Shown here: piece after piece, positions 1-64,000 of the stretch
Layout of the letters: every line of letters starts with the position of its first letter
Position numbering within the stretch: position 1 is the stretch's first letter
From: Aliiroseovarius sediminilitoris
Lineage (GTDB): Bacteria > Pseudomonadota > Alphaproteobacteria > Rhodobacterales > Rhodobacteraceae
Direction: 5' to 3'
Assembly (NCBI RefSeq): GCF_900109955.1
Contig: NZ_FOJB01000001.1
Span: 1,426,001-1,490,000 of the forward strand
DNA length: 64,000 nucleotides
Notes under the pieces: generated by a model
Told to the model about the DNA's origin: nothing
Seen by the model: the letters and a program-made list of their open reading frames with translations, nothing else
Database searches by the model: none
Made by a program: the position numbers and the translations under genes

Positions 1-1
1 G

Positions 2-397
2 GCATTTTTCGATGCGGCCCGGTTCGATCCCACCACGCCGTCTGAGGCGTTGATGGCCGCCATTCTTGACGATGCCGCGACCGAGCAGGCCGGTCGGGAT
101 ACGCCCGCGCCTTCTTTGACAGACATCCCGACCGTCAAAGAAAGCGGTGGACGCCGCGCAGGTGGGTTTTGGACCGACCTGAAGGCAAGCCTTGGCGGAT
201 GGCCCGCCCTTGCAGGCATGGCGACGGCAACTGTCGCCGGGGTCTGGATCGGGTTTGCCGCTCCGACCCAGCTTGAGGTGATGTCAGGCGGACTTGTTTT
301 AAGCGGCGATTATGCCGAGACCGAGGAAACCTATGCGCTGGAGGATCTTGCCCCCGGCTATCTGGGAACCGGCGTTTTGATGGAGGATGAGGGATGA
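2..397 (+). CDS. C-terminal part of an unrecognised membrane protein (5' end outside window)
   Basis: The reading frame is already open at the left edge, so the true start lies outside; the TTG at 50 and ATG at 53 are only internal candidates. The visible part is polar and then has one hydrophobic segment (around WPALAGMATATVAGVWIGFA) that probably crosses the membrane, followed by a short acidic tail. It overlaps the next gene by the four bases ATGA at 394, so the two are translationally coupled. In related genomes a small membrane or anti-sigma-like protein often precedes a periplasmic metal-sensor gene; that role here is inference from position only. Confidence 0.6.
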   Translation, partial: AFFDAARFDPTTPSEALMAAILDDAATEQAGRDTPAPSLTDIPTVKESGGRRAGGFWTDLKASLGGWPALAGMATATVAGVWIGFAAPTQLEVMSGGLVLSGDYAETEETYALEDLAPGYLGTGVLMEDEG

Positions 398-906
398 GCA
401 CACCCACTTTACCGCCGACCGACCAAGCTGATGCCGGGCGTCGGAAATGGTTGCGCGTCCTGCTGGCGGTGTCGTTGACGTTGAACTTGCTGGTCTTCGG
501 GCTGGTGATTGGTGCGAAATGGGGCGACCATCGCAACCAGGGGTTTGAGCCACGTGGTCCCAATCGGGCTGCGATCCGCGATCTGGGATTTGCGCCGTTG
601 GCTGGCGCGCTGGACCGCTCTGATCGACGCGAGATCGGCAAGACCCTTCGGGACCGCAGTGGATCCTTTGCCGACAACCGCAAAGCGCTGGAAGCCGAGT
701 TCCAGAGCATGTTGTCTGCCTTGCGCGCAGAGCCGTTCGACCCGGATGTGCTTTTGTCGACGATGAACCAGCAATCCGAACGGCTGCGTCAACGCGGTGA
801 ACTTGCCCGCACTGTCTTGGTGGATCGGATTGGAAAAATGACCATGTCTGAACGGCTTGAGTTTGCCGACCGGATCGAAAAATCCGTGCGCAAGCGCGCG
901 CCCTGA
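394..906 (+). CDS. Periplasmic heavy-metal-sensor-like protein (CnrR/ZraP type)
   Basis: This 170-residue protein has a cytoplasmic polar N-terminus, one membrane segment at about residues 22-42 (LRVLLAVSLTLNLLVFGLVIGA), and a helical, charge-rich periplasmic domain. The organisation matches the periplasmic heavy metal sensor / Spy-CnrR-ZraP superfamily, which acts in envelope stress or metal sensing, often with an ECF sigma factor and an anti-sigma protein. It overlaps the preceding membrane protein (ATGA). No His/Cys-rich metal site is obvious, so metal binding is not shown. The family call rests on topology and overall helical pattern. Confidence 0.65.
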   Translation: MSTPTLPPTDQADAGRRKWLRVLLAVSLTLNLLVFGLVIGAKWGDHRNQGFEPRGPNRAAIRDLGFAPLAGALDRSDRREIGKTLRDRSGSFADNRKALEAEFQSMLSALRAEPFDPDVLLSTMNQQSERLRQRGELARTVLVDRIGKMTMSERLEFADRIEKSVRKRAP

Positions 907-955
907 ACGAACCTGCATCACAGGACATCTGATTGGCCAATTGCGTGCGGAACCT

Positions 956-2341
956 TCAGGCTGCGTCCGACACAAAAGTGACTTGGTTGCGGCCGTCTGA
1001 CTTGGCGCGATAAAGCGCCTGATCGGCAAATTGCAACAGTTCGTGGGCCGAGCTTGCGCTTCGGGGCGCATCACTTGAAACGGCCACACCGATCGACAAG
1101 GTTACATCGATACCTTTGGGTACACCGCCTGAGGCAATCGGTCGATCGCCCACCGCGTGTCGCAGCCGTTCCGCCATCGTTTGGGCCTGCCTGCGGGTGA
1201 CGCCGGGCAGGGCGATCAGAAACTCCTCTCCGCCATATCGGGCCAGCAGATCCATGTCGCGCAGATTGGTCTTTAGCCGTTTTGAAACCTCGACCAAAAC
1301 GTCGTCGCCAACCGGGTGGCCGAACCTGTCATTGATGGATTTGAACCGATCAAGATCCAGCACCATGATGGCATAGGGTTGGTCTTTCAACTGCGCTTCC
1401 CGCTCCAGCCGATCCAGATAGCTTTGGGCAAAGCGGCGGTTGTGCAGGCCCGTGAGCGGATCGCGCAGCGCCAGTGCCAGGTTGGTGTCAAAGTTCTTGC
1501 GCAGGTCGTCACCCTCAAACTTCCGGGCCAGCAGTCGCGTCAGGCGCAATGACAGCTCACGCGCATCAAAACCGGGCCGAAGCACGGCATTTGCCCCCAA
1601 ATCAAGCGCCATGGAACTGGGCGAAGGGGTTTCGCCACAATCCTGCACCACGATGACCGAATGGCGCGTGGTTTGACGTGACCTGAGTTCGCTGACCAGG
1701 CGCAAACCATCAGAAGTTTCGTTGAGTGTCGAGGCAATTACGAAAGCGTCAGGGACGTTTCCCGTGGCGCCAACATCCTCAAGCGCCTGAGATTGCGTCA
1801 TAATATCAATGCGATGCCGAATTTCTGTGGCAAGGTGCATCCGCCAATAGATGCCGGTTTCGGCATCCGGGGCGATCAATGCAACCCGCGCATGGCGCGC
1901 GAACAGCGCAGGCGCTTCGGCGCATCCGAAGTCGCGCGAAAGTTCGCGCCGACGCATGACTTCGCTATCTGCCCCGCGCGCCCGGATCAGGTTGCGCACC
2001 ATCGCCATCAGCGTGGCTTCGTTCAACGGTTTGGAAAAGACGTCATCCGCGCCAGCCATGATCGCTTCCAGCCGGGCGCGCTGGTCATCTTGATCCGAGA
2101 CCATGATAATCGGGATCGCACCAAGCGTTGGGTCGGCCTTGAGCGCGCGGCAAGTGGACAGGCTGCACTCGGTGCGCCCGCGCCCAAGGATGATAAGATC
2201 AGGTTGGACATCGCGGGCCAGAGCGGCCACCTCGTCGCATCGATCCGTCTGTATGACCTCGTAGCAGGCGACAGTCAGTTTGACTTTCAATACGATGCGA
2301 TTGGTCGCAAGGTCATCCGCGATCAGGATTCTCTCACTCAT
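956..2341 (-). CDS. pleD: PleD-type diguanylate cyclase, first receiver domain lacking its Asp
   Basis: This makes c-di-GMP from two GTP. The 461 residues comprise two receiver domains (about 1-125 and 150-285) and a C-terminal GGDEF domain (about 295-455) with active site GGEEF. An RxxD inhibitory site (RDMD) sits five residues before it, so product inhibition should be intact. In the first receiver the acidic pair D9/D10 and K104 are present. Residue 53, which is the phosphorylated Asp in Caulobacter PleD, reads Gly (PDLIILG), and the following loop is also divergent. Activation by the classical phosphorelay is therefore unlikely. The gene is divergent from the DUF3572 gene at 2442. Confidence 0.93.
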   Translation of the reverse strand: MSERILIADDLATNRIVLKVKLTVACYEVIQTDRCDEVAALARDVQPDLIILGRGRTECSLSTCRALKADPTLGAIPIIMVSDQDDQRARLEAIMAGADDVFSKPLNEATLMAMVRNLIRARGADSEVMRRRELSRDFGCAEAPALFARHARVALIAPDAETGIYWRMHLATEIRHRIDIMTQSQALEDVGATGNVPDAFVIASTLNETSDGLRLVSELRSRQTTRHSVIVVQDCGETPSPSSMALDLGANAVLRPGFDARELSLRLTRLLARKFEGDDLRKNFDTNLALALRDPLTGLHNRRFAQSYLDRLEREAQLKDQPYAIMVLDLDRFKSINDRFGHPVGDDVLVEVSKRLKTNLRDMDLLARYGGEEFLIALPGVTRRQAQTMAERLRHAVGDRPIASGGVPKGIDVTLSIGVAVSSDAPRSASSAHELLQFADQALYRAKSDGRNQVTFVSDAA

Positions 2342-2441
2342 ATCGTCAACTCGCCCTTGTCATTGTGCTTGCTTGAATGGTCTGTTCATATTGCTGCCAG
2401 ATTGGTTAAGAAAACCTTTCCAATCGTTAAGGAGGAAAAGG

Positions 2442-2720
2442 ATGACGCCGGAAAAAGCCGAAACCACCGCCCTGAATGCGCTGGGCTGGTTGGTCTCAGA
2501 CGAGGATCTATTACCGGTCTTCATGGGGGCAAGCGGGGTCGATCAGGATGCTTTGCGCGCAAGCGCCGGGGATGCCGCGTTCCTGGGATCAGTGCTGGAT
2601 TTTCTGCTGATGGACGATGCGTGGGTGATCCGGGCTTGCGATGCGCTGAACCTTCCCTATGACCATCTGGCGATGGCCCGACAAATGCTGCCCGGTGGTG
2701 CACAGATTCACTGGACCTGA
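2442..2720 (+). CDS. DUF3572 family protein
   Basis: This is a small (92 residues), acidic, helical protein starting MTPEKAETTALNAL. I place the start at the ATG at 2442 because a perfect Shine-Dalgarno (AAGGAGG) lies just upstream; the longer open frame back to 2280 runs antisense to pleD and is not credible. The sequence agrees with the DUF3572 family of alphaproteobacteria, for which no function is established. It commonly sits beside pleD, as here (divergent, about 100 bases apart). It contains no signal peptide or membrane segment. Confidence 0.8.
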   Translation: MTPEKAETTALNALGWLVSDEDLLPVFMGASGVDQDALRASAGDAAFLGSVLDFLLMDDAWVIRACDALNLPYDHLAMARQMLPGGAQIHWT

Positions 2721-2771
2721 TTGAAAAGTCCATATTTACAATATATTGGGGCTTCCCCGGAAAGATCTTGA

Positions 2772-3467
2772 ATGTCCGTTGATGCACTGCTTTTCGATAA
2801 GGATGGCACATTGTTCCTGTTCGAGGCGACGTGGGAAAGCTGGGCGCATGCAGTGCTGATGCGCCTGACCGACGGTGATCTGGATCGGGCGCGTATGATT
2901 GGCGATGATATCGGTTTTGATGTCGATTCAAAACGCTTCCAGCCGACAAGCGTGATAATTGCATGCACCCCGACCGAAATAGTCTCTCAGCTTCGGCGGC
3001 ATGTCGCCTATTCCGCAGAAGCCTTGGAAACACTTCTTAATGAAGAGGCTGCCGTCGTCCCGCAGGTCGAGGCGGTGTCCTTGGCACCTTTTCTCACCCA
3101 ACTGCGCCAGCGAGGGCTGAAAATCGGTGTCGCGACCAACGATGCCGAATACCCCGCGCGTGCGCATCTGGACGCCGCCGGTGTGACCGGGTTGTTTGAT
3201 TTTATCTCAGGTTATGACAGCGGCCATGGTGCGAAACCTGCGCCTGGACCATGTCTGGCCTTTGCGACCGCGACCGGGGTTGCCCCCGACCGTGTGGCCA
3301 TGGTTGGCGACAGTTTGCATGACCTGCATGCCGGACGTGCGGCGGGGATGAAAACCATCGCTGTCCTGACCGGGATTGCGCAGGCAGACGAGCTTGCTCC
3401 GTTTGCTGATATTGTCCTGGACGATATCAGCCATATCCCGGCATGGCTGGACAGCGAGGAGGGCTAA
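2772..3467 (+). CDS. HAD-superfamily hydrolase, phosphoglycolate-phosphatase-like
   Basis: This 231-residue haloacid-dehalogenase-type phosphatase has motif I DKDGTL (nucleophile Asp and general acid Asp), motif II VATND, a motif III Lys in GAKPAPGP, and motif IV MVGDSLHDL. It has a helical cap inserted between motifs I and II (about residues 20-95), as in subfamily IA enzymes such as Gph. It is cytosolic and should dephosphorylate a small phosphometabolite; the substrate cannot be read from sequence. It starts 51 bases after the DUF3572 gene and may be co-transcribed. Confidence 0.85.
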   Translation: MSVDALLFDKDGTLFLFEATWESWAHAVLMRLTDGDLDRARMIGDDIGFDVDSKRFQPTSVIIACTPTEIVSQLRRHVAYSAEALETLLNEEAAVVPQVEAVSLAPFLTQLRQRGLKIGVATNDAEYPARAHLDAAGVTGLFDFISGYDSGHGAKPAPGPCLAFATATGVAPDRVAMVGDSLHDLHAGRAAGMKTIAVLTGIAQADELAPFADIVLDDISHIPAWLDSEEG

Positions 3468-3551
3468 CCACCACGTCATTCGGGCCAATTGGCTGTTTCT
3501 GGTTTGTTTACACTCGGCTGCTAATGTCGGTTCGGAAACGAGTGTGATACG

Positions 3552-4145
3552 ATGATTCATGGTTTGATTTTCTGGTGTTTCGAAGGGTTCCTTATTTTTA
3601 CGTATGGGGCCGGTCGTTGGCGTTCCGTGATGGGAAAACTTGACCTCGGCTATGATAGCTTCGAGCCGTTGTTTCGCTATGATGTCGATCTGGCGAACCG
3701 ACTGGTTACGGAAGCAGCCCATCAGTTGGACAAGCCGACCGACACTTTGCTGGAAGATTTCGGCACGTTTCTGGTGACAGATGAGCGGGTCGAACGGGTG
3801 CGGCGCTTGTTGCGCTTTGGTGGGGTGGATTACACAGATTTTTTGCACTCGCTTGAAGATCTGCATGGTCGCGCACAACTCGCCGTTCCCGATCTGGATT
3901 TGCCGACGATCGAGTTGGACGCCATCACGGCCGAGGAATTTCGGATCACCTGTTGTAGCGTCGCACAAGGGGTCGGTTTCATTCTGTTGGGGGTGCTTCG
4001 GGCGCTGGCAGACGATTATGGTGCGCTGGCCTATCTGGAACATTTGGGCCGCGAAGGGCAGGATGAGACGATATCGGTTCGTTTGCTGGAAATGCGGCAC
4101 GGCACGGGGCGCGCATTTCACCTTGCTGCCGGAGGGGTGCCATGA
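3552..4145 (+). CDS. H-NOX (heme NO-binding) domain protein with degenerate YxSxR motif
   Basis: This stand-alone H-NOX sensor has 197 residues and begins MIHGLIF, the usual family opening. The probable proximal heme ligand is H105 in LEDLHGRAQL. The normally invariant YxSxR, which clamps the heme propionates, reads C134-C-S136-V-A138, so Tyr and Arg are both lost and only Ser remains. The protein overlaps by ATGA with the cyclase gene at 4142. That is the standard bacterial pairing, in which H-NOX controls a c-di-GMP enzyme in trans. Heme binding and ligand specificity are uncertain given the lost residues. Confidence 0.82.
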   Translation: MIHGLIFWCFEGFLIFTYGAGRWRSVMGKLDLGYDSFEPLFRYDVDLANRLVTEAAHQLDKPTDTLLEDFGTFLVTDERVERVRRLLRFGGVDYTDFLHSLEDLHGRAQLAVPDLDLPTIELDAITAEEFRITCCSVAQGVGFILLGVLRALADDYGALAYLEHLGREGQDETISVRLLEMRHGTGRAFHLAAGGVP

Positions 4146-5149
4146 CCATGGACCAGACGATACCGATTGCGCCACACACACTGGATCAGATGATGCCGAT
4201 GCATCTGCTGCTGGATGGCGCCGCCCGGATCAGCCATGCCGGTCCTACAATCGAGAAAGTGTTTGGCGCGCCGCTTGTCGGGCGCAGTGCGTTTTCATTG
4301 TTCGAACTGCGGCGACCCCGCATTGTGCGGTCGATGGATGATGTGCACGCAATGGGTGATGCCAAGGTCTATTTGCGACTGAAGGACGGGTCCGGCACAA
4401 CGATGGTGGGGGCGGTCGCGGTCCTGCCTGGTGGAAGTCACGTGCTGATGAATCTGTCGTTCGGCTATTCCGTGGTCGATGCAGTCGCGCGCTATAAACT
4501 TGCGGGATCCGATTTTGCGCCGACCGACTTAACCGTCGAAATGCTCTATCTGATGGAGGCGAAGACCGCCGCGATGGAAGCAACGACCCAGCTTGCCCAT
4601 CGGCTGCACGGCGAAAAAGCCGAAGCGCAGGTGGAGGCGATGACCGACGGATTGACCGGGCTGCAAAACCGCCGCGCCTTTGACATCAACCTTAACCGAC
4701 AGATTGCCCGTGGCGCGGTGTTTTCACTGATGCATATCGACCTCGATTTTTTCAAAGCAGTCAATGACACCCAGGGACATGCTGCAGGGGATGCGGTGCT
4801 GCGCGAAGTGGCCAATGTGCTGCGGGATGAAACGCGGGATTCAGATATGGTTGCGCGTGTCGGGGGGGATGAGTTCGTCATTTTGTTTGGCCGGTTGGCC
4901 GAGGCTGACATGTTGGAAAGCATCGCGATGCGTATCATAGCGCGGCTTGAATGCCCGATCCCGTTCGACGGCAAGACCTGCCGCATTTCGGCCAGCATCG
5001 GCATTGCGCGCAGCACCGATTACGACAGCGTCTCTGCCGAGCAGATGGTGTCAGACGCCGATCTTGCGCTTTATATGTCCAAAGACAAGGGCCGTGCCTG
5101 CCAGACGATGTTTCGGCCCGAGTATCGTGAGACGCGGCAACAAGCCTGA
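4142..5149 (+). CDS. Diguanylate cyclase with HNOBA-like N-terminal domain, partner of H-NOX
   Basis: The 335 residues have three parts. Residues about 1-140 resemble the H-NOX-associated (HNOBA, PAS-like) domain of soluble guanylate cyclases, with the hallmark FELRRP and a SDFAPTDLTVEML segment. A short coiled-coil-like linker (about 141-165) follows, then a GGDEF domain (about 168-330). The catalytic motif is GGDEF, and an RDSD inhibitory site sits five residues before it. The start ATG lies inside the end of the H-NOX gene, so the two proteins should be made together. The likely role is NO- or redox-tuned c-di-GMP synthesis. The HNOBA assignment is by eye. Confidence 0.87.
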   Translation: MTMDQTIPIAPHTLDQMMPMHLLLDGAARISHAGPTIEKVFGAPLVGRSAFSLFELRRPRIVRSMDDVHAMGDAKVYLRLKDGSGTTMVGAVAVLPGGSHVLMNLSFGYSVVDAVARYKLAGSDFAPTDLTVEMLYLMEAKTAAMEATTQLAHRLHGEKAEAQVEAMTDGLTGLQNRRAFDINLNRQIARGAVFSLMHIDLDFFKAVNDTQGHAAGDAVLREVANVLRDETRDSDMVARVGGDEFVILFGRLAEADMLESIAMRIIARLECPIPFDGKTCRISASIGIARSTDYDSVSAEQMVSDADLALYMSKDKGRACQTMFRPEYRETRQQA

Positions 5150-5539
5150 ACCCTGCCTGTCGGGTCTTTTTGGCGGCTATATCGGTGGCGACACATGGTC
5201 AGGTCTGGAATTTTGGTAACATCGGATAGCGGGAGATGTTTACGGGTGTTCACTTTGCCGGGTCAGACACATAATCCGCGCAGGGCATGAGGATCGCTAC
5301 CGGACCCACCGTTCAGTTTGTCTCTCTGTTCAACCGGATAATGTGATCTACAGACCTCATCGTATCGATCAAGAACCCGCCGCCCGCCTGATCCTTGTGC
5401 GAACCCGTGATCGGTCGTGGCATGTTAGAATGCCGATAATAGTCGGTTGAACGCGGGGCTGATCTTGCCGGGCCGTAACATGAACCGTGTTCGGGATTTC
5501 AGACCTAAGTCCGTGTGCGCATTCGCGGTCAGGTGCTAG
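5150..5539. other. Intergenic region, no gene seen
   Basis: These 390 bases separate the H-NOX/cyclase pair from the histidine kinase gene. Just after the cyclase stop there is a weak ACCC...GGGT stem followed by TTTTT (about 5152-5174) that could be a poor terminator. A short GGCAT-N6-ATGCC hairpin lies near 5420-5436. I see no open frame with a ribosome site, and no tRNA or riboswitch. The promoter of the two-component pair must lie here but I cannot place it. Confidence 0.5.
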
Positions 5540-6949
5540 ATGTTATCTATGAAATGGATCGGCAATATCAGGCGTTGGCAAAGCCTGACCCTTCCCGGAC
5601 AGTTTTTGCTGGCCGGGGCCATCGTGATGATTGGTGCCATGGTGCTTGTGGGAAACTGGATTTCGCAACGTATCGAAGATGCAGTTGTCCAGAATTCAGC
5701 AACGTCTGCGGCCTTGTTCATGGAAAGCTTTATTTCTCCGCTCAGTCAGGAATTGGCCGACACAGACACGCTGTCCCCACCCGCGCGACAGGCTCTGGCC
5801 GAAATATTCGACGGCACGACAATCGGTGAAAGGGTTGTTTCCTACAAAATCTGGCTTGCCGGTGGCCGAGTCGTCCATGCTTCGGATGTCTCATTGATCG
5901 GTCAGGTGTTTGAGCCGTCCGACGATCTGATCACCGCATGGAGCGGCGAGATCTCCTCTTCTTTCGAGGATCTGGACGATCTTGAGAATGTGGCAGAAGC
6001 AGCGCTTGGTGTCCCGCTCTTGGAAGTTTACAGCCCGATCCGACAGGTCTGGACCGGCGATGTCATCGCTGTGGCAGAGTTCTACGAGGTGGCCGATCAG
6101 TTGGCATCGGATATCATCAGCGCACGTCGAACAAGCTGGTTGGTTGTCGCTGGAACGTTTCTTGGCAGCGGCCTTCTTCTGTTCGGGATTGTTCAGGCGG
6201 GGGGGCGCACGATCCGGTTGCAGCGGATGGAATTGACAGAACAGCTGGCCAGGACGGAAACGATTTCGGCCCAGAATGCACAGCTGCGGCGACGCGTGGT
6301 CGCAGCTTCCTCGCGGGCCATTGCCCAGACCGAGCAAGCCATCCGCCGGATCGGGTCAGACCTTCACGATGGCCCGGCACAATACCTGTCCCTGGCGTCG
6401 TTACGTCTTGATGGGGCGTTGCGCGATCCCGAAGCGACCGAGCAGGATGCCACTTTGGTCAGGGAATCGCTGGACAAGGCCCTTGAGGAACTGCGGATCA
6501 TATCGCGGGGTCTGGCGCTGCCGGATATTGACACATTGGACGTCAAGACACTGATTGACCGGGCAATCAGTGATCACCATCGACAAACCGGGCTGGATAT
6601 CACAAATGATGTGCGAGTCGGTGCAGATTTACCCATGAATTATGCGCAAAAGTTGTGCATTTTCCGGTTCCTGCAAGAGGCGCTGTCGAATGCCAGCCGC
6701 CACGCTGATGTTGATGAGGCGTCCGTCACAGCGCGCACCGACGGGCTTGGAGTTTGTGTGACTGTGGCCGACGAGGGCACAGGTTTTGATCCGCACAAGT
6801 CACGGCAGATGCGGACCGATGGCGGTCAGGGGTTGCTTGGGTTGCGTGATCGTGCCGAAAGCATTGGGGGCACCTTGGCCATCATGTCCACGGTGGGCAA
6901 CGGCACAACATTGAAACTGACCCTGCCATATGAAGAGGCAGCACCATGA
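5540..6949 (+). CDS. NarL-class membrane sensor histidine kinase
   Basis: This is a 469-residue kinase. Membrane segment 1 is at about residues 21-40. A periplasmic sensor domain of roughly 155 residues follows, then membrane segment 2 at about 199-219. A cytoplasmic coiled coil leads to a HisKA_3 domain with DLHDGPAQ (phosphorylated His276), and then a HATPase domain with N-box EALSNASRHA and glycine box DGGQGLLGLRDR. The start could be the ATG at 5540 or the one at 5549; AGGTG at 5531 favours the former. It overlaps the regulator gene by ATGA at 6946, so the two form a cognate pair. The signal sensed is unknown. Confidence 0.9.
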   Translation: MLSMKWIGNIRRWQSLTLPGQFLLAGAIVMIGAMVLVGNWISQRIEDAVVQNSATSAALFMESFISPLSQELADTDTLSPPARQALAEIFDGTTIGERVVSYKIWLAGGRVVHASDVSLIGQVFEPSDDLITAWSGEISSSFEDLDDLENVAEAALGVPLLEVYSPIRQVWTGDVIAVAEFYEVADQLASDIISARRTSWLVVAGTFLGSGLLLFGIVQAGGRTIRLQRMELTEQLARTETISAQNAQLRRRVVAASSRAIAQTEQAIRRIGSDLHDGPAQYLSLASLRLDGALRDPEATEQDATLVRESLDKALEELRIISRGLALPDIDTLDVKTLIDRAISDHHRQTGLDITNDVRVGADLPMNYAQKLCIFRFLQEALSNASRHADVDEASVTARTDGLGVCVTVADEGTGFDPHKSRQMRTDGGQGLLGLRDRAESIGGTLAIMSTVGNGTTLKLTLPYEEAAP

Positions 6950-7590
6950 CAGCACGTATTATCCTGGCCGACGATCACCCGATTTTCAGGGATGGGCTGA
7001 TCAGCAGCATTCAGGAAACCGGTGAATTTGAAGTTGTCGGGGTCGGTGGGTCTGCGGACGAAGCCGTCGATCTGGCACGGCAGCATCAGCCGGATATTGC
7101 GCTTCTTGATCTATCGATGCCCGGAAACGGGATCAGTGCAGTGTCACGCATTTCGGCGGAAGGCAGTGCCAAGGCCATCGCAATGCTGACGGTTTCAGAA
7201 GATGGTGCAGACGTGACCGCCGCGATGCAGGCTGGGGCGATTGCCTATATCCTGAAAGGCGTGTCGGCGGGCGAACTGCGCGATGTGCTTTCAAAGGTAG
7301 CCGCCGGCGAGGCACATGTCTCGCCCGGACTGGCGGCCCAGATGTTGCGGATCATGCAGGATAAATCCCGAAAGGCACCTGATCCGATCGAGGAACTGAC
7401 CAAGCGGGAAGAAGATATTCTGAAGGGCGTTGTGGCAGGTAAAAGCAACAAAGAGATAGGGCAGGATCTGGGCATTCAGGAAAAGACCGTCAAACACTAC
7501 ATGACCAATATCCTGAGCAAACTTCACGCGCGCAATCGGGTCGAAGCCGCGCTGATTGCACAAAAGGCCTGGGGCCAGCCGAAGTCATAG
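6946..7590 (+). CDS. LuxR/NarL-family response regulator
   Basis: This 214-residue transcription factor is the partner of the kinase it overlaps. The receiver domain (about 1-120) has acidic residues D9/D10 in LADDH, phosphorylatable D55 in LLDLSMPG, and a Lys in YILKG. The C-terminal LuxR helix-turn-helix (about 145-208) includes LTKREEDILKGV and KEIGQDLGIQEKTVKHY. Its targets are unknown. The next gene is convergent and overlaps by six bases at its 3' end, so this gene closes the operon. Confidence 0.92.
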   Translation: MTARIILADDHPIFRDGLISSIQETGEFEVVGVGGSADEAVDLARQHQPDIALLDLSMPGNGISAVSRISAEGSAKAIAMLTVSEDGADVTAAMQAGAIAYILKGVSAGELRDVLSKVAAGEAHVSPGLAAQMLRIMQDKSRKAPDPIEELTKREEDILKGVVAGKSNKEIGQDLGIQEKTVKHYMTNILSKLHARNRVEAALIAQKAWGQPKS

Positions 7591-8085
7591 CCCCGCGGCA
7601 GCCTGCATTCTTCGAAGATCTTCATAGGTGGCCGGGCGGTCTGTCACAGTGCGACCTTTCGGGTCAACCAGTCGATAGCGCCCGTTCAGAATGCGTTCGT
7701 CCCATCCGTTGGCATATTTCAAATGCAGGTTCTCGGGCGGCACGGGAAAGGGGTCAGGCGCGCCGGTGTTGCGGTCTGTATTGGTGCCTCGGTCGTTATC
7801 ATCGCGCGCTCTGTCGTTGTCTCTGTCGTTGTCACGGTCGTTGTCGCGGTCGTTGTCGCGATCATCGTCATCATCATCGCCGCGCCCATCCCCGCCGCGA
7901 TGCCCGCGTCTGTCATCATCGTCCTTGTCGTCGTCATCATCGCCACCCCGCCCCCGGCCGCGGCCCTTGTCGGCAAAAGCATAGGCGTAGCCTATGCTGA
8001 CGCCATCATTGATCTTCTTGGTAAACGACACGGGGGTCGGCACCAGAAACCCGGCCAGAATCAAGATCTTGAGGAGTCTAGTCAT
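7585..8085 (-). CDS. Secreted Asp/Arg-repeat protein of unknown function (paralogue-like neighbour at 8216)
   Basis: The 166 residues have a hydrophobic N-terminus (about 1-22, MTRLLKILILAGFLVP) that looks like a signal peptide. A low-complexity middle follows, starting GRGRGRGGDDDDD and continuing as repeated DNDR units. The folded-looking tail (about 105-166) contains NGRYRLVDPKGRTVTDRPATYEDLRRMQ. Both halves are compositionally extreme. I recognise no enzyme motif; the acidic repeats could bind cations. The 3' end overlaps the response regulator tail by six bases (convergent). Confidence 0.72.
   Translation of the reverse strand: MTRLLKILILAGFLVPTPVSFTKKINDGVSIGYAYAFADKGRGRGRGGDDDDDKDDDDRRGHRGGDGRGDDDDDDRDNDRDNDRDNDRDNDRARDDNDRGTNTDRNTGAPDPFPVPPENLHLKYANGWDERILNGRYRLVDPKGRTVTDRPATYEDLRRMQAAAGL
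7811..7870. repeat. 12-bp tandem repeat coding for DNDR units
   Basis: About five adjacent copies of a 12-base unit close to CGGTCGTTGTCG (plus strand), with decreasing identity at the edges. They are in frame with the protein on the minus strand, where each copy gives Asp-Asn-Asp-Arg. Length changes would add or remove whole units without breaking the frame. Confidence 0.8.
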
Positions 8086-8215
8086 GCGTTTCCTACCACC
8101 ATAGCGGCACCTGTTTCACAACAGGGGGTCCCACCCACACTAACCGCGGGGGCGGGACAAAGCATCGGACGTTGGTCTGGCCTTCACAGATAGCGGGACA
8201 GCCAGAAGCGTGTCT

Positions 8216-8608
8216 TCACACACGGCATTCCGCGTGTTCGGCCAGATCGCCCGGGTCGTCACAGCCTGATCCGCCCGGAATGCGAGGCCGATCGCGCCCG
8301 CTGGAACCATCATCCTGACGATCATTCCGGCGGTCGTCCCTGCGGTCATCCCTGCGATCATCGCGACGGTCGTCATCGCGACGGTCGTCATCACGATCCT
8401 TATCTCGGTCGTGATCACCTCCGCGACCCCGTCCGCGCCCGCGCCGGGCAGTTTCGTAGGTGCCGTCGCCTTCGATGGCGATCGGACCGGTTTCTACGGT
8501 TGTGGTCGCGAAACCATTCCCGTCGCTGACCGAGGCGAAGGATGTGCCTGGGGATATCAGGCCCGCGCCGACGATGAACATGCTGGCAAAAAGGGTGTTG
8601 GTCTTCAT
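8216..8608 (-). CDS. Secreted Arg/Asp-repeat protein of unknown function
   Basis: I place the start at 8608 (MKTNTLFASMFIVGAG...), preceded by GGAGAG at good spacing, although the open frame extends to 8737. The 130-residue product has a clear signal peptide (about 1-24, cleavage near SFA-SV) and a short mature N-terminus. Next comes RRGRGRGRGGD, then Asp-Arg repeats (DDRR/RDDR), and a tail with GSGCDDPGD and a final Cys (AEHAECRV). The GRGRGRGGD block is shared with the neighbour at 7585. I cannot name a function; envelope or cation association is a guess. Confidence 0.7.
   Translation of the reverse strand: MKTNTLFASMFIVGAGLISPGTSFASVSDGNGFATTTVETGPIAIEGDGTYETARRGRGRGRGGDHDRDKDRDDDRRDDDRRDDRRDDRRDDRRNDRQDDGSSGRDRPRIPGGSGCDDPGDLAEHAECRV
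8328..8394. repeat. Tandem 12/15-bp repeats coding for RRDD-type units
   Basis: Imperfect copies of units like CGGTCGTC(C/A)CTG and CGACGGTCGTCATCG (plus strand) lie in tandem and in frame with the minus-strand protein, giving Arg-Arg-Asp-Asp-type repeats. All lengths are multiples of three. Confidence 0.7.
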
Positions 8609-8788
8609 GGTGCTCTCCATTGTTTGCGTCTGTGAGAGCAGTTTGTCAGGCGGTGCTTCGCACTGGTATTGACGAACGGCGCATAGATTTGCAGCAGAGG
8701 TCTGACCAGATTTCAGACCAATGTCTGATTGGTGCATAGCGGGGTCGGGGATATTGTCGCCGGGCAGGTGGCCCAGACGGAAAGACGT

Positions 8789-9670
8789 TCAGTTGCTGTC
8801 CACCAGAAGCAGGTAGGCCGCGATGGCTGAAAGGTCGCTATCGGGCAGTTGGCTGGTGTTTGCAATCACGTCCACCATTTCGCCCCCGGCTGAATCGTAT
8901 TCCGGGGTCAGGCCGGTTTTCAGATAGGCCACGATGTCGGCAGCGCTCCACCCGAGCGATGGCGCGCGCAGATCGGGCGTGCGTCCCTTCTTGCCGGGGA
9001 TTGCAGCCCCAGCCAACCATTGATCGGTCTTCATTCCGCCGAAGATGTTCCTTGGGGTATGGCATTCACCACAATGTCCCATCGCCTCGACAAGTAATCG
9101 GCCTCGCGCCTCTTGCTCGGTCAGGTTCCGGGTGATGACCCAATCCGGGTCGGTAAAAAGCAATTTCCAGCCACCAAGACTGGCGCGGATGTTGAACGGA
9201 AAACCGACCTCATGCGCACGGCTGGGCGTCTGATCTGGCTCAAGAGTCCGTAAATATGCAACCAGATCAACCACATCGGACATGTTGCCGCGCATATACG
9301 ACCCATAGGGAAAGACTGGAAAATAGTGCTGATTGTCGGGCGACGTGCCCCTAAGCACCGCAGTGGCAATCTGCTCGTCCGTCCATCCGCCGATGCCATG
9401 TTCCGGATCGGAAGAGATGTTGGGCGCATAGAAAGTACCGAAATCGGTCAAAAACGCTTTGCCACCCGGAAGGCGCGATTGATCGTCGGAGTCCGGTGCC
9501 ATGTGGCAGCTTGCACAGCCCATGGCCGCATAGACCAGCTTTCCTCGATCCAGGTCAGCTTCGAACCCCGCCAGCGCGTCAGCGGGCAAACGTTGCGGAC
9601 GCGTGATCATCAGCCCAATGGCGGCGACCACGCATCCGACAATGAATATTATCAGAATGATGCGTTTCAT
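8789..9670 (-). CDS. Membrane-anchored diheme cytochrome c
   Basis: The 293 residues have one N-terminal hydrophobic helix (about 3-23), probably an uncleaved anchor, followed by two class I cytochrome c domains. Heme sites are C52-A-S-C-H56 and C200-G-E-C-H204. The layout resembles the diheme electron-transfer subunits of periplasmic dehydrogenases. No dehydrogenase lies beside it. It probably shuttles electrons in the periplasm. It sits 24 bases downstream of the cytochrome c' gene on the same strand, so the two likely form an operon. Confidence 0.9.
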   Translation of the reverse strand: MKRIILIIFIVGCVVAAIGLMITRPQRLPADALAGFEADLDRGKLVYAAMGCASCHMAPDSDDQSRLPGGKAFLTDFGTFYAPNISSDPEHGIGGWTDEQIATAVLRGTSPDNQHYFPVFPYGSYMRGNMSDVVDLVAYLRTLEPDQTPSRAHEVGFPFNIRASLGGWKLLFTDPDWVITRNLTEQEARGRLLVEAMGHCGECHTPRNIFGGMKTDQWLAGAAIPGKKGRTPDLRAPSLGWSAADIVAYLKTGLTPEYDSAGGEMVDVIANTSQLPDSDLSAIAAYLLLVDSN

Positions 9671-9694
9671 ATGACGGTCATAAGACCTGTGCGT

Positions 9695-10174
9695 TTAGCT
9701 GTCGGGCTGACGGAAGGCCTTGTGACACGCGCCGCAGGCCCCGCCCAGGGCACCCATTGCGGCCTTCAGGGCGTCAAGATCGGTGGCCGCCGCTGTTTGC
9801 ATTGCTGTCGCGGCTTTCACCAGATCGCCTGCCTTGGTGCCAACATCGCTGCCTTCGGCCCAAATCGCTGGCAGGGCGCGGGTTTTTTCCATGCTTTCAT
9901 TATCCGTGCCGGGCAGCCAATAGCCTGACTGCGGCAGTTGGGCCAGAGTTGCGATCGTGTCCGCCGCCGCTGTGGCCGACGCCGCATCATAAGGGATTTC
10001 ATCTTTCGCCATAGCACCAAGTGTACCCAGATTGAAGGAATAGAGCGTCATGTGAGCCTGGCGCGCTTTGACCGCGGCTTCCTTCTGCGCATCGCTTATG
10101 TGGTTATCTGCATAGGCAATGGCACCGATGGCCACTCCGGCAACCGCAAGGCCTGCAATCAATGATTTCCGCAT
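9695..10174 (-). CDS. Cytochrome c' (class II cytochrome c)
   Basis: The 159 residues have a signal peptide (about 1-22, cleavage near AYA-DN) and a four-helix-bundle type sequence. A single heme-binding site lies at the C-terminus (C147-G-A-C-H151), which is diagnostic for class II cytochromes. Cytochromes c' are periplasmic, usually five-coordinate, and bind NO and CO; in several proteobacteria they protect against NO. It is the first gene of a two-gene set with the diheme cytochrome and is divergent from a LysR gene 104 bases away. Confidence 0.88.
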   Translation of the reverse strand: MRKSLIAGLAVAGVAIGAIAYADNHISDAQKEAAVKARQAHMTLYSFNLGTLGAMAKDEIPYDAASATAAADTIATLAQLPQSGYWLPGTDNESMEKTRALPAIWAEGSDVGTKAGDLVKAATAMQTAAATDLDALKAAMGALGGACGACHKAFRQPDS

Positions 10175-10278
10175 GTCTGAGCTCCTTCATCTGGTAAATT
10201 GCGAATGGACTTGCGGAAAGGATAGCTGTTCGGAAATATGGTAACAGTTAGTATTTTTGCGCTGTAGGGTATTAAAAA

Positions 10279-11136
10279 ATGCACAACGAAAATTGGGATG
10301 ATCTGCGCTATGTGCTCGCGGTTGCGGAAACCGGGTCGGTGTTGCAGGCGGCGAAGCGGTTGGGTGTCAACCACGCGACCGTGCTGCGGCATCTCGCAGC
10401 GTTTGAAGACCGCCATGGCCTTCCGGTGTTCGAGCGGACGCCGAACGGATATCGTGTTCTGGCTGATCGCGAGCATATTATCCGTGCCGCACAGACGGCC
10501 GCTGCGGCGATAAACGAAGTCGCGCGTTTGGCCGGGGGCGGGGAACGCGGCGCGATGAAAGGAACGGTCAGGATCACCTCGACCGATACGCTGTGCGCGC
10601 TGGTCTTGCCGCGCATCACCCGCGCGATCAACTCCGACAGTCAGGACTTGAACATGACACTGCTGAGCAGCAACACCCATCTCGACCTGATCCGGGAGCA
10701 AGCACATATCATTGTGCGGCCGTCGCTGACAATCGCGGATGATCTGGTCGGGGTGGCGGCCTGCGAAATCGGCTTTGCCGCCTATGCCACGGACAACACC
10801 AACGGCGAATGGTTGGGCTTGTCGGGACCGCTGACCCGGTCCGTTGTGGGCGCTTGGATGGCTGAAAACATAGGCCCTGAGCACCTGACCACGGCATCAG
10901 ACAGCTTTCTGACACTTGCAGCCTTGGCCGCGATGGGGGCGGGGGTTGCAATGTTGCCTTGTTTTGTCGGCGATCTGCATCGCGACCTTGTCCGCCAGAA
11001 GTCCAAGGCACCCCATCTGCGCTCGCCGCTTTGGGTGGCGCGCCATGTCGACACCATCCAGACCGCGCCGATGCGAGAGGTCGAGGGCCAACTGAGCGAC
11101 CGTTTAGCCCGCCAGCGCGATAGCTTGCTGGGCTAG
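10279..11136 (+). CDS. LysR-family transcriptional regulator
   Basis: The 285 residues have an N-terminal winged helix-turn-helix (about 4-63: WDDLRYVLAVAETGSVLQAAKRLGVNHATVLRHL, then FERTPNGY). A substrate-binding-like effector domain (about 90-285) follows. It is divergently transcribed from the cytochrome c'/diheme cytochrome pair, the arrangement typical for a LysR protein controlling its neighbour. The effector is unknown. No clear T-N11-A site could be fixed in the 104-base gap. Confidence 0.9.
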   Translation: MHNENWDDLRYVLAVAETGSVLQAAKRLGVNHATVLRHLAAFEDRHGLPVFERTPNGYRVLADREHIIRAAQTAAAAINEVARLAGGGERGAMKGTVRITSTDTLCALVLPRITRAINSDSQDLNMTLLSSNTHLDLIREQAHIIVRPSLTIADDLVGVAACEIGFAAYATDNTNGEWLGLSGPLTRSVVGAWMAENIGPEHLTTASDSFLTLAALAAMGAGVAMLPCFVGDLHRDLVRQKSKAPHLRSPLWVARHVDTIQTAPMREVEGQLSDRLARQRDSLLG

Positions 11137-11380
11137 GCTGTACTCTATCTGCTCTGGCGTGTTTGCAAACGCAACATTCGATGAACATTGAGGATTTCGT
11201 ATGCTGTCCTGTGCTTTGCGGCCTGGATGAACGATGTCATGCTGGCCTCGGTGCCTGAGAGCATCCGGATCATCCGGCAGCAAGACGGATGGACCGACGT
11301 CACATCTCGACGTCATCAATCAAGATGAGCGTGTATGTCCAATCATCAGAAACAAATGAACAATACCTGTAGGAAAGAAG

Positions 11381-11455
11381 TGGCAGCCCGTAGGGGAATC
11401 GAACCCCTCTTTCCAGGTTGAAAACCTGGCGTCCTAACCGATAGACGAACGGGCC
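11381..11455 (-). tRNA. tRNA-Glu (anticodon UUC)
   Basis: Read on the minus strand this gives a complete cloverleaf. The 7-bp acceptor stem GGCCCGT/ACGGGCT has one G-U. The anticodon arm is CCAGG-TTTTCAA-CCTGG with anticodon TTC, and the T-loop is GGTTCGATTCC. The discriminator is G, and CCA is encoded. Confidence 0.96.
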
Positions 11456-11546
11456 ACTCTGTCAGTGAGGGGGTTCTAAGAGAAAGGTTGGGGCCGTGCA
11501 AGAGGGTTTTTCAGCTTTTTTGAAAAAACTGGAAGGCCCATGAAAA

Positions 11547-13295
11547 TCAGGCTTTTGCGGCATCTTCCAGGCGCAATTGGGGGCTGGAGCGGCCTTGCCA
11601 TTGGTTGATCTCCAGCCGCCCTGCAAGATGAAATCGCTGGCCCCCGTGTTGCTCCAGCATTGGGCCGAGGGGGCTATCGAATGCACCGAATGCGATGGCA
11701 TCAAGACGGGTGCCCATCCCGTCTCCAAAGCTGATTTTCAGGTGGTTCTGACCGACCCGTTTGGCAAACAGGATCTGCACATCTGGAAACGCGAAGCGCG
11801 GGGCGGGGGCTGAGGCACCGAACGGCCCGGCTTCCTCAAGTTTCTCGATCAGATCGACGGTTGCACCGGATGGCATCAAAAGCCCGTCGATTATCAGGTC
11901 AGCCGCACCAAGCTCACCGGCACCCTGCTTGGCAAGCAGGCTGGACAGCCGCTCCATCGCCGGGTGCAACTGATCGCGGGTCAGGCTCAGCCCTGCTGCC
12001 ATTTTGTGACCCCCGCCCTTGGAGATCAGGCCGTCGGAAGCCAGCCGCTGAATGGCGGCCCCAAGATCAATGCCGCTGACGGACCGACCCGACCCCTTGC
12101 CGTCGTCACCATCGAAGCCGATCACAACTGCGGGGCGGTTGGTGGATTCTTTCAGGCGGCTGGCGACGATGCCGACGACGCCGGGGTGCCAACCGTCGGC
12201 GGCAGCCCAGACCAGCGGGGTGTCCAGCCCGCGATCTTCGGCCTGCGCCATGGCCGCATCCTGCACGCGGGCTTCAATCTCGCGCCGTTCAGCGTTGAGT
12301 TCGTTCAGCTTTTCTGCGATCGACCGGGCTTCGTTTATATCCGTGGTCGACAGAAGTCGCGCACCAAGGTCAGCCTTGCCGATGCGCCCGCCGGCGTTCA
12401 CGCGCGGCCCCATCAGATACCCCAGATGATAGGCGCGAGGGGCTTCGTTCAGGCCCGCCACATCAGCCAGTGCCACCATGCCGGGTCGCGCCCGGCGGGC
12501 CATGATCTTCAACCCTTGCCGCACAAAGGCGCGGTTGGCATCGGTCAGAGGGGCGACATCGGCAACTGTTCCCAGCGCGACAAGATCCAGCATCGAAATC
12601 AGATCGGGTCCGTCGCGTCCGGCTTCACGTAAGCAACGACCCAGTTCGACCAGAAGCAGGAAGACAACGCCAGCGGCACAGAGATATCCGGGGGCACTGG
12701 CCTCGTCCTGTCGGTTTGGATTCACCACGGCATTGGCGTCGGGCAGGGTTTCACCGCCCAAGTGGTGATCCAGCACAACCACATCGGCACCGGCCGCGCG
12801 GGCGGCGGCGATAGGCTCGAAACTCAGCGTGCCGCAATCGACGCAGATGATCAGGTGGTGTTCCCGCGCCAAATCCTGCATCGCGGGCACGTTGGGACCA
12901 TAACCTTCGTCGATCCGGTCGGGGATATACAGCGTTACACCGCGACCGAAGAAGCGAAACCAGTCGGTCAACAGGGCTGCCGAGGTCGCACCATCGACAT
13001 CGTAATCGGCAAAGATCGCGACCCGCTCGTTCTGATCCAGTGCGTGCAAAACACGAGTGGCGGCGGCTTCCATATCTTTCAGCTTGCGCGGATCGGGCAG
13101 CAGATCCCGCAGGGTGGGGTCCAGAAACCCCGCCGTTTCCTCGGGTGCAACACCGCGTCGCGCCAGCACCGTGCACAATGGGCCGGGCAGGCCGGAATGT
13201 TGTTCAAGCGTCTCGGCCTGTCGGCTCACCTCGGTCGAGGGGCCAATCCAGTGGCGACCGGTGATTGAACTGTCCACCCCCAGAAAACTGCCCAT
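11547..13295 (-). CDS. recJ: Single-stranded-DNA-specific exonuclease RecJ
   Basis: RecJ is a 5'-3' ssDNA exonuclease in RecF-pathway recombination and mismatch repair. The 582-residue protein shows DHH motifs DYDVDGATS and DHHLGGE, a CVDCGT segment, and the DHHA1 signature GGHKMAAG. An OB-type C-terminal part follows. I prefer the start ATG at 13295 (MGSFLGVD), preceded by AGGGGTG, over the GTG at 13316. It follows glpX on the same strand after a short gap, an order common in Rhodobacteraceae (hom, glpX, recJ). Confidence 0.95.
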   Translation of the reverse strand: MGSFLGVDSSITGRHWIGPSTEVSRQAETLEQHSGLPGPLCTVLARRGVAPEETAGFLDPTLRDLLPDPRKLKDMEAAATRVLHALDQNERVAIFADYDVDGATSAALLTDWFRFFGRGVTLYIPDRIDEGYGPNVPAMQDLAREHHLIICVDCGTLSFEPIAAARAAGADVVVLDHHLGGETLPDANAVVNPNRQDEASAPGYLCAAGVVFLLLVELGRCLREAGRDGPDLISMLDLVALGTVADVAPLTDANRAFVRQGLKIMARRARPGMVALADVAGLNEAPRAYHLGYLMGPRVNAGGRIGKADLGARLLSTTDINEARSIAEKLNELNAERREIEARVQDAAMAQAEDRGLDTPLVWAAADGWHPGVVGIVASRLKESTNRPAVVIGFDGDDGKGSGRSVSGIDLGAAIQRLASDGLISKGGGHKMAAGLSLTRDQLHPAMERLSSLLAKQGAGELGAADLIIDGLLMPSGATVDLIEKLEEAGPFGASAPAPRFAFPDVQILFAKRVGQNHLKISFGDGMGTRLDAIAFGAFDSPLGPMLEQHGGQRFHLAGRLEINQWQGRSSPQLRLEDAAKA

Positions 13296-13354
13296 ATGCA
13301 CCCCTGATCCTTGCACGGCTCCGTCTCAATATGCGCCTCCGCGCGTTCCTGACC

Positions 13355-14326
13355 CTAGCTCGCTGTGACCGGGTTGCGATAGATCATGCGGCGCACCGAA
13401 CCGGTTTTCGACCGCATCAGAATGGTTTCGGTGGTCAGAAAGCCGGGTTCGCGCTTGATCCCCGACACGATCGAACCATCGGTGACGCCTGTCGCCGCGA
13501 AAATCACATCCGCCGTGACCATTTCGTCGCGGGTATAGATGCGGTCCAGATCCGTGATGCCGGCTTTGGCTGCGCGGCCCCGTTCGTCATCATTGCGGAA
13601 CGTCAACTGGCCCCACATCTGCCCTCCCATGCATTTCAGGGCCGAGGCCGCCAGCACACCTTCGGGTGCGCCACCGCTGCCCATGTACATGTCAATGCCG
13701 GTGATATCGGCTTCGGCGCAGTGGATGACACCGGCCACGTCGCCATCGGTGATCAGCCGGATCGCAGCGCCGGTCGAACGGATGCTTTCGATCATGTCCT
13801 CATGGCGGGGGCGTTCCAGCACACAGACAGTAATATCGGCCATATCGCAGCCTCGCGCCTTGGCCAGTGCCTTGACGCGGTCGGCAGGTGACATATCCAT
13901 GCTGACCACATCTTTCGGATAGCCCGGCCCGATGGCCAGCTTTTCCATGTAGACATCCGGGGCGTGCAAAAGCGTCCCGCGCGGCGCCATGGCGATCACG
14001 GTCAGGGCATTGGGCATATCCTTCGCGGTCAATGTGGTGCCTTCCAGTGGGTCAAGCGCGATGTCCACGGCGGGGCCATCGCCGGTGCCGACCTCTTCGC
14101 CGATATAAAGCATCGGTGCTTCATCCCGTTCGCCTTCGCCAATCACCACGGTGCCGTGGATGTCCAAAAGATTCAGCTGATCGCGCATCGCGTTGACGGC
14201 AGCCTGGTCTGCGGCTTTCTCGTCCCCACGTCCGACAAGATTTGCGCTGGCCATGGCGGCCGCCTCTGATACACGGGCCAGACCGAGCGAGAGCATGCGG
14301 TCCAGAAAAACGACTTTATCGGCCAT
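13355..14326 (-). CDS. glpX: Class II fructose-1,6-bisphosphatase GlpX
   Basis: GlpX hydrolyses fructose-1,6-bisphosphate to fructose-6-phosphate in gluconeogenesis. The 323 residues begin MADKVVFLDRML and carry the metal-site motifs GEGERDEAPML and DPLEGTT, plus SGGAPEGVLAA. The start at 14326 has AAGGA upstream; the longer frame to 14587 runs antisense through the ceramidase remnant and is rejected. It is upstream of recJ on the same strand. Confidence 0.95.
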   Translation of the reverse strand: MADKVVFLDRMLSLGLARVSEAAAMASANLVGRGDEKAADQAAVNAMRDQLNLLDIHGTVVIGEGERDEAPMLYIGEEVGTGDGPAVDIALDPLEGTTLTAKDMPNALTVIAMAPRGTLLHAPDVYMEKLAIGPGYPKDVVSMDMSPADRVKALAKARGCDMADITVCVLERPRHEDMIESIRSTGAAIRLITDGDVAGVIHCAEADITGIDMYMGSGGAPEGVLAASALKCMGGQMWGQLTFRNDDERGRAAKAGITDLDRIYTRDEMVTADVIFAATGVTDGSIVSGIKREPGFLTTETILMRSKTGSVRRMIYRNPVTAS

Positions 14327-14409
14327 GGGGTAATCCTTACTTTCAATGTTTGACCACGGGTTTAGTGCCGACACGGGGCAGGGGCAAGGGACTTGCGCGG
14401 TTTCACCAC

Positions 14410-15138
14410 TTACCCCGGCCTTGCGACGGGGCTGCGAATGAGGCCCTGGAACAGCAGCGCGATCATCGTACCGTTCAGGATGTGCCAGATGAAAAGTGTG
14501 CCCAGCGGCCAGATTTCGTACAGGTGCATGTCCAGCGTGCGCAGGGTCAGTGATACCATGAACGCGCCAGCGGCGGCCACGACCCATGGCGCAATCGGGT
14601 GGCCCTTGCGGCGGCTAAGCGCGGCGAAGGCCAGCAGGGCAAGAACTGCGGGCAGATATTGCTCGGACCCGTTCAGGATCGGATATGCCGGGGCGGATGA
14701 ACCATCCGCATCCAGCGCCGCAGCGGGCGAATTACTGGTCTGGCTGCCGCTGCCATCGCCACCAAAGGCAAACAAAATGGCGACAAGGCCCACGGCGACG
14801 GTCAGCCCGATTCCGATACGACCGGGTCGGGCGCCGCCGATCCGGTGGATGGCGACCAGCATGAACAGCGCGACAAGGGTCCAGATCGGGATCATATCAG
14901 CCAAGCTGGACCATGCATTGGCGAAGGTATGAAACAGGAAGCTGCCCAGCCCGACCAAAGCTGCCAACGCAATCAGAAACATGGTGGTGGCGTCGGTGCG
15001 ACCGCGCTTTCGGGCTTCGACCCAGCCCCAGCCAGCGGCGACGAAAAAGGTCAGGTTCGACAGGGCGTTCTAGGGTTCGGACCAGAACTCCGGCCCGGTG
15101 CGTTCGCAATAGATGTCGACGGCGGCGAACCGGTCCAT
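14410..15138 (-). pseudogene. Ceramidase-family (CREST) membrane protein interrupted by an in-frame TAG
   Basis: One continuous frame starts at the ATG at 15138 (MDRFAAVDIYCERTGPEFWSEP) and would give about 242 residues. Codon 23 is TAG (15072-15070) in the place where homologues have a small or aliphatic residue before NALSN. Downstream the frame is intact and shows the CREST hydrolase marks: GLGSFLFHT (S and H), several membrane segments, and FIWHILNG with paired His-type spacing. A restart at the ATG at 14982 would lose the first membrane helix. Either a recent nonsense mutation or a sequencing error explains this. It lies between hom and glpX. Confidence 0.75.
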
Positions 15139-15146
15139 TGAGGTGC

Positions 15147-16451
15147 CTAGACCTTTTCGATGCGAATGGCGACCGGTTCGCCTTCGACCACGTTGGTCTT
15201 GGCCAGCCCAACCAACGCCGTGTCCAGCGCGTCGCGGGTGCATTTATGGGTCACGATCAGCACAGGGGCCAGTTTCTGGTCATGGCTGATCTGGCGCATC
15301 CGGTCGATCGAGATCCCCGCATCGCCCAAAACGGCCGCCACCTTCGCCAGCGCGCCGGGTTTGTCCAGCAGCACCATACGCAGATAGAACGGAGCAGGTT
15401 TCATCGCTTTCACACCCGTCACCGGGCGCAGCGTGTTCGCGGGTTGCCCGAAGGTCGGGATGCGCAAACCACGCGCAATGTCCATCACGTCACCCATCAC
15501 CGCGCTTGCCGTCGGGCCTTCGCCCGCACCGGGGCCGCGCAGCACCACTTGTTCAATTGCGTCGCCCTCGACCACGACCATATTGGTGCCGCCTTCCAAC
15601 TGCCCCAGCGGAGAGCTGTCGGGCACTAGGCATGGTGTCATGCGTTGTTCCAGCCCGCGACCTGTCATCTGCGCCACGCCCAGAAGCTTGATGCGATAGC
15701 CCATTTCGGCGGCGTGTTCGATGTCTTCCAACTGGATGCGCTGGATGCCCTCAAGTTCGACCGCGTCGAAATTGACTTGTGTGCCGAATGCGATCGAGGA
15801 CAGGATTGCCAGCTTGTGGCCCGCATCAATGCCACCCACATCAAGGTTCGGGTCGGCCTCAAGATAGCCCAACTCGGCGCATTCCTCGAACAAGGCATTA
15901 TAGCCACGCCCGGTGGCTTGCATCTGGGTCAGGATGTAGTTGCAGGTGCCGTTCATGACGCCCATGACGCGGCTGATCTCGTTGCCTGCCAGCCCCTCGG
16001 TCAGGGCCTTGATGATCGGGATGCCCCCTGCGACAGAGGCTTCATAACGCAGACGCACGCCCGCAGCTTCAGCGGCCAGAGCCAGTTCCTGCCCGTGATG
16101 GGCCAAAAGTGCCTTGTTGGCGGTTACAATGTCTTTGCCTGCGGAAATCGCTGCTTTGCAAGCGTCCTTGGCGGGGCCTTCGTGACCGCCCATCAATTCA
16201 ACGAATACGTCAATATCATCGCGCTTTGCCAGTGCGACCGGGTCGTCTTCCCACGCGTAATCCGACAGATCGACGCCGCGATCCTTGTCGCGCGACCGGG
16301 CTGAAACAGCGGTGATCGCAATTGGTCGCCCGGCACGATCTTCCAGCAAAGCGGCCTGACGGCGAATGATCTTGATCACACCAATGCCGACGGTGCCAAG
16401 ACCTGCAATCCCAAGACGCAGGGGGGGGCGCAGGGGGCTGTTGTCACTCAT
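15147..16451 (-). CDS. hom: Homoserine dehydrogenase
   Basis: Homoserine dehydrogenase reduces aspartate semialdehyde to homoserine for Thr and Met synthesis. The 434 residues contain an N-terminal Rossmann motif (GIAGLGTVGIGV, about 14-25), the catalytic region with VTANKALLA, the family signature region GGIPIIKAL and MGVMNGTCNYIL, and a C-terminal ACT domain (about 350-430) for amino-acid feedback. No kinase domain is fused. It is 8 bases upstream of the ceramidase remnant on the same strand. Confidence 0.96.
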   Translation of the reverse strand: MSDNSPLRPPLRLGIAGLGTVGIGVIKIIRRQAALLEDRAGRPIAITAVSARSRDKDRGVDLSDYAWEDDPVALAKRDDIDVFVELMGGHEGPAKDACKAAISAGKDIVTANKALLAHHGQELALAAEAAGVRLRYEASVAGGIPIIKALTEGLAGNEISRVMGVMNGTCNYILTQMQATGRGYNALFEECAELGYLEADPNLDVGGIDAGHKLAILSSIAFGTQVNFDAVELEGIQRIQLEDIEHAAEMGYRIKLLGVAQMTGRGLEQRMTPCLVPDSSPLGQLEGGTNMVVVEGDAIEQVVLRGPGAGEGPTASAVMGDVMDIARGLRIPTFGQPANTLRPVTGVKAMKPAPFYLRMVLLDKPGALAKVAAVLGDAGISIDRMRQISHDQKLAPVLIVTHKCTRDALDTALVGLAKTNVVEGEPVAIRIEKV

Positions 16452-16564
16452 GTCGCTCTCCGTCGGCTGTAAAATTGTTCAGCGACGTGTAGCCAATGGC
16501 CGTCCGTGGTGCAATCCACCGGTGCGTGGTTGATGGAAATTTCTGAGACAGCCGGATCGGCCTA

Positions 16565-16849
16565 TCAGGGGGTCAACGCATCCTGCATCTGATCTTCGGT
16601 CTCTTCATCGACCACAGACGTGCCGCGCAGCGCGTCTGCGCGCGCGCGCAGATCGGCGGCACGGGCAGCCAATTCGTCAATCCCTTCATCCCCCGGCTGC
16701 GTTTCGACCTGCGCCTGAATTTCGCTGACCGGCACGATTTTGGGGAACGGTGCGTTGGCGGCAGCATCGGCCGGAAAATCGGGGGCCGCGGCACAAGCGA
16801 CCAATCCGCTGGGCAGAAGTGCTGCAAGGATGATCTGGCGCAGGGGCAT
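16565..16849 (-). CDS. Small lipoprotein of unknown function
   Basis: The 94 residues have a lipoprotein signal (about 1-19) ending in the lipobox LVAC, so the mature N-terminus should be a lipidated Cys. The short mature part is acidic, with a helical Ala/Arg-rich stretch (DELAARAADLRARADALRG). It lies just upstream of hom on the same strand, with a 113-base gap, and faces away from the TetR gene. I recognise no domain. Confidence 0.75.
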   Translation of the reverse strand: MPLRQIILAALLPSGLVACAAAPDFPADAAANAPFPKIVPVSEIQAQVETQPGDEGIDELAARAADLRARADALRGTSVVDEETEDQMQDALTP

Positions 16850-16942
16850 CGGCGTCTCCTGTTACATGCCCGAAGGGCTGGGGCGACCTTAGCTATGTGA
16901 CCCCGGTGCCGCAAGATGGTGCGGGATGGATTGGGATTGATT

Positions 16943-16956
16943 TGAACGATCGTTCA
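16943..16956. promoter_or_regulatory. Perfect 14-bp palindrome, probable TetR operator
   Basis: TGAACGATCGTTCA is a perfect inverted repeat ending 14 bases before the TetR gene's ATG. Size and symmetry fit a TetR/AcrR dimer site, so autorepression is likely. The divergent lipoprotein gene starts 94 bases away and could be controlled too. Confidence 0.6.
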
Positions 16957-16970
16957 GTTATCAAGGGGCC

Positions 16971-17558
16971 ATGGCAAGAAAAACCGGATCACACAGTGAA
17001 ATCACCGGCCCGAAGGTGCGCGAGGCAGCCCTTTCCCTGTTCGCGCAACATGGGTTCGCCGCCGTCTCAATGCGCCAGATCGCAGCTGAGGTCGGTGTGC
17101 AGGCGGGCGCTCTCTACCTTTACACCAAGGACAAGCAAAGCCTGCTCTACGATCTGATGCAGGCCCATATGGACGAGCTTCTGGCGGCGTGGCGCGACGA
17201 GCCGAAGGGAAACGACGCGTTGTCGCGGTTGGAGGCTTTTGCGCGGTTTCACATCCGGTTCCATCTTGAACGCCCCGACGCGGTGTTCATCGCTTATATG
17301 GAACTGCGCAACCTGTCGGATGAAAACTTTGCCAATGTCGAAACCCTGCGCCGACGTTATGAAAGCGAGCTTGAGGCGATCTTGCGAGCAGGCCAAGCCG
17401 AGGGGGTGATCACAGCCCCGGATGTGCGCCTGACCACGATGGCGCTGATTGCCATGCTGACTGGCGTGAACACGTGGTATCGCGAAGGCGGGCGGCTGTC
17501 GCGTGACGCAGTTGCTGATATTTATTGGGACATGGTGCGCGGTGCCGTCGGGGCGTGA
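16971..17558 (+). CDS. TetR-family transcriptional regulator
   Basis: The 195 residues have an N-terminal TetR helix-turn-helix (about 13-59: REAALSLFAQHGFAAVSMRQIAAEVGVQAGALYLY). The C-terminal half is a helical ligand-binding and dimerisation domain. A perfect palindrome just upstream points to autoregulation. No efflux pump or catabolic gene is adjacent: the neighbours are dnaG and a small lipoprotein. The regulated pathway is unknown. Confidence 0.9.
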   Translation: MARKTGSHSEITGPKVREAALSLFAQHGFAAVSMRQIAAEVGVQAGALYLYTKDKQSLLYDLMQAHMDELLAAWRDEPKGNDALSRLEAFARFHIRFHLERPDAVFIAYMELRNLSDENFANVETLRRRYESELEAILRAGQAEGVITAPDVRLTTMALIAMLTGVNTWYREGGRLSRDAVADIYWDMVRGAVGA

Positions 17559-17608
17559 AACGTCAACGACCACTGGACTCTGACGCCCGTCATGCCGATA
17601 TATAGTCC

Positions 17609-19585
17609 ATGTCACTGCCACCCGGTTTCCTTGATGAATTACGCAATCGCCTGAGCCTGTCACAGGTTGTCGGGCGCAAGGTCATGTGGGACCAGCGCAA
17701 ATCCAATCAGGCCAAGGGTGACATGTGGGCGCCATGCCCGTTTCATCAGGAAAAAACCGCGTCTTTTCATGTGGATGACCGCAAGGGCTATTACTACTGC
17801 TTCGGCTGCCATCAAAAGGGCGACGCGATCTCTTTCGTGCGCGAGACCGAGAATGTCGGCTTCATGGAAGCGGTTGAAATACTGGCGGGCGAGGCCGGGA
17901 TGCAGATGCCCGCCCGCGACCCCAAAGCGAAGGAAAAGGCGGATCGGCGCACGCAACTGGTCGAGGTGATGGAAATGGCCGTGAGTCATTTCCGGTTGAT
18001 GCTGAAAACCGGCGCGGGGACGGCAGCGCGCGAATATCTGGCCCGGCGCAGGCTGAGTGACGCAGCGGTGGACCGCTGGGAAATCGGTTTTGCCCCAGAT
18101 GCCTGGCAGGGCTTGTGGGATCACCTGAAAGACAAGGGCGTTGCCGATGACCTGATCCTTGGGGCGGGGCTGGCCAAGCCCAGCACCAAGGGGGGCCAAC
18201 CCTATGACACGTTCCGAAATCGCATCCTGTTTCCGATCCGTGACGCGCGCGGGCGGGCGATTGCCTTTGGCGGTCGCGCGATGGACCCTGACGAAAGCGC
18301 GAAATACCTGAACTCTCCCGAGACGGAGCTATTTGACAAGGGGCGCAGCCTTTACAACCACGGCCCGGCACGCGAGGCGGCGGGCAGGGGGCAATCCCTG
18401 GTCGTGGCCGAGGGGTATATGGACGTGATCGCCCTGTCCGAGGCCGGGTTTGGTGCGACCGTTGCCCCGCTTGGCACCGCGATCACCGAAGACCAACTGC
18501 GCCTTCTGTGGCGCATCGCACCGGAACCGATCATCGCGCTGGACGGTGACAAGGCCGGGCTGGCGGCGGCGATGCGGGTCATCGACAACGCGCTGCCCCT
18601 GTTGGAAGCCGGGCAAAGCCTGCGCTTTGCGATCATGCCGGAAGGCAAGGACCCGGATGATGTGCTGAAAGAAAGCGGGCCCGCGGCCATGCAGGCCCTG
18701 ATCGACGCGGCGATCCCGATGGTGGACCTGCTGTGGCGGCGCGAGACCGAGGGCAAGGTGTTTGACAGCCCGGAACGCCGCGCCGCGCTGGACAAGGATC
18801 TGCGCGCAGCGATAGCGCGCATCAAGGACCCGTCGATCCGGTCGCATTATGGGCAGGCGATCAAGGACAAGCGATGGGACCTGTTCCGGTCGCGCCCCAA
18901 AGGTCAGGGCGCACAAGGGGCATCGCGGGTGCCATGGGAGCCGGGCAAGGGCCGGGGCTGGGCACCTGTTCCACCGGTTTTGCACTCAACCAAGTCATCG
19001 TTGTTGGCAACCGCCGACGATCAGGCGCAAGAGGTGCTGCGCGAAGCGGTTATTCTGGCGATCCTCATCCGCAGGCCCGACATGCTGGAACATGTCGAAA
19101 GCCGGATGGAGCGTTTGGACATGATAGGACCTGATCATGGTGCATTGCAGCGCGTGTTGTTGCGCCACGCCCATGAAGGGGCGGAAGTGCTGGAACGCAC
19201 CATTATTGAACGAATTGGGGCGGTTGCCCTTGAAAAGCTCTTTGCGCTCAACCATGTGCGGATCACTCCCGCCATGCGCCACCCCGAGGATGATGAGATC
19301 GTCGAGGCAAGCCTGAACGAAGAAATCATGAAGCTTGAGGCGGCGCGCGGGCTTAGGCGCGAGATCGCGGATGCTGCTCAGGATATGGACACATTGCCGG
19401 ATGAAGGTATGACATGGCGTTTGGGGCAGGCTGCCGAGGCGCGTAACAAGGCGCAGCGCAGCCAGTCTGAGGACAAAGCCACCTATGAGGTCGCCGATAA
19501 CGGGACGCTCATGAACCGCGATGAACGCGATGCGCTGGACAAGCTGTTGGCGCAGATCTCCCCCGACAAAAAGAAGGGGAAATAG
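17609..19585 (+). CDS. dnaG: DNA primase
   Basis: DnaG synthesises RNA primers at the replication fork. The 658 residues begin with the CHC2 zinc-binding domain (CPFH...YYCFGCHQKGD, about 41-68). Next come the primase core and the TOPRIM domain with VVAEGYMDVIAL and ALDGDKAG. The C-terminal helicase-interaction region is less conserved. It precedes rpoD on the same strand, the classical macromolecular-synthesis order. Confidence 0.96.
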   Translation: MSLPPGFLDELRNRLSLSQVVGRKVMWDQRKSNQAKGDMWAPCPFHQEKTASFHVDDRKGYYYCFGCHQKGDAISFVRETENVGFMEAVEILAGEAGMQMPARDPKAKEKADRRTQLVEVMEMAVSHFRLMLKTGAGTAAREYLARRRLSDAAVDRWEIGFAPDAWQGLWDHLKDKGVADDLILGAGLAKPSTKGGQPYDTFRNRILFPIRDARGRAIAFGGRAMDPDESAKYLNSPETELFDKGRSLYNHGPAREAAGRGQSLVVAEGYMDVIALSEAGFGATVAPLGTAITEDQLRLLWRIAPEPIIALDGDKAGLAAAMRVIDNALPLLEAGQSLRFAIMPEGKDPDDVLKESGPAAMQALIDAAIPMVDLLWRRETEGKVFDSPERRAALDKDLRAAIARIKDPSIRSHYGQAIKDKRWDLFRSRPKGQGAQGASRVPWEPGKGRGWAPVPPVLHSTKSSLLATADDQAQEVLREAVILAILIRRPDMLEHVESRMERLDMIGPDHGALQRVLLRHAHEGAEVLERTIIERIGAVALEKLFALNHVRITPAMRHPEDDEIVEASLNEEIMKLEAARGLRREIADAAQDMDTLPDEGMTWRLGQAAEARNKAQRSQSEDKATYEVADNGTLMNRDERDALDKLLAQISPDKKKGK

Positions 19586-19767
19586 CAACAGTGCCGTGAT
19601 CTCTGGTCTTTTGCGGATGATCAGGCGAAGAATACGCGATACATGGGTTGGCGAATCACCGATTCGAGGTGATGATTCGGCCAACCCGAATCACCGACGT
19701 GGTGGGACATCAACTAGGGCGAGCGCCTGACGTCCCATATCCGCCAAGCCAAGTGCAAGGAGGGCCC

Positions 19768-21762
<1,995 letters not shown>

Positions 21763-21766
21763 CACA

Positions 21767-21805
21767 TGACGCATGTCCATCAAGGTGGACGTGCGTCACA
21801 TTTTT
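21767..21805 (+). terminator. Rho-independent terminator of rpoD
   Basis: Arms TGACGCATGTCCA (21767-21779) and TGGACGTGCGTCA (21786-21798) pair over 13 bp with one G-T. The loop has six bases and TTTTT follows at 21801. Confidence 0.9.
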
Positions 21806-22124
21806 GCCCCAATTCGACCAAGAAATCCGCTGTTCTGAACGGCAAACGAATCTCGGTCAGTTAAAGAGCTCTTCGCGCTATTGCGCGCGACGCGCCTATT
21901 TAATCGCGAAACGCTTCTGTTTCACTCTCCAATGAAATGAATATCGACGTGGAAACAATCTGTTTTCACTGTTTTTCAGGCGCTAAGAATCGGTTTCCTT
22001 TGAAATGGGGCGGAAATGTGGCGATAATGTGAGCATATTGGACGATCGCTTTGTTTGAGACGAAACTTTTTATATTGGGGATTATGATGCGTAAGATGGT
22101 GGGCGCGCAGACATACGCCACGGG

Positions 22125-22153
22125 CCTGAAAGGGCCAATCACAAACTTTCAGG
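22125..22153. other. Stem-loop, 8-bp perfect stem
   Basis: CCTGAAAG (22125-22132) and CTTTCAGG (22146-22153) are exact complements around a 13-base loop. No T-run follows on either strand, so it does not look like an intrinsic terminator. Confidence 0.6.
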
Positions 22154-22290
22154 AAGAATTGGCTCAGCGCGATGGCCGACCGGATGTCAGGTCCGGGCGG
22201 CTCAGGGCGCTGATGAGGTTGGAAACCCGGCGGCAGGATGGGCATATTGCACGACGTCCCGCCCTGATCCCGCTCTAGGGTTTCCCTGTG

Positions 22291-22386
22291 TTTTCCGGCA
22301 TTCCGAGGCAAACCACTCACGCGAACAAAGGCGGAGAGGGTGCCGGCCCTGCTGACCTGAATTTGATTGCCTCGGGTGCCGGAAAA
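22291..22386. repeat. 96-bp element bounded by a 20-bp inverted repeat
   Basis: The left arm at 22291-22311 begins TTTTCCGGCA and ends CCGAGGCAA. The right arm at 22367-22386 begins TTGCCTCGG and ends GCCGGAAAA. They pair as 10 bp plus 9 bp with one small internal bulge. The 55-base interior holds a minor AGGG...CCCT hairpin. There is no T-tract on either side. It could be a structured RNA or a MITE/REP-like remnant. Confidence 0.6.
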
Positions 22387-22437
22387 ACGAACGAAGGGGC
22401 CTTGCGCGGATCGCTTGGGTGACATTCTATCACCGCC

Positions 22438-22857
22438 ATGGGACATGGTTTTACGATCCAAACGCAAGGCCCCGGCCTTTATGAATTCACCACGGATGTT
22501 GTGCGTTGGCTGGCGAGCAAGACCTTGGACGATGGCCTGCTGACGCTGTACGTGCGCCATACATCCTGCTCGCTTCTGATACAGGAAAACGCCGATCCCG
22601 AAGTGCAAACCGACCTGCAAAACTTCCTGCATCGTCTGGTGCCGCCGACGACGGACCCCAGTATGTCTTATCTGACCCACACCTATGAAGGCCCGGACGA
22701 CATGCCCGCCCATATCAAGGCGGCCCTGCTGCCCGTCAGTCTGTCGATCCCGGTGCAGTCCGGGCGGTTGGTGCTGGGAACGTGGCAGGGGATTTACCTG
22801 TTTGAACACAGAAATGCGCCGCACACGCGTCACGTGGCGGCGCATCTTGGCCCATAG
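22438..22857 (+). CDS. YjbQ / UPF0047 family protein
   Basis: This 139-residue single-domain protein carries the family's conserved segments: VRHTSCSLLIQENADPEV, the DMPAHIKAALLP loop with its conserved His, and GTWQGIYLFEHR. Family members have weak thiamine-phosphate synthase activity in some species, but the physiological role is unsettled. It is cytosolic. It is convergent with the dodecin gene, with a gap of seven bases. Confidence 0.9.
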   Translation: MGHGFTIQTQGPGLYEFTTDVVRWLASKTLDDGLLTLYVRHTSCSLLIQENADPEVQTDLQNFLHRLVPPTTDPSMSYLTHTYEGPDDMPAHIKAALLPVSLSIPVQSGRLVLGTWQGIYLFEHRNAPHTRHVAAHLGP

Positions 22858-22864
22858 ATGGGGC

Positions 22865-23068
22865 TTAGTCGTCCAGCACGAACGTCACCATCAGGTTGAC
22901 CTGATAATGGGCGACCTTGCCGTTTTCGACCTTCACCGATTGTTCTTTCACCCATGCACTGACGACATTACGCAATGTGTCCGAGGCACGTTTTACCCCT
23001 TGTTCCACAGCATCGTCGAAACTTTTGGGTGAGGTGGCGGAAATTTCTGTCACACGTGCGATGGTCAT
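22865..23068 (-). CDS. Dodecin (flavin-binding small protein)
   Basis: The 67 residues start MTIARVTEISATSPKSFDDAV and end with NLMVTFVLDD, the usual dodecin fold. Dodecins form dodecamers that store or buffer riboflavin and FMN. The start at 23068 has GGGAGAAG upstream; the longer frame to 23203 is rejected. It lies close to the riboflavin genes (ribD 0.7 kb away), which suits its ligand, though it is on the other strand. Confidence 0.92.
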   Translation of the reverse strand: MTIARVTEISATSPKSFDDAVEQGVKRASDTLRNVVSAWVKEQSVKVENGKVAHYQVNLMVTFVLDD

Positions 23069-23287
23069 GTGTCTTCTCCCTTTTGGTTGATTGGCTGGCA
23101 CAGTGTTCAAGTTTAGCCATGCGGTGCAGGGGAAGGGAAAGCAATCTTTCCCCGTGACAGCGGTAAATCGCGCATGTTGGGGCGCGTATTTCCCACTACA
23201 CAAGACCTAGAGGCTGCCCTATAGTGCCTGTGGATAACTGGGCAAAAGACCCAAATACCGAGGTGAGATGAGAGAAGAGGAAGGCCG

Positions 23288-23758
23288 ATGCGCTGCCCGT
23301 TTTGCGGAAATATAGATACCCAGGTGAAAGACAGTCGCCCGGCCGAAGATCACGTCGCCATTCGCAGGCGGCGCTTCTGTCCGGCCTGTGGGGGCCGGTT
23401 CACCACTTATGAACGCGTGCAGTTGCGCGACCTTGTCGTGGTGAAATCCAACGGACGCCGCGAGGATTTCGACCGCGAGAAACTTGAGCGTTCAATCCGC
23501 ATCTCGATGCAAAAGCGCCCGGTGGAGCCTGAACGGATTGACCAGATGATCTCGGGCATCGTGCGACGGTTGGAAAGCATGGGCGAGACAGACATCCCGT
23601 CCAAGACAATCGGCGAGATCGTGATGGAAAGCCTGGCCCGGATCGACACGGTAGCCTACGTGCGTTTTGCCAGTGTTTACAAGAACTTCCAGGCCGCCGA
23701 TGACTTCGATAAATTTGTCAGCGAGCTTCGACCGGACGTCGCGCCGGAAGACGAGTGA
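23288..23758 (+). CDS. nrdR: Transcriptional repressor NrdR
   Basis: NrdR represses ribonucleotide reductase genes in response to nucleotide pools. The 156 residues start with a zinc ribbon (CPFC...CPAC, residues 3-34) and continue with an ATP-cone (about 49-139: [20 protein letters not shown]). The last bases overlap ribD (GTGA), the common alphaproteobacterial nrdR-ribD arrangement. Confidence 0.96.
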
Positions 23759-24855
23759 CCCAATCTGACACGCGCTATATGCGTTTGGCCCTGTCGCTTG
23801 GGCGACGGGGTCTTGGGCGTAGTGCGCCGAACCCCGCTGTGGGCTGCGTGATCGTGCAGGGCGCACGGATCGTCGGCCGTGGTTGGACGCAACCGGGCGG
23901 GCGGCCACATGCCGAAACGATCGCGCTGGCGCAAGCCGGGGCGGCGGTGCGCGGGGCGACGGCCTATGTGACGCTGGAACCCTGCGCCCATCACGGACAG
24001 ACGCCGCCCTGTGCAGCCGCGCTGATCGAAGCGGGCATTGCACGGGTGGTGGTCGCATTGGGCGATCCCGACCCGCGTGTGGACGGGGGTGGGTTAGCCA
24101 TGTTGCACGCCGCCGGGGTCAAGGTTGAAACCGGCCTTTGCGCGGATGAGGCGCGCGCTGATCTGGCCGGGTTCCTGTGCCGTGTCACGCTAGGCCGCCC
24201 GATGGTCACGCTGAAGCTGGCCAGTTCGTTCGACGGGCGGATTGCGACGGCCTCGGGTGACAGCCAGTGGATCACCGGCGCCGAGGCGCGCCGCCATGTT
24301 CACGCCATGCGCGCGACCCATGACGCGGTGATGATCGGGGCGGGCACGGCGCGGGCGGATGATCCGTTGCTGACCGTGCGGGGGCTGGGCGTTGACCACC
24401 AACCGATCCGCGTTGTCTTGTCCCGCCATCTGGACCTGCCGTTGGACAGTCAGTTGGCCCGAACCGCGCGCGATCTTCCAGTCTGGATTTGCCATGGCCG
24501 ACGTGCCGCGCCCGAGCTTGTGTCCGCCTGGTCGGGCATTGGAGCCGAGATGGTCGAGGTGGACGAGACGCAGGGCGCGCTTGATCCCGGTGCCGTGTTG
24601 CAAGCCCTTGGTGCGCGCGGTCTGACCCGTGTTTATTGTGAGGGCGGCGGCAGTCTGGCCGCCTCGCTTCTGTCGGCTGGGCTGGTGGACGAGCTTGTGG
24701 GCTACACCGCCGGGGTCGCGATCGGGGCCGAGGGGCGGCCGTCGCTTGCGGCTATGGGGCTGGGGCGACTGACCGAGGCGCCGCGTTTCGATCTGACTGA
24801 GACACGCGTCATCGGCAGCGACATTCTGCACCGCTGGCGTCAGCGCCACAGATAG
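23755..24855 (+). CDS. ribD: Bifunctional riboflavin biosynthesis deaminase/reductase
   Basis: RibD deaminates and then reduces the pyrimidine intermediate of riboflavin synthesis. The 366 residues have an N-terminal deaminase domain with the zinc motifs GRPHAET and [11 protein letters not shown], and a C-terminal reductase domain (about 145-366) with [12 protein letters not shown] and [11 protein letters not shown]. The start is GTG at 23755, overlapping nrdR by four bases. Its 3' end overlaps the convergent kpsC end by 16 bases, so the riboflavin gene run is interrupted here. Confidence 0.95.
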
Positions 24856-26903
24856 GCGTAGCTGGCGAACAATCCCTGCAATTTAGACAATATCCGCGTG
24901 GCCGGGGTGATTTTGGGCGGCGTGCCGCCGGCAAGACGCTCTACCACCACTTCAACCGGGCAAGCGGTGCCCGTCACGGGGTCGTGGTAGCGAGGGTAGC
25001 CGATCAGCACGGCATGGGTCAGCGCGATCAGGTCAGGCCGCGCGGTGCGGCGCGGGGGAATGTCACCCAGATCGTGCGTCAGCCCCCATCCTGCATAGAA
25101 AGCTGCGCCAAGGCAGGTGACGTTGCGACCGCGCAACAATGCCTCGAACCCGAGGGTGGAGGTCATCGTCCAGACCTCGTCCACAGCGTTGATCAACCCG
25201 ATGGGGTCGGCGTTATCGGCCACCAGATCGGCAAGGGTGCGGGCTTGATCGGGCGGGATCGCGCCTGCGCGCAGCCCGGCTTCCACATCGGGGTGGGGTT
25301 TGTAGATGATGACCGCGTCGGGGTTCTGTGCCCGCGCGGCTTGCAACAGGGCAAGGTTGGTGCCGATGGCATCCGTCCCCAGTCGGAAAGAGGCATCATC
25401 CTCCACCTGCCCCGGCACAAGGATACGGTGCCCGCCCGGCAGGTCTGAAAGCCCATCTGGCAGCGGGCGATCAAGGTTGTATTTTCCCACTCCCGTGTGC
25501 GTAATCCGCGCGATCAGCCGCTCGGCACGTTCGCGGGCGTGATCGGGCAGGGTGGTCGACGCGGCGATCAGACGCTCCAACCGGCTTTCCCGTGTAGGGT
25601 CGTAGTAAATGCCCAGATCGTCGCGCACCAAGGACAGCGGCGGCACGAGTTCCGCCCCCAACCCGCGTGAACGCAGAAACCCATCCTCGACCCGCAGAAG
25701 TGGTGCGCGGGTTTGGTGGGCAGACTGTTCCTTACCGGCCCAGACCATCAGCGGGCGCTCGACTTCAGATGCTCCCTTGGCTGCACGAGCGGCATTGTCG
25801 TCGAATATCATCGCCGGACCGTCGGCGAAAAACTGGGCCAGCGGGCGGCGCTTCCACAAGCGCATTCCACTGGCGACATAGCCGCGGTGATCCTCGCGCC
25901 ACGCGCGTGCGCGGGCTTCCAACGTGTCCAGCACAGTCTCGATCTCGCACAGTTGGTCGCGGTATGGATCGTACCATATGGGATAGAGGAGCATCGCGCC
26001 CATAAAGAGCTGCGTCCGGGTCAGCTTACGCCTCCGCCGGTCCACCGGGCGGTCGTCCACGGTCAGTCCCCAGCCCGCATAGAAGGGCTGCCCGAACACA
26101 TTGGGTTTGTGCCCCGCCAGGATCGCCTCGAACCCCAACCCGGAACTGACGGTATAGACCGCCTGCGCGCCGTCCAGCAGAGACCACGGACTGACGGGGT
26201 CCGAGATCAGGCGCACCTGCTCGTTCTCATCCTCGGGTCCGTAATGGCCGTCGCGATGGCCCGCCATGGTCTCGGGATGCGTCTTGATCAGGATGCGTGC
26301 ATCCGGGTGGTTCAGGCGCGCGGCGACCAACATTTCGCGGAAGGTGTTTTCCGACGCACCCGCTTGGCCAATCGAGGCATCGTTGCGCGTCTGGTCGATC
26401 ACCAGCACATAAGGCGCATCCGGCACGGGCAGGGCAGGATCGAAGGCGTTGTATTTTGAAAGATGCGCTTGCCGCATCCGATCCATCGCATCGCGCGCAC
26501 GGCGCAGGGTGTCACTGTTGTCCAAGGGATCTGTTGCCAGGATATGTTCCAGCCGCGAAGGCTGCGCACTGTCGAAATGTACCCCCATATCGTCGATCAA
26601 CAGGCCAAGTGCGGGCTCACCCGAACGGCCCGGCAGGATCGAACGCAGAAAAGCGTCCTCGACCCGGATGACGGGGGCGTCGCGACGGTTGGCGATCGCT
26701 TCGCCCCGGCCCGAGGTTGGGCTTTTCCCCCACGTGCCGACATAGTCGCCGTCTTTCGGAACACCGATCCGAACATCCCACCCCGCCAGTGCCAGAATGC
26801 GGCGGATGCGCGGCTGGGTCAGGAACCCACCATTGTATACATAAAGCCGCCGGGGAAGGGGAACCTCGGCGGCTTTATGGGGGTCTGATGATCGGGCCAT
26901 CAT
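24840..26903 (-). CDS. kpsC: Capsular polysaccharide export/beta-Kdo transferase KpsC
   Basis: KpsC extends the poly-Kdo linker that anchors group 2-type capsules to a lipid. The 687 residues are an internal duplication. The N-half (about 1-340) has FLTQPRIRRILALAGWDV, YVLVIDQTRNDAS and the HPETM region. The C-half (about 370-660) has RVEDGFLRSRGLG, GHRILVPGQVEDDAS and IYKPHPDVEAG. Each half repeats a Kdo-transferase module ending FYAGWGLT. It is in a minus-strand set with an OPX lipoprotein and kpsS; its 3' end overlaps that of ribD. Confidence 0.92.
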   Translation of the reverse strand: MMARSSDPHKAAEVPLPRRLYVYNGGFLTQPRIRRILALAGWDVRIGVPKDGDYVGTWGKSPTSGRGEAIANRRDAPVIRVEDAFLRSILPGRSGEPALGLLIDDMGVHFDSAQPSRLEHILATDPLDNSDTLRRARDAMDRMRQAHLSKYNAFDPALPVPDAPYVLVIDQTRNDASIGQAGASENTFREMLVAARLNHPDARILIKTHPETMAGHRDGHYGPEDENEQVRLISDPVSPWSLLDGAQAVYTVSSGLGFEAILAGHKPNVFGQPFYAGWGLTVDDRPVDRRRRKLTRTQLFMGAMLLYPIWYDPYRDQLCEIETVLDTLEARARAWREDHRGYVASGMRLWKRRPLAQFFADGPAMIFDDNAARAAKGASEVERPLMVWAGKEQSAHQTRAPLLRVEDGFLRSRGLGAELVPPLSLVRDDLGIYYDPTRESRLERLIAASTTLPDHARERAERLIARITHTGVGKYNLDRPLPDGLSDLPGGHRILVPGQVEDDASFRLGTDAIGTNLALLQAARAQNPDAVIIYKPHPDVEAGLRAGAIPPDQARTLADLVADNADPIGLINAVDEVWTMTSTLGFEALLRGRNVTCLGAAFYAGWGLTHDLGDIPPRRTARPDLIALTHAVLIGYPRYHDPVTGTACPVEVVVERLAGGTPPKITPATRILSKLQGLFASYAYLWR

Positions 26904-26913
26904 GCCCTCTGGA

Positions 26914-28062
26914 TCAAGTGCCCGATCCGGACAGGGACTGGTTCAGCGACGAGATCGACCCAGCCGTTGCCAGCGATCCGGTCAGGGCCGACAGAAGCTT
27001 CGTCCATTGAACGTAGGGGGCTTCGGTCACATAGATCGTATCACCGTCACGAATGGTAAAGTCACGGGCTTTGAACATGCCGTTGGGTTCGGTCAGGTTC
27101 AGAACATAGACCATGCGCTGTGTGCCACGCAGATCCGACCGGCCCAACACGGTGTTGGCGATGTCGGCGGTTTCATCACGCAGGACGAAAATGCCCTTTG
27201 GATCGGCGGAGGAGCCGGACAAACCACCGACCTGAGCCAAGGCTTCCATCGCCGACAGATTTTGCGTTTCGAACCGGACACGGCTTTGCCCACCAGTGGC
27301 CCCAATGGCCGTATATGACCGGCTGTCTTCTTCGACCAGAATGCGGTCGCCACCGCGCAGGGCGATGTTCGTCTCGGGGTGGTCAAACAGGTCCTGGAAC
27401 CAAACTTCACCGGTTTGACTCCCGCGATTGACCTTGATCTTGGCGATCTCGGGCGAAATCGCGATGCCGCCCGCGCGTGCGAGCATGGCGTTGAGCGTCC
27501 GGGTGGGCCGCTCTATGGGATAGACACCTTGGCCGCTGACCGCCCCGGTGATCGTAACAGTGGACCCGTCTCCGGCCAGTCGACGCACCAGAACCTGCGG
27601 GTCTGGCGTTTGTTCTGCAAGTTTTGCCGTGATGATCCGGCGGATCGCTTCGGGTGAATTGCCCGACGCCTTGATGCGCCCGGCATAGGGGATAAAGATG
27701 AATCCGGATCCGTCCACCTGCACCTCTTCCAGTGCCGCCGGCGCGCCAGCGGTGGTCAGAATGCCGGTGTCCACGTTTTCCCAGATCGAAATGCCCAGCG
27801 TATCGCCTGGCTGGATTGTATCCGACCCGACCAGTGGTGCGTTGGAAAAGGCTTTGCTGAACCCCAGGGACGGCGTGACCGCCGTGGCCCGGTTTACCTG
27901 ATCATTGACCAGCACGACGATGGCGTCGTTTATCGGCGAGTTTGAATCGGCAAGCAGCTCTGACTTGGTTGGCCCGCTTCGCGGCAGACCACAGGCGCCA
28001 ACGGACAGAACCAACGCACAAAGGGCCGCAGCGCGGACCCATTTCTTTCCGGTGATGGACAC
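26914..28062 (-). CDS. Polysaccharide export outer-membrane lipoprotein (Wza/KpsD OPX family)
   Basis: The 382 residues have a signal with lipobox VGAC at about 21-24. The polysaccharide export (poly_export) domain (about 80-175) contains IQPGDTLGISIWENV and VDGSGFIFIPYAGRI. SLBB domains follow (VTITGAVSGQGVYPI and MEALAQVGGL). OPX proteins form the periplasm-spanning, outer-membrane exit for capsule. The start is GTG at 28062 with AGGAG nine bases upstream. It lies between kpsS and kpsC on the same strand. The ABC transporter genes (kpsMTE) are not in the window. Confidence 0.92.
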   Translation of the reverse strand: MSITGKKWVRAAALCALVLSVGACGLPRSGPTKSELLADSNSPINDAIVVLVNDQVNRATAVTPSLGFSKAFSNAPLVGSDTIQPGDTLGISIWENVDTGILTTAGAPAALEEVQVDGSGFIFIPYAGRIKASGNSPEAIRRIITAKLAEQTPDPQVLVRRLAGDGSTVTITGAVSGQGVYPIERPTRTLNAMLARAGGIAISPEIAKIKVNRGSQTGEVWFQDLFDHPETNIALRGGDRILVEEDSRSYTAIGATGGQSRVRFETQNLSAMEALAQVGGLSGSSADPKGIFVLRDETADIANTVLGRSDLRGTQRMVYVLNLTEPNGMFKARDFTIRDGDTIYVTEAPYVQWTKLLSALTGSLATAGSISSLNQSLSGSGT

Positions 28063-28155
28063 TGCTCGTGCTCCTTCTGGGCAAAAAGCCGGTATGGTTT
28101 TGGCGTGAACCTAGTCGGACGCGCGGATTTTATCCAGCTTTTCGACCCTGTTGGG

Positions 28156-29442
28156 CTAATTTACAAGGCGCAACTGTTGCCGAGGTGCCGCTGTCCCCCG
28201 TTCAAGAGCCTGATAGGGGTCATCGGCGGCCAGCATCATATCGACCACCTGTCGCAAAAGCTGCCGTCGCCCTCGCGCGGCGTAAAAGCCGCCTGTGACC
28301 TGGCTAGTTTCCAGCAGATAGTGGCGATAGTCGCGATAGGCGCGGCTGTCCGGGCGGGTCGGTCGGGTGAAGAAATCCTCGACCAATTGGGCCGAGGTAA
28401 ACTCTGGTTTGTCAAATACTGCCGTGCCGAACACTTTCAGCGGCAGGCCGCGCCACAAGACTTGCTGCGCGGCGGTTGAGTTCACCGTCACCGCCGAGCG
28501 CGCGTGGTCAAGCAGCTTGGCCAGCTTGCCACCGCGAACGTAGTGCACCCGGTCAGCCACGCCATACATTTCTGCCAATCGGCGGATTTCGCGGCGTTGT
28601 GGCACCCGTCCATCTTCCAGCGGATGGGCTTTGAAGACAAGATGGTGATGACCCGCCGCACCGGTGGCAAATCCCTTGACGACGACTTCAAGAAACTCGG
28701 TCATCGTGTTGAAAGGACTGTGGTTTTGAAAGCTCGAATCATGCTCGAGCTGAAGCAGAGCCAGATGGTAGGGAAAGCCGCCATACTTGATCCGCAAGGT
28801 GGCCGCGATGCGGTCGGCGGCAAGGAACGGCATCAGCAGCAGCCGCTTCAGATACAGGTTCAACTCGTGCCCGACGCCAAGCGCCCGGTGGGGGCGGAAG
28901 TGTCGGTATTGGCGGTTCGCAAACATCACGAACCAATGATACAGCGCGCCGTAGAAGACATGGTGGCGCATGTCGCCCCAATGGGCCGGCGCTTCGGGGA
29001 TATCAAGCTCGGTATTGGCCAGCGTGTCGCGCATTTGTTCCACGCTTGTCTGCATCAGCCGCGAATTGCCGTTCGAGCCGTCACGCTCATACGTCACCCA
29101 ATAGGGGCGCAGGTATCCTTCCTCGAACACATGAACACGCAGCCCGCGCGCCCTGGCGATCTTGACCGCTTGAGCGTGAATCGGGCGGGTGTCGCCGTAA
29201 AGCACGATATCGGTGATGGCGTGGTCGCTCAGCAGACCGTCGAACCGATCCGGCCAGTTTTCCTGCGGATCGGTGAAGGGAACAAAGCTCGCGCGGTCAC
29301 GCCAAAAGACTTGATCCCCCATGTTGAACCCCACGCGCCAGACCTTGGCACCCGCCGCCCGCAGCATCCGCCCCAATTGCCAGAAGAACGGGCCGTGTGG
29401 GCCTTGCAGGAACAGGAAGTGTCGTTCATGGCCGGTGTTCAT
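28156..29442 (-). CDS. kpsS: Capsular polysaccharide biosynthesis beta-Kdo transferase KpsS
   Basis: KpsS adds the first Kdo to lyso-phosphatidylglycerol in group 2-type capsule synthesis. The 428 residues begin MNTGHERHFLFLQGPHGPFFWQLG and show the family segments VLYGDTRPIHAQAVKIARARGL, VFEEGYLRPYWVTYE and VFKAHPLEDGR, then VNSTAAQQVLWRGLPLKV. It is cytoplasmic or peripheral to the inner membrane. It is first in the minus-strand capsule set, 93 bases ahead of the OPX lipoprotein gene. Confidence 0.92.
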   Translation of the reverse strand: MNTGHERHFLFLQGPHGPFFWQLGRMLRAAGAKVWRVGFNMGDQVFWRDRASFVPFTDPQENWPDRFDGLLSDHAITDIVLYGDTRPIHAQAVKIARARGLRVHVFEEGYLRPYWVTYERDGSNGNSRLMQTSVEQMRDTLANTELDIPEAPAHWGDMRHHVFYGALYHWFVMFANRQYRHFRPHRALGVGHELNLYLKRLLLMPFLAADRIAATLRIKYGGFPYHLALLQLEHDSSFQNHSPFNTMTEFLEVVVKGFATGAAGHHHLVFKAHPLEDGRVPQRREIRRLAEMYGVADRVHYVRGGKLAKLLDHARSAVTVNSTAAQQVLWRGLPLKVFGTAVFDKPEFTSAQLVEDFFTRPTRPDSRAYRDYRHYLLETSQVTGGFYAARGRRQLLRQVVDMMLAADDPYQALERGTAAPRQQLRLVN

Positions 29443-29678
29443 CGTCTGCCTGTCTTTCCCTTGCGGTCATCGCGTTGGAGCTGTGTTCCAAACCCAACCC
29501 TTTCTGCCCCGATCCGTTCAGTATGGAAAGGGGAACCTTTCCGGCCTGTTAACCGCGGCATCGGGCGAAAATATGGCCGAGCAGTGGGGCACCGGACTGA
29601 CACTCGACCTGTGGCATCTTGGCAAGTCCTCCGAGGCGCGCTAGGGCTGAGGCACCACATGACCGGAAGGGAGAGATC

Positions 29679-30266
29679 ATGTTCACCGGGATCATCACCG
29701 ATATCGGCCGCATTGAAGCGCTGGAACACGCGGGCGATATGCGTGCCAGGATCAAGACCGGCTATGACACCAGCAGCATCGACATCGGTGCGTCGATTGC
29801 GTCGGACGGTGTCTGCCTGACAGTCGTGACGCTGGGGGATGACTGGTATAACGTTGATATCTCGGCAGAAACAATGTCGAAAACCAATCTTGGCGCGTGG
29901 ATTATCGGCCACGAGGTGAACCTTGAGCGTGCGTTGAAGGTCGGCGACGAGCTGGGCGGGCATATCGTGTCGGGTCACGTTGATGGCGTGGCCGAGATCA
30001 TCGCGATGACGGATGAGGGCGACAGCACCCGCGTGCAGTTTCGCGTCCCGTCCGATCTGGCGCGGTTCATTGCTCCCAAAGGCTCGGTTGCGCTGAACGG
30101 CACATCGCTGACGGTAAACGAGGTGGACGGCGATGTATTTGGCGTGAACCTGATTTCGCACACCAAGGATGTGACGAATTGGGGGCAGGCCAACGTCGGT
30201 GATCGGGTCAATTTGGAAATCGACACCCTGGCGCGCTATGTCGCGCGACTGGCGGAATACGGGTGA
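29679..30266 (+). CDS. ribE: Riboflavin synthase, alpha subunit
   Basis: Riboflavin synthase dismutates two 6,7-dimethyl-8-ribityllumazine to riboflavin. The 195 residues comprise two similar lumazine-binding halves. The first begins MFTGIITDIG with GVCLTVV; the second has VSGHVDGVAEI and GTSLTVNEV. The start ATG at 29679 follows GGGAGAG; the upstream in-frame extension to 29619 is not supported. It is separated from ribD by the capsule genes. An MBL hydrolase gene follows on the same strand. Confidence 0.95.
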   Translation: MFTGIITDIGRIEALEHAGDMRARIKTGYDTSSIDIGASIASDGVCLTVVTLGDDWYNVDISAETMSKTNLGAWIIGHEVNLERALKVGDELGGHIVSGHVDGVAEIIAMTDEGDSTRVQFRVPSDLARFIAPKGSVALNGTSLTVNEVDGDVFGVNLISHTKDVTNWGQANVGDRVNLEIDTLARYVARLAEYG

Positions 30267-30354
30267 TTGCCGCGCGCGGATGTCGTGTTGTCTTTGACAT
30301 ATTCGGAAGCGGGCATATGATCGGCTGAACGCCTGACCCAAGACGGAGCCGTCC

Positions 30355-31320
30355 ATGACCCTGATCCGCCCGACCCGCCGTGACCTTCTGCGCCTGGCCG
30401 CCGTTGCCCCCGCCTTCGCCATGCCCACCACCGCGCGCGCCATGCTGGGCGCGCCGAGTGCGGGCAACCCGGCGCATTTCAGCTTCACGTTGGGCGATGC
30501 GCGATTGACCGTGGTATCCGACGGCTATTTCTCGTTGCCCGGCAGCGGGCTTGCGATCAACGCGCCCGAGGATGAAAAGATTGCGTTTCTAAAAGATCAC
30601 TATCTTGATCCCGAGCGTGGTTATTCCCACACCAACCACCTTTATGTCGAAATAGGCGAGGCGCGGGTGCTGGTCGATGTCGGCTCTGGCACCCGTTGGT
30701 TCGACACGACCGGACGGTTGATGGGCAACTTGGACGCTGCCGGGATCGACCCGATGGGAATCACCCATGTGGTGATCACGCATGCGCACCCTGACCATAT
30801 CTGGGGCATTCGCGACGACTTCGACGAACCAATTATCCCCGACGCGGAATACATCATGGGCGAGGCCGAGCGCGCCTATTGGCTGCAAGACGGTCTGGTC
30901 GATCAGGTCAGCGCCGAGCGCCAGCAATTCGTGGTGGGAGCCGTCAACTCGATCAACGCGGAAGGTGTGGAATGGACGCTGGCAGGCGACGGGACCGAGG
31001 TCGTGCCGGGCGTGCGACTGCTCGACAGCCCCGGCCACACGCCGGGCCATCTGTCGGTCATGATCGACAGTGGCGGACAACAACTGATCGCCACCGGCGA
31101 CGCGCTGACCAACGCCTATACCAATTTCGCCCATCCCGACTGGTATAACGAGACGGATGACGACGGCGATATGACGGTGACGAGCCGCCGCAGGATCCTC
31201 GATATGGCGGCGTCTGACCGGATTGCTGTGCTGGGCTATCACTTCCCATTCCCCGGCGTGGGCCATGTGCGCCGCGTGGGCGAGGCGTTCCAGTTCGTCC
31301 CGGCACTTTGGCAGTTCTGA
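30355..31320 (+). CDS. Exported metallo-beta-lactamase-fold hydrolase (Tat signal)
   Basis: The 321 residues open with a twin-arginine signal (TRRDLLRLAAVAPAFAMPTTARA, so export folded). The metal-binding motif HAHPDH (THAHPDHIWG) follows, then DSPGHTPGHLSV and GDALTN. It ends with a late His in GYHFPFPGVGHVRR. This is a binuclear-metal hydrolase of unknown substrate, periplasmic if the Tat signal works. It sits inside the riboflavin gene run between ribE and the NYN gene, with no evident metabolic link. Confidence 0.88.
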   Translation: MTLIRPTRRDLLRLAAVAPAFAMPTTARAMLGAPSAGNPAHFSFTLGDARLTVVSDGYFSLPGSGLAINAPEDEKIAFLKDHYLDPERGYSHTNHLYVEIGEARVLVDVGSGTRWFDTTGRLMGNLDAAGIDPMGITHVVITHAHPDHIWGIRDDFDEPIIPDAEYIMGEAERAYWLQDGLVDQVSAERQQFVVGAVNSINAEGVEWTLAGDGTEVVPGVRLLDSPGHTPGHLSVMIDSGGQQLIATGDALTNAYTNFAHPDWYNETDDDGDMTVTSRRRILDMAASDRIAVLGYHFPFPGVGHVRRVGEAFQFVPALWQF

Positions 31321-31384
31321 CCCTAACGGTTGATCTGTGCGCAGCAATGCTTAGCTTTTTCGGTAACGCTCGAAAGGATTGCTG

Positions 31385-32023
31385 ATGTATAATAACGGTT
31401 TAGGGTCGCCAGAGGATGACGCCAGGGTTGCGCTGCTGATCGACGGAGAAAATATTTCCAGTGCCTTGGCAGGAAAGATCATCATCGAAGCGGGCAAATT
31501 TGGCGAGCTTCTGGTCAAGCGTGTCTATGGCAATGCCGCGCGCATTCGCGGTTGGGACGAAGCACCGGGGATCAAGCTGGTGCATACCGGGCTGGGCAAG
31601 AACGCCGCCGACATCGCGCTGGCGCTGGACGCCGCCGAGTTGAGCTTCGAGGCAAAGGTCCGCACTGTTGTGCTGGTCAGCTCGGATGGCGATTTCTCAC
31701 ACCTTGCGACGTTCCTGCGCGAACGTGGCCATATGGTCGCCGGGATGGGCGAAGCGAAAGCGCCGGTCAATTATCGCAAATCCTGCTCCAGCTGGTTGAC
31801 GTTGGACACAAACCCAAAAGACATGGATCAGAAGATCCTGGCCGAGATGCGAAAGCAGAAAGGCGGGTTGTTGATTGGCCGGGTCAGCCCGACGCTGCGC
31901 GCGGCGCTGGGCGTCACCCTGTCCGATCTGGAAGAAAAGACATGGCGGAAATACTTCGAAAAACGTCCCGGCACGTTCAAGATCACCGGCGAGGCGCAGC
32001 AGACCCGTATTACGGCGCGTTAG
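31385..32023 (+). CDS. NYN-domain protein (LabA/DUF88-type putative ribonuclease)
   Basis: The 212 residues carry an N-terminal PIN-like NYN domain with ALLIDGENIS (first acidic site), AADIALALDAAEL and LVSSDGDFSHLATFLRERG. The C-terminal segment (about 145-212) resembles an OST-HTH/LOTUS-type helical tail. NYN proteins are predicted RNases. I use the ATG at 31385, with AAAGGA upstream. Its position just before ribB is common in Rhodobacteraceae. Confidence 0.85.
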   Translation: MYNNGLGSPEDDARVALLIDGENISSALAGKIIIEAGKFGELLVKRVYGNAARIRGWDEAPGIKLVHTGLGKNAADIALALDAAELSFEAKVRTVVLVSSDGDFSHLATFLRERGHMVAGMGEAKAPVNYRKSCSSWLTLDTNPKDMDQKILAEMRKQKGGLLIGRVSPTLRAALGVTLSDLEEKTWRKYFEKRPGTFKITGEAQQTRITAR

Positions 32024-32103
32024 CACCGTCGTGTGCCGCCTTTTGTCTGGCAAAGGTTGCTGGCCTGCGTTAGTCACAGGCGCGAACCTGAAGGGAACGC
32101 GCC

Positions 32104-33237
32104 ATGTCCGATCGCAGCACATATGAAACGCCCGGCCCGGTCGAGGCCAGCTTGTCCGACGCCATCTCGTCCGCCGAGGAGATCATCGAAGATGCGCGTG
32201 CTGGCCGGATGTATATTCTTGTCGATCACGAAGATCGCGAGAACGAAGGCGATTTCGTCATTCCCGCCGATGCCTGTGACGCCGAGGCGATCAATTTCAT
32301 GGCCACTTACGGGCGTGGGCTGATCTGCCTGCCGATGGAGGCCGCGCGGATCGAGGCGCTGGGCCTGCCAATGATGTCGATGCACAACTCCTCGCGTCAT
32401 GAAACCGCGTTCACCACCTCGATCGAGGCGCGCGAAGGCGTCAGCACAGGCATCTCTGCCGCTGACCGCGCCCTGACCGTGTCGGTTGCCATAGACCCTG
32501 AGAATGGGCCTGCCGAAATCGCGACCCCCGGTCACGTCTTCCCCCTGCGCGCCCGCAATGGTGGCGTGTTGGTGCGGGCGGGCCATACCGAGGCGGCGGT
32601 GGATATCTCGCGCCTTGCCGGGCGCACGCCTGCCGGTGTGATCTGCGAGATCATGAACGAAGACGGCACCATGGCACGGCTGCCGGAACTGGTCGGGATC
32701 GCGCGTAAACACGGGTTGAAGATCGGCACCATTTCGGACCTGATCGCCTATCGCCGCCGTCACGACAATCTGGTGCGCGAAACCTCGCGCGAAGTTGTGA
32801 CCTCGCAATATGGTGGCGAATGGGAGATGCGGATTTTCACCGATCTGACCCATGAAATCGAACATGTGGTGCTGATCAAGGGCGACATCACCACACCTGA
32901 GCCGGTTCTGGTGCGCACCCATGCTCTGCAAGAGGCGCAGGACGTGCTGGGCCTTGGCCCGCGCCCCGCTGATGAGTTGCCCCGCGCCATGCAAATCATT
33001 GCGGACGAGGGCAGGGGCGTGGTCTGCCTGTTCCGCGAACCGCGCAAAACGTTGCATGCCAATGACGATGATGACGGCCCGCGCACGGTGCGCCAGATCG
33101 GTCTTGGCTCGCAAATTCTGTCCGCATTGGGCTTGCATGATATGGTGCTTTTGACTGACAGCCCCGGCACCCGCTATGTGGGTCTGGACGCCTATGGGCT
33201 GACCATCACCGGCACCCGCCCCATTCAGAAGGATTGA
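32104..33237 (+). CDS. ribB: 3,4-dihydroxy-2-butanone-4-phosphate synthase with zinc-less GTP-cyclohydrolase-II-like tail (RibBX type)
   Basis: The 377 residues have two parts. The N-terminal DHBP synthase domain (about 20-215) contains DHEDRENEGDFV, a FMATYGRGLIC segment and RAGHTEAAVD. The C-terminal domain (about 220-370) has the fold and end of GTP cyclohydrolase II (RQIGLGSQIL) but lacks the Cys triad that binds zinc: the expected HSECLTGD/RCDCG region reads THALQEAQDVLGLG. It should make only the four-carbon precursor. Such RibBX hybrids are known in alphaproteobacteria. It is three bases from ribH. Confidence 0.92.
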   Translation: MSDRSTYETPGPVEASLSDAISSAEEIIEDARAGRMYILVDHEDRENEGDFVIPADACDAEAINFMATYGRGLICLPMEAARIEALGLPMMSMHNSSRHETAFTTSIEAREGVSTGISAADRALTVSVAIDPENGPAEIATPGHVFPLRARNGGVLVRAGHTEAAVDISRLAGRTPAGVICEIMNEDGTMARLPELVGIARKHGLKIGTISDLIAYRRRHDNLVRETSREVVTSQYGGEWEMRIFTDLTHEIEHVVLIKGDITTPEPVLVRTHALQEAQDVLGLGPRPADELPRAMQIIADEGRGVVCLFREPRKTLHANDDDDGPRTVRQIGLGSQILSALGLHDMVLLTDSPGTRYVGLDAYGLTITGTRPIQKD

Positions 33238-33240
33238 ACA

Positions 33241-33792
33241 ATGGCCAAAGCCGAACTGCATTATGTGCTCGACCGTCCGAAATTTGACAAACCGGTGAAG
33301 CTGCTGATCGTTGTCGCGCCTTACTACAAGGACATCGCCAATGAACTGGTCGCCGGGGCCAAGGCCGAGATTGAAGCCGCAGGCGGCGCATGGGATCTGG
33401 TTGAAGTGCCCGGCGCACTGGAAGTGCCCACCGCGATTGCCATAGCGGACCGCCTGTCGAATTTCGATGGCTATGTGGCGCTGGGATGCGTGATCCGGGG
33501 CGAAACCACTCATTACGAAACTGTCTGCAACGACAGCTCGCGCGCGATCCAGATGATGGGGCTGCAAGGGCTGTGCATCGGCAATGGCATCCTGACCGTT
33601 GAAAACCGCAAGCAGGCCGAAGTGCGTGCCGATACGAAAGATCAAAATAAAGGGGGCGGGGCGGCGGCTGCGGCCTTGCATCTGGTCGCACTTTCGCGCA
33701 AATGGGCCGGCGCAAGCAAAGGTGTCGGGTTCAAGTCGATCTCGGACTCGATCAAACTTGCAGGTGAGACGAAGGATACCCCAACCGCATGA
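33241..33792 (+). CDS. ribH: 6,7-dimethyl-8-ribityllumazine synthase
   Basis: RibH condenses the ribityl pyrimidine with DHBP to form lumazine, the substrate of riboflavin synthase. The 183 residues show EVPGALEVPTAI, the catalytic-loop RGETTHYETVCND with the conserved His, and LTVENRKQA. The C-terminal tail (GGAAAAALHLVALSRKW and beyond) is longer than the minimal family length. It starts three bases after ribB and overlaps nusB by four (ATGA). Confidence 0.95.
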   Translation: MAKAELHYVLDRPKFDKPVKLLIVVAPYYKDIANELVAGAKAEIEAAGGAWDLVEVPGALEVPTAIAIADRLSNFDGYVALGCVIRGETTHYETVCNDSSRAIQMMGLQGLCIGNGILTVENRKQAEVRADTKDQNKGGGAAAAALHLVALSRKWAGASKGVGFKSISDSIKLAGETKDTPTA

Positions 33793-34256
33793 CGCTTTCC
33801 GGCAACCAGAAACGCCAGATGAAATCCGCCGCCCGGCTTTACGCCGTGCAGGCGCTGTTTCAGATGGAAGCCGCGGGCCAGACCGCCGACCGCGTGATGG
33901 TCGAATTCGAAAACCATCGCTTCGGGGAAGAATTCGACGACTACGCGATGGCTGAAGGCGACAGCCCTCTGTTTCGCAAGCTGGTCGAGGATGCAGTGAA
34001 TCATCAGGCCAGGATTGACCAGATGACCGACCGCGCGCTGGTCGCCAAATGGCCCATCGGCCGCATTGATCCAACCCTGCGTGCACTGTTTCGCGCCGCA
34101 GGTGCTGAACTGACCCAAGGTGAGGCACCGCCCAAGGTGGTAATCACCGAGTTCGTGGACATCGCCAAGGCGTTTTTCCCGCAAAGCGATGAAGGCAAAT
34201 TCGCCAACGCCGTGCTGGATCACATGGCCCGCGAGGTGAATCCCGAGGCGTTTTGA
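33789..34256 (+). CDS. nusB: Transcription antitermination factor NusB
   Basis: NusB binds boxA RNA with S10 (NusE) for rRNA antitermination. The 155 residues are helical, with the typical ARLYAVQALFQMEA opening and a KVVITEFVDIAKAFFPQSDEGKFANAVLDH region. It overlaps ribH by ATGA, the conserved ribH-nusB arrangement. Confidence 0.95.
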   Translation: MTLSGNQKRQMKSAARLYAVQALFQMEAAGQTADRVMVEFENHRFGEEFDDYAMAEGDSPLFRKLVEDAVNHQARIDQMTDRALVAKWPIGRIDPTLRALFRAAGAELTQGEAPPKVVITEFVDIAKAFFPQSDEGKFANAVLDHMAREVNPEAF

Positions 34257-34372
34257 CGCCAAAGGCGACGCGTTCTGAGCACCCTCCCGCCGAGCAATTC
34301 CCTGCGACGGCTTGCCCCTTTAATTTCCGTGCATTTGCGCTAGATTGAAAGGGAAGCAGGAAAGGGATCACC

Positions 34373-34672
34373 ATGCCAAAACTCGTTCGCCTATATATCA
34401 GTCAAGTGTTGATTGGGTTTGGCCTGTCCGCAACCTTCGTGGCCCTGTTGCTTTACACAAATGTCGGCAATCTGTGGCACCTCGTGTCCACGTCGGACAT
34501 TGGGTGGATCGCCGTCCTGATGCTGTTCATGTTCAACGGCATCGTCTTCGCAGGGGTCCAGTTCGCCATCGTGATCATGCGGATGGAGCGTGATGAAACG
34601 CCGAAAGGCGGAAAGCGCCAACCGGTCGCCACGAACATACCGGTGCGGGTGGAAGCCACGTCGCGGAAATAG
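34373..34672 (+). CDS. Small two-helix membrane protein of unknown function
   Basis: The 99 residues contain two hydrophobic segments (about 9-28, VLIGFGLSATFVALLLY; and 42-66, IGWIAVLMLFMFNGIVFAGVQFAIVI), so this is a hairpin inner-membrane protein. The cytoplasmic C-terminus is basic. A good ribosome site (GAAAGGGA) lies upstream. It is probably a monocistron after nusB. I recognise similar roseobacter hypothetical proteins but no function. Confidence 0.72.
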   Translation: MPKLVRLYISQVLIGFGLSATFVALLLYTNVGNLWHLVSTSDIGWIAVLMLFMFNGIVFAGVQFAIVIMRMERDETPKGGKRQPVATNIPVRVEATSRK

Positions 34673-34792
34673 GCTTTCAACGCACTCGACCCCGATACTG
34701 ATTTTGTCGAACCCTGATCTTGCTCATGGCGGGGTGTCGAGTATTGCCTTAGTCTTCCGCGTGGTGCGAATGTCCATGCAGAAGGAAAGCCA

Positions 34793-35266
34793 ATGAAACA
34801 GATGATACTGTGCGCCTTGATTGCCAGCTTGCCGATCACGGCGGCGGCAGCAGACGTTGAGGGGCTTGAAGAAGCGATCCTGTGCCAAGGCGATGATGAC
34901 ATCATCACAATCACACTTTGGACTCCATCGCAATTTGATGAACCTTTGCACTGTATCACGTCCGAACGCCTGTCAGGCGACGCAAATTGCGCCCCGAATG
35001 GCGGGTGGGGCCTGTTGAGTGCCGCCGAGGTGCCGGATCTGACGTCGGTCACGATGGATTGGAAAACCGCCCACGAGCATCAATGGGGGAAGCTGACCGC
35101 AATTGCCGGACCCAAGGCGGTGCGGTTCAATGCGCAGTACGGCGAAGGCACCGGCAGCAATCTGAGCTATGAATGGAAATTAACGCTCGACCGTCGCACC
35201 GGCAGCGCCACATGGTTTACCAAAGATGGCGACAGGGTGCCCTATAGATGCGAGATGCAGCCCTGA
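34793..35266 (+). CDS. Secreted protein of unknown function with four cysteines
   Basis: The 157 residues have a signal peptide (about 1-19, ALIASLPITAAAA-DV). The mature domain is about 138 residues with Cys at roughly 31, 54, 66 and 153, which could form two disulfides in the periplasm. The beta-rich pattern (YEWKLTLDRRTGSATWF) suggests a small beta sandwich. AGGAAAGCC precedes the ATG. I do not recognise the family. Confidence 0.7.
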   Translation: MKQMILCALIASLPITAAAADVEGLEEAILCQGDDDIITITLWTPSQFDEPLHCITSERLSGDANCAPNGGWGLLSAAEVPDLTSVTMDWKTAHEHQWGKLTAIAGPKAVRFNAQYGEGTGSNLSYEWKLTLDRRTGSATWFTKDGDRVPYRCEMQP

Positions 35267-35289
35267 CCGAGTGGGGTGGCGGGATCAGT

Positions 35290-36429
35290 CTATGGGGCTG
35301 TCAGCCGGAGCAACCGTCCACCAGCCTCGTCTTCCAACACCCAAAGTGCGCCTTGTGGCCCTTGTTCGACCTCGCGCAGACGACGGTCCCAGCCGAACCG
35401 TTCCGCTTCGCGTGCGGTTTCGCCTTCCAGCGTGACGCGGATCAGGGCACGGCTGACAAGCCCGCCAATAAACGCGTTGCCCTGCCAGTCAGGAAACATT
35501 TCGCCGGAATAGATCACCAGTCCCGAAGGCGCGATGCTGGGCACCCAATAGGCTGAAGGGGCGGCGAATTCGGGGCGGGTGTCGTGATCGGGGATGGCTT
35601 TGCCGCTGTAATTATCGCCCATCGACACGACGGGCCAGCCATAGTTCTGACCCGGCTTGATCAGGTTCAATTCATCCCCGTGACGCGGCCCCATTTCGTG
35701 GGCCCAAAGCCGGTTATCTGCGTCAAATGCGATACCCAGAAGGTTGCGGTGGCCAAGGGTCCAGAAACTTCTGGCAAGCTCTCCCTGGTCCTGAAAGGGG
35801 TTGTCGTCGGGCACGGTACCGTCATCGTTCAGGCGAATGATCTTGCCAAGCGCCATGTCCCAGCGCTGTGCCGGGGTCTGTTCTTGCCGGTCGCCCGAGG
35901 TGATGAACAGCTTGCCCTCGTGAGCGGACCCCTTCGGACCAAAGGCGATCTTGTGCGAGAAATGGCCAGATCCAGGCCGGTGGGGATATTGGCTCCAGAC
36001 CCTTTGGATGTTACTCAGCGCGGGTTGATCGCCCAGCGAAAGCGTGCCGCGCACCACCACGGCACCGCGCGTCGCACCGCCATCTTGGCTTTCGACATAC
36101 GACAGATAAATCAGACCGTTGGTGGCGAAATCGGGGTGGGGCACCACGTCGCCCAATCCGCCCTGACCCCCGACGACAGGGGTTGGCACACCGGTGACAG
36201 CGCGTTTCGTGCCGTCGGTTGATACCAGCCACAACCTGCCCGGCTTGGTTGTGACCAGAAGCTGGGTGTCGCTGATGAAGCTCATCGCCCAAGGGCTGTC
36301 AAAGCTGTCGATTTCGGTCGCGGTCAGGGTGCTGCCGGCAGATCCGTTGGCAGTGAAGGCATCGGCAATCCGCACCTGTCCGAACAGGGCGGACAGGCTG
36401 AAGATCGCGGCCAGGGTCAGGTTTTTCAT
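35290..36429 (-). CDS. PQQ-dependent sugar dehydrogenase (soluble glucose/sorbosone dehydrogenase family)
   Basis: The 379 residues have a signal peptide (about 1-24, ending IADA-FT) and a six-bladed beta-propeller. Family motifs include [29 protein letters not shown] with [33 protein letters not shown] and [14 protein letters not shown]. Soluble aldose dehydrogenases of this type oxidise sugars in the periplasm using PQQ and calcium. The start at 36429 has GGAGA upstream; the frame extension to 36675 is rejected. It is convergent with the secreted protein gene. Confidence 0.93.
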
Positions 36430-36775
36430 GGAAATCTCCGGCAGGGCTAGGTGTGACGCTACGGGCAGTTTACGGCAAACGTCCCTGCCGCCGCGAACAA
36501 AACCACGTGAGCCTTTGGTGGTGGGGCAAGGGAAGAGGTGGCGGAACCGCACGCATCCGTCGGGGTCTGAATTCCCGAGGACCTGTATATACAGGTGGGC
36601 GCCGGGTAACCGAACCAGGGTCCGGACAGAGCCAGCTCCCTCGGAATTGCTTAAGGCCACTGGAATTGTACCCACGTGGGACGAGAAGGGCAGAAGCCGC
36701 CTTGTCCTAGATAGGCGGCAGATCAGGGCGTTACAAGGGGAGAGATAGGTCTGATTTGCGGCCCATTGACAAAAT
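36430..36775. other. Non-coding or decayed stretch with a perfect palindrome
   Basis: This gap lies before mmcB. It contains the palindrome at 36581-36596. It also contains an open plus-strand segment ending at 36748 (reading ...[27 protein letters not shown]...) that has no start or ribosome site and uses rare codons (CTA, TTA, AGG, ATA-like). That segment may be the tail of a lost gene, and I cannot name it. I tried to fold a tRNA here and failed. Confidence 0.4.
36581..36596. promoter_or_regulatory. Perfect 16-bp palindrome ACCTGTATATACAGGT
   Basis: The sequence is its own reverse complement over 16 bases, with a TATATA core, in otherwise GC-rich DNA. It lies 152 bases upstream of the sugar dehydrogenase start and 206 before mmcB. 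It could be a dimeric-regulator site; the regulator is unknown. Confidence 0.5.
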
Positions 36776-36790
36776 GTTCATGAATTGTTC
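36776..36790. promoter_or_regulatory. SOS (LexA) box GTTC-N7-GTTC upstream of mmcB
   Basis: GTTCATGAATTGTTC matches the alphaproteobacterial LexA direct repeat GTTC-N7-GTTC exactly. It starts four bases after a TTGACA -35-like hexamer (36766-36771) and ends 11 bases before the mmcB ATG, so LexA would cover the promoter. Confidence 0.85.
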
Positions 36791-36801
36791 ATGTTGGGTC
36801 T

Positions 36802-37260
36802 ATGGAGATGCCAAACCAAACCTTGATGCCTGGCCAATTGCTGGCGCGCGGTGTGTGTCGTCATATGCTGGCCCACGGGTTTGTTACCGTCGAGGAGTTG
36901 GTGCCGACGCGGGGATTGAGGGTGGATGTGATGGCGCTTGGTCCCAAGGGCGAGATCTGGGTGATAGAATGCAAATCCTCGCGCGTTGACTTTATGTCGG
37001 ACCAGAAATGGCAAGGCTATCTTGAGTGGTGTGACCGTTATTTCTGGGCTGTGGACGCCGATTTCCCGACCGGGCTTCTGCCCGATGAAACCGGGCTGAT
37101 CATCGCTGACAGTTACGACGCCGAGATCATTCGGATGGCCCCCGAAGACAAACTGCCACCTGCGCGGCGCAAGGTGATGGTGCAGAAATTTGCCACCCAT
37201 GCCGCGCGCCGGCTGCAAGGATTTCGCGATCCCGGCGTCGCGGGGCTGGTGAACATCTGA
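36802..37260 (+). CDS. mmcB: MmcB-family DNA repair protein
   Basis: The 152 residues match the MmcB family, first described in Caulobacter as an SOS-induced mitomycin C resistance factor. The core (VDVMALGPKGEIWVIECKSSRVDFMSDQKWQGY) has the acid-rich D...E-x-K layout of a PD-(D/E)XK-type nuclease fold, so a nuclease role is plausible. The LexA box directly upstream supports SOS control. The first ATG (36802) leaves almost no leader; the second (36808) follows GGAG. Some roseobacter mmcB messages may be leaderless. Confidence 0.88.
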   Translation: MEMPNQTLMPGQLLARGVCRHMLAHGFVTVEELVPTRGLRVDVMALGPKGEIWVIECKSSRVDFMSDQKWQGYLEWCDRYFWAVDADFPTGLLPDETGLIIADSYDAEIIRMAPEDKLPPARRKVMVQKFATHAARRLQGFRDPGVAGLVNI

Positions 37261-37330
37261 AAGGGGAGGGGCGTTGCCCCTCTGCGCTGCGCGCATTCAC
37301 CCCAGGATATTTCAGGCCAGAAGAAACAGG

Positions 37331-37540
37331 CTATTTCTTTTTCGATTTGGCGCCGTCGGCCAGGGCGCGGGCCTGCTGGGCGGCGACGCGCAGTTCTTCG
37401 GCGATTTCCTCGGCCTCTTCCGGTTCGAAATCCATCGGCAGTTCGATCCCGCCACCTTCGACGTAAAGCCGCACCATCCCAAGCGAAGTTGGGCCGATCT
37501 GAAGGTTGGCGTCGATGTCGCTTTCGTCGTTGATGCCCAT
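37331..37540 (-). CDS. Small acidic protein, DUF6324-like
   Basis: The 69 residues read MGINDESDIDANLQIG... with a strongly acidic helix (FEPEEAEEIAEELRVAAQQARAL) and a lysine-rich tail (KSKKK). The product agrees with my memory of a Rhodobacteraceae-restricted family named DUF6324, with no known function. A good ribosome site (AGGAGACC) lies before the ATG. It is convergent with mmcB. Confidence 0.75.
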   Translation of the reverse strand: MGINDESDIDANLQIGPTSLGMVRLYVEGGGIELPMDFEPEEAEEIAEELRVAAQQARALADGAKSKKK

Positions 37541-37646
37541 ATCTGGTCTCCTGAAAATATCCCTTTGGGGTTAGAGGCGTTTCGTGCATTTTTCAAGCGG
37601 GGACCTCTTGCAATGCCTGCGCGTGGCGGGTAAATGCGTCCTGCGT

Positions 37647-37723
37647 GCCGACATAGCTCAGTAGGTTAGAGCGCTTGATTGTGGATCAAGAGGTCCCCCG
37701 TTCGAGCCGGGGTGTCGGTACCA
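37647..37723 (+). tRNA. tRNA-His (anticodon GUG)
   Basis: A complete cloverleaf is present. The acceptor is GCCGACA/TGTCGGT. The anticodon arm is CTTGA-TTGTGGA-TCAAG with anticodon GTG, and the T-loop is GTTCGAGCC. The encoded end is A73-CCA. The base at -1 is T, so no G-1 is encoded and position 73 is A. That is the alphaproteobacterial exception to the usual tRNA-His identity. Confidence 0.96.
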
Positions 37724-37754
37724 TCCCCCAAAGCTGCGAAATGACCGTCCGCGT

Positions 37755-38090
37755 TCAGCGCACCGGAATGCGTTTGATCAGATTGCCGCTGTCTCGATCG
37801 AAGATCAGAATGTCGTTGCCCGCGACCACGGCATACCAGTCCGGGCCAAAGGTCACGGCGTCGGCGGTGATGCCTTCGGGCAGGGTGATCTGGTCAGGCA
37901 TCACGGGCAGGCTGGACGGTTTGGGGTTTGTTTGCGAGAAACGCATGACAACGACGCCCACCAGCACTACAAGGCCCACAATCGTGGTGAGGGTCAGGGC
38001 CGTCACCAATCGTTTCAGATAGCGCACGGTGCCGTGGCCCACTGTGGCCTCAAGCGCTGCGTCCAGATCCTGTTCAGGAGTGTCGTTCAT
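37755..38090 (-). CDS. Single-pass membrane protein, DUF6476-like
   Basis: The 111 residues have an N-terminal polar region, one membrane helix (about 30-50, ALTLTTIVGLVVLVGVVVM), and a periplasmic beta-rich tail ending VVAGNDILIFDRDSGNLIKRI. It appears to be the Rhodobacteraceae family DUF6476. Its ATG (38090-38088) shares the tetranucleotide CATG with the start codon of the divergent rluD gene, so each gene's ribosome site (GAGGAC here) lies inside the other's coding sequence. Confidence 0.78.
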   Translation of the reverse strand: MNDTPEQDLDAALEATVGHGTVRYLKRLVTALTLTTIVGLVVLVGVVVMRFSQTNPKPSSLPVMPDQITLPEGITADAVTFGPDWYAVVAGNDILIFDRDSGNLIKRIPVR

Positions 38091-39135
38091 GTCGTCCTCG
38101 CACCGTATCGTTGAGGTGATCATCGCAGAAAACCCGCCCAAGCGTCTTGATAAGGCGATTGCACGCGATGTGCCAGAGGAAGCGAACCTGTCACGATCGC
38201 GGCTGGCGCGGTTGATTGCGGACGGGGCCGTGAGGCGCGGCGGCGAGGTTGTGGATGACCCGCGCGCCAAGGTGGCCACAGGTGATGGGTTTGAAATCCA
38301 CGTGCCCGAGGCCGAAGAAAGCCACATCGGGCCCGAGAACATCCCCCTGGACATCGTTTATGAGGATGCCGATCTGATCGTCGTGAACAAACCGGCGGGT
38401 ATGGTGGTGCATCCCGCCCCCGGCACGCCGACAGGCACGTTGGTCAACGCGCTTTTGCATCACTTTGGTGGCGAATTATCGGGCGTGGGTGGAGAAAAGC
38501 GGCCCGGCATTGTGCATCGTATCGACAAGGACACCTCGGGCCTGTTGGTTGTGGCAAAGTCGGATGCTGCCCATCACGGGCTGGCCAAGCAGTTCGAGGC
38601 ACATAGCGCCCAGCGTCGCTACAGCGCCGTCACCCATGGCGCCCCGGACAAGGGCGATCCCCGTTTGGGCGGAATCAAGGGCACCAGTTTCGAGCCGGGT
38701 AATATCCTTAAAATCACCACGCAACTGGCGCGGCACAAGACGGATCGGCAAAAACAGGCGGTTTTGTTTTCCGGCGGGCGTCATGCGGTGACGCGAGTGC
38801 GCACGATCGAGGTGTTTGGCGATCCGGCACAGGCGGCGCTGATCGAATGTTGGCTGGAAACCGGTCGAACGCATCAGATCCGTGTGCACATGGCCCATGC
38901 GGGGCACGGCTTGATCGGCGATCCCACCTATGGCGGGCGGCGCAAGCTGAACGCAAAGCTGATCGGCGAGGCAGCGGTGGACGCCGCCCGCAGTTTCCCA
39001 CGACAGGCGCTTCATGCCGCAACGCTTGGTTTCCAGCATCCCGTCACCGGCGAAAACTTGAGCTTTGACGCGCCCATGCCCGCGGATATGGTGACTTTGA
39101 TCGAAACGCTGCGGACGGGTGTAAACGCCCGCTGA
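38089..39135 (+). CDS. rluD: RluA-family 23S rRNA pseudouridine synthase (RluD-like)
   Basis: The 348 residues have an N-terminal S4 RNA-binding domain (about 14-75: KRLDKAIARDVPEEANLSRSRLARLI). The catalytic domain has HRIDKDTSGLLVVAKS with the essential Asp, and ETGRTHQIRVHMAHAGH. RluD-type enzymes modify helix 69 of 23S rRNA. The start ATG at 38089 follows AGGAG (38077-38081) and overlaps the divergent gene's start codon. The longer frame from 38029 would run antisense further into that gene. Confidence 0.92.
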   Translation: MSSSHRIVEVIIAENPPKRLDKAIARDVPEEANLSRSRLARLIADGAVRRGGEVVDDPRAKVATGDGFEIHVPEAEESHIGPENIPLDIVYEDADLIVVNKPAGMVVHPAPGTPTGTLVNALLHHFGGELSGVGGEKRPGIVHRIDKDTSGLLVVAKSDAAHHGLAKQFEAHSAQRRYSAVTHGAPDKGDPRLGGIKGTSFEPGNILKITTQLARHKTDRQKQAVLFSGGRHAVTRVRTIEVFGDPAQAALIECWLETGRTHQIRVHMAHAGHGLIGDPTYGGRRKLNAKLIGEAAVDAARSFPRQALHAATLGFQHPVTGENLSFDAPMPADMVTLIETLRTGVNAR

Positions 39136-39158
39136 CAGATGAGACCCGAGAGGCGAGC

Positions 39159-40604
39159 ATGACCAACCTTTCATGGGCATCCTGGGGTGCCATCTGGGCC
39201 GTCCTGCTGTTTGTGGTGGACCTTGCAACGATTGCGCGTGCGGTGACACGGGAACACAGGTCGCCTGCTTCCCGGTTGGCGTGGAGCGTGGTGATCATGA
39301 CCCTTCCGGCCGTTGGGGTGATCGCCTATTTCTTTCTTGGCGACACCAGCGCGGATCGGAAATCCGACAAGAAGCTCAAGGATTTGCGGCATGAACTGCC
39401 GAAACGTCCCATGGCAGAGCTGCCGAAAGCCGACGTGCCGCTTCTGTATCGTCAGGCGTTTGCCCGCGCGGCCTCGGTCAACGGGTTTCAGCCGGTGCCC
39501 GGCAACAGCGCGACCGTGACCACCGACAGCAATGAAGGCATTGACTGGCTGGTGGCGGATATTGATGCGGCCACGGACCACGTGCATATCCTGTTCTATA
39601 TCTGGCTGTCTGACATCAATGGCACCAAAGTGGCCGAGGCGCTGATCCGGGCAGCCGCGCGCGGGGTCAAAGCGCGGGTGATTGTCGACGGGCTTGGCTC
39701 GCGCAGGCTGCTGTATGATCCGCTGTGGCGGAGGATGAAAGAGGGCGGCGTTGACACCGTCGTTGCCTTCGCCTTCCGGTTTCCGCTGATTTCAGCCTTC
39801 ATTCGCAGGCTTGATATTCGCAATCACCGCAAGGTCGTCGTCATTGACCATGCCACAACCTACGTGGGCAGCCAGAACTGCGCGGATGCGGCGTTTCGGG
39901 TGAAGGCCAAATACGCACCCTGGGTGGATGTCATGATGCGTGTGACCGGACCTGTTGCCTGGCAGGCGCAGCGGCTGTTCGTATCGGACTGGATGGTGCA
40001 TGGGGGGGACGACATCTCTGCCTATCTGGATCACGTGCCAGACGTCCCGCAGGATGGGTTTCCCGCGGTGATGGCCGGGACCGGGCCGACCGAAAGCGTT
40101 CACGCGGTGCCCGACATGATGCAGATGCTGCTGGCGGCGGCCCAGGACGAGGTGATTATCACCACGCCCTATTACGTGCCGTCCGAGGCGTTGCATCAAC
40201 AGATATGCGCAGCGGCCCTGCGTGGCGTTCGCGTCCGGCTGAACGTGCCGGCCACCAATGACAGCCTGATTGTCGCGTTCGCGTCGCGCAGTTTCTATCG
40301 GTCGATACTGAAGGCAGGGGTCGAGATCTTCGAATTTCAACCGGGCCTGCTCCATGCCAAGATTCTGAGTGTGGACGGAACCGCCGCGCTGATCGGGTCC
40401 CCCAACCTGGATCAGCGCAGCTTTGATTTAAACTATGAAAACAGTATGATGTTGGTGGATCATGAAGTGGTTTCGGAACTGCGCCTGAAGCAAGAGGCGT
40501 TCCTGAATGTCTCGTTGCAAGTGCAGGCCGAAGCCGTTGTGAACTGGTCGGTACCGCGACGCATTCTGATCAACAGCATCGGCATGTTGTCCCCACTGCT
40601 TTAA
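39159..40604 (+). CDS. cls: Cardiolipin synthase (phospholipase D superfamily)
   Basis: This enzyme makes cardiolipin from phosphatidylglycerol in the inner membrane. The 481 residues begin with two membrane helices (about 8-28 and 42-62). Two HKD motifs follow: NHRKVVVIDHATTYVGSQN (about 227-245) and HAKILSVDGTAALIGSPN (about 404-421), both with intact His, Lys and Asp. It follows rluD by 23 bases and may be co-transcribed. Confidence 0.93.
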   Translation: MTNLSWASWGAIWAVLLFVVDLATIARAVTREHRSPASRLAWSVVIMTLPAVGVIAYFFLGDTSADRKSDKKLKDLRHELPKRPMAELPKADVPLLYRQAFARAASVNGFQPVPGNSATVTTDSNEGIDWLVADIDAATDHVHILFYIWLSDINGTKVAEALIRAAARGVKARVIVDGLGSRRLLYDPLWRRMKEGGVDTVVAFAFRFPLISAFIRRLDIRNHRKVVVIDHATTYVGSQNCADAAFRVKAKYAPWVDVMMRVTGPVAWQAQRLFVSDWMVHGGDDISAYLDHVPDVPQDGFPAVMAGTGPTESVHAVPDMMQMLLAAAQDEVIITTPYYVPSEALHQQICAAALRGVRVRLNVPATNDSLIVAFASRSFYRSILKAGVEIFEFQPGLLHAKILSVDGTAALIGSPNLDQRSFDLNYENSMMLVDHEVVSELRLKQEAFLNVSLQVQAEAVVNWSVPRRILINSIGMLSPLL

Positions 40605-40708
40605 TTCGATTGCAACTTACTGCACGAGGTTGTGAGGTTTCATGTCATCCCCTTCCTTTTCTGCGGCAGGAGGATCATATCTTAATCAAGAAATATGTTG
40701 ACGTTTCG

Positions 40709-40737
40709 CTTGAATTCGCGGGACGGAGGATTATCTC
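40709..40737 (+). promoter_or_regulatory. Possible heat-shock-type promoter of rpoH
   Basis: CTTGAA and TATCTC are spaced by 17 bases, 50 bases before the rpoH start. This resembles alphaproteobacterial sigma-32 promoters (CTTG, then a CNTATNT-like -10). It would allow self-amplification. The -10 match is partial. Confidence 0.35.
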
Positions 40738-40786
40738 GATGTTAAGCCTCGCAACATTGCGGGAAAAGTGAGGGAGAGTAGCGACG

Positions 40787-41683
40787 ATGAGCAACTATAA
40801 GAATCTGCCGGCCCCGACGCCAGAAGGTGGCTTGAACCGCTATCTTCAGGAAATTCGCAAATTTCCGATGTTGGAGCCGGAACAGGAATACATGCTGGCC
40901 AAGCGCTGGGTGGACCATCAGGACCGCGAGGCGGCCCACCAGATGGTGAATTCGCACCTGCGATTGGCGGCCAAGATCGCCATGGGCTACCGTGGCTATG
41001 GTCTGCCGCAGGCCGAGGTGATCTCGGAAGCCAATGTGGGATTGATGCAAGCTGTGAAGCGGTTTGACCCGGAAAAAGGGTTCCGCTTGGCGACCTATGC
41101 CATGTGGTGGATCCGCGCCTCGATCCAGGAATACATCCTGCGGTCCTGGTCGCTGGTGAAACTTGGCACGACCTCGGCCCAGAAGAAGCTGTTTTTCAAC
41201 TTGCGCAAAGCCAAGGCGCGTATTGGCGCGTTGGAAGAGGGCGATTTGCGCCCCGATCATGTGGCGCGCATTGCCACGGATCTGAACGTCACGGAAGACG
41301 AAGTGATCTCGATGAACCGCCGTTTGTCGGGGGGCGATGCCTCCTTGAACGCGACCGTCTCGGCCGATGGTGAAGGGTCGATGCAGTGGCAGGACTGGTT
41401 GGAAGATGAAGATGCCGATCAGGCCGGTGATTATGCAGAACAGGATGAATTGCAGGTCCGGCGCGAGCTTCTGGCGCAGGCCATGGACGTGTTGAATGAT
41501 CGCGAGAAGGACATCCTGACGCAGCGTCGCCTTCAGGATAAGCCCGTGACGCTTGAGGATTTGTCGGGCGTCTATGATGTCAGCCGCGAACGTATCCGCC
41601 AGATCGAAGTGCGCGCGTTTGAGAAGCTGCAAAAACGGATGCAGGAACTGGCCTCGGAAAAAGGGCTTCTGGAACAAGCCTGA
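40787..41683 (+). CDS. rpoH: RNA polymerase heat-shock sigma factor RpoH (sigma-32)
   Basis: The 298 residues carry the RpoH box QKKLFFNLR (about 126-134), region 2 (HLRLAAKIAMGYRGYGLP, YAMWWIRASIQEYILRSWS), and region 4 with [37 protein letters not shown] ribosome site precedes ATG. A strong terminator follows. Many Rhodobacteraceae carry more than one RpoH; only this copy is in the window. Confidence 0.96.
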   Translation: MSNYKNLPAPTPEGGLNRYLQEIRKFPMLEPEQEYMLAKRWVDHQDREAAHQMVNSHLRLAAKIAMGYRGYGLPQAEVISEANVGLMQAVKRFDPEKGFRLATYAMWWIRASIQEYILRSWSLVKLGTTSAQKKLFFNLRKAKARIGALEEGDLRPDHVARIATDLNVTEDEVISMNRRLSGGDASLNATVSADGEGSMQWQDWLEDEDADQAGDYAEQDELQVRRELLAQAMDVLNDREKDILTQRRLQDKPVTLEDLSGVYDVSRERIRQIEVRAFEKLQKRMQELASEKGLLEQA

Positions 41684-41707
41684 TCCGAAACCAGCATTGT
41701 TTACGAC

Positions 41708-41747
41708 ATGACCGACCCGCGTTACGCTGGGTCGGTCATCGCTTTTT
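41708..41747 (+). terminator. Rho-independent terminator of rpoH
   Basis: Exact 11-bp arms ATGACCGACCC (41708-41718) and GGGTCGGTCAT (41729-41739) surround a 10-base loop. TTTTT follows from 41743. Confidence 0.92.
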
Positions 41748-41759
41748 GGGGGATAAGAT

Positions 41760-42749
41760 ATGCGCGACGTTTTGAACTGGGGCATATTGGGCGCGTCGAA
41801 TTTCGCGCGCAACCTCATGGCGCCCGCCATCCATGCGGCAGAGAATGCCAGATTTGTGGCGCTTGCGACAACGAGCCATGAAAAGGCAAATGGTTTCAAA
41901 GTGTTTTGCCCTGACCTTAAGGTGCATGAAAGCTATGATGCGCTGCTGATGGATCCGGATGTCGATGTCGTATACATCCCGTTGCCCAACAGTTTGCATG
42001 TCAAATGGGCGCAATTGGCGGCGCGTGCGGGCAAGCATGTGCTGGTTGAAAAACCAATTGCGATGAAAGCCGATGAAATCGACGAATTGATTGCCCTGCG
42101 CGATGAAACCGGCCTGCTGATCGCCGAAGCGTATATGATTGTCCATCACCCCCAATGGATACGGGCGCGGGAGCTGGTGCAATCGGGCGCCATCGGTCAG
42201 GTTGACCATGTTGACACGGCGTTCAGTTATGACAATCGGGCCGATGTCAAGAACGTGCGCAACAACCCCGATCTGGGCGGTGGCGGGATCCGCGATATCG
42301 GGGTCTATACCTATTCATCTGTGCGTTTTGTCACCGGGGCCGAGCCTTCGGACCTGTCCGCGCGCATCAAAACGGAAAACGGCGTGGATACATGGGCGCA
42401 GGTGGTGGGAGAAATGGAAGGGAAGTTGGGACGCTTCACCTATTCGGCGATCACCTCAATGCGGCTCAGCCCGCGGCAAGAGGTCGTGTTTCAGGGCGAT
42501 ACCGGCCAGATCCGCCTGACCGCGCCCTTCAATCCGGGCGTCTTCGGGCAGGCAGAGCTTGAACTGCGACGCCCTGACGGCACCCGGACCATTGAAACCT
42601 GGCCGCGCGCTAACCATTATGTCCTACAGATCGAAAATTTCGGCCGCACAGTGCGCGATGGTATGGACTATCCATGCCCGCTGGAATTCTCGCGCGGCAC
42701 GCAAGCTATGATTGATCGCGTGTTTGACGTGGCGGTGGATATCAGCTGA
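41760..42749 (+). CDS. Gfo/Idh/MocA-family NAD(P)-dependent oxidoreductase
   Basis: The 329 residues have an N-terminal Rossmann domain (about 1-120: LNWGILGASNFARNLM, then YIPLPNSLHVKWAQLAARAGKHVLVEKPIA with the conserved EKP Lys). The C-terminal alpha/beta domain contains GGGGIRDIGVYTY, the family His position being occupied differently. It probably oxidises a sugar or cyclitol; the substrate is not readable. GGGGGATAAG lies before the ATG. It is followed after 11 bases by the DksA-like gene. Confidence 0.9.
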   Translation: MRDVLNWGILGASNFARNLMAPAIHAAENARFVALATTSHEKANGFKVFCPDLKVHESYDALLMDPDVDVVYIPLPNSLHVKWAQLAARAGKHVLVEKPIAMKADEIDELIALRDETGLLIAEAYMIVHHPQWIRARELVQSGAIGQVDHVDTAFSYDNRADVKNVRNNPDLGGGGIRDIGVYTYSSVRFVTGAEPSDLSARIKTENGVDTWAQVVGEMEGKLGRFTYSAITSMRLSPRQEVVFQGDTGQIRLTAPFNPGVFGQAELELRRPDGTRTIETWPRANHYVLQIENFGRTVRDGMDYPCPLEFSRGTQAMIDRVFDVAVDIS

Positions 42750-42760
42750 CGGAGGACGAC

Positions 42761-43030
42761 ATGGCTGGTGGATGGGCGCGCGATGGCGCAGTTCAGGAAC
42801 AGATCGATGCGTCCATTCAGGACGAACTGAAACGGATGCAGGCCAACAAAGGGCCGGTGGGCGAAAGCTTGACACATTGCGCAGAATGCGACGAGGAAAT
42901 TCCCGATGCGCGGCGCAAGGCCATTCCCGGCGTCAAACTGTGCATCGACTGCATGCAAGAGCGGGACGCGGCCTTCAAGGCACGTCCGGGGTTCAACCGG
43001 CGAGGGTCGAAGGACAGCCAGTTGAGATAA
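42761..43030 (+). CDS. DksA/TraR-type C4 zinc finger protein (YbiI-like)
   Basis: The 89 residues have a short helical N-terminus (IQDELKRMQANKGPVGES) and a C4 zinc finger, CAEC...CIDC (about residues 47-71). Length and motif match the small TraR/YbiI branch of DksA-like proteins, which lack the long coiled coil of DksA. A role in modulating RNA polymerase is possible but unproven for this branch. It is probably co-transcribed with the oxidoreductase. Confidence 0.88.
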   Translation: MAGGWARDGAVQEQIDASIQDELKRMQANKGPVGESLTHCAECDEEIPDARRKAIPGVKLCIDCMQERDAAFKARPGFNRRGSKDSQLR

Positions 43031-43183
43031 TGGGGAAGCCACCTCTGGAGTCTGGAGCATAAATGCAGAACAGGCTGCGACTGATTGGCAATGCCCTTGC
43101 AACAAAAGCGGCGATTCGAGTTGATTTGGAGGTTTTCCGGAACAATGATATGATGAAAGACGTTTTCAGAAGGAGAAACTTCG

Positions 43184-43744
43184 ATGAAACGTCTTTTTTC
43201 CAAGACTATTTCCTGCTTGATCCCAGTCAAATTTCTGGCCCTGCTCGTAGCCGGTGTATTGGCCTTGCCCGCCTCTGCCGCGACTGTCACCTATGACATC
43301 GCGATGGGGGGACAGAACACGACGTTCACTGCGCCAATGGGGGGCGGAGCTGTGGGTGACTTTTCGATCACCTTGGGGGGTGTCACGTTTGATACACCCG
43401 ATGCGGCAATGCCGCCGCTTTACGATCCGGTCACGAATGACATTTCTGCCGCGGGTAGCCTGTTTGGCTATTTCTCAAATTCTCTGGCTGCGCCGGGATG
43501 TCCGGCCGGGGAATGTGTTCTGGAGTTCGAAACTGCGGTCGACAATGTCACACCGCCGGTCTTTGCCGCGTTCAATGCTGTAGCGTTCGATGGTCTCATC
43601 GCCAGTGGTGCGTATATCATCACGGTCGCTCCGGTGCCGGTGCCTGCCGGGCTGGTCTTGCTTCTGACTGCGTTGCTGGCGGTGTTTGGCCTGCGCAAGT
43701 TTGGCCGCGTGTCATGCCGGTCGCGTCAGCCAGCGCTTGCATAG
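43184..43744 (+). CDS. Exported protein with VPLPA-CTERM-type sorting signal
   Basis: The 186 residues have a signal peptide (about 1-33, cleavage near ASA-AT) and a beta-rich domain with two Cys in CPAGEC. The C-terminus is tripartite: the motif VPVPAG, then a hydrophobic helix (LVLLLTALLAVFGL), then basic residues (RKFGR). This is the VPLPA-CTERM variant of PEP-CTERM signals, processed by an exosortase and usually linked to exopolysaccharide or surface display. An unusual 13-residue polar tail follows the basic cluster. AAGGAG precedes ATG. No exosortase gene is in the window. Confidence 0.82.
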   Translation: MKRLFSKTISCLIPVKFLALLVAGVLALPASAATVTYDIAMGGQNTTFTAPMGGGAVGDFSITLGGVTFDTPDAAMPPLYDPVTNDISAAGSLFGYFSNSLAAPGCPAGECVLEFETAVDNVTPPVFAAFNAVAFDGLIASGAYIITVAPVPVPAGLVLLLTALLAVFGLRKFGRVSCRSRQPALA

Positions 43745-43827
43745 CCAGAGCGGCACCAAAAGAACCAGAAAAGTGTCAGGGCGCAGAGGTTTATGCGCCC
43801 TGATATGTCGGCCTGAGCAGGGGATGC

Positions 43828-45654
43828 TTAGTCTTCCATCGCTTCCAACTCATCAATGAAGCCTTCGATCATTGCCAGCCCCTTGTCCCAGAATTTCGGG
43901 TCCGAGGCGTCAAGGCCGAAGGGGGCCAAAAGCTCTTTGTGATGCTTTGATCCGCCTGCCTTCAGCATCTCGAAATACTTGTCCTGAAAATCCGCATCGC
44001 CTTCCTCGTAGACCGCATAGAGCGCGTTCACGAGCCCGTCGCCAAAGGCATAGGCATAGACATAGAAGGGCGAATGGACGAAGTGCGGGATATAGGACCA
44101 GAAGGTTTCATATCCGTCCATGAATTCAAATGCCGGGCCAAGGCTTTCGCCCTGAACGCTCATCCAGATGTCGTTGATCTGGTCGGGGGTCAATTCGCCG
44201 CCTGCGCGGGCTTCGTGCAACTTACATTCGAAATCGTAAAATGCGATCTGGCGCACGACCGTATTGATCATGTCCTCGACCTTGCCCGCCAGCATCACCT
44301 TCTTTTCGGCCTGCGTTTTCGCCTGACCCAGCAGCTTGCGGAAGGTCAGCATTTCACCGAAGACGGACGCGGTTTCGGCCAGGGTGAGCGGGGTGGAGGA
44401 CAGCATTTCGCCCTGATCGGCGGCCAGCACTTGGTGGACACCGTGGCCCAATTCATGCGCCAGGGTCATCACATCGCGGGGTTTGCCCAGGTAGTTCAAC
44501 ATCACATAGGGGTGCACGTTCGTTACCGTCGGGTGTGCGAAGGCACCGGGTGCTTTTCCGGGTTTCACGCCCGCATCAATCCAGCCTTTCGAGAAGAACG
44601 GCGCGGCAATCTCGGCCATGCGCGGGTCGAAATCGGCATAGGCGTCCATGACGATCTTTTCAGCCGCAGGCCAACCGACGAGCTTGTCGTCCTCCATCGG
44701 CAGGGGCGCGTTGCGGTCCCAGACCTGCATCACGTCCAGCCCCAGCCATTTGCGCTTTAACTCGTAATATCGGTGGCTCAGGCGCGGATAGGCGGCGACC
44801 ACGGCGTTGCGCAAGGCTTCGACCACTTCGGGTTCTACGTGGTTGGACAAGTGCCGCCCGGTCTGCGGGGTTGGCATCTTGCGCCACGTGTCCTCAATCG
44901 CTTTCTCTTTCGCCAACGTGTTGTGAATGCGCGAGAAAAGCTTCGTGTTTTCACCCAAAACGCTGGCGATTTCGCGCGACGCGGCCTCGCGGGTTTCGCG
45001 ATCCTTGTCTGTCAGAAGGTTGGCCGTGGCCTCCAGCCCGCGCTCCTCGCCATTCACGGTAAACATCAGCCCCGCGACGGTTTCGTCAAACAGCGTGTTC
45101 CACGCCGAGGCACCGACCGACGATTTGTCATGCAGAAACTGTTCCAACTCGTCGGACAATTGATAAGGCCGCATCGCGCGCAGGCGGTCGAAGATCGGCT
45201 TGTAACGGGCAAGCGCCGCGTTGTCGGCAAACCAGCCGTCCAGCACGGAGTCGTCGATCCGGTTCACTTCCAGCGAAAAAAACACCAGCGGCGCGGTGAA
45301 CACAGTGATCTTTTCCTGACAGTTCTGGAAAAACTGAGCGCGGTCCGCATCCGTGGTCTGTTGATAATAACGCAGGCCCGCAAAGGACATGATGCGCCCG
45401 CCGATCAGGTCGATCTTTTCGTAATCTTCGATGCACCCCAGCATTCCAGCAGCATCCAGACCGGCGAGCTTGCCCTGGTAGGTGGCGGCGAAATCGGCGC
45501 AGGCTTTTTCTAGCCAGTTCATATCGCGCGCCAGTTCCGGTGCGTCCTCAGCGGTGTAGAGGTCGCTCAGATCCCATTCGGGCAGCCCTTCAAGAGGAAC
45601 ATCACCGGTTTGTGCATTGGCATCGCGAACGGGGAAGGGAAGGGTGGTAAACAT
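43828..45654 (-). CDS. pepF: M3-family oligoendopeptidase F
   Basis: This 608-residue cytosolic zinc metallopeptidase degrades oligopeptides. The active site is HELGHGVHQ (HExxH, about 397-405), followed by the downstream Glu region SSTPLTLAETASVFGEM. The end DELEAMED and total length suit the PepF/M3B clade. It is divergent from the PBP1A gene, with a 184-base gap. Confidence 0.94.
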   Translation of the reverse strand: MFTTLPFPVRDANAQTGDVPLEGLPEWDLSDLYTAEDAPELARDMNWLEKACADFAATYQGKLAGLDAAGMLGCIEDYEKIDLIGGRIMSFAGLRYYQQTTDADRAQFFQNCQEKITVFTAPLVFFSLEVNRIDDSVLDGWFADNAALARYKPIFDRLRAMRPYQLSDELEQFLHDKSSVGASAWNTLFDETVAGLMFTVNGEERGLEATANLLTDKDRETREAASREIASVLGENTKLFSRIHNTLAKEKAIEDTWRKMPTPQTGRHLSNHVEPEVVEALRNAVVAAYPRLSHRYYELKRKWLGLDVMQVWDRNAPLPMEDDKLVGWPAAEKIVMDAYADFDPRMAEIAAPFFSKGWIDAGVKPGKAPGAFAHPTVTNVHPYVMLNYLGKPRDVMTLAHELGHGVHQVLAADQGEMLSSTPLTLAETASVFGEMLTFRKLLGQAKTQAEKKVMLAGKVEDMINTVVRQIAFYDFECKLHEARAGGELTPDQINDIWMSVQGESLGPAFEFMDGYETFWSYIPHFVHSPFYVYAYAFGDGLVNALYAVYEEGDADFQDKYFEMLKAGGSKHHKELLAPFGLDASDPKFWDKGLAMIEGFIDELEAMED

Positions 45655-45838
45655 CGGACCTCCGGGTTGTTGTCTGGGTCAAGACATAGGACGGGGGCAG
45701 GGCAGTTGCAATCCGCCCCCGCGCTTGGCAACCGGTCGCGGCACGGGGCACGAATTAGCCGATATTCCCCGTCTTGGGGTTTTGACCCGGCCCCGCGGTC
45801 CCTTTATAGGTGGGAAGCAGTTTTCAAAGGACACGCGC

Positions 45839-48379
45839 TTGATCCGATTCATTCTTGGCATTTTCGGTGCCGTGTTTACCGGCATTACGCTGGCCATTTT
45901 CATGGCCGCGCTGGCCATTGGCGGCGTTTTCTGGATGTATTCCAGGGACTTGCCCAGCCACGAGCAGCTTGCCAACTATACACCCGCCACCATCAGCCGT
46001 GTCTATTCTGGCGAAGGTCGGTTGATGGACGAATTCGCTCGCGAGCGTCGTCTGTTTGCCCCGTCGGACGAGATTCCCGACCTCGTGAAGTATGCTTTCA
46101 TCTCGGCCGAGGACAAAAACTTCTATACTCACGCCGGTTTTGATCCTCGTGGGATTGCCGCCGCCGCGCTAGAGGCGGCCCGCGGCGGCAAGCTGCGTGG
46201 CGCGTCCACCATCCCGCAGCAGGTGGTCAAGAACTTCCTGCTCAGTTCGGAACGGTCGGCAGAGCGCAAGATCAAGGAATTGATCCTGTCGGTGCGTTTG
46301 GAAAGCACATTGTCCAAGGACGAAATTCTGGCGCTGTATCTGAACGAGATTTTTCTTGGCCAGAACTCCTATGGTGTGTCTGCCGCGGCGCAGACCTATT
46401 TCAACAAGACGCTGGACGAACTTGAACCACACGAAGCCGCCACGCTGGCCTCGATGCCGCAAGCGCCCAGCAACTTTCACCCGGTGCGGGCAAAGGATCG
46501 GCTGCTGACACGGCGCAATTACGTGCTGCGCGAGATGTTCCAGAACGGCTATCTGGACCGCGCAACCTATGATGCAGAGGTCATCAAGCCCTTGCTGTCG
46601 GTTCAGAACGGTGATTTTCCGGCGTTCCGTCAGGCGCTTCCGCCGCGCGACTATTTCACCGACGAAATCCGTCGTCAGCTCAGCCGCAATTTTGGGGAAG
46701 AAGAATTCTTTACCGGCGGCATGACGGTTCGAGCGACCGTCGATCCCGACTTGCAACAGGTGGCGGCAGATAGCCTGCGCATCGGGCTGGAAGGCTTTGA
46801 CCGCGGCCGCGGCGTGTGGCGACCGACAGGCGTGACGTTGCCGCAGGACGTGCTGGGCGACGAAGCGACTTGGCGTGCTGCGCTGGCCGAAGCGAAATTT
46901 CCACGCGACATCGAAGGCTGGCATCCGGCGGTCGTTCTGGAAGTCGGCAACAGTGACGCACGTATCGGCATCGAAGGTGTGGACGAGAATGAAGACGGGC
47001 ACTGGATCCCCGCCAAAGACGTGACATGGGCGCGCCGCCTTGAAGAAGACGGCAGTCTTGGACGCCGCGCCAAAGTCGCCGGTGATCTGGTGAAAGTGGG
47101 CGAGGTCGTGCATGTGCGCCAGATGACCAGCGATGAAGATGGCAGTTTCATCCGCTGGACCTTGCGTCAGGTGCCCGAGGTGCAGGGCGGGTTCATGGCG
47201 ATGGACGTGAACACGGGCCGTGTTCTGGCGATGCAGGGCGGCTTCAGCTATCAGCATTCGGTGTTCAACCGCGCGACACAAGCGACGCGTCAACCGGGGT
47301 CAAGCTTCAAACCGTTCGTCTATGCCGCCGCGCTGGACAGTGGGTTTTCCCCCGCCACCATTGTGATCGACGCCCCGATCGAGGTGGTTTCCGGTGGCCA
47401 AATCTGGCGTCCCAAGAACTATTCCAACCGCTTCTATGGCCCGACGCCCTTGCGCACCGGGATTGAACAGTCACGTAACCTGATGACCGTGCGTCTGGCG
47501 CAGGAAATCGGAATGGACACTGTGGCAAGCTATGCCGAGCGCTTTGGTGTCTATGACCGGATGAACCAGTTCCTTGCCAATTCGCTGGGGGCCGAGGAGA
47601 CGACCTTGTTTCGCATGGTCGCTGCCTATGCGATGTTCGCCAACGGAGGCGAACGGGTAGAGCCGACGCTGGTGGACCGTGTGCAGGACCGTTGGGGCAA
47701 GACAATCTATCGTCATGACAGTCGCCAATGTGCCGATTGCAGCGACCCGTCTCTCGCCAGCGGGCAGGCGCCACAGATCGTCTCCGATCGCGAGCGGGTG
47801 ATGAACGCCATCACCGCGTATCAACTTACCTCTATGTTGCAGGGCGTCGTTGAACGCGGCACGGCGCGCAGCGTCGTCAACCTGCCAGTGCCCACAGCCG
47901 GCAAGACCGGCACCACCAATGACGAGCGGGATGCCTGGTTCATCGGCTTCACCTCGAACATCGTGGCAGGCTGCTATATCGGCTATGACCGCCCTCGTAC
48001 CATGCCCGGAACCTCGGGTGGTGGTATGTGTGGTCCGGTGTTCCAGCGCTTCATGCTTGAGGCGATCAAGGAATATGGCGGTGGTGAATTCAAAGTGCCT
48101 CCGGGCGGTCGTTTCATCAATATCGACCGTTTCACCGGCGCACGTTTGCCGCCGGATGCTTCGGGCGATTATGTGGTTGCCGAATATTTCCGAGATGGAG
48201 AAGAGCCTCTGTTTGGTGTGATGTTCGATGGTGGCTTCGCCATGGGCGCCAATCTGCCCATGTTTGATCGTGGCGAAACGGACGAAGGGACCACCGAGGT
48301 GCAAACCTCGACCGGCAAAACGGTGGTGGTTCCCGGCAAGGCAGATTTCGGTTCCCTGTCGTCCGGTGGCCTTTATTAG
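45839..48379 (+). CDS. mrcA: Penicillin-binding protein 1A (bifunctional transglycosylase/transpeptidase)
   Basis: PBP1A polymerises and cross-links peptidoglycan at the periplasmic face. I place the start at the TTG at 45839 (AAAGGA upstream), giving 846 residues: an N-terminal membrane anchor (about 3-32); a GT51 domain with EDKNFYTHAGFDPRGI and GASTIPQQVVKNF; an OB-like middle; and a transpeptidase domain with SSFK (active Ser), a RNLMTVRLAQ helix and KTGTTND. The open frame extends upstream to 45617, but that part lacks family character. Confidence 0.93.
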   Translation: MIRFILGIFGAVFTGITLAIFMAALAIGGVFWMYSRDLPSHEQLANYTPATISRVYSGEGRLMDEFARERRLFAPSDEIPDLVKYAFISAEDKNFYTHAGFDPRGIAAAALEAARGGKLRGASTIPQQVVKNFLLSSERSAERKIKELILSVRLESTLSKDEILALYLNEIFLGQNSYGVSAAAQTYFNKTLDELEPHEAATLASMPQAPSNFHPVRAKDRLLTRRNYVLREMFQNGYLDRATYDAEVIKPLLSVQNGDFPAFRQALPPRDYFTDEIRRQLSRNFGEEEFFTGGMTVRATVDPDLQQVAADSLRIGLEGFDRGRGVWRPTGVTLPQDVLGDEATWRAALAEAKFPRDIEGWHPAVVLEVGNSDARIGIEGVDENEDGHWIPAKDVTWARRLEEDGSLGRRAKVAGDLVKVGEVVHVRQMTSDEDGSFIRWTLRQVPEVQGGFMAMDVNTGRVLAMQGGFSYQHSVFNRATQATRQPGSSFKPFVYAAALDSGFSPATIVIDAPIEVVSGGQIWRPKNYSNRFYGPTPLRTGIEQSRNLMTVRLAQEIGMDTVASYAERFGVYDRMNQFLANSLGAEETTLFRMVAAYAMFANGGERVEPTLVDRVQDRWGKTIYRHDSRQCADCSDPSLASGQAPQIVSDRERVMNAITAYQLTSMLQGVVERGTARSVVNLPVPTAGKTGTTNDERDAWFIGFTSNIVAGCYIGYDRPRTMPGTSGGGMCGPVFQRFMLEAIKEYGGGEFKVPPGGRFINIDRFTGARLPPDASGDYVVAEYFRDGEEPLFGVMFDGGFAMGANLPMFDRGETDEGTTEVQTSTGKTVVVPGKADFGSLSSGGLY

Positions 48380-48968
48380 CAAGGATTCCGGTGGCGGGGC
48401 GTTGGCGCGGTCAGGCAGGCATCGGGCCGGTTTGTCACCTTGCATGCACCATTCATCTGCTTTGATCTGCATTTTGCCCATTGTCATTCGGACCCCGGAC
48501 CACGTATGGTCCATCTACGGTGGATCGCGCGTTCGCGCCCGACCACTGACGAGAGTTTCGTTGTTTTGCTGACCGAATGATGGCCAATGCCACAGGCCGG
48601 GGCAAAACAAGCCGAGAATGCTTTGGAACGCGCCCGACAATGGGCTGGCTGCCAGAGCGCGAAATTGACGATCAAGGACGGTAGAGCCCGAAAAGCCTGT
48701 GTTCTCGATCCGAAAATCCGCCCGATGTCTGACAACAGACCGGGCATAAGAATGGGCCGCGCACGGGTTTCTGGTCACTCCAGAACCTGCAAGCGCGACC
48801 GGAGAAGAAACGCGATGATGCGCGAGAGGATCGAGCAAACACAAAAGGCGGGGCGTAAGCCCCTGACCTTGTTGCCGTATCCCACGCATCGCTTCGCCCT
48901 GACAAGTCACCCCGAAAATCGTGCGCTTCCGCCTGGAAGGGCGCGCGTTTGGGGTGCGGAAAGAACAC
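48380..48968. other. Long leader region upstream of rne
   Basis: These 589 bases between PBP1A and rne have no gene I can support. They hold a GGACCA-CGTA-TGGTCC hairpin (near 48498-48513) and a GGGGC-GTAA-GCCCC stem with a GNRA-type tetraloop (48850-48863), about 105 bases before the rne ATG. A TTGACG hexamer lies near 48664, with no convincing -10. RNase E messages are known to be self-regulated through structured 5' leaders in E. coli; a similar role here is inference. Confidence 0.45.
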
Positions 48969-51779
48969 ATGCCCAAGAAGATGCTTATCGATGCGACCCA
49001 CGCGGAAGAAACCCGCGTTGTGGTGGTCGACGGAAACAAGGTCGAGGAATTTGACTTTGAATCAGAAAACAAACGCCAACTAGCTGGCAATATTTATCTG
49101 GCCAAGGTGACGCGGGTCGAACCTTCGTTACAGGCGGCTTTCGTGGATTATGGCGGCAATCGCCACGGCTTTCTGGCCTTTTCCGAAATCCATCCAGATT
49201 ACTATCAAATCCCCGTCGCGGATCGCGAGGCGCTGCTGGAAGAAGAGCGCGCCTATGCCGAAGCCATGGCGGACGAAGACGAAAAACCACGCAACCGCCG
49301 TCGCCGGTCGCGTGGTCGGTCCCGGTCCAAGGCCGAAGAGGCCAAGTCCGATGATGCGGTGACGACCAAAGAGGTCGAAGCCACAGGGTCCGGCATGGAT
49401 GTCATTGATCTGGACAATGGCGCGGAGGATGACCTTGAAGGCCAATCTCCGATGGAGCGGGTCGATGAAACTCCGGTAGAAGAACCCGAGGACGACCTGA
49501 ACTCCGATGGCAGCGACATTTCTGCCGATGCGGATGACCGGTCTGCCGCCCACTCCGACGGCGCTGACGACGACAGCGATGGCGATGATGAGGACGAAGG
49601 CGACGACGATGATGACGCACCGCTGGACGCCTCGGAAAAGGATGACCAGATCGAAAGCGTCGCCGATGATGACGCCGTTGAAGATATTCGCCCGCGCCGC
49701 AAGCCGCGTCCGAAACGCTATAAGATTCAGGAAGTGATCAAAGTGCGCCAGATCCTTCTGGTGCAGGTCGTGAAAGAAGAACGTGGCAACAAGGGTGCCG
49801 CACTGACCACCTATCTGTCACTGGCAGGCCGGTATTGCGTCTTGATGCCCAACACCGCGCGCGGTGGCGGGATCAGCCGCAAGATCACCAACGCGCCTGA
49901 CCGCAAGAAGCTGAAAGAAATCGCCGCCGAAATCGACGTGCCCAAGGGGGCAGGTTTGATCGTGCGCACGGCAGGCGCCAAGCGCACCAAGTCGGAAATC
50001 AAGCGCGACTATGAATATCTGCAACGTCTGTGGGAGCAGATCCGTGAGCTGACGTTGAATTCGTCCGCCCCCGCCAAGATTTATGAAGAAGGCAACCTGA
50101 TCAAACGCTCGATCCGCGATCTGTATTCGCGCGAGATCGACGAAGTGTTCGTGGAAGGCGAGGCGGGCTATCGCACCGCCAAGGACTTCATGAAGATGAT
50201 CATGCCGTCCCACGCCAAGAACGTGAAACTGTATCAGGATCAGATGCCGCTGTTCGCGCGCTATCAGGTCGAAAGCTATCTGTCGGGCATGTTCAGCCCC
50301 ACCGTGCAGTTGCGGTCGGGTGGCTATATCGTCATCGGCGTGACCGAGGCACTGGTGGCCATCGACGTGAACTCGGGCCGGGCCACCAAAGAAGGCTCGA
50401 TCGAGGAAACGGCGCTGAAGACCAACCTTGAAGCCGCAGAAGAAGTGGCGCGCCAGCTGCGTCTGCGTGACCTTGCCGGTCTTATCGTGATCGACTTCAT
50501 CGACATGGAAGAACGCCGCAACAACAACGCGGTCGAAAAGCGGCTGAAAGACAAGCTGAAAACTGACCGCGCGCGTATTCAGGTGGGCCGTATCTCGGGC
50601 TTTGGTCTGGCGGAAATGTCCCGCCAACGCCTGCGCCCCGGCATGATCGAGGCGACGACACAGCCTTGCAACCATTGCCACGGCACCGGTCTGATCCGCT
50701 CGGATGACAACCTTGCGCTGAACATTCTGCGTCAGTTGGAAGAAGAAGGCGTGCGCCGCCGGTCGCGCGAGGTTCTGGTGAAGGCCCCGGTCGGCATCGT
50801 GAACTTCCTGATGAACAACAAGCGCGAACATATCGCGCAGATCGAAGCGCGCTATGGCATGGCCGTTCGGATTGAGGCGGATCCTTTCCTGATCTCGCCC
50901 GATTACTCGATCGAGAAGTACAAGACCGCCACCCGCACGGTGCCGGAAGCAACCGCGCCAGTCGTGTCGGTCGATGCTTCACTGATGGACGATATCGACG
51001 AGGTGGAAGAGGCCGAAGTGGTGGTCGAAGAAACCTCTGAGGAAGAACAGAAACCCAAGAAGCGCCGTCGTCGTCGTCGGCGGCGTCGGTCGTCCAATGG
51101 GGACGATACGCGTCAGGACACTCAGAACGGTGAGGCGTCGGACGACAACAGTGCGGCGGATGACGCCAAGAACGGGACCGACACAGATGCCGAGGCCGAA
51201 GCGCCGTCCGAGGATGCGGTTGAAAAGCCCAAACGCAAGCGTGCGCCGCGTCGTCGCTCGAAGAAACCAGAGGATGAGACCGCTGACGAAACCGTGGCGG
51301 CAGACGCAGCACCTGGGGATGCACATGCTTCCGTAGAGGCCGAGGCAGAAGAGAAACCGAAGCCCAAACGCGCGCCCCGCAAACGGGCCGCGAAAGCGAA
51401 GGCGGAAGAAGCTGTAACCGATGCGACGGCAGAGGCCGATGCAGAGGAAAAGCCCAAAACGCCGGCGCGCAAGTCCCGCGCCAGAAAGCCCAAGGACGAG
51501 GCGGTCGGGGACACTCCAAAGGCAGAAGACGCTCCGGCGGCTGACACCGAGGAGAAACCCAAGAAAGCTCCGCGAAAACGGGCTGCCACGTCGCGGAAGA
51601 AAAAGACTGACGAGGCGACGCAGGACGCACCAGCGCAGGCAGAGGCCAACCCCGTCGCTGACAAGACGCCCGAGCCCGCGATGGCAAGCGCCGCGCCCAC
51701 CGCAGCGTCCGAGCCAGAGGTAAAGGCTGACGCGCCCCCCAAGCCCAAGCGCAAGGGCTGGTGGTCACTGGGCAGCTAG
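48969..51779 (+). CDS. rne: Ribonuclease E
   Basis: RNase E is the main endoribonuclease for mRNA decay and rRNA/tRNA processing and the degradosome scaffold. The 936 residues start MPKKMLIDATHAEETRV at 48969 (GGAAAG upstream). The S1 domain (about 38-275) is split by a long Arg/Ser then Asp/Glu-rich insert. The catalytic DNase I-like domain has VAIDVNSG and VIDFIDM, the two metal Asp. The zinc-link is CNHCHGTG. The C-terminal third is low complexity (RRRRRRR and repeated EKPKPKRAPRKR units), probably unstructured RNA- and partner-binding. Confidence 0.96.
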   Translation: MPKKMLIDATHAEETRVVVVDGNKVEEFDFESENKRQLAGNIYLAKVTRVEPSLQAAFVDYGGNRHGFLAFSEIHPDYYQIPVADREALLEEERAYAEAMADEDEKPRNRRRRSRGRSRSKAEEAKSDDAVTTKEVEATGSGMDVIDLDNGAEDDLEGQSPMERVDETPVEEPEDDLNSDGSDISADADDRSAAHSDGADDDSDGDDEDEGDDDDDAPLDASEKDDQIESVADDDAVEDIRPRRKPRPKRYKIQEVIKVRQILLVQVVKEERGNKGAALTTYLSLAGRYCVLMPNTARGGGISRKITNAPDRKKLKEIAAEIDVPKGAGLIVRTAGAKRTKSEIKRDYEYLQRLWEQIRELTLNSSAPAKIYEEGNLIKRSIRDLYSREIDEVFVEGEAGYRTAKDFMKMIMPSHAKNVKLYQDQMPLFARYQVESYLSGMFSPTVQLRSGGYIVIGVTEALVAIDVNSGRATKEGSIEETALKTNLEAAEEVARQLRLRDLAGLIVIDFIDMEERRNNNAVEKRLKDKLKTDRARIQVGRISGFGLAEMSRQRLRPGMIEATTQPCNHCHGTGLIRSDDNLALNILRQLEEEGVRRRSREVLVKAPVGIVNFLMNNKREHIAQIEARYGMAVRIEADPFLISPDYSIEKYKTATRTVPEATAPVVSVDASLMDDIDEVEEAEVVVEETSEEEQKPKKRRRRRRRRRSSNGDDTRQDTQNGEASDDNSAADDAKNGTDTDAEAEAPSEDAVEKPKRKRAPRRRSKKPEDETADETVAADAAPGDAHASVEAEAEEKPKPKRAPRKRAAKAKAEEAVTDATAEADAEEKPKTPARKSRARKPKDEAVGDTPKAEDAPAADTEEKPKKAPRKRAATSRKKKTDEATQDAPAQAEANPVADKTPEPAMASAAPTAASEPEVKADAPPKPKRKGWWSLGS

Positions 51780-51795
51780 GACGCAGACAAATAGA

Positions 51796-51820
51796 GGCCG
51801 GGCAGCGCCCGGCCTTTGTT
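51796..51820 (+). terminator. Terminator after rne
   Basis: GGCCGGGC (51796-51803) and GCCCGGCC (51807-51814) are perfect 8-bp arms with a 3-base loop, followed by TTTGTT. It lies between convergent rne and tusA and may serve both. Confidence 0.8.
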
Positions 51821-51828
51821 GATTGGAC

Positions 51829-52056
51829 CTAACCCTTGCGGATAAAGTAATGCGTGGCGGCTTCGTGATCTTCCTGCGCCACCAATTCATGACCCTGTTC
51901 AGCACAGAAATGCGGCACGTCGATCACCGCCGCCGGGTCGGTCGCTTGCAGGCGTAGAACTTGCCCTTTCTCAAGCGACTTCAAGCGCTTGCGCGCCTTC
52001 AATACGGGCAGGGGACACAGCAGCCCCAGCGCATCCAGATCATCGTCAAATTTCAT
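51829..52056 (-). CDS. tusA: TusA-family sulfurtransferase
   Basis: The 75 residues carry the family signature GLLCPLPVLKARKRL with the sulfur-carrying Cys in CPxP. TusA-like proteins relay persulfide sulfur in tRNA thiolation or sulfur metabolism. I use the ATG at 52056 (MKFDDDLDAL, GGGAAG upstream); the frame extension to 52110 adds an atypical tail. It is convergent with rne. Confidence 0.92.
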   Translation of the reverse strand: MKFDDDLDALGLLCPLPVLKARKRLKSLEKGQVLRLQATDPAAVIDVPHFCAEQGHELVAQEDHEAATHYFIRKG

Positions 52057-52110
52057 ATCTTCCCATAGGACTTTGGCGCTGGTCTGTCCATTGGTTGGGA
52101 GAGCAAACAT

Positions 52111-52542
52111 GTCGCGCGGCTATGATGCTGTGGCAGGTGGCGGCGTGCATTTCCTGGCTGTGATCTAAATTTCGTTCCTCAATGACGAGGCGCGGCTTGG
52201 CGCGATCCCGTCCTTTTCGGCGTCCGAAGGGTCAGTCGCTCAGAAAACCGCCCTGCACGCAACCTATGCTGCTGGGCTGGGGAACCCTTTCCGTCTGGTC
52301 GCGGCCGTCTTCCCGCCTGACCGGGGCATGAAACGGCATATGAAGCGGATCGAACGCATCATGGCCTGTTTCTGTATACCATCGGTCTGATGACGCTGAC
52401 GGTGGCTTTTGTGCTTTTCTTACTGGTCGATTGAGGCTTTCGAAGCATTGGCCGCCCTTGGTTGATGGGGCTTTGTTAGATAAGGGTTTAATTTCGCCTG
52501 TTTTTCCGGCTAGTCTGCGGACAAACCAGCCAGGCCGGGTCA
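52111..52542. other. Gap with possible decayed coding fragments
   Basis: No intact gene is seen. A plus-strand frame reads SFSASEGSVAQKTALHATYAAGLGN (in parts) and MKRHMKRIERIMA, and one frame away a hydrophobic LFLYTIGLMTLTVAFVLFLLVD then stops at about 52434. Together these look like a small membrane-protein gene broken by at least one frameshift. The family is unrecognised. Confidence 0.35.
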
Positions 52543-53805
52543 ATGAAACCTAACGACGCCTCCCCACCCGATTATCCCGCATATGTGCGTCGCCGCCGGG
52601 TGTTTTACATCCCCGGTTACGACCCGATTCATCCGCGCAGGTATCGTGAGCTGTATCGCAAGGAAGGGGCCAAGCAGGGTGCGATCTCGGGCTATAGGAT
52701 CGACCTGATCGGACGGCAGGGGCCGGGCACCTATGGCTGGCAGGTCACGGGCCGGATGGATGACACCGGGACCGAGGCCGAGTTCGACGTGCTGGTCTGG
52801 GCTGACATTGTGCGCGACAGCATGAAGCTGAACATCGCGCAGACTTATCTTCTGATGTCGCGGACGGCGTGGACCTATATATCATCCGGGGCACTATGGC
52901 GGCTGATGCGGTTGCGCAAGGGGCCGGTGATCGCGGCACTTTATCCGGTGGGCATGTTGATCCTGCAACTGATCCTTGCACTTCTACTGGGTCATATTCT
53001 TGGCCATGTCACAGCGTTTTTTGCCGGACATCTGACGCTCAGGGCGGACGCAATGATGGTCAGCTACTGGATCGGGTTTGCAACCACGGTGGTCGTTATG
53101 ATGAAGTGGTTTCGCAAGATCGACAACAGGCTTTATGTCTATTACCTGATGCATGACTACGCCTATTCGGCGCGTTCGAAGGGGGCCAACCCGCCGGAAT
53201 TGGAGGCGCGGATGGCACTGTTCGCCGATGAGATTGCCGAGGCGCTGCGCTCGGACGTGGATGAGGTTCTGGTGGTAGGGCACAGTTCCGGCGCGCATCT
53301 GGCCGTGTCTGTTCTTGCAGATCTGCTGCGGGCCGGGCGCGTGCCAAAGGATGGCCCGAGGCTGGCTTTTCTGAGCCTTGGGCAAGTGGTGCCGATGGTC
53401 AGTTTCCTGCCCGAAGCGCATCGCCTGCGGCGCGACCTGCGTGACATGAGCGTTCAGACCCGGATCGCATGGGTCGATGTAACCGCCCCCGGCGACGGTT
53501 GTGCCTTTGCGCTGTGTGACCCGGTAGCCGTGTCGGGTGTCGCACCCGCGACGGGCAAACGTTGGCCGCTGATTATCTCAGCCGCGTTTTCAAAAACGCT
53601 TAGCCCGGCACGATGGAAGGAACTGCGCTGGCGGTTTTTCCGGTTGCACTTCCAATACCTCTGCGCCTTTGATCAGCCCGCAGACTATGATTATTTCCGG
53701 ATCACAGCGGGGCCGTTGACTTTGGCAGACCGCTATCGGGACCGCCGCCCGTCGGCCAGCAGGATAGAAACGCCAGTCTCGAAATACACGAGCATGACAG
53801 CATGA
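52543..53805 (+). CDS. Membrane-embedded alpha/beta-hydrolase-like protein
   Basis: The 420 residues begin with a strand-like VFYIPGYDPIHPRRYRELY and carry two membrane helices (about 127-150 and 166-187). The lipase elbow GHSSGAH (about 245-251) is a GxSxG motif with the nucleophilic Ser. Acidic and His candidates lie later in the chain. The soluble part should be a lipase- or esterase-like cytosolic domain. It overlaps the P450 gene by ATGA at 53802, so the two probably act in one pathway. The substrate is unknown. Confidence 0.78.
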   Translation: MKPNDASPPDYPAYVRRRRVFYIPGYDPIHPRRYRELYRKEGAKQGAISGYRIDLIGRQGPGTYGWQVTGRMDDTGTEAEFDVLVWADIVRDSMKLNIAQTYLLMSRTAWTYISSGALWRLMRLRKGPVIAALYPVGMLILQLILALLLGHILGHVTAFFAGHLTLRADAMMVSYWIGFATTVVVMMKWFRKIDNRLYVYYLMHDYAYSARSKGANPPELEARMALFADEIAEALRSDVDEVLVVGHSSGAHLAVSVLADLLRAGRVPKDGPRLAFLSLGQVVPMVSFLPEAHRLRRDLRDMSVQTRIAWVDVTAPGDGCAFALCDPVAVSGVAPATGKRWPLIISAAFSKTLSPARWKELRWRFFRLHFQYLCAFDQPADYDYFRITAGPLTLADRYRDRRPSASRIETPVSKYTSMTA

Positions 53806-55175
53806 CTGAACGCTTGCCCCCCAAGCCACCGTCGCGCAGCGGGCGGGTGTCGCTTTGGCGTTACGCGAAACTGTTTCGTCGCGACATACTTTCCGCCCAG
53901 CCTGCGCGGCTGTATCACGCGTGGATGGCCGAATTTCGCACGCCGTTCTTTCGAAGCTACATGTGCAATGACCCCTCGCTTGTCGATCTGGTTCTGAAAG
54001 AACGGCCCGATGACTTCCCCAAATCCGACCGCATCCGCGAAGGGCTGGCACCGCTTTTGGGCAACTCGGTCTTTGTCACCAATGGAGAGGTCTGGAAACG
54101 CCAGCGCCGCATCATCGACCCGGCGTTTGAAGGCGGGCGGTTGCGCGAGGTGTTCCCGGCCATGTGGGACGCCGCTGTTTCCGCCGTGGACCGCCTGCGC
54201 CCCATGGCGGATGGAACTCCGGTCGAGGTTGAAAGCCATGCCAGCCACGCCGCCGCCGACGTGATTTTTCGCACGCTTTTCTCGATTCCCATCGAGCATG
54301 AGATAGCCGGGCAGGTGTTTGCGAAGTTCCGCGACCATCAGCGCGCCCAACCTGTGGTCAACCTTGGGGCGCTATTGCCCTTGCCGCGCTGGATGCCGCG
54401 GTTTCATCGCCGCAAGGCGAAAGAGACCGCGCGCCAGATCAGGGGGCTGATCCAGGACCTGACCGCCGCCCGTATGGCCGCGATCGGGCAGGGCACAGCC
54501 CCAGAAGATCTGGCCACCAAGATCATGACAACGACCGATCCCGAGACCGGCGATCAGTTTGACACTGATGAAATGGTCGATCAGGTGGCGATCTTCTTTC
54601 TTGCGGGCTATGAAACCAGCGCTTCGGCTTTGGCGTGGGCGCTGTATCTTCTGGCGCAATATCCCGATTGGCAGGACGGGGTTGCAGCAGAGGCACAGTC
54701 GCAGATTGACCCCGACAAGATCTATTTCTCGGTCATGTCGCGGCTGCGTCTGTCGCGCGATGTGTTCCGCGAGGCGCTGCGCCTTTATCCCCCCGTGCCG
54801 ATGATGGTGCGCGAGGCGCGCTGTCCCGAGAGATTCCGCGCACGCGCTGTGCCCAAAGGCAGCCAGATCGTATTGAGCCCGTGGCATCTGCATCGTCATG
54901 AACGTTTGTGGGACGATCCCGACGCGTTCAACCCCGCCCGGTTTCAGACCGCGAACGGAAAATCCTGCCTTCGCAACGCCTATATCCCGTTTTCCAGCGG
55001 GCAGAGGGTCTGCCCCGGTGCAGGCTTTGCGATGATCGAGGGGCCGTTGATCCTGTCGATGCTGGTGCGGGCCTATCGCTTCGCGCTTGTGGCTGACAAA
55101 CCCGCCATGCCGGTGGCCCATCTGACGGTGCGGGGCGAAGACGGGATTTGGCTGTCACTGACACCACGAGAGTAA
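53802..55175 (+). CDS. Cytochrome P450
   Basis: This 457-residue heme monooxygenase has the I-helix AGYETSAS (about 267-274), an ExxR in EALR, and the heme loop FSSGQRVCPGAGFAMIEG with the Cys ligand at about 402. There is no fused reductase, and no ferredoxin gene is adjacent. Its length and the ETSA I-helix resemble the longer P450s active on hydrophobic molecules. It is translationally coupled to the membrane hydrolase before it. Confidence 0.94.
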   Translation: MTERLPPKPPSRSGRVSLWRYAKLFRRDILSAQPARLYHAWMAEFRTPFFRSYMCNDPSLVDLVLKERPDDFPKSDRIREGLAPLLGNSVFVTNGEVWKRQRRIIDPAFEGGRLREVFPAMWDAAVSAVDRLRPMADGTPVEVESHASHAAADVIFRTLFSIPIEHEIAGQVFAKFRDHQRAQPVVNLGALLPLPRWMPRFHRRKAKETARQIRGLIQDLTAARMAAIGQGTAPEDLATKIMTTTDPETGDQFDTDEMVDQVAIFFLAGYETSASALAWALYLLAQYPDWQDGVAAEAQSQIDPDKIYFSVMSRLRLSRDVFREALRLYPPVPMMVREARCPERFRARAVPKGSQIVLSPWHLHRHERLWDDPDAFNPARFQTANGKSCLRNAYIPFSSGQRVCPGAGFAMIEGPLILSMLVRAYRFALVADKPAMPVAHLTVRGEDGIWLSLTPRE

Positions 55176-55178
55176 AGC

Positions 55179-55406
55179 TCAGCCCTCGGACGGTCGTCTG
55201 TAGTGATCGAGCACATAAACCCGAATGGCCGATGCCAGTCCCCGATCCACACCGCGTGCTGCATCAACCTCGGCTGCAAGTGCGTTCAGGGGCAATCCGC
55301 GCGCATTCGCAATCTCGCGAAAGGCCTGCCAGAATTCAGGTTCCAGCGACACCGATGTGCGGTGCCCATGCAGGGTCAGCGAGTGTTTTTCGGGGCGCGC
55401 GGTCAT
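55179..55406 (-). CDS. Ribbon-helix-helix domain protein
   Basis: The 75 residues match the RHH_4-type small proteins of alphaproteobacteria: a strand HRTSVSLEPEFW followed by helices (FREIANARGLPLNALAAEVDAAR and LASAIRVYVLDHYR). It is probably a DNA-binding dimer. It overlaps the DUF4169 gene by four bases (ATGA) and ends four bases from the convergent P450 stop. Confidence 0.88.
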   Translation of the reverse strand: MTARPEKHSLTLHGHRTSVSLEPEFWQAFREIANARGLPLNALAAEVDAARGVDRGLASAIRVYVLDHYRRPSEG

Positions 55407-55600
55407 TCCGTGTCCGTGTCTTGCCTGTGACTGTCCAGCAGGTGCTCCGCGCGGGTCTTGTCCGCGCGTTCCACTGCTTTCTGGGCTTTCGTGCGCCCGT
55501 GTTTTAAGGCGTTCTCGTCTGCGCGGGCCTTTTTTTCAGCCCGCGCCTTCGCTTTCCGAAACCGGTTCAGGTTGACCGGCCCTGAACCAGACCCGGCCAT
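55403..55600 (-). CDS. DUF4169 family protein
   Basis: The 65-residue, highly charged, mostly helical protein contains VNLNRFRKAKARAEKKARADENALKHGRTK (in parts), the usual DUF4169 opening. Function is unknown. The start ATG overlaps the fumC stop by one base (TGATG), and the end overlaps the RHH gene, forming a tight fumC-DUF4169-RHH operon that is common in Rhodobacteraceae. Confidence 0.88.
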   Translation of the reverse strand: MAGSGSGPVNLNRFRKAKARAEKKARADENALKHGRTKAQKAVERADKTRAEHLLDSHRQDTDTE

Positions 55601-56994
55601 CAGTCCTTCGGGCCGATCATCTGTTCGGGGCGCACCACCGCGTCAAAGATCGCCTCATCCACGAAGCCAAGCGCGATCGCCTCTTCTTTCAGCGTCGTGC
55701 CGTTCTTGTGCGCGGTCTTGGCCACTTTGGTCGCGTTGTCATAGCCGATTGTCGGGGCCAGCGCTGTCACCAACATCAGGCTTTCCTTCATCAGCTTGTC
55801 GATGCGTGGTTCGTTGGCCTGAATGCCATTCAGCATCCGTTCGGTGAAGCTGTCCGCCGCGTCACCCAGAAGCTGGATGGATTGCAAAAGGTTATAGCTC
55901 ATCATCGGGTTATAGACATTCAGTTCGAAATGCCCCTGCGAGCCTGCGAACTTGATCGCGGCATCGTTGCCCATCACGTGCGCCGCCACCTGCGTCAGTG
56001 CCTCGGCCTGGGTCGGGTTCACCTTGCCCGGCATGATCGAACTGCCCGGTTCGTTTTCCGGCAGGATCAGTTCGCCCAGACCCGAACGCGGGCCGGATCC
56101 GAGGAAGCGGATGTCGTTTGCAATTTTGTAACACGATCCTGCGACGGTCGCCAAAGCGCCTGACATGAAGACCATGGCGTCATGGGCGGACAGGGCTTCG
56201 AACTTGTTGGGGGCGGTGACGAAGGGCAGGCCGGTGATGCGCGCCATGTTCGCGGCAACCTCCTCGCCCCAACCGTTCCTGGTGTTCAACCCGGTGCCAA
56301 CGGCGGTGCCGCCCTGGGCGAGTTCGTATATCCCGGGCAGGGCCAGCTTTACCCGCGCAATCCCCTGACGGATCATGTGCGCATAGCCCGAAAATTCCTG
56401 TCCCAAGGTCAAGGGCGTCGCATCCTGCGTATGGGTGCGGCCAATCTTGATGATGTCCTTGAATTCGTCCTGCTTGGCCTCAAGACCGGCCAGCAGCTTT
56501 TCAAGGCCCGGCAACAGCACGTCGCGCACGCTCATCGCCGTGGCGATGTGCATCGCGGTCGGGAACGTGTCGTTCGAGGATTGCCCCATGTTGCAATGGT
56601 CATTGGGGTGAACGGGGTCTTTCGAGCCGATCACGCCGCCCATGATTTCGATCGCGCGGTTGGCGATGACCTCGTTGGCGTTCATGTTCGATTGGGTGCC
56701 GGACCCGGTCTGCCAGACAACCAGCGGGAAGTTGTCATCGAACTGGCCAGCCACCACTTCGCTTGCGGCCAGAATGACGGCATCGGCGATCTTGCCGTCC
56801 ATCGCGCCCGAGGCCTTGTTTGCCTCGGCGCAGGCTTGTTTGATCACGCCCAAGGCGCGCACGATGGCAATGGGCTGCTTTTCCCAGCCAATTGGGAAGT
56901 TCATCAAAGAGCGCTGCGTCTGCGCCCCCCAGTATTTGTCAGCGGGAACCTCAAGCGGGCCAAAGCTGTCGGATTCTGTGCGGGTCTGGGTCAT
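55600..56994 (-). CDS. fumC: Class II fumarate hydratase
   Basis: FumC interconverts fumarate and malate in the TCA cycle without iron-sulfur clusters. The 464 residues have the superfamily signature [13 protein letters not shown] (about 317-329), a [10 protein letters not shown] segment near the start of the fold, and [14 protein letters not shown]. It heads the fumC-DUF4169-RHH operon. Confidence 0.96.
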
Positions 56995-57100
56995 GTCTTG
57001 GCGCCTTTGTTTTCAAAACCGAGGCCGTTGTACACGACTGCACACCAAATTCAATGCTGGTAGCGCCTGAACAACGCCATCGCGCAGCGGTCTTGATCTG

Positions 57101-57619
57101 CTATTTCCGGAAACTGTCCAGCCTGACGATCTCGGCCTCTTTTTGCGTGTCGCCTTGTGGGTCCGTATCTTCGGTGCGTTCGTCGCGTTCCGGGTCGGCC
57201 ACGGGTGCGGCTTCTTCGGCGACCTCGCCGTTATCTCCGGCCAGATGCAGATCGGGGTGGTGCTCATCCTGTATTTCAAAGCGCAGCCCAAATTCGACCG
57301 ACGGATCGACGAAGGTGTTGATGGCGTCGAAGGGCACGAACAATGTTTCCGGCGCATCGCCGAAATTCAACGTAACCGAGAACCCGTCATCGCCGACCGT
57401 CAGGTTTTCGAACCAATGTTGCAGCACGATGGTCATATCTTCGGGAAACCGATCATGCATCCAATCAGCAACCTCAACCCCGTCATGGCGGGTGTCGAAG
57501 TTGATGAAGAAATGGTGTTCGCCCGGCAGGCCAGCGGACGAGACGTCGTCCAGCACCTTGCGGATCAGATCACGCATGGCGTCATGCATCAGGTTTCCAT
57601 AATCTATGGTGTCGGACAT
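57101..57619 (-). CDS. sspB: SspB-family ClpXP adaptor
   Basis: SspB tethers ssrA-tagged proteins to ClpXP. The 172 residues have an N-terminal substrate-binding domain (about 1-115: MSDTIDYGNLMHDAMRDLIRKVL, then FFINFDTRHDGVEV and FENLTVGDDGFSV). An acidic linker and a C-terminal EAEIVRLDSFRK that fits the ClpX-binding tail follow. I use the ATG at 57619. The ssrA gene producing such tags lies only about 2 kb away. Confidence 0.92.
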   Translation of the reverse strand: MSDTIDYGNLMHDAMRDLIRKVLDDVSSAGLPGEHHFFINFDTRHDGVEVADWMHDRFPEDMTIVLQHWFENLTVGDDGFSVTLNFGDAPETLFVPFDAINTFVDPSVEFGLRFEIQDEHHPDLHLAGDNGEVAEEAAPVADPERDERTEDTDPQGDTQKEAEIVRLDSFRK

Positions 57620-57685
57620 GAGCACTCTTTCTTTAGCTTGGGTCCAGAATACGGGATTCGGTGGCGATGAAAAGGCGCAACATGG

Positions 57686-58948
57686 TCAGAAGCCAAGCTG
57701 GTATAGAACCGCGCCTAAAGCGGCCAAACTTGCCAGTGTCAACGGCAGAGATATACGAAATCGGAAAAGCAACAAGGCGGCGATACCTGCGAGCCAGATG
57801 GCCGACGCATTCAGTGTGTCCGCAACCGGCAGGCTGGGGGCGAAAACGCCATCGGCGCGCATGATCTGGCCGAAAAACACATGCAGGGCGAACCACAGCG
57901 ACAGGTTTGCAATCACCCCGACCACCGCCGCCGAAATGGCCTCCAACGCGGATGTCAGGCGGGGGCGGGTGGTCAGCCACTCAACATGCGGTGCGGCGGT
58001 GAAAATCCATAGAAAGCAGGGAACGAAGGTGGTCCACAGCGTCATGGCGGCGGCCAGCAGGGCAAATGCAGGTCCCGAAATCCCATATCCCGCCATATAG
58101 CCTACGAATTCTGTAACCAGGATCAGCGGGCCGGGGGTGGTTTCCGCCAGTCCCAATCCGTCCATCATTTGTGCGGGCGACAGCCAGCCGTGGGTGGTGA
58201 CAGCTTCCTGCGCCATATAGGCTAAAACCGAGTAGGCTCCGCCAAAACTGACCACGGCGAGTTTCGAGAAGAACAAGCCAATCGTGGTCAGCGTGTCTTC
58301 ACGAAGGCTGTAGGCCAGCAGGATCGGAGCGAACCACAGCGTCAACCAAACAGCCGCCTGTCGCAGGGTTTGGTATGGTGGCACCGCTTGTGCAGGTGTG
58401 GATGTCACAGCCGGGTGGTGCGCGCGGTTCGTAACCATTCCAACACAGGCGGCGGTCAGGATCACCAGCGGGAAGGGCGCGTCGAACGCATAGAGCGCCA
58501 TGAAGGACGTGAGCGCGATGGCCCAATGCACCCTGAGCCGCAAAGTTTTCTTGGCCAGTCTCAGAAGCGCTTGCAGAACCACGATGACCACCGCGGCCTT
58601 CACGCCCAGAAACACCGCCTCGACCACAGGCAGCTGACCCCATCGCGCATAGGCGTAGGAAAGTCCCAACATCACCGCGGCACCCGGCAGAACGAAGAGA
58701 AGCCCCGCGATCAACCCGCCGGGCACCCCGCGCAGCCGCCAGCCGGCATAGGTGCATAGCTGCATGGCTTCGGGACCGGGCAGCAACATGCAGAAGGACA
58801 ACGCATTCAGGAATTGCCGTTCCGAAAGCCATGGGCGGTCTTCCACCAGTTCCCTGTGCATCACGGCAATTTGCGCTGCGGGGCCGCCAAAGGACATCAA
58901 TCCAATGCGCGCAAATATTCGGGTCAGGTCATGCAGGCCAGGCGTCAT
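57686..58948 (-). CDS. chrA: Chromate transporter ChrA (two-domain)
   Basis: This is a 420-residue inner-membrane protein built of two homologous CHR domains. The first has FGGPAAQIAVMHRELVE and the PGPEAMQL motif. The second has FGGAYSVLAYMAQEAV and ETTPGPLILVTEFVGYMAGY. About ten membrane segments are visible. ChrA exports chromate with proton motive force; many homologues are of uncertain substrate. The start at 58948 (MTPGLHDL) lacks a strong ribosome site, and the frame extends to 59026. Confidence 0.9.
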   Translation of the reverse strand: MTPGLHDLTRIFARIGLMSFGGPAAQIAVMHRELVEDRPWLSERQFLNALSFCMLLPGPEAMQLCTYAGWRLRGVPGGLIAGLLFVLPGAAVMLGLSYAYARWGQLPVVEAVFLGVKAAVVIVVLQALLRLAKKTLRLRVHWAIALTSFMALYAFDAPFPLVILTAACVGMVTNRAHHPAVTSTPAQAVPPYQTLRQAAVWLTLWFAPILLAYSLREDTLTTIGLFFSKLAVVSFGGAYSVLAYMAQEAVTTHGWLSPAQMMDGLGLAETTPGPLILVTEFVGYMAGYGISGPAFALLAAAMTLWTTFVPCFLWIFTAAPHVEWLTTRPRLTSALEAISAAVVGVIANLSLWFALHVFFGQIMRADGVFAPSLPVADTLNASAIWLAGIAALLLFRFRISLPLTLASLAALGAVLYQLGF

Positions 58949-58995
58949 TGCCGGATAGGGCCTTGATCCAAGCCCGTTGGCAAGGGGAAAGCCGG

Positions 58996-59421
58996 CTAGG
59001 CCGCGATCCCTTCGCCGGAAAGACAAAGTGCAAGGCTGTCCGGTGGCAAATACCCCAGCTGTTCAAAGAAAGTCAGGAAGTCGATCTGGTTATATGCCTC
59101 GACAACCTGTCCGTTCTTGATGCGCACCATGATCTGACCGGTGGTGTGCACCGGTCGGCGATCGGCAAGCGTCACCGCATGAACGGTCAGGGTCGCCCAG
59201 ACCCATTCGCCCATTTCAACCTCGCGATCAAAGCGGATTTCGCTGATTTCGACCTGTGCCAGTAACGCTTCGGCCAGCACGCGAAAATCGTCAGGGCCGA
59301 CGCCGAAATCCATCACGCCCTGCGCTTCGATGTCCGGGGTGAAAAAGCGTCCGATCGCATCAAGATCCTGCTGGACCCAGACACGGTCATACCATTGTTT
59401 CAGAAGCTCCAGATGGGCCAC
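58996..59421 (-). CDS. NTF2/SnoaL-like protein
   Basis: The 141 residues have the cone-fold pattern: N-terminal helices (LLKQWYDRVWVQQDLDAIGRFFTPDIEA), then a curved sheet ending GQIMVRIKNGQVVEAYNQIDFLTFFEQLG. These proteins bind or isomerise small molecules; the predicted ester-cyclase subgroup is common. Function here is unknown. It is 47 bases upstream of chrA and on the same strand. Confidence 0.82.
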   Translation of the reverse strand: MAHLELLKQWYDRVWVQQDLDAIGRFFTPDIEAQGVMDFGVGPDDFRVLAEALLAQVEISEIRFDREVEMGEWVWATLTVHAVTLADRRPVHTTGQIMVRIKNGQVVEAYNQIDFLTFFEQLGYLPPDSLALCLSGEGIAA

Positions 59422-59519
59422 GCGCCGCTCCTTCCAATACCATTTGTTTCGGTTCTCACGATGACGATGCTACGCAGGAACCGTTAAGGATCAGTAACCG
59501 CCGATTAGCCGAAGATTTT

Positions 59520-59845
59520 TTGGAAGTGCAGGCTTCTGTTGCCAGGTGCCTGCGAACCCCGCCTTACGCGGCTAGGCGCAAGGGCTTAAATCGGCAACTC
59601 GAACTGCTTACGCAGCCAGAGCCATAGCCGGAGCTTTGTTGTCATTTGCAACTAGCTTAAGTGAACCGATAACGGTGGTATCTCACCGAGACAAAGCTAA
59701 CCCCTTTAGACGTCCGTCGATCCTGTTTCGTCCCCATGATCCCCAAATGAAGGATGTTTGGTGGAGACGCCGGGTACCGCCCCCGGGTCCGATCCGCTTA
59801 TTACGAGCGCGTTTATGTCCATAGTCCCTGACGGGACAGATCATA
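59520..59845 (-). ncRNA. ssrA: Circularly permuted two-piece tmRNA
   Basis: tmRNA rescues stalled ribosomes. On the minus strand the acceptor piece comes first, ending GTCTCCACCA (CCA at 59761-59759). After a 23-base spacer the coding piece starts GGGGACG at 59735, which pairs with CGTCTCC of the acceptor. The conserved GGATCGACGG follows. The tag frame at 59649-59608 reads ANDNKAPAMALAA then TAA, with GCA as resume codon. Downstream pseudoknot-like stems run to about 59520. The outer ends are approximate; the acceptor 5' end lies near 59830-59850. Confidence 0.92.
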
Positions 59846-59915
59846 TGTAGGGACTTGGAGGGCGGATGAAAAGGGGTATAACTCAGCAGTTTTTTTACGA
59901 AAAAAGAGGTGCTTG

Positions 59916-60245
59916 ATGCGTTCAGGGATTTTTTCAACATATCGTCAGGGTGAGAACCGTGTTACGGCTTCGATCGTTAATGTTCTACGCCGACTGCCCA
60001 TGGATGTGGTTGAGGTGATTTTGAAACGATTGGCATTTGATGAAGATCCAGCTTCGGCATTCTTTGTTTTCAAGAACCAAAGTGCAAAGAATGATGGTAG
60101 CGATACCGTTCCCGATGCGGAACTGAGCGCTAATTTCAAGATTTTGCTTGAGACAAAGATTGTGTCGGACGCGTCCGATCAAGCCCAAATACAGCACCAC
60201 AAAAACAAATCGGGGATGCAGAACATCAACGCGTTGTTCTTTTGA
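59916..60245 (+). CDS. PD-(D/E)XK-type nuclease-like protein, N-terminal part (frameshifted gene)
   Basis: The 109 residues begin MRSGIFSTYRQGENRVTASIVNVLRR. They contain a restriction-endonuclease-like core: D67 (VPDAEL), E79-x-K81 (LLETK) and Q89 (SDQAQIQHH). AAGAGG precedes the ATG. The frame stops at a TGA, but reading one base back at the TTTT run continues as LTPDFDDP in the next open frame, which also matches the family. The gene is thus probably one ~342-residue protein broken or recoded at 60240. It is AT-richer than its neighbours and lies beside ssrA. Confidence 0.65.
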   Translation: MRSGIFSTYRQGENRVTASIVNVLRRLPMDVVEVILKRLAFDEDPASAFFVFKNQSAKNDGSDTVPDAELSANFKILLETKIVSDASDQAQIQHHKNKSGMQNINALFF

Positions 60246-60943
60246 CGCCTGATTTCGATGATCCTACCAAGAAATGGGGAGATGAGGAACAAAAAGGAGT
60301 GACGTGGCGCGATTTCTATTTCTTAACTGAATTGATAGATAGCCTTTTTACGGACGAAGACTTGATCCTTTCAGAACGTGACCAGCTCCTTTTGAAGGAA
60401 CTACAAATCATGCTTCGGGATGAAGGTTTGCTTCCCAGTCGGGACCGGGTCGTGGTCGTCGCAGCGAACATGGCTTTTATGAGGTATGAGAAGCAGACTG
60501 GCGCGCGCGTCCGCGCCTATATATGTCAACCAAACCGCACTTTTCGAGCAGATTCCTTTGCCTTTTACGCGGAAGGTAAGATCCAACCGCTCGTGGCAAG
60601 GGTCACAAAATCTATTGAAGAGCTTGATGTTCGTACATTTACGAATAGTAACCCGCAATCCGAGATTGTCCTCGAGGAAGATGAAAAAAAGGCTGTCAAA
60701 GAGTGTTACGAACTGTCGGAAGACCTACGCGCGGCAGAAAGCGAACAGCCATTGGTATTGAAAGTGGTGTTCTTGTCCGCTCCCGATGCGAACGAAACGA
60801 TTAAACTAGATCGCCCCATTGAGAATGACCTGAGAAACCAGAATACACAACGCCGATACGCCTATACGCAAGGACAGCGATATACATCACTCAGTCGGTT
60901 GCTTGAAGTCGTCAAAGAGAACAAAGGAACGAGTGCGCTTTAG
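60242..60943 (+). CDS. C-terminal part of the same split nuclease-like gene
   Basis: The 233-codon frame opens with TTG inside the stop of the first part (TTGA) and reads LTPDFDDPTKKW..., then RDQLLLKELQIMLRDEGLLP, ARVRAYICQPNRTFRADSFAFYAEGKIQPLV. This resembles the C-terminal half of defence-island or restriction-associated proteins whose first half has the DEK nuclease core. Codon use is AT-rich. It could be made by -1 frameshifting, by a coupled restart, or not at all if the gene is dead. Its target is unknown. Confidence 0.6.
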   Translation: MTPDFDDPTKKWGDEEQKGVTWRDFYFLTELIDSLFTDEDLILSERDQLLLKELQIMLRDEGLLPSRDRVVVVAANMAFMRYEKQTGARVRAYICQPNRTFRADSFAFYAEGKIQPLVARVTKSIEELDVRTFTNSNPQSEIVLEEDEKKAVKECYELSEDLRAAESEQPLVLKVVFLSAPDANETIKLDRPIENDLRNQNTQRRYAYTQGQRYTSLSRLLEVVKENKGTSAL

Positions 60944-61668
60944 CCCTTGCCAGTGGCGCGCGACCGTCCCAATTCAGCCGTGTACTCTGCAAGCTCCGCC
61001 AACGAACTGTCAGCACCAGCCCCATCCTGCCCCTCAATCGCATCCGCCAGCCGCGTGTGCAGCCCCACAATCCTCTCACGATCCCGCTGCGTATAGGTGA
61101 TCATGTTCATCAGGGGCTGCATTGCCTCGACCGCACCGGCCAGCTGATAGGACAGCACCGGGTTGCCAGCCCCGTCCACAAGCGCGCGGTGAAAAGCCAC
61201 GTCTGAGGCGCAGAAGGCTTCATCCGTCAGACCGGGTTGTGCCTGGCGATGGATTTCGGCGCGCATGGTGGCCAGATGATCGGGGGTGCGGCGTTGGGCC
61301 GACAGCGGCGCGCAGGCGCGTTCCAGCGCATAGCGCGCCTCGCAAGCGGTTTCGAAATCCACATCGTTCATCGACAGGAGCAGGGTCGAGGTGGTGATCT
61401 GCTGACCATAGGCTTCTTCAAATGACATGCGGTTCACGAAGGCCCCACCCGCAGCGCCGCGCTGGGTGCGGATCAGGTTCTGGGCAGCCAGTCGCTTCAG
61501 CGCCTCGCGCACGGTCGAGCGTCCGACATTGAATTTTTCGCAAAGCTCTGCCTCGGACGGAAGGCGTTGATCGACGATCAGTCCACCATTGATAATCGCG
61601 TCTCGAATGGCCTCGGCGATCTGTTTTGAAAGGTCCTGATTGTCGTCCAAATCGGTTTTCACGTGCAT
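60940..61668 (-). CDS. GntR/FadR-family transcriptional regulator (FCD domain)
   Basis: The 242 residues have an N-terminal winged helix (about 15-75: LPSEAELCEKFNVGRSTVREALKRLAAQNLI). An FCD effector domain (about 90-235) has the metal-binding His/Asp pattern around ASDVAFHRAL and HTRLADAI. GAGG precedes the ATG at 61668 (a GTG lies one codon earlier). It is divergent from DUF2182-DUF1326-dmdA. Two copies of TTGTCAGACA lie in the shared 80-base gap, so it probably represses itself and that operon until a ligand is present. Confidence 0.92.
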   Translation of the reverse strand: MHVKTDLDDNQDLSKQIAEAIRDAIINGGLIVDQRLPSEAELCEKFNVGRSTVREALKRLAAQNLIRTQRGAAGGAFVNRMSFEEAYGQQITTSTLLLSMNDVDFETACEARYALERACAPLSAQRRTPDHLATMRAEIHRQAQPGLTDEAFCASDVAFHRALVDGAGNPVLSYQLAGAVEAMQPLMNMITYTQRDRERIVGLHTRLADAIEGQDGAGADSSLAELAEYTAELGRSRATGKG

Positions 61669-61676
61669 CACCTCTT

Positions 61677-61690
61677 AATTGTCAGACATT
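61677..61690. promoter_or_regulatory. FadR-type operator, copy 1
   Basis: AATTGTCAGACATT contains the inverted core TGTC-A-GACA, fitting the GntR/FadR consensus (GT...AC). It lies just upstream of the regulator's own start, and the same 14 bases recur 30 bases further on. Confidence 0.75.
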
Positions 61691-61706
61691 TACTTGCTCT
61701 GTGATC

Positions 61707-61720
61707 AATTGTCAGACATT
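61707..61720. promoter_or_regulatory. FadR-type operator, copy 2
   Basis: This is an exact second copy of AATTGTCAGACATT, 30 bases (about three helical turns) from copy 1 and 29 bases before the DUF2182 gene. Two dimers could bind the same face of the DNA. Confidence 0.75.
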
Positions 61721-61749
61721 ATCATTCCGACTCGCAAGATGGGGGACCC

Positions 61750-62529
61750 ATGTCCGTTTCGTCAAGGATAAGAACCATGAGCGCGCCGCATTGGCTGGCG
61801 CTGTTTGGGTTGATCCTTGTGGGGTGGGGGCTGCTCTATGCGATGGCTCTGCCGCAGGACGCGTTGGAGATGTCGCGCATCTATGGCGCGGAGTTTTGGC
61901 GCGCTCTGTGCGCCGTTGCGCCTGACAAGGCCGGCTTCATCGGACTTTTTGCCATGTGGGCTGTGATGGCCGCCGCGATGATGGCCCCGACCGCGCTACC
62001 TGCATTCGCAACCTATGACGATCTGATCGTCTCGGGCGCAGGAAGTCGCCGTGGCTTTGCCGAGCTTGTCGCGGGCTATCTGGTGGTTTGGCTGGGCTTC
62101 GCCGCCATCGCTGCCGCGGGCCAGTTGGTGCTGTTTCGTGCCGGACTGCTGTCGCCTCTGGGGCAAAGCATCTCGCCATGGCTGACAGGTGCGTTGTTGA
62201 TCGGGGCGGGAATGTATCAGTTCTCGACGCTCAAGGACGCCTGCTTGTCCAAGTGCCGCCAGCCGATGACATTCTTCATGCAACACTGGCGTGAAACACG
62301 CTGGAACGATGTAACGTTGGGTCTGCGCCTTGGCGCCATCTGCCTTGGCTGTTGTTGGGCGCTGATGCTTTTGGGCTTCGTTGGCGGGGTGATGAACCTC
62401 GCCTTCATGGGGCTTGCGACCCTCATCATGATTTTTGAAAAACTGCCGGATCTTGGCCGCTATCTGACCCGCCCCTTGGGCTGGGCGCTGATTGCGGGCG
62501 GTGTCTTGGTGCTTGTCCAGGGAGGATAA
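61750..62529 (+). CDS. DUF2182 family membrane protein
   Basis: The 259 residues have about six to seven membrane helices and the family marks AMMAPTALPAF and GAGMYQFSTLKDACLSKCRQP (two Cys). These are described as predicted metal-binding integral membrane proteins; no activity is established. It is followed after one base by the DUF1326 gene, a recurrent partnership. It is transcribed divergently from the FadR-type regulator under the operator pair. Confidence 0.9.
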   Translation: MSVSSRIRTMSAPHWLALFGLILVGWGLLYAMALPQDALEMSRIYGAEFWRALCAVAPDKAGFIGLFAMWAVMAAAMMAPTALPAFATYDDLIVSGAGSRRGFAELVAGYLVVWLGFAAIAAAGQLVLFRAGLLSPLGQSISPWLTGALLIGAGMYQFSTLKDACLSKCRQPMTFFMQHWRETRWNDVTLGLRLGAICLGCCWALMLLGFVGGVMNLAFMGLATLIMIFEKLPDLGRYLTRPLGWALIAGGVLVLVQGG

Positions 62530-62530
62530 C

Positions 62531-63166
62531 ATGGACGGAACACAAGTCGGTCAGGTCGAATGGACCATCAAAGGGGAGTTGATCCTCAACTGCAATTGCA
62601 CGGTCTTTTGCCCCTGCGTGGTGAGCCTTGGAAAACACCCGCCCACAGAAGGGCATTGCCAGACATGGGGCGGGGTGCGGATTGATAGCGGTCAATACGG
62701 CGATATTGACCTGTCGGGCCTGAACCTTGGTCTGATGATCGAAATCCCCGGCAATATGGGGCGGGGCAACTGGAAGGTGGCGCTGTTCGTCGATGACCGC
62801 GCCAGTGATGACGCCTATGACGCGTTGGTGACGATCTTTTCCGGCGCAGCCAAAGGCACTACCGGTCTGTTCCAGATGCTGGTCGGTGAGTTCCTCGGCG
62901 CGGAACGCCAGCCAGTCACATACGAGACCGAGGGCAAGACCCGTCATATCACCGTCGGACGCAAGATAGACGGCGTGGTGCATCCGGTCGGTGGTGCCGA
63001 CCCGGACGAGGACATTGTTATCCGAAACACCCAATACTGGATGGGGCCGGACATTACCGTCGCCACCGCCACAAAAGGCAAGCTGCGCGCGCATGGGCGG
63101 GTGTGGGATTTCGATGGCCGCTCGGCCGAGATTTGCCAGATCGACTGGAAAGGCCCCGGTCGCTAA
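62531..63166 (+). CDS. DUF1326 family protein
   Basis: The 211 residues carry a Cys cluster near the N-terminus (LNCNCTVFCPC, about 19-29) that could bind metal. A beta-rich domain with GTTGLFQMLVGEFLGAE follows. Function is unknown. The start ATG at 62531 follows GGAGG. DUF1326 and DUF2182 genes occur together widely. It lies 31 bases upstream of dmdA on the same strand. Confidence 0.9.
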   Translation: MDGTQVGQVEWTIKGELILNCNCTVFCPCVVSLGKHPPTEGHCQTWGGVRIDSGQYGDIDLSGLNLGLMIEIPGNMGRGNWKVALFVDDRASDDAYDALVTIFSGAAKGTTGLFQMLVGEFLGAERQPVTYETEGKTRHITVGRKIDGVVHPVGGADPDEDIVIRNTQYWMGPDITVATATKGKLRAHGRVWDFDGRSAEICQIDWKGPGR

Positions 63167-63197
63167 GGCGGCTGGGATTGGCACGGACGCGCGACCC

Positions 63198-64000
63198 ATG
63201 GCCCTGATCTCACCCTCCCGCCGTTTGCGGCGCACGCCCTTCAGCCCCGGTGTCGAAGCCGCCGGGGTCAAAGGTTACACAGTTTACAACCACATGTTGC
63301 TGCCGACCGTCTTTCGGTCGGTGGAAGAAGATTATCGCCATTTGAAAGACGCCGTGCAGGTCTGGGACGTGGCCTGCGAACGGCAGGTCGAGCTGCGCGG
63401 TCCCGATGCCGCGCGCCTGATCCAGATGCTCACTCCGCGCGACCTGTCAAAGATGCAGGACGGACAGTGCTTTTATGTGCCGATGGTGGACGAAACCGGG
63501 GGGTTGCTGAACGACCCTGTGGCGGTGAAGCTGGACGAGGACCGCTTTTGGATATCAATCGCTGACAGTGATTTGCTGTTTTGGGTGAAGGGGCTGGCCT
63601 ATGGGTTTCGGTTGGATGTGCTGGTCGACGAACCGGACGTCTCGCCGTTGGCCATTCAGGGGCCGAAGTCCGACGATCTGGCTGCGGCGGTCTTTGGTGA
63701 CGCGGTGCGCGACATCGGCTTCTTTCGATATAAACGGCTGGAGTTCCAAGGGCGTAGCCTTGTTGTGGCCCGCTCGGGCTATTCCAAGCAAGGCGGGTTC
63801 GAGGTTTACGTCGAAGGCTCAAATATCGGAATGCCGCTGTGGAATGCGCTGATGGAGGCGGGCAGGAACATGGACGTGCATGCCGGTTGCCCCAACGCGA
63901 TCGAGCGGGTCGAGGGTGGGCTGCTCAGCTATGGCAACGACATGACCCGCGAAAACACCCCGCACGAGGCCGGGTTGGGACGATTTTGCGCGACAGAATC
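63198..64000 (+). CDS. dmdA: Dimethylsulfoniopropionate demethylase DmdA (3' end outside window)
   Basis: DmdA transfers a methyl group from DMSP to tetrahydrofolate, giving methylmercaptopropionate, the first step of the demethylation route for marine DMSP. The visible 267 residues begin MALISPSRRLRRTPFSPGVEAAGVKGYTVYNHMLLPTVF (in parts), the DmdA opening. They include YVPMVDETGG, PLAIQGPKSDDL, FRYKRLEFQG, ARSGYSKQGGFEVYVEG and the GcvT-like folate region SYGNDMTRENTP. It is last in a plus-strand set with DUF2182 and DUF1326. The stop codon is beyond the window. Confidence 0.9.
   Translation, partial: MALISPSRRLRRTPFSPGVEAAGVKGYTVYNHMLLPTVFRSVEEDYRHLKDAVQVWDVACERQVELRGPDAARLIQMLTPRDLSKMQDGQCFYVPMVDETGGLLNDPVAVKLDEDRFWISIADSDLLFWVKGLAYGFRLDVLVDEPDVSPLAIQGPKSDDLAAAVFGDAVRDIGFFRYKRLEFQGRSLVVARSGYSKQGGFEVYVEGSNIGMPLWNALMEAGRNMDVHAGCPNAIERVEGGLLSYGNDMTRENTPHEAGLGRFCATE

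Follow-up and report, generated by a model that had tools for sequence, protein, structure and literature searches.

The 2003 paper in which the HNOB and HNOBA domains were defined reportedly placed bacterial HNOBA next to genes for HNOB, and is also said to have described HNOB versions without the His. A 2022 review on c-di-GMP links both HNOB and HNOBA to GGDEF proteins (PMC8846402), and the Dinoroseobacter HNOX/Dgc1 and Paracoccus hnoX/dgcA pairs have been studied. The original prediction for the locus analyzed here, according to which bacterial H-NOX/cyclase pairs are little described with an HNOBA module, is thus not supported on this point, and the H-NOX/HNOBA-cyclase pair is not new in kind. 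We found no published statement in the open-access literature on loss of the YxSxR motif in H-NOX proteins resembling group 5 (see below) or on a retained contact of the Arg258 type, which is weak evidence of absence.

In Dinoroseobacter shibae, laboratory tests, as cited in later papers, reportedly found that NO-bound HNOX inhibits Dgc1; the H-NOX gene there lies beside the cyclase gene, as it does in the window (i.e., the whole 64,000-nucleotide stretch of Aliiroseovarius sediminilitoris DNA that was analyzed). In Paracoccus denitrificans, hnoX and dgcA (Pden_3719/3720) are overlapping H-NOX and GGDEF genes, and sections of the report on them (PMC5588039) state that BapA is absent from the hnoX mutant and its biofilm formation partly impaired, the reverse of what is seen in the dgcAB mutant, that the H-NOX His is missing, that the cyclase N-terminus has an unknown function, and that NO also acts without hnoX. 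The H-NOX protein of P. denitrificans HAMBI_2443 (not the strain of that report) has Pro105 where the window has His, which fits the reported missing His, while the N-terminus of the Paracoccus cyclase appears HNOBA-like by eye but, unlike that of the window, has no Pfam HNOBA match at E <= 0.1. The P. denitrificans H-NOX was also the starting point of a similarity-network set termed group 5, in which, according to part of a 2022 review (PMC8738867), fewer than 10% of the proteins have the proximal His, most have Pro, and the signal sensed is posed as a question; HNOBA and YxSxR are not mentioned in the section and passages of that review devoted to group 5. In a pairwise comparison, this P. 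denitrificans protein matched the window H-NOX with a similarity of 36% across 75% of the latter (E 5e-14).

Animal soluble guanylate cyclase (sGC) shares with the window pair the order H-NOX, HNOBA/PAS, helix and cyclase, and the "pseudo-H-NOX" of its alpha subunit is haem-free too and has no established function; it differs in having one polypeptide per subunit, a class III cyclase output and a heterodimeric structure. Pairs of H-NOX and HNOBA-histidine kinase (Nostoc PAS 2p04/2p08 and our loci L157-L160 and L173) also consist of an H-NOX gene followed by that of an HNOBA protein; in contrast to the window, these five loci have a kinase-type output (assigned by Pfam for L159, by motif or by eye for the others) and the canonical His and YxSxR in H-NOX. 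They come from other alphaproteobacteria. Within Rhodobacteraceae, a canonical H-NOX gene (His and YxSxR) overlaps an HNOBA-GGDEF-EAL gene at locus L011/L166 (genome G294), where HNOBA scores exactly at the cut-off (23.4 bits); this pair may connect the canonical pairs with the eroded ones.

The gene pair and its domains

The window pair comprises the following features (window positions).

3552..4145, + strand: H-NOX (HNOB) gene, 197 aa, stop included in coordinates (Pfam HNOB)
3864..3866, + strand: codon CAT of His105, the proximal haem-ligand position (alignment to Nostoc H-NOX H105)
3951..3965, + strand: C-C-S-V-A in place of the haem-propionate motif YxSxR (alignment to Nostoc YQSTR)
4142..4145, + strand: ATGA stop-start overlap of the H-NOX and cyclase genes (ORF coordinates)
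4142..5149, + strand: HNOBA-GGDEF diguanylate cyclase gene, 335 aa, stop included in coordinates (Pfam)
4163..4390, + strand: HNOBA (PAS-like) domain, residues 8-83 (Pfam match; longer stretch by profile homology)
4301..4318, + strand: FELRRP, the second Arg of which (R58) aligns with sGC beta-Arg258 (profile alignment)
4508..4528, + strand: SDFAPTD, the counterpart of sGC ADIPLHD where PAS meets the coiled coil (profile alignment)
4526..4621, + strand: linker helix with conserved E133, LYL, E139 and A140 (low-confidence model and alignment)
4637..5095, + strand: GGDEF domain (Pfam)
4835-4846, + strand: cyclase I-site RDSD (motif)
4862-4876, + strand: cyclase GGDEF motif (motif)

The open reading frames (3552-4145 and 4142-5149) confirmed that the H-NOX gene overlaps the cyclase gene by ATGA, and an overlap of -4 was found in 87 of the 124 raw rows having a cyclase (listed matches, with the window and its duplicate L001 counted). 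A survey of H-NOX neighbours in Rhodobacteraceae, which the original prediction had proposed, was run and found a GGDEF ORF adjoining 123 of 125 window-like H-NOX genes among the matches listed (a duplicate and a reassigned row removed), the two exceptions, L045 and L083, both lying at contig ends; a GGDEF ORF adjoined only 3 of the 26 canonical H-NOX rows listed.

Pfam assigned HNOB (PF07700) to the window H-NOX with 69.1 bits (cut-off 25.5) and GGDEF to residues 166-318 of the cyclase with 137.5 bits; both the GGDEF motif and the RxxD I-site are intact, and the output of the pair is GGDEF rather than a class III nucleotide cyclase. As the GGDEF motif is present in 123/123 window-like cyclases among the matches listed, and GGDEF together with the I-site in 121/123, these cyclases look active.

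When the N-terminus of the cyclase was searched against HNOBA, PF07701 matched residues 8-83 above its cut-off (30.5 bits, cut-off 23.4, E 3.3e-7), the match spanning positions 2-78 of the 216-position profile, i.e., its first third only. The lack of an HNOBA match that would have counted against the original prediction was thus not observed. At E <= 0.01, HNOBA was also matched in 59 of 62 cyclase N-termini, namely that of the window and those of 61 relatives, with no other family listed. A profile of these 62 N-termini, searched against solved structures, aligned its positions 8-157 with residues 206-369 of moth sGC beta-1 (E 6.2e-9) and, over a shorter stretch, matched Nostoc PAS/H-NOXA 2p04 (E 4.2e-8) and 2p08 (E 1.6e-7); human sGC alpha-1 (E 7.4e-5) and beta-1 (E 2.1e-4) were matched as well. 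The window N-terminus alone gave much weaker matches (2p04, E 0.001; sGC beta-1, E 0.98), and the homology to HNOBA and sGC therefore rests on the family profile and Pfam.

Both motifs to which the original prediction had pointed fell on sGC counterparts in the profile alignment, i.e., the FELRRP segment on VRP and the SDF...HD-like segment, read here as SDF..TD, on ADIPLHD at the PAS/coiled-coil junction; D124, F125 and D129 are nearly invariant in the alignment of 62 N-termini. The short helix expected before GGDEF was predicted at residues 129-156 of a weak cyclase model (mean pLDDT 62, residues 108-174 under 50), the strands of which fit PAS. Foldseek with this model listed PAS-GGDEF and sGC chains, the sGC TM-scores being low (about 0.3), and a second structural search listed mostly GGDEF domains, while the H-NOX model (mean pLDDT 69) matched Nostoc H-NOX 4iae (TM 0.72, E 9e-11). 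Both models were built from 7-row alignments and are weak, and no residue-level claim is based on them. Overall, Pfam and profile results, with weaker support from the fold, bear out the sGC order of H-NOX, HNOBA, helix and cyclase, split over two proteins and with a GGDEF output; on sequence evidence, the H-NOX/HNOBA-GGDEF architecture is real and had been correctly read.

Haem-site residues of the H-NOX protein

Within the family, taken here as Rhodobacteraceae as delimited by GTDB, profile searches found HNOB in 221 and HNOBA in 102 of the 295 genomes, the latter count including some partial matches to the coiled-coil part of the profile. The H-NOX rows compared were matches listed best-first, a sample that leans to better HNOB scores, and the proportion with His given here may therefore be too high. 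They comprised 30 loci (L011-L040) and 116 further listed places; five more listed places were added later, four of them window-like (H, P, P and H at position 105; one broken by a stop) and one canonical-like with YxHxR. An alignment of 153 rows yielded 125 window-like and 27 canonical proteins after one duplicate had been dropped and one row, L038, moved from the window-like to the canonical set; rows dropped were L001 (duplicates the window), L003 (same gene) and L040 (which repeats the gene of L041). L038 has an intact YxSxR motif and Gln in place of the proximal His.

Among the matches listed, the proximal His was found in 14 of 125 window-like and 26 of 27 canonical proteins, and YxSxR in 0/125 and 27/27, respectively; with the four later rows, the window-like counts are 16/129 and 0/129. 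The commonest residue at position 105 of the listed window-like proteins is Pro (83/125). With His mostly replaced, the window-like set thus resembles group 5, from which it differs in that the window H-NOX itself has His and in that the share of His among the matches listed is slightly above the "fewer than 10%" given in part of the review. Pro118 is present in all rows shown of both sets, and the window H-NOX keeps both His105 and Pro118 but has C-x-S-x-A instead of YxSxR. Locus L113 (genome G035), which we presume to be the probable Dinoroseobacter homologue, is like the window in combining an HNOBA match (31.5 bits) with His105 and in lacking YxSxR.

The six nearest loci found (L005-L010; five from Aliiroseovarius, and L007 from an alphaproteobacterial MAG) are 54-90% identical to the window H-NOX. 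Between V80 and P118 the window and these loci hardly differ except at position 105, which is H in the window and S, R, R, R, R and K in L005-L010; a single base separates the window codon CAT from CGT, which occurs in one of the six. The haem sensor implied by the original prediction is thus not borne out, as YxSxR, which anchors haem, is missing and not even the nearest relatives retain the proximal His. Judged by these residues, the window H-NOX does not look like a canonical haem domain, ordinary haem-NO sensing is probably absent in most family members, and the single retained His105 of A. sediminilitoris may be incidental.

No replacement haem ligand conserved in all rows was seen when H99, Cys134 and H3 were examined in the 125 listed rows. 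H99 occurs in 83/125 and shows no trade-off with H105 (74/111 without His105, 9/14 with it), Cys134 occurs in 74/125 of the matches listed, and none of the three residues consistently replaces His105.

In a sample of 385 genomes of the class, HNOB was found in 18, of which 13 lie outside Rhodobacteraceae. YxSxR is present somewhere in the frame in 12 of these 13 matches, with a chance match possible in the long frame of L193; the remaining one, L197, has YxSxN (by eye). L197 encodes an HNOB-like protein ahead of an apparent NtrC-type regulator (by eye).

A candidate docking contact and the proposed switch

According to part of the sGC literature, the PAS residue beta-Arg258 touches the alpha-F helix of H-NOX, its partner being Asp106 when the enzyme is inactive and Asp102 when it is active. 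The profile alignment, combined with the two-residue offset between moth and human, places beta-Arg258 at R58 of the window cyclase, the second Arg of FELRRP. Among the matches listed, Arg is found at this position in 110 of 123 window-like cyclases (13/14 paired with a His-bearing and 97/109 with a His-less H-NOX), Asp or Glu at H-NOX position 102 in 14/14 His-bearing and 104/109 His-less proteins, Arg at H-NOX position 107 in 14/14 and 105/109, and R58 together with acidic 102 in 106/123. At position 106 the window H-NOX has Gly, not Asp. The acidic residue at 102 is also general in canonical H-NOX proteins, which mostly have no HNOBA partner, and is not specific to the pair. By eye, R-P stands at the same place of HNOBA in the proteins with kinase-type output (L157-L160, L173) and in the HNOBA-GGDEF-EAL protein L166, each beside a canonical H-NOX. 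The suggestion of the original prediction that HNOBA may be the meeting point of sensor and enzyme gains support from the retention of the beta-Arg258 equivalent in most of the listed cyclases, and we infer that the contact side looks preserved where the haem side has been lost. It is the joint occurrence of an eroded haem site and an apparently retained contact that adds interest.

We regard it as fairly probable that the pair forms a two-gene c-di-GMP switch like a split sGC, in which the H-NOX protein docks on HNOBA/PAS and sets GGDEF activity, and is haem-free or unusually liganded in most members. The H-NOX-fold protein would use its alpha-F helix to bind the HNOBA/PAS domain and the helix next to it in the partner, and the docked protein would shift the activity of the cyclase dimer, probably by inhibition. 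The sequences themselves display the domains, their order, the near-constant pairing and conserved candidate docking residues; inhibition of the cyclase is taken from the literature on homologues and is accordingly put forward by analogy. As most members examined have lost the usual haem-holding residues, the H-NOX protein is probably a haem-free or unusually liganded regulator in most of them, and the Paracoccus H-NOX with Pro105, taken together with the phenotype of the hnoX mutant, indicates that a His-less member is active in cells. More tentatively, and with somewhat greater doubt than trust on our part, the H-NOX protein may be a bacterial counterpart of the haem-free sGC alpha domain, with the haem-free domain as the only H-NOX in the complex.

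It is rather unlikely that the window H-NOX is an ordinary NO sensor in which His105 would hold haem, NO would release the His-Fe bond and the NO-bound protein would shut off the cyclase, YxSxR being dispensable. The Dinoroseobacter HNOX is described in part of the literature as haem-based and NO-responsive, and since L113 lacks YxSxR while that HNOX is reported to be inhibitory when NO-bound, loss of the motif alone need not abolish haem binding; the window H-NOX, moreover, keeps His105 and Pro118. Three cytochrome cd1 matches in one cluster indicate that the window genome probably makes NO, but a cd1 match (NirS-type, PF02239) is also present in 5/6 of the nearest genomes, and these probable NO producers manage without His105, having S, R or K where the surrounding residues hardly vary. 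His105 is commoner in genomes with a nir match (9/14 His-bearing vs 35/105 His-less rows, Fisher p 0.037; 119 rows with a genome, later-added rows left out, nir being a PF02239 or TIGR02376 match at E <= 1e-30), yet the association is unsupported once relatedness is allowed for, as only 3 independent pairs on supported branches are left and show no trend. On the tree, His105 requires 11 changes compared to a shuffled mean of 13.5 (8 of 500 shuffles were as low), in a tree with many weak branches and with a change count that cannot tell gain from loss; the residue appears somewhat clustered and so may not reflect mere drift, although as many as 11 changes, like the presence of His in only 14 of the 125 window-like rows listed, speak against a maintained NO sensor.

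Another signal, i.e., another haem ligand, another cofactor or redox sensed through a cysteine such as Cys134, appears improbable. Cys134 takes the place of the YxSxR tyrosine in the 74 listed rows that have it but is missing from the other 51 of 125, and although redox control has been reported for a haem-free Vibrio H-NOX, group 5 has no conserved Cys, both according to parts of the 2022 review (PMC8738867). The H-NOX profile, Pro118 and many other positions are still conserved, in favour of this reading, but they include no replacement ligand common to all listed rows. Conservation of this kind also speaks against a decaying remnant that has lost its role and is kept by chance beside the cyclase, a reading we consider hardly credible: haem-site residues are lost and one relative (L209) has an in-frame stop, but the motifs RRLLRF and ADDYG as well as Pro118 are nearly invariant, the pairing with a cyclase holds for nearly all window-like genes listed, and the Paracoccus hnoX mutant has a phenotype. 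The switch favoured here, with H-NOX docking on HNOBA, would be a compact test system, consisting of two small, probably soluble proteins in which the sGC contact is open to mutation, and there are natural variants, 79-90% identical, with different residues at the haem-ligand position.

Surroundings of the gene pair

HNOB is matched once in the window genome, GGDEF three times and EAL twice. An unusual H-NOX start codon in the relatives was ruled out, with ATG one codon upstream in L005-L009 and at the second aligned codon in L010. No CtrA site was seen upstream of the H-NOX gene; with one mismatch allowed, the window has 2 CtrA matches vs 3.3 expected, neither of them near this gene.

A PleD-like GGDEF protein with a receiver domain is encoded on the opposite strand about 1.2 kb upstream of the pair (956-2341, - strand), its top NCBIfam match being PRK09581 with 329.8 bits, under the cut-off of 474. 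About 0.4 kb downstream of the cyclase gene, mutually overlapping genes for a histidine kinase and a NarL-type response regulator occupy 5540-7590 (+ strand), and two ORFs at 7585-8737 (- strand) contain long low-complexity repeats rich in Asp, Arg and Asn. Immediately upstream of the H-NOX gene lies a gene for a HAD-type phosphatase (2772-3467, + strand). The HAD and trimethylamine methyltransferase families are named as H-NOX neighbours in a figure legend of the 2022 review, which leaves the H-NOX group unspecified (PMC8738867), and one gene of each family precedes the H-NOX/cyclase pair on a plasmid of Phaeobacter (L205).
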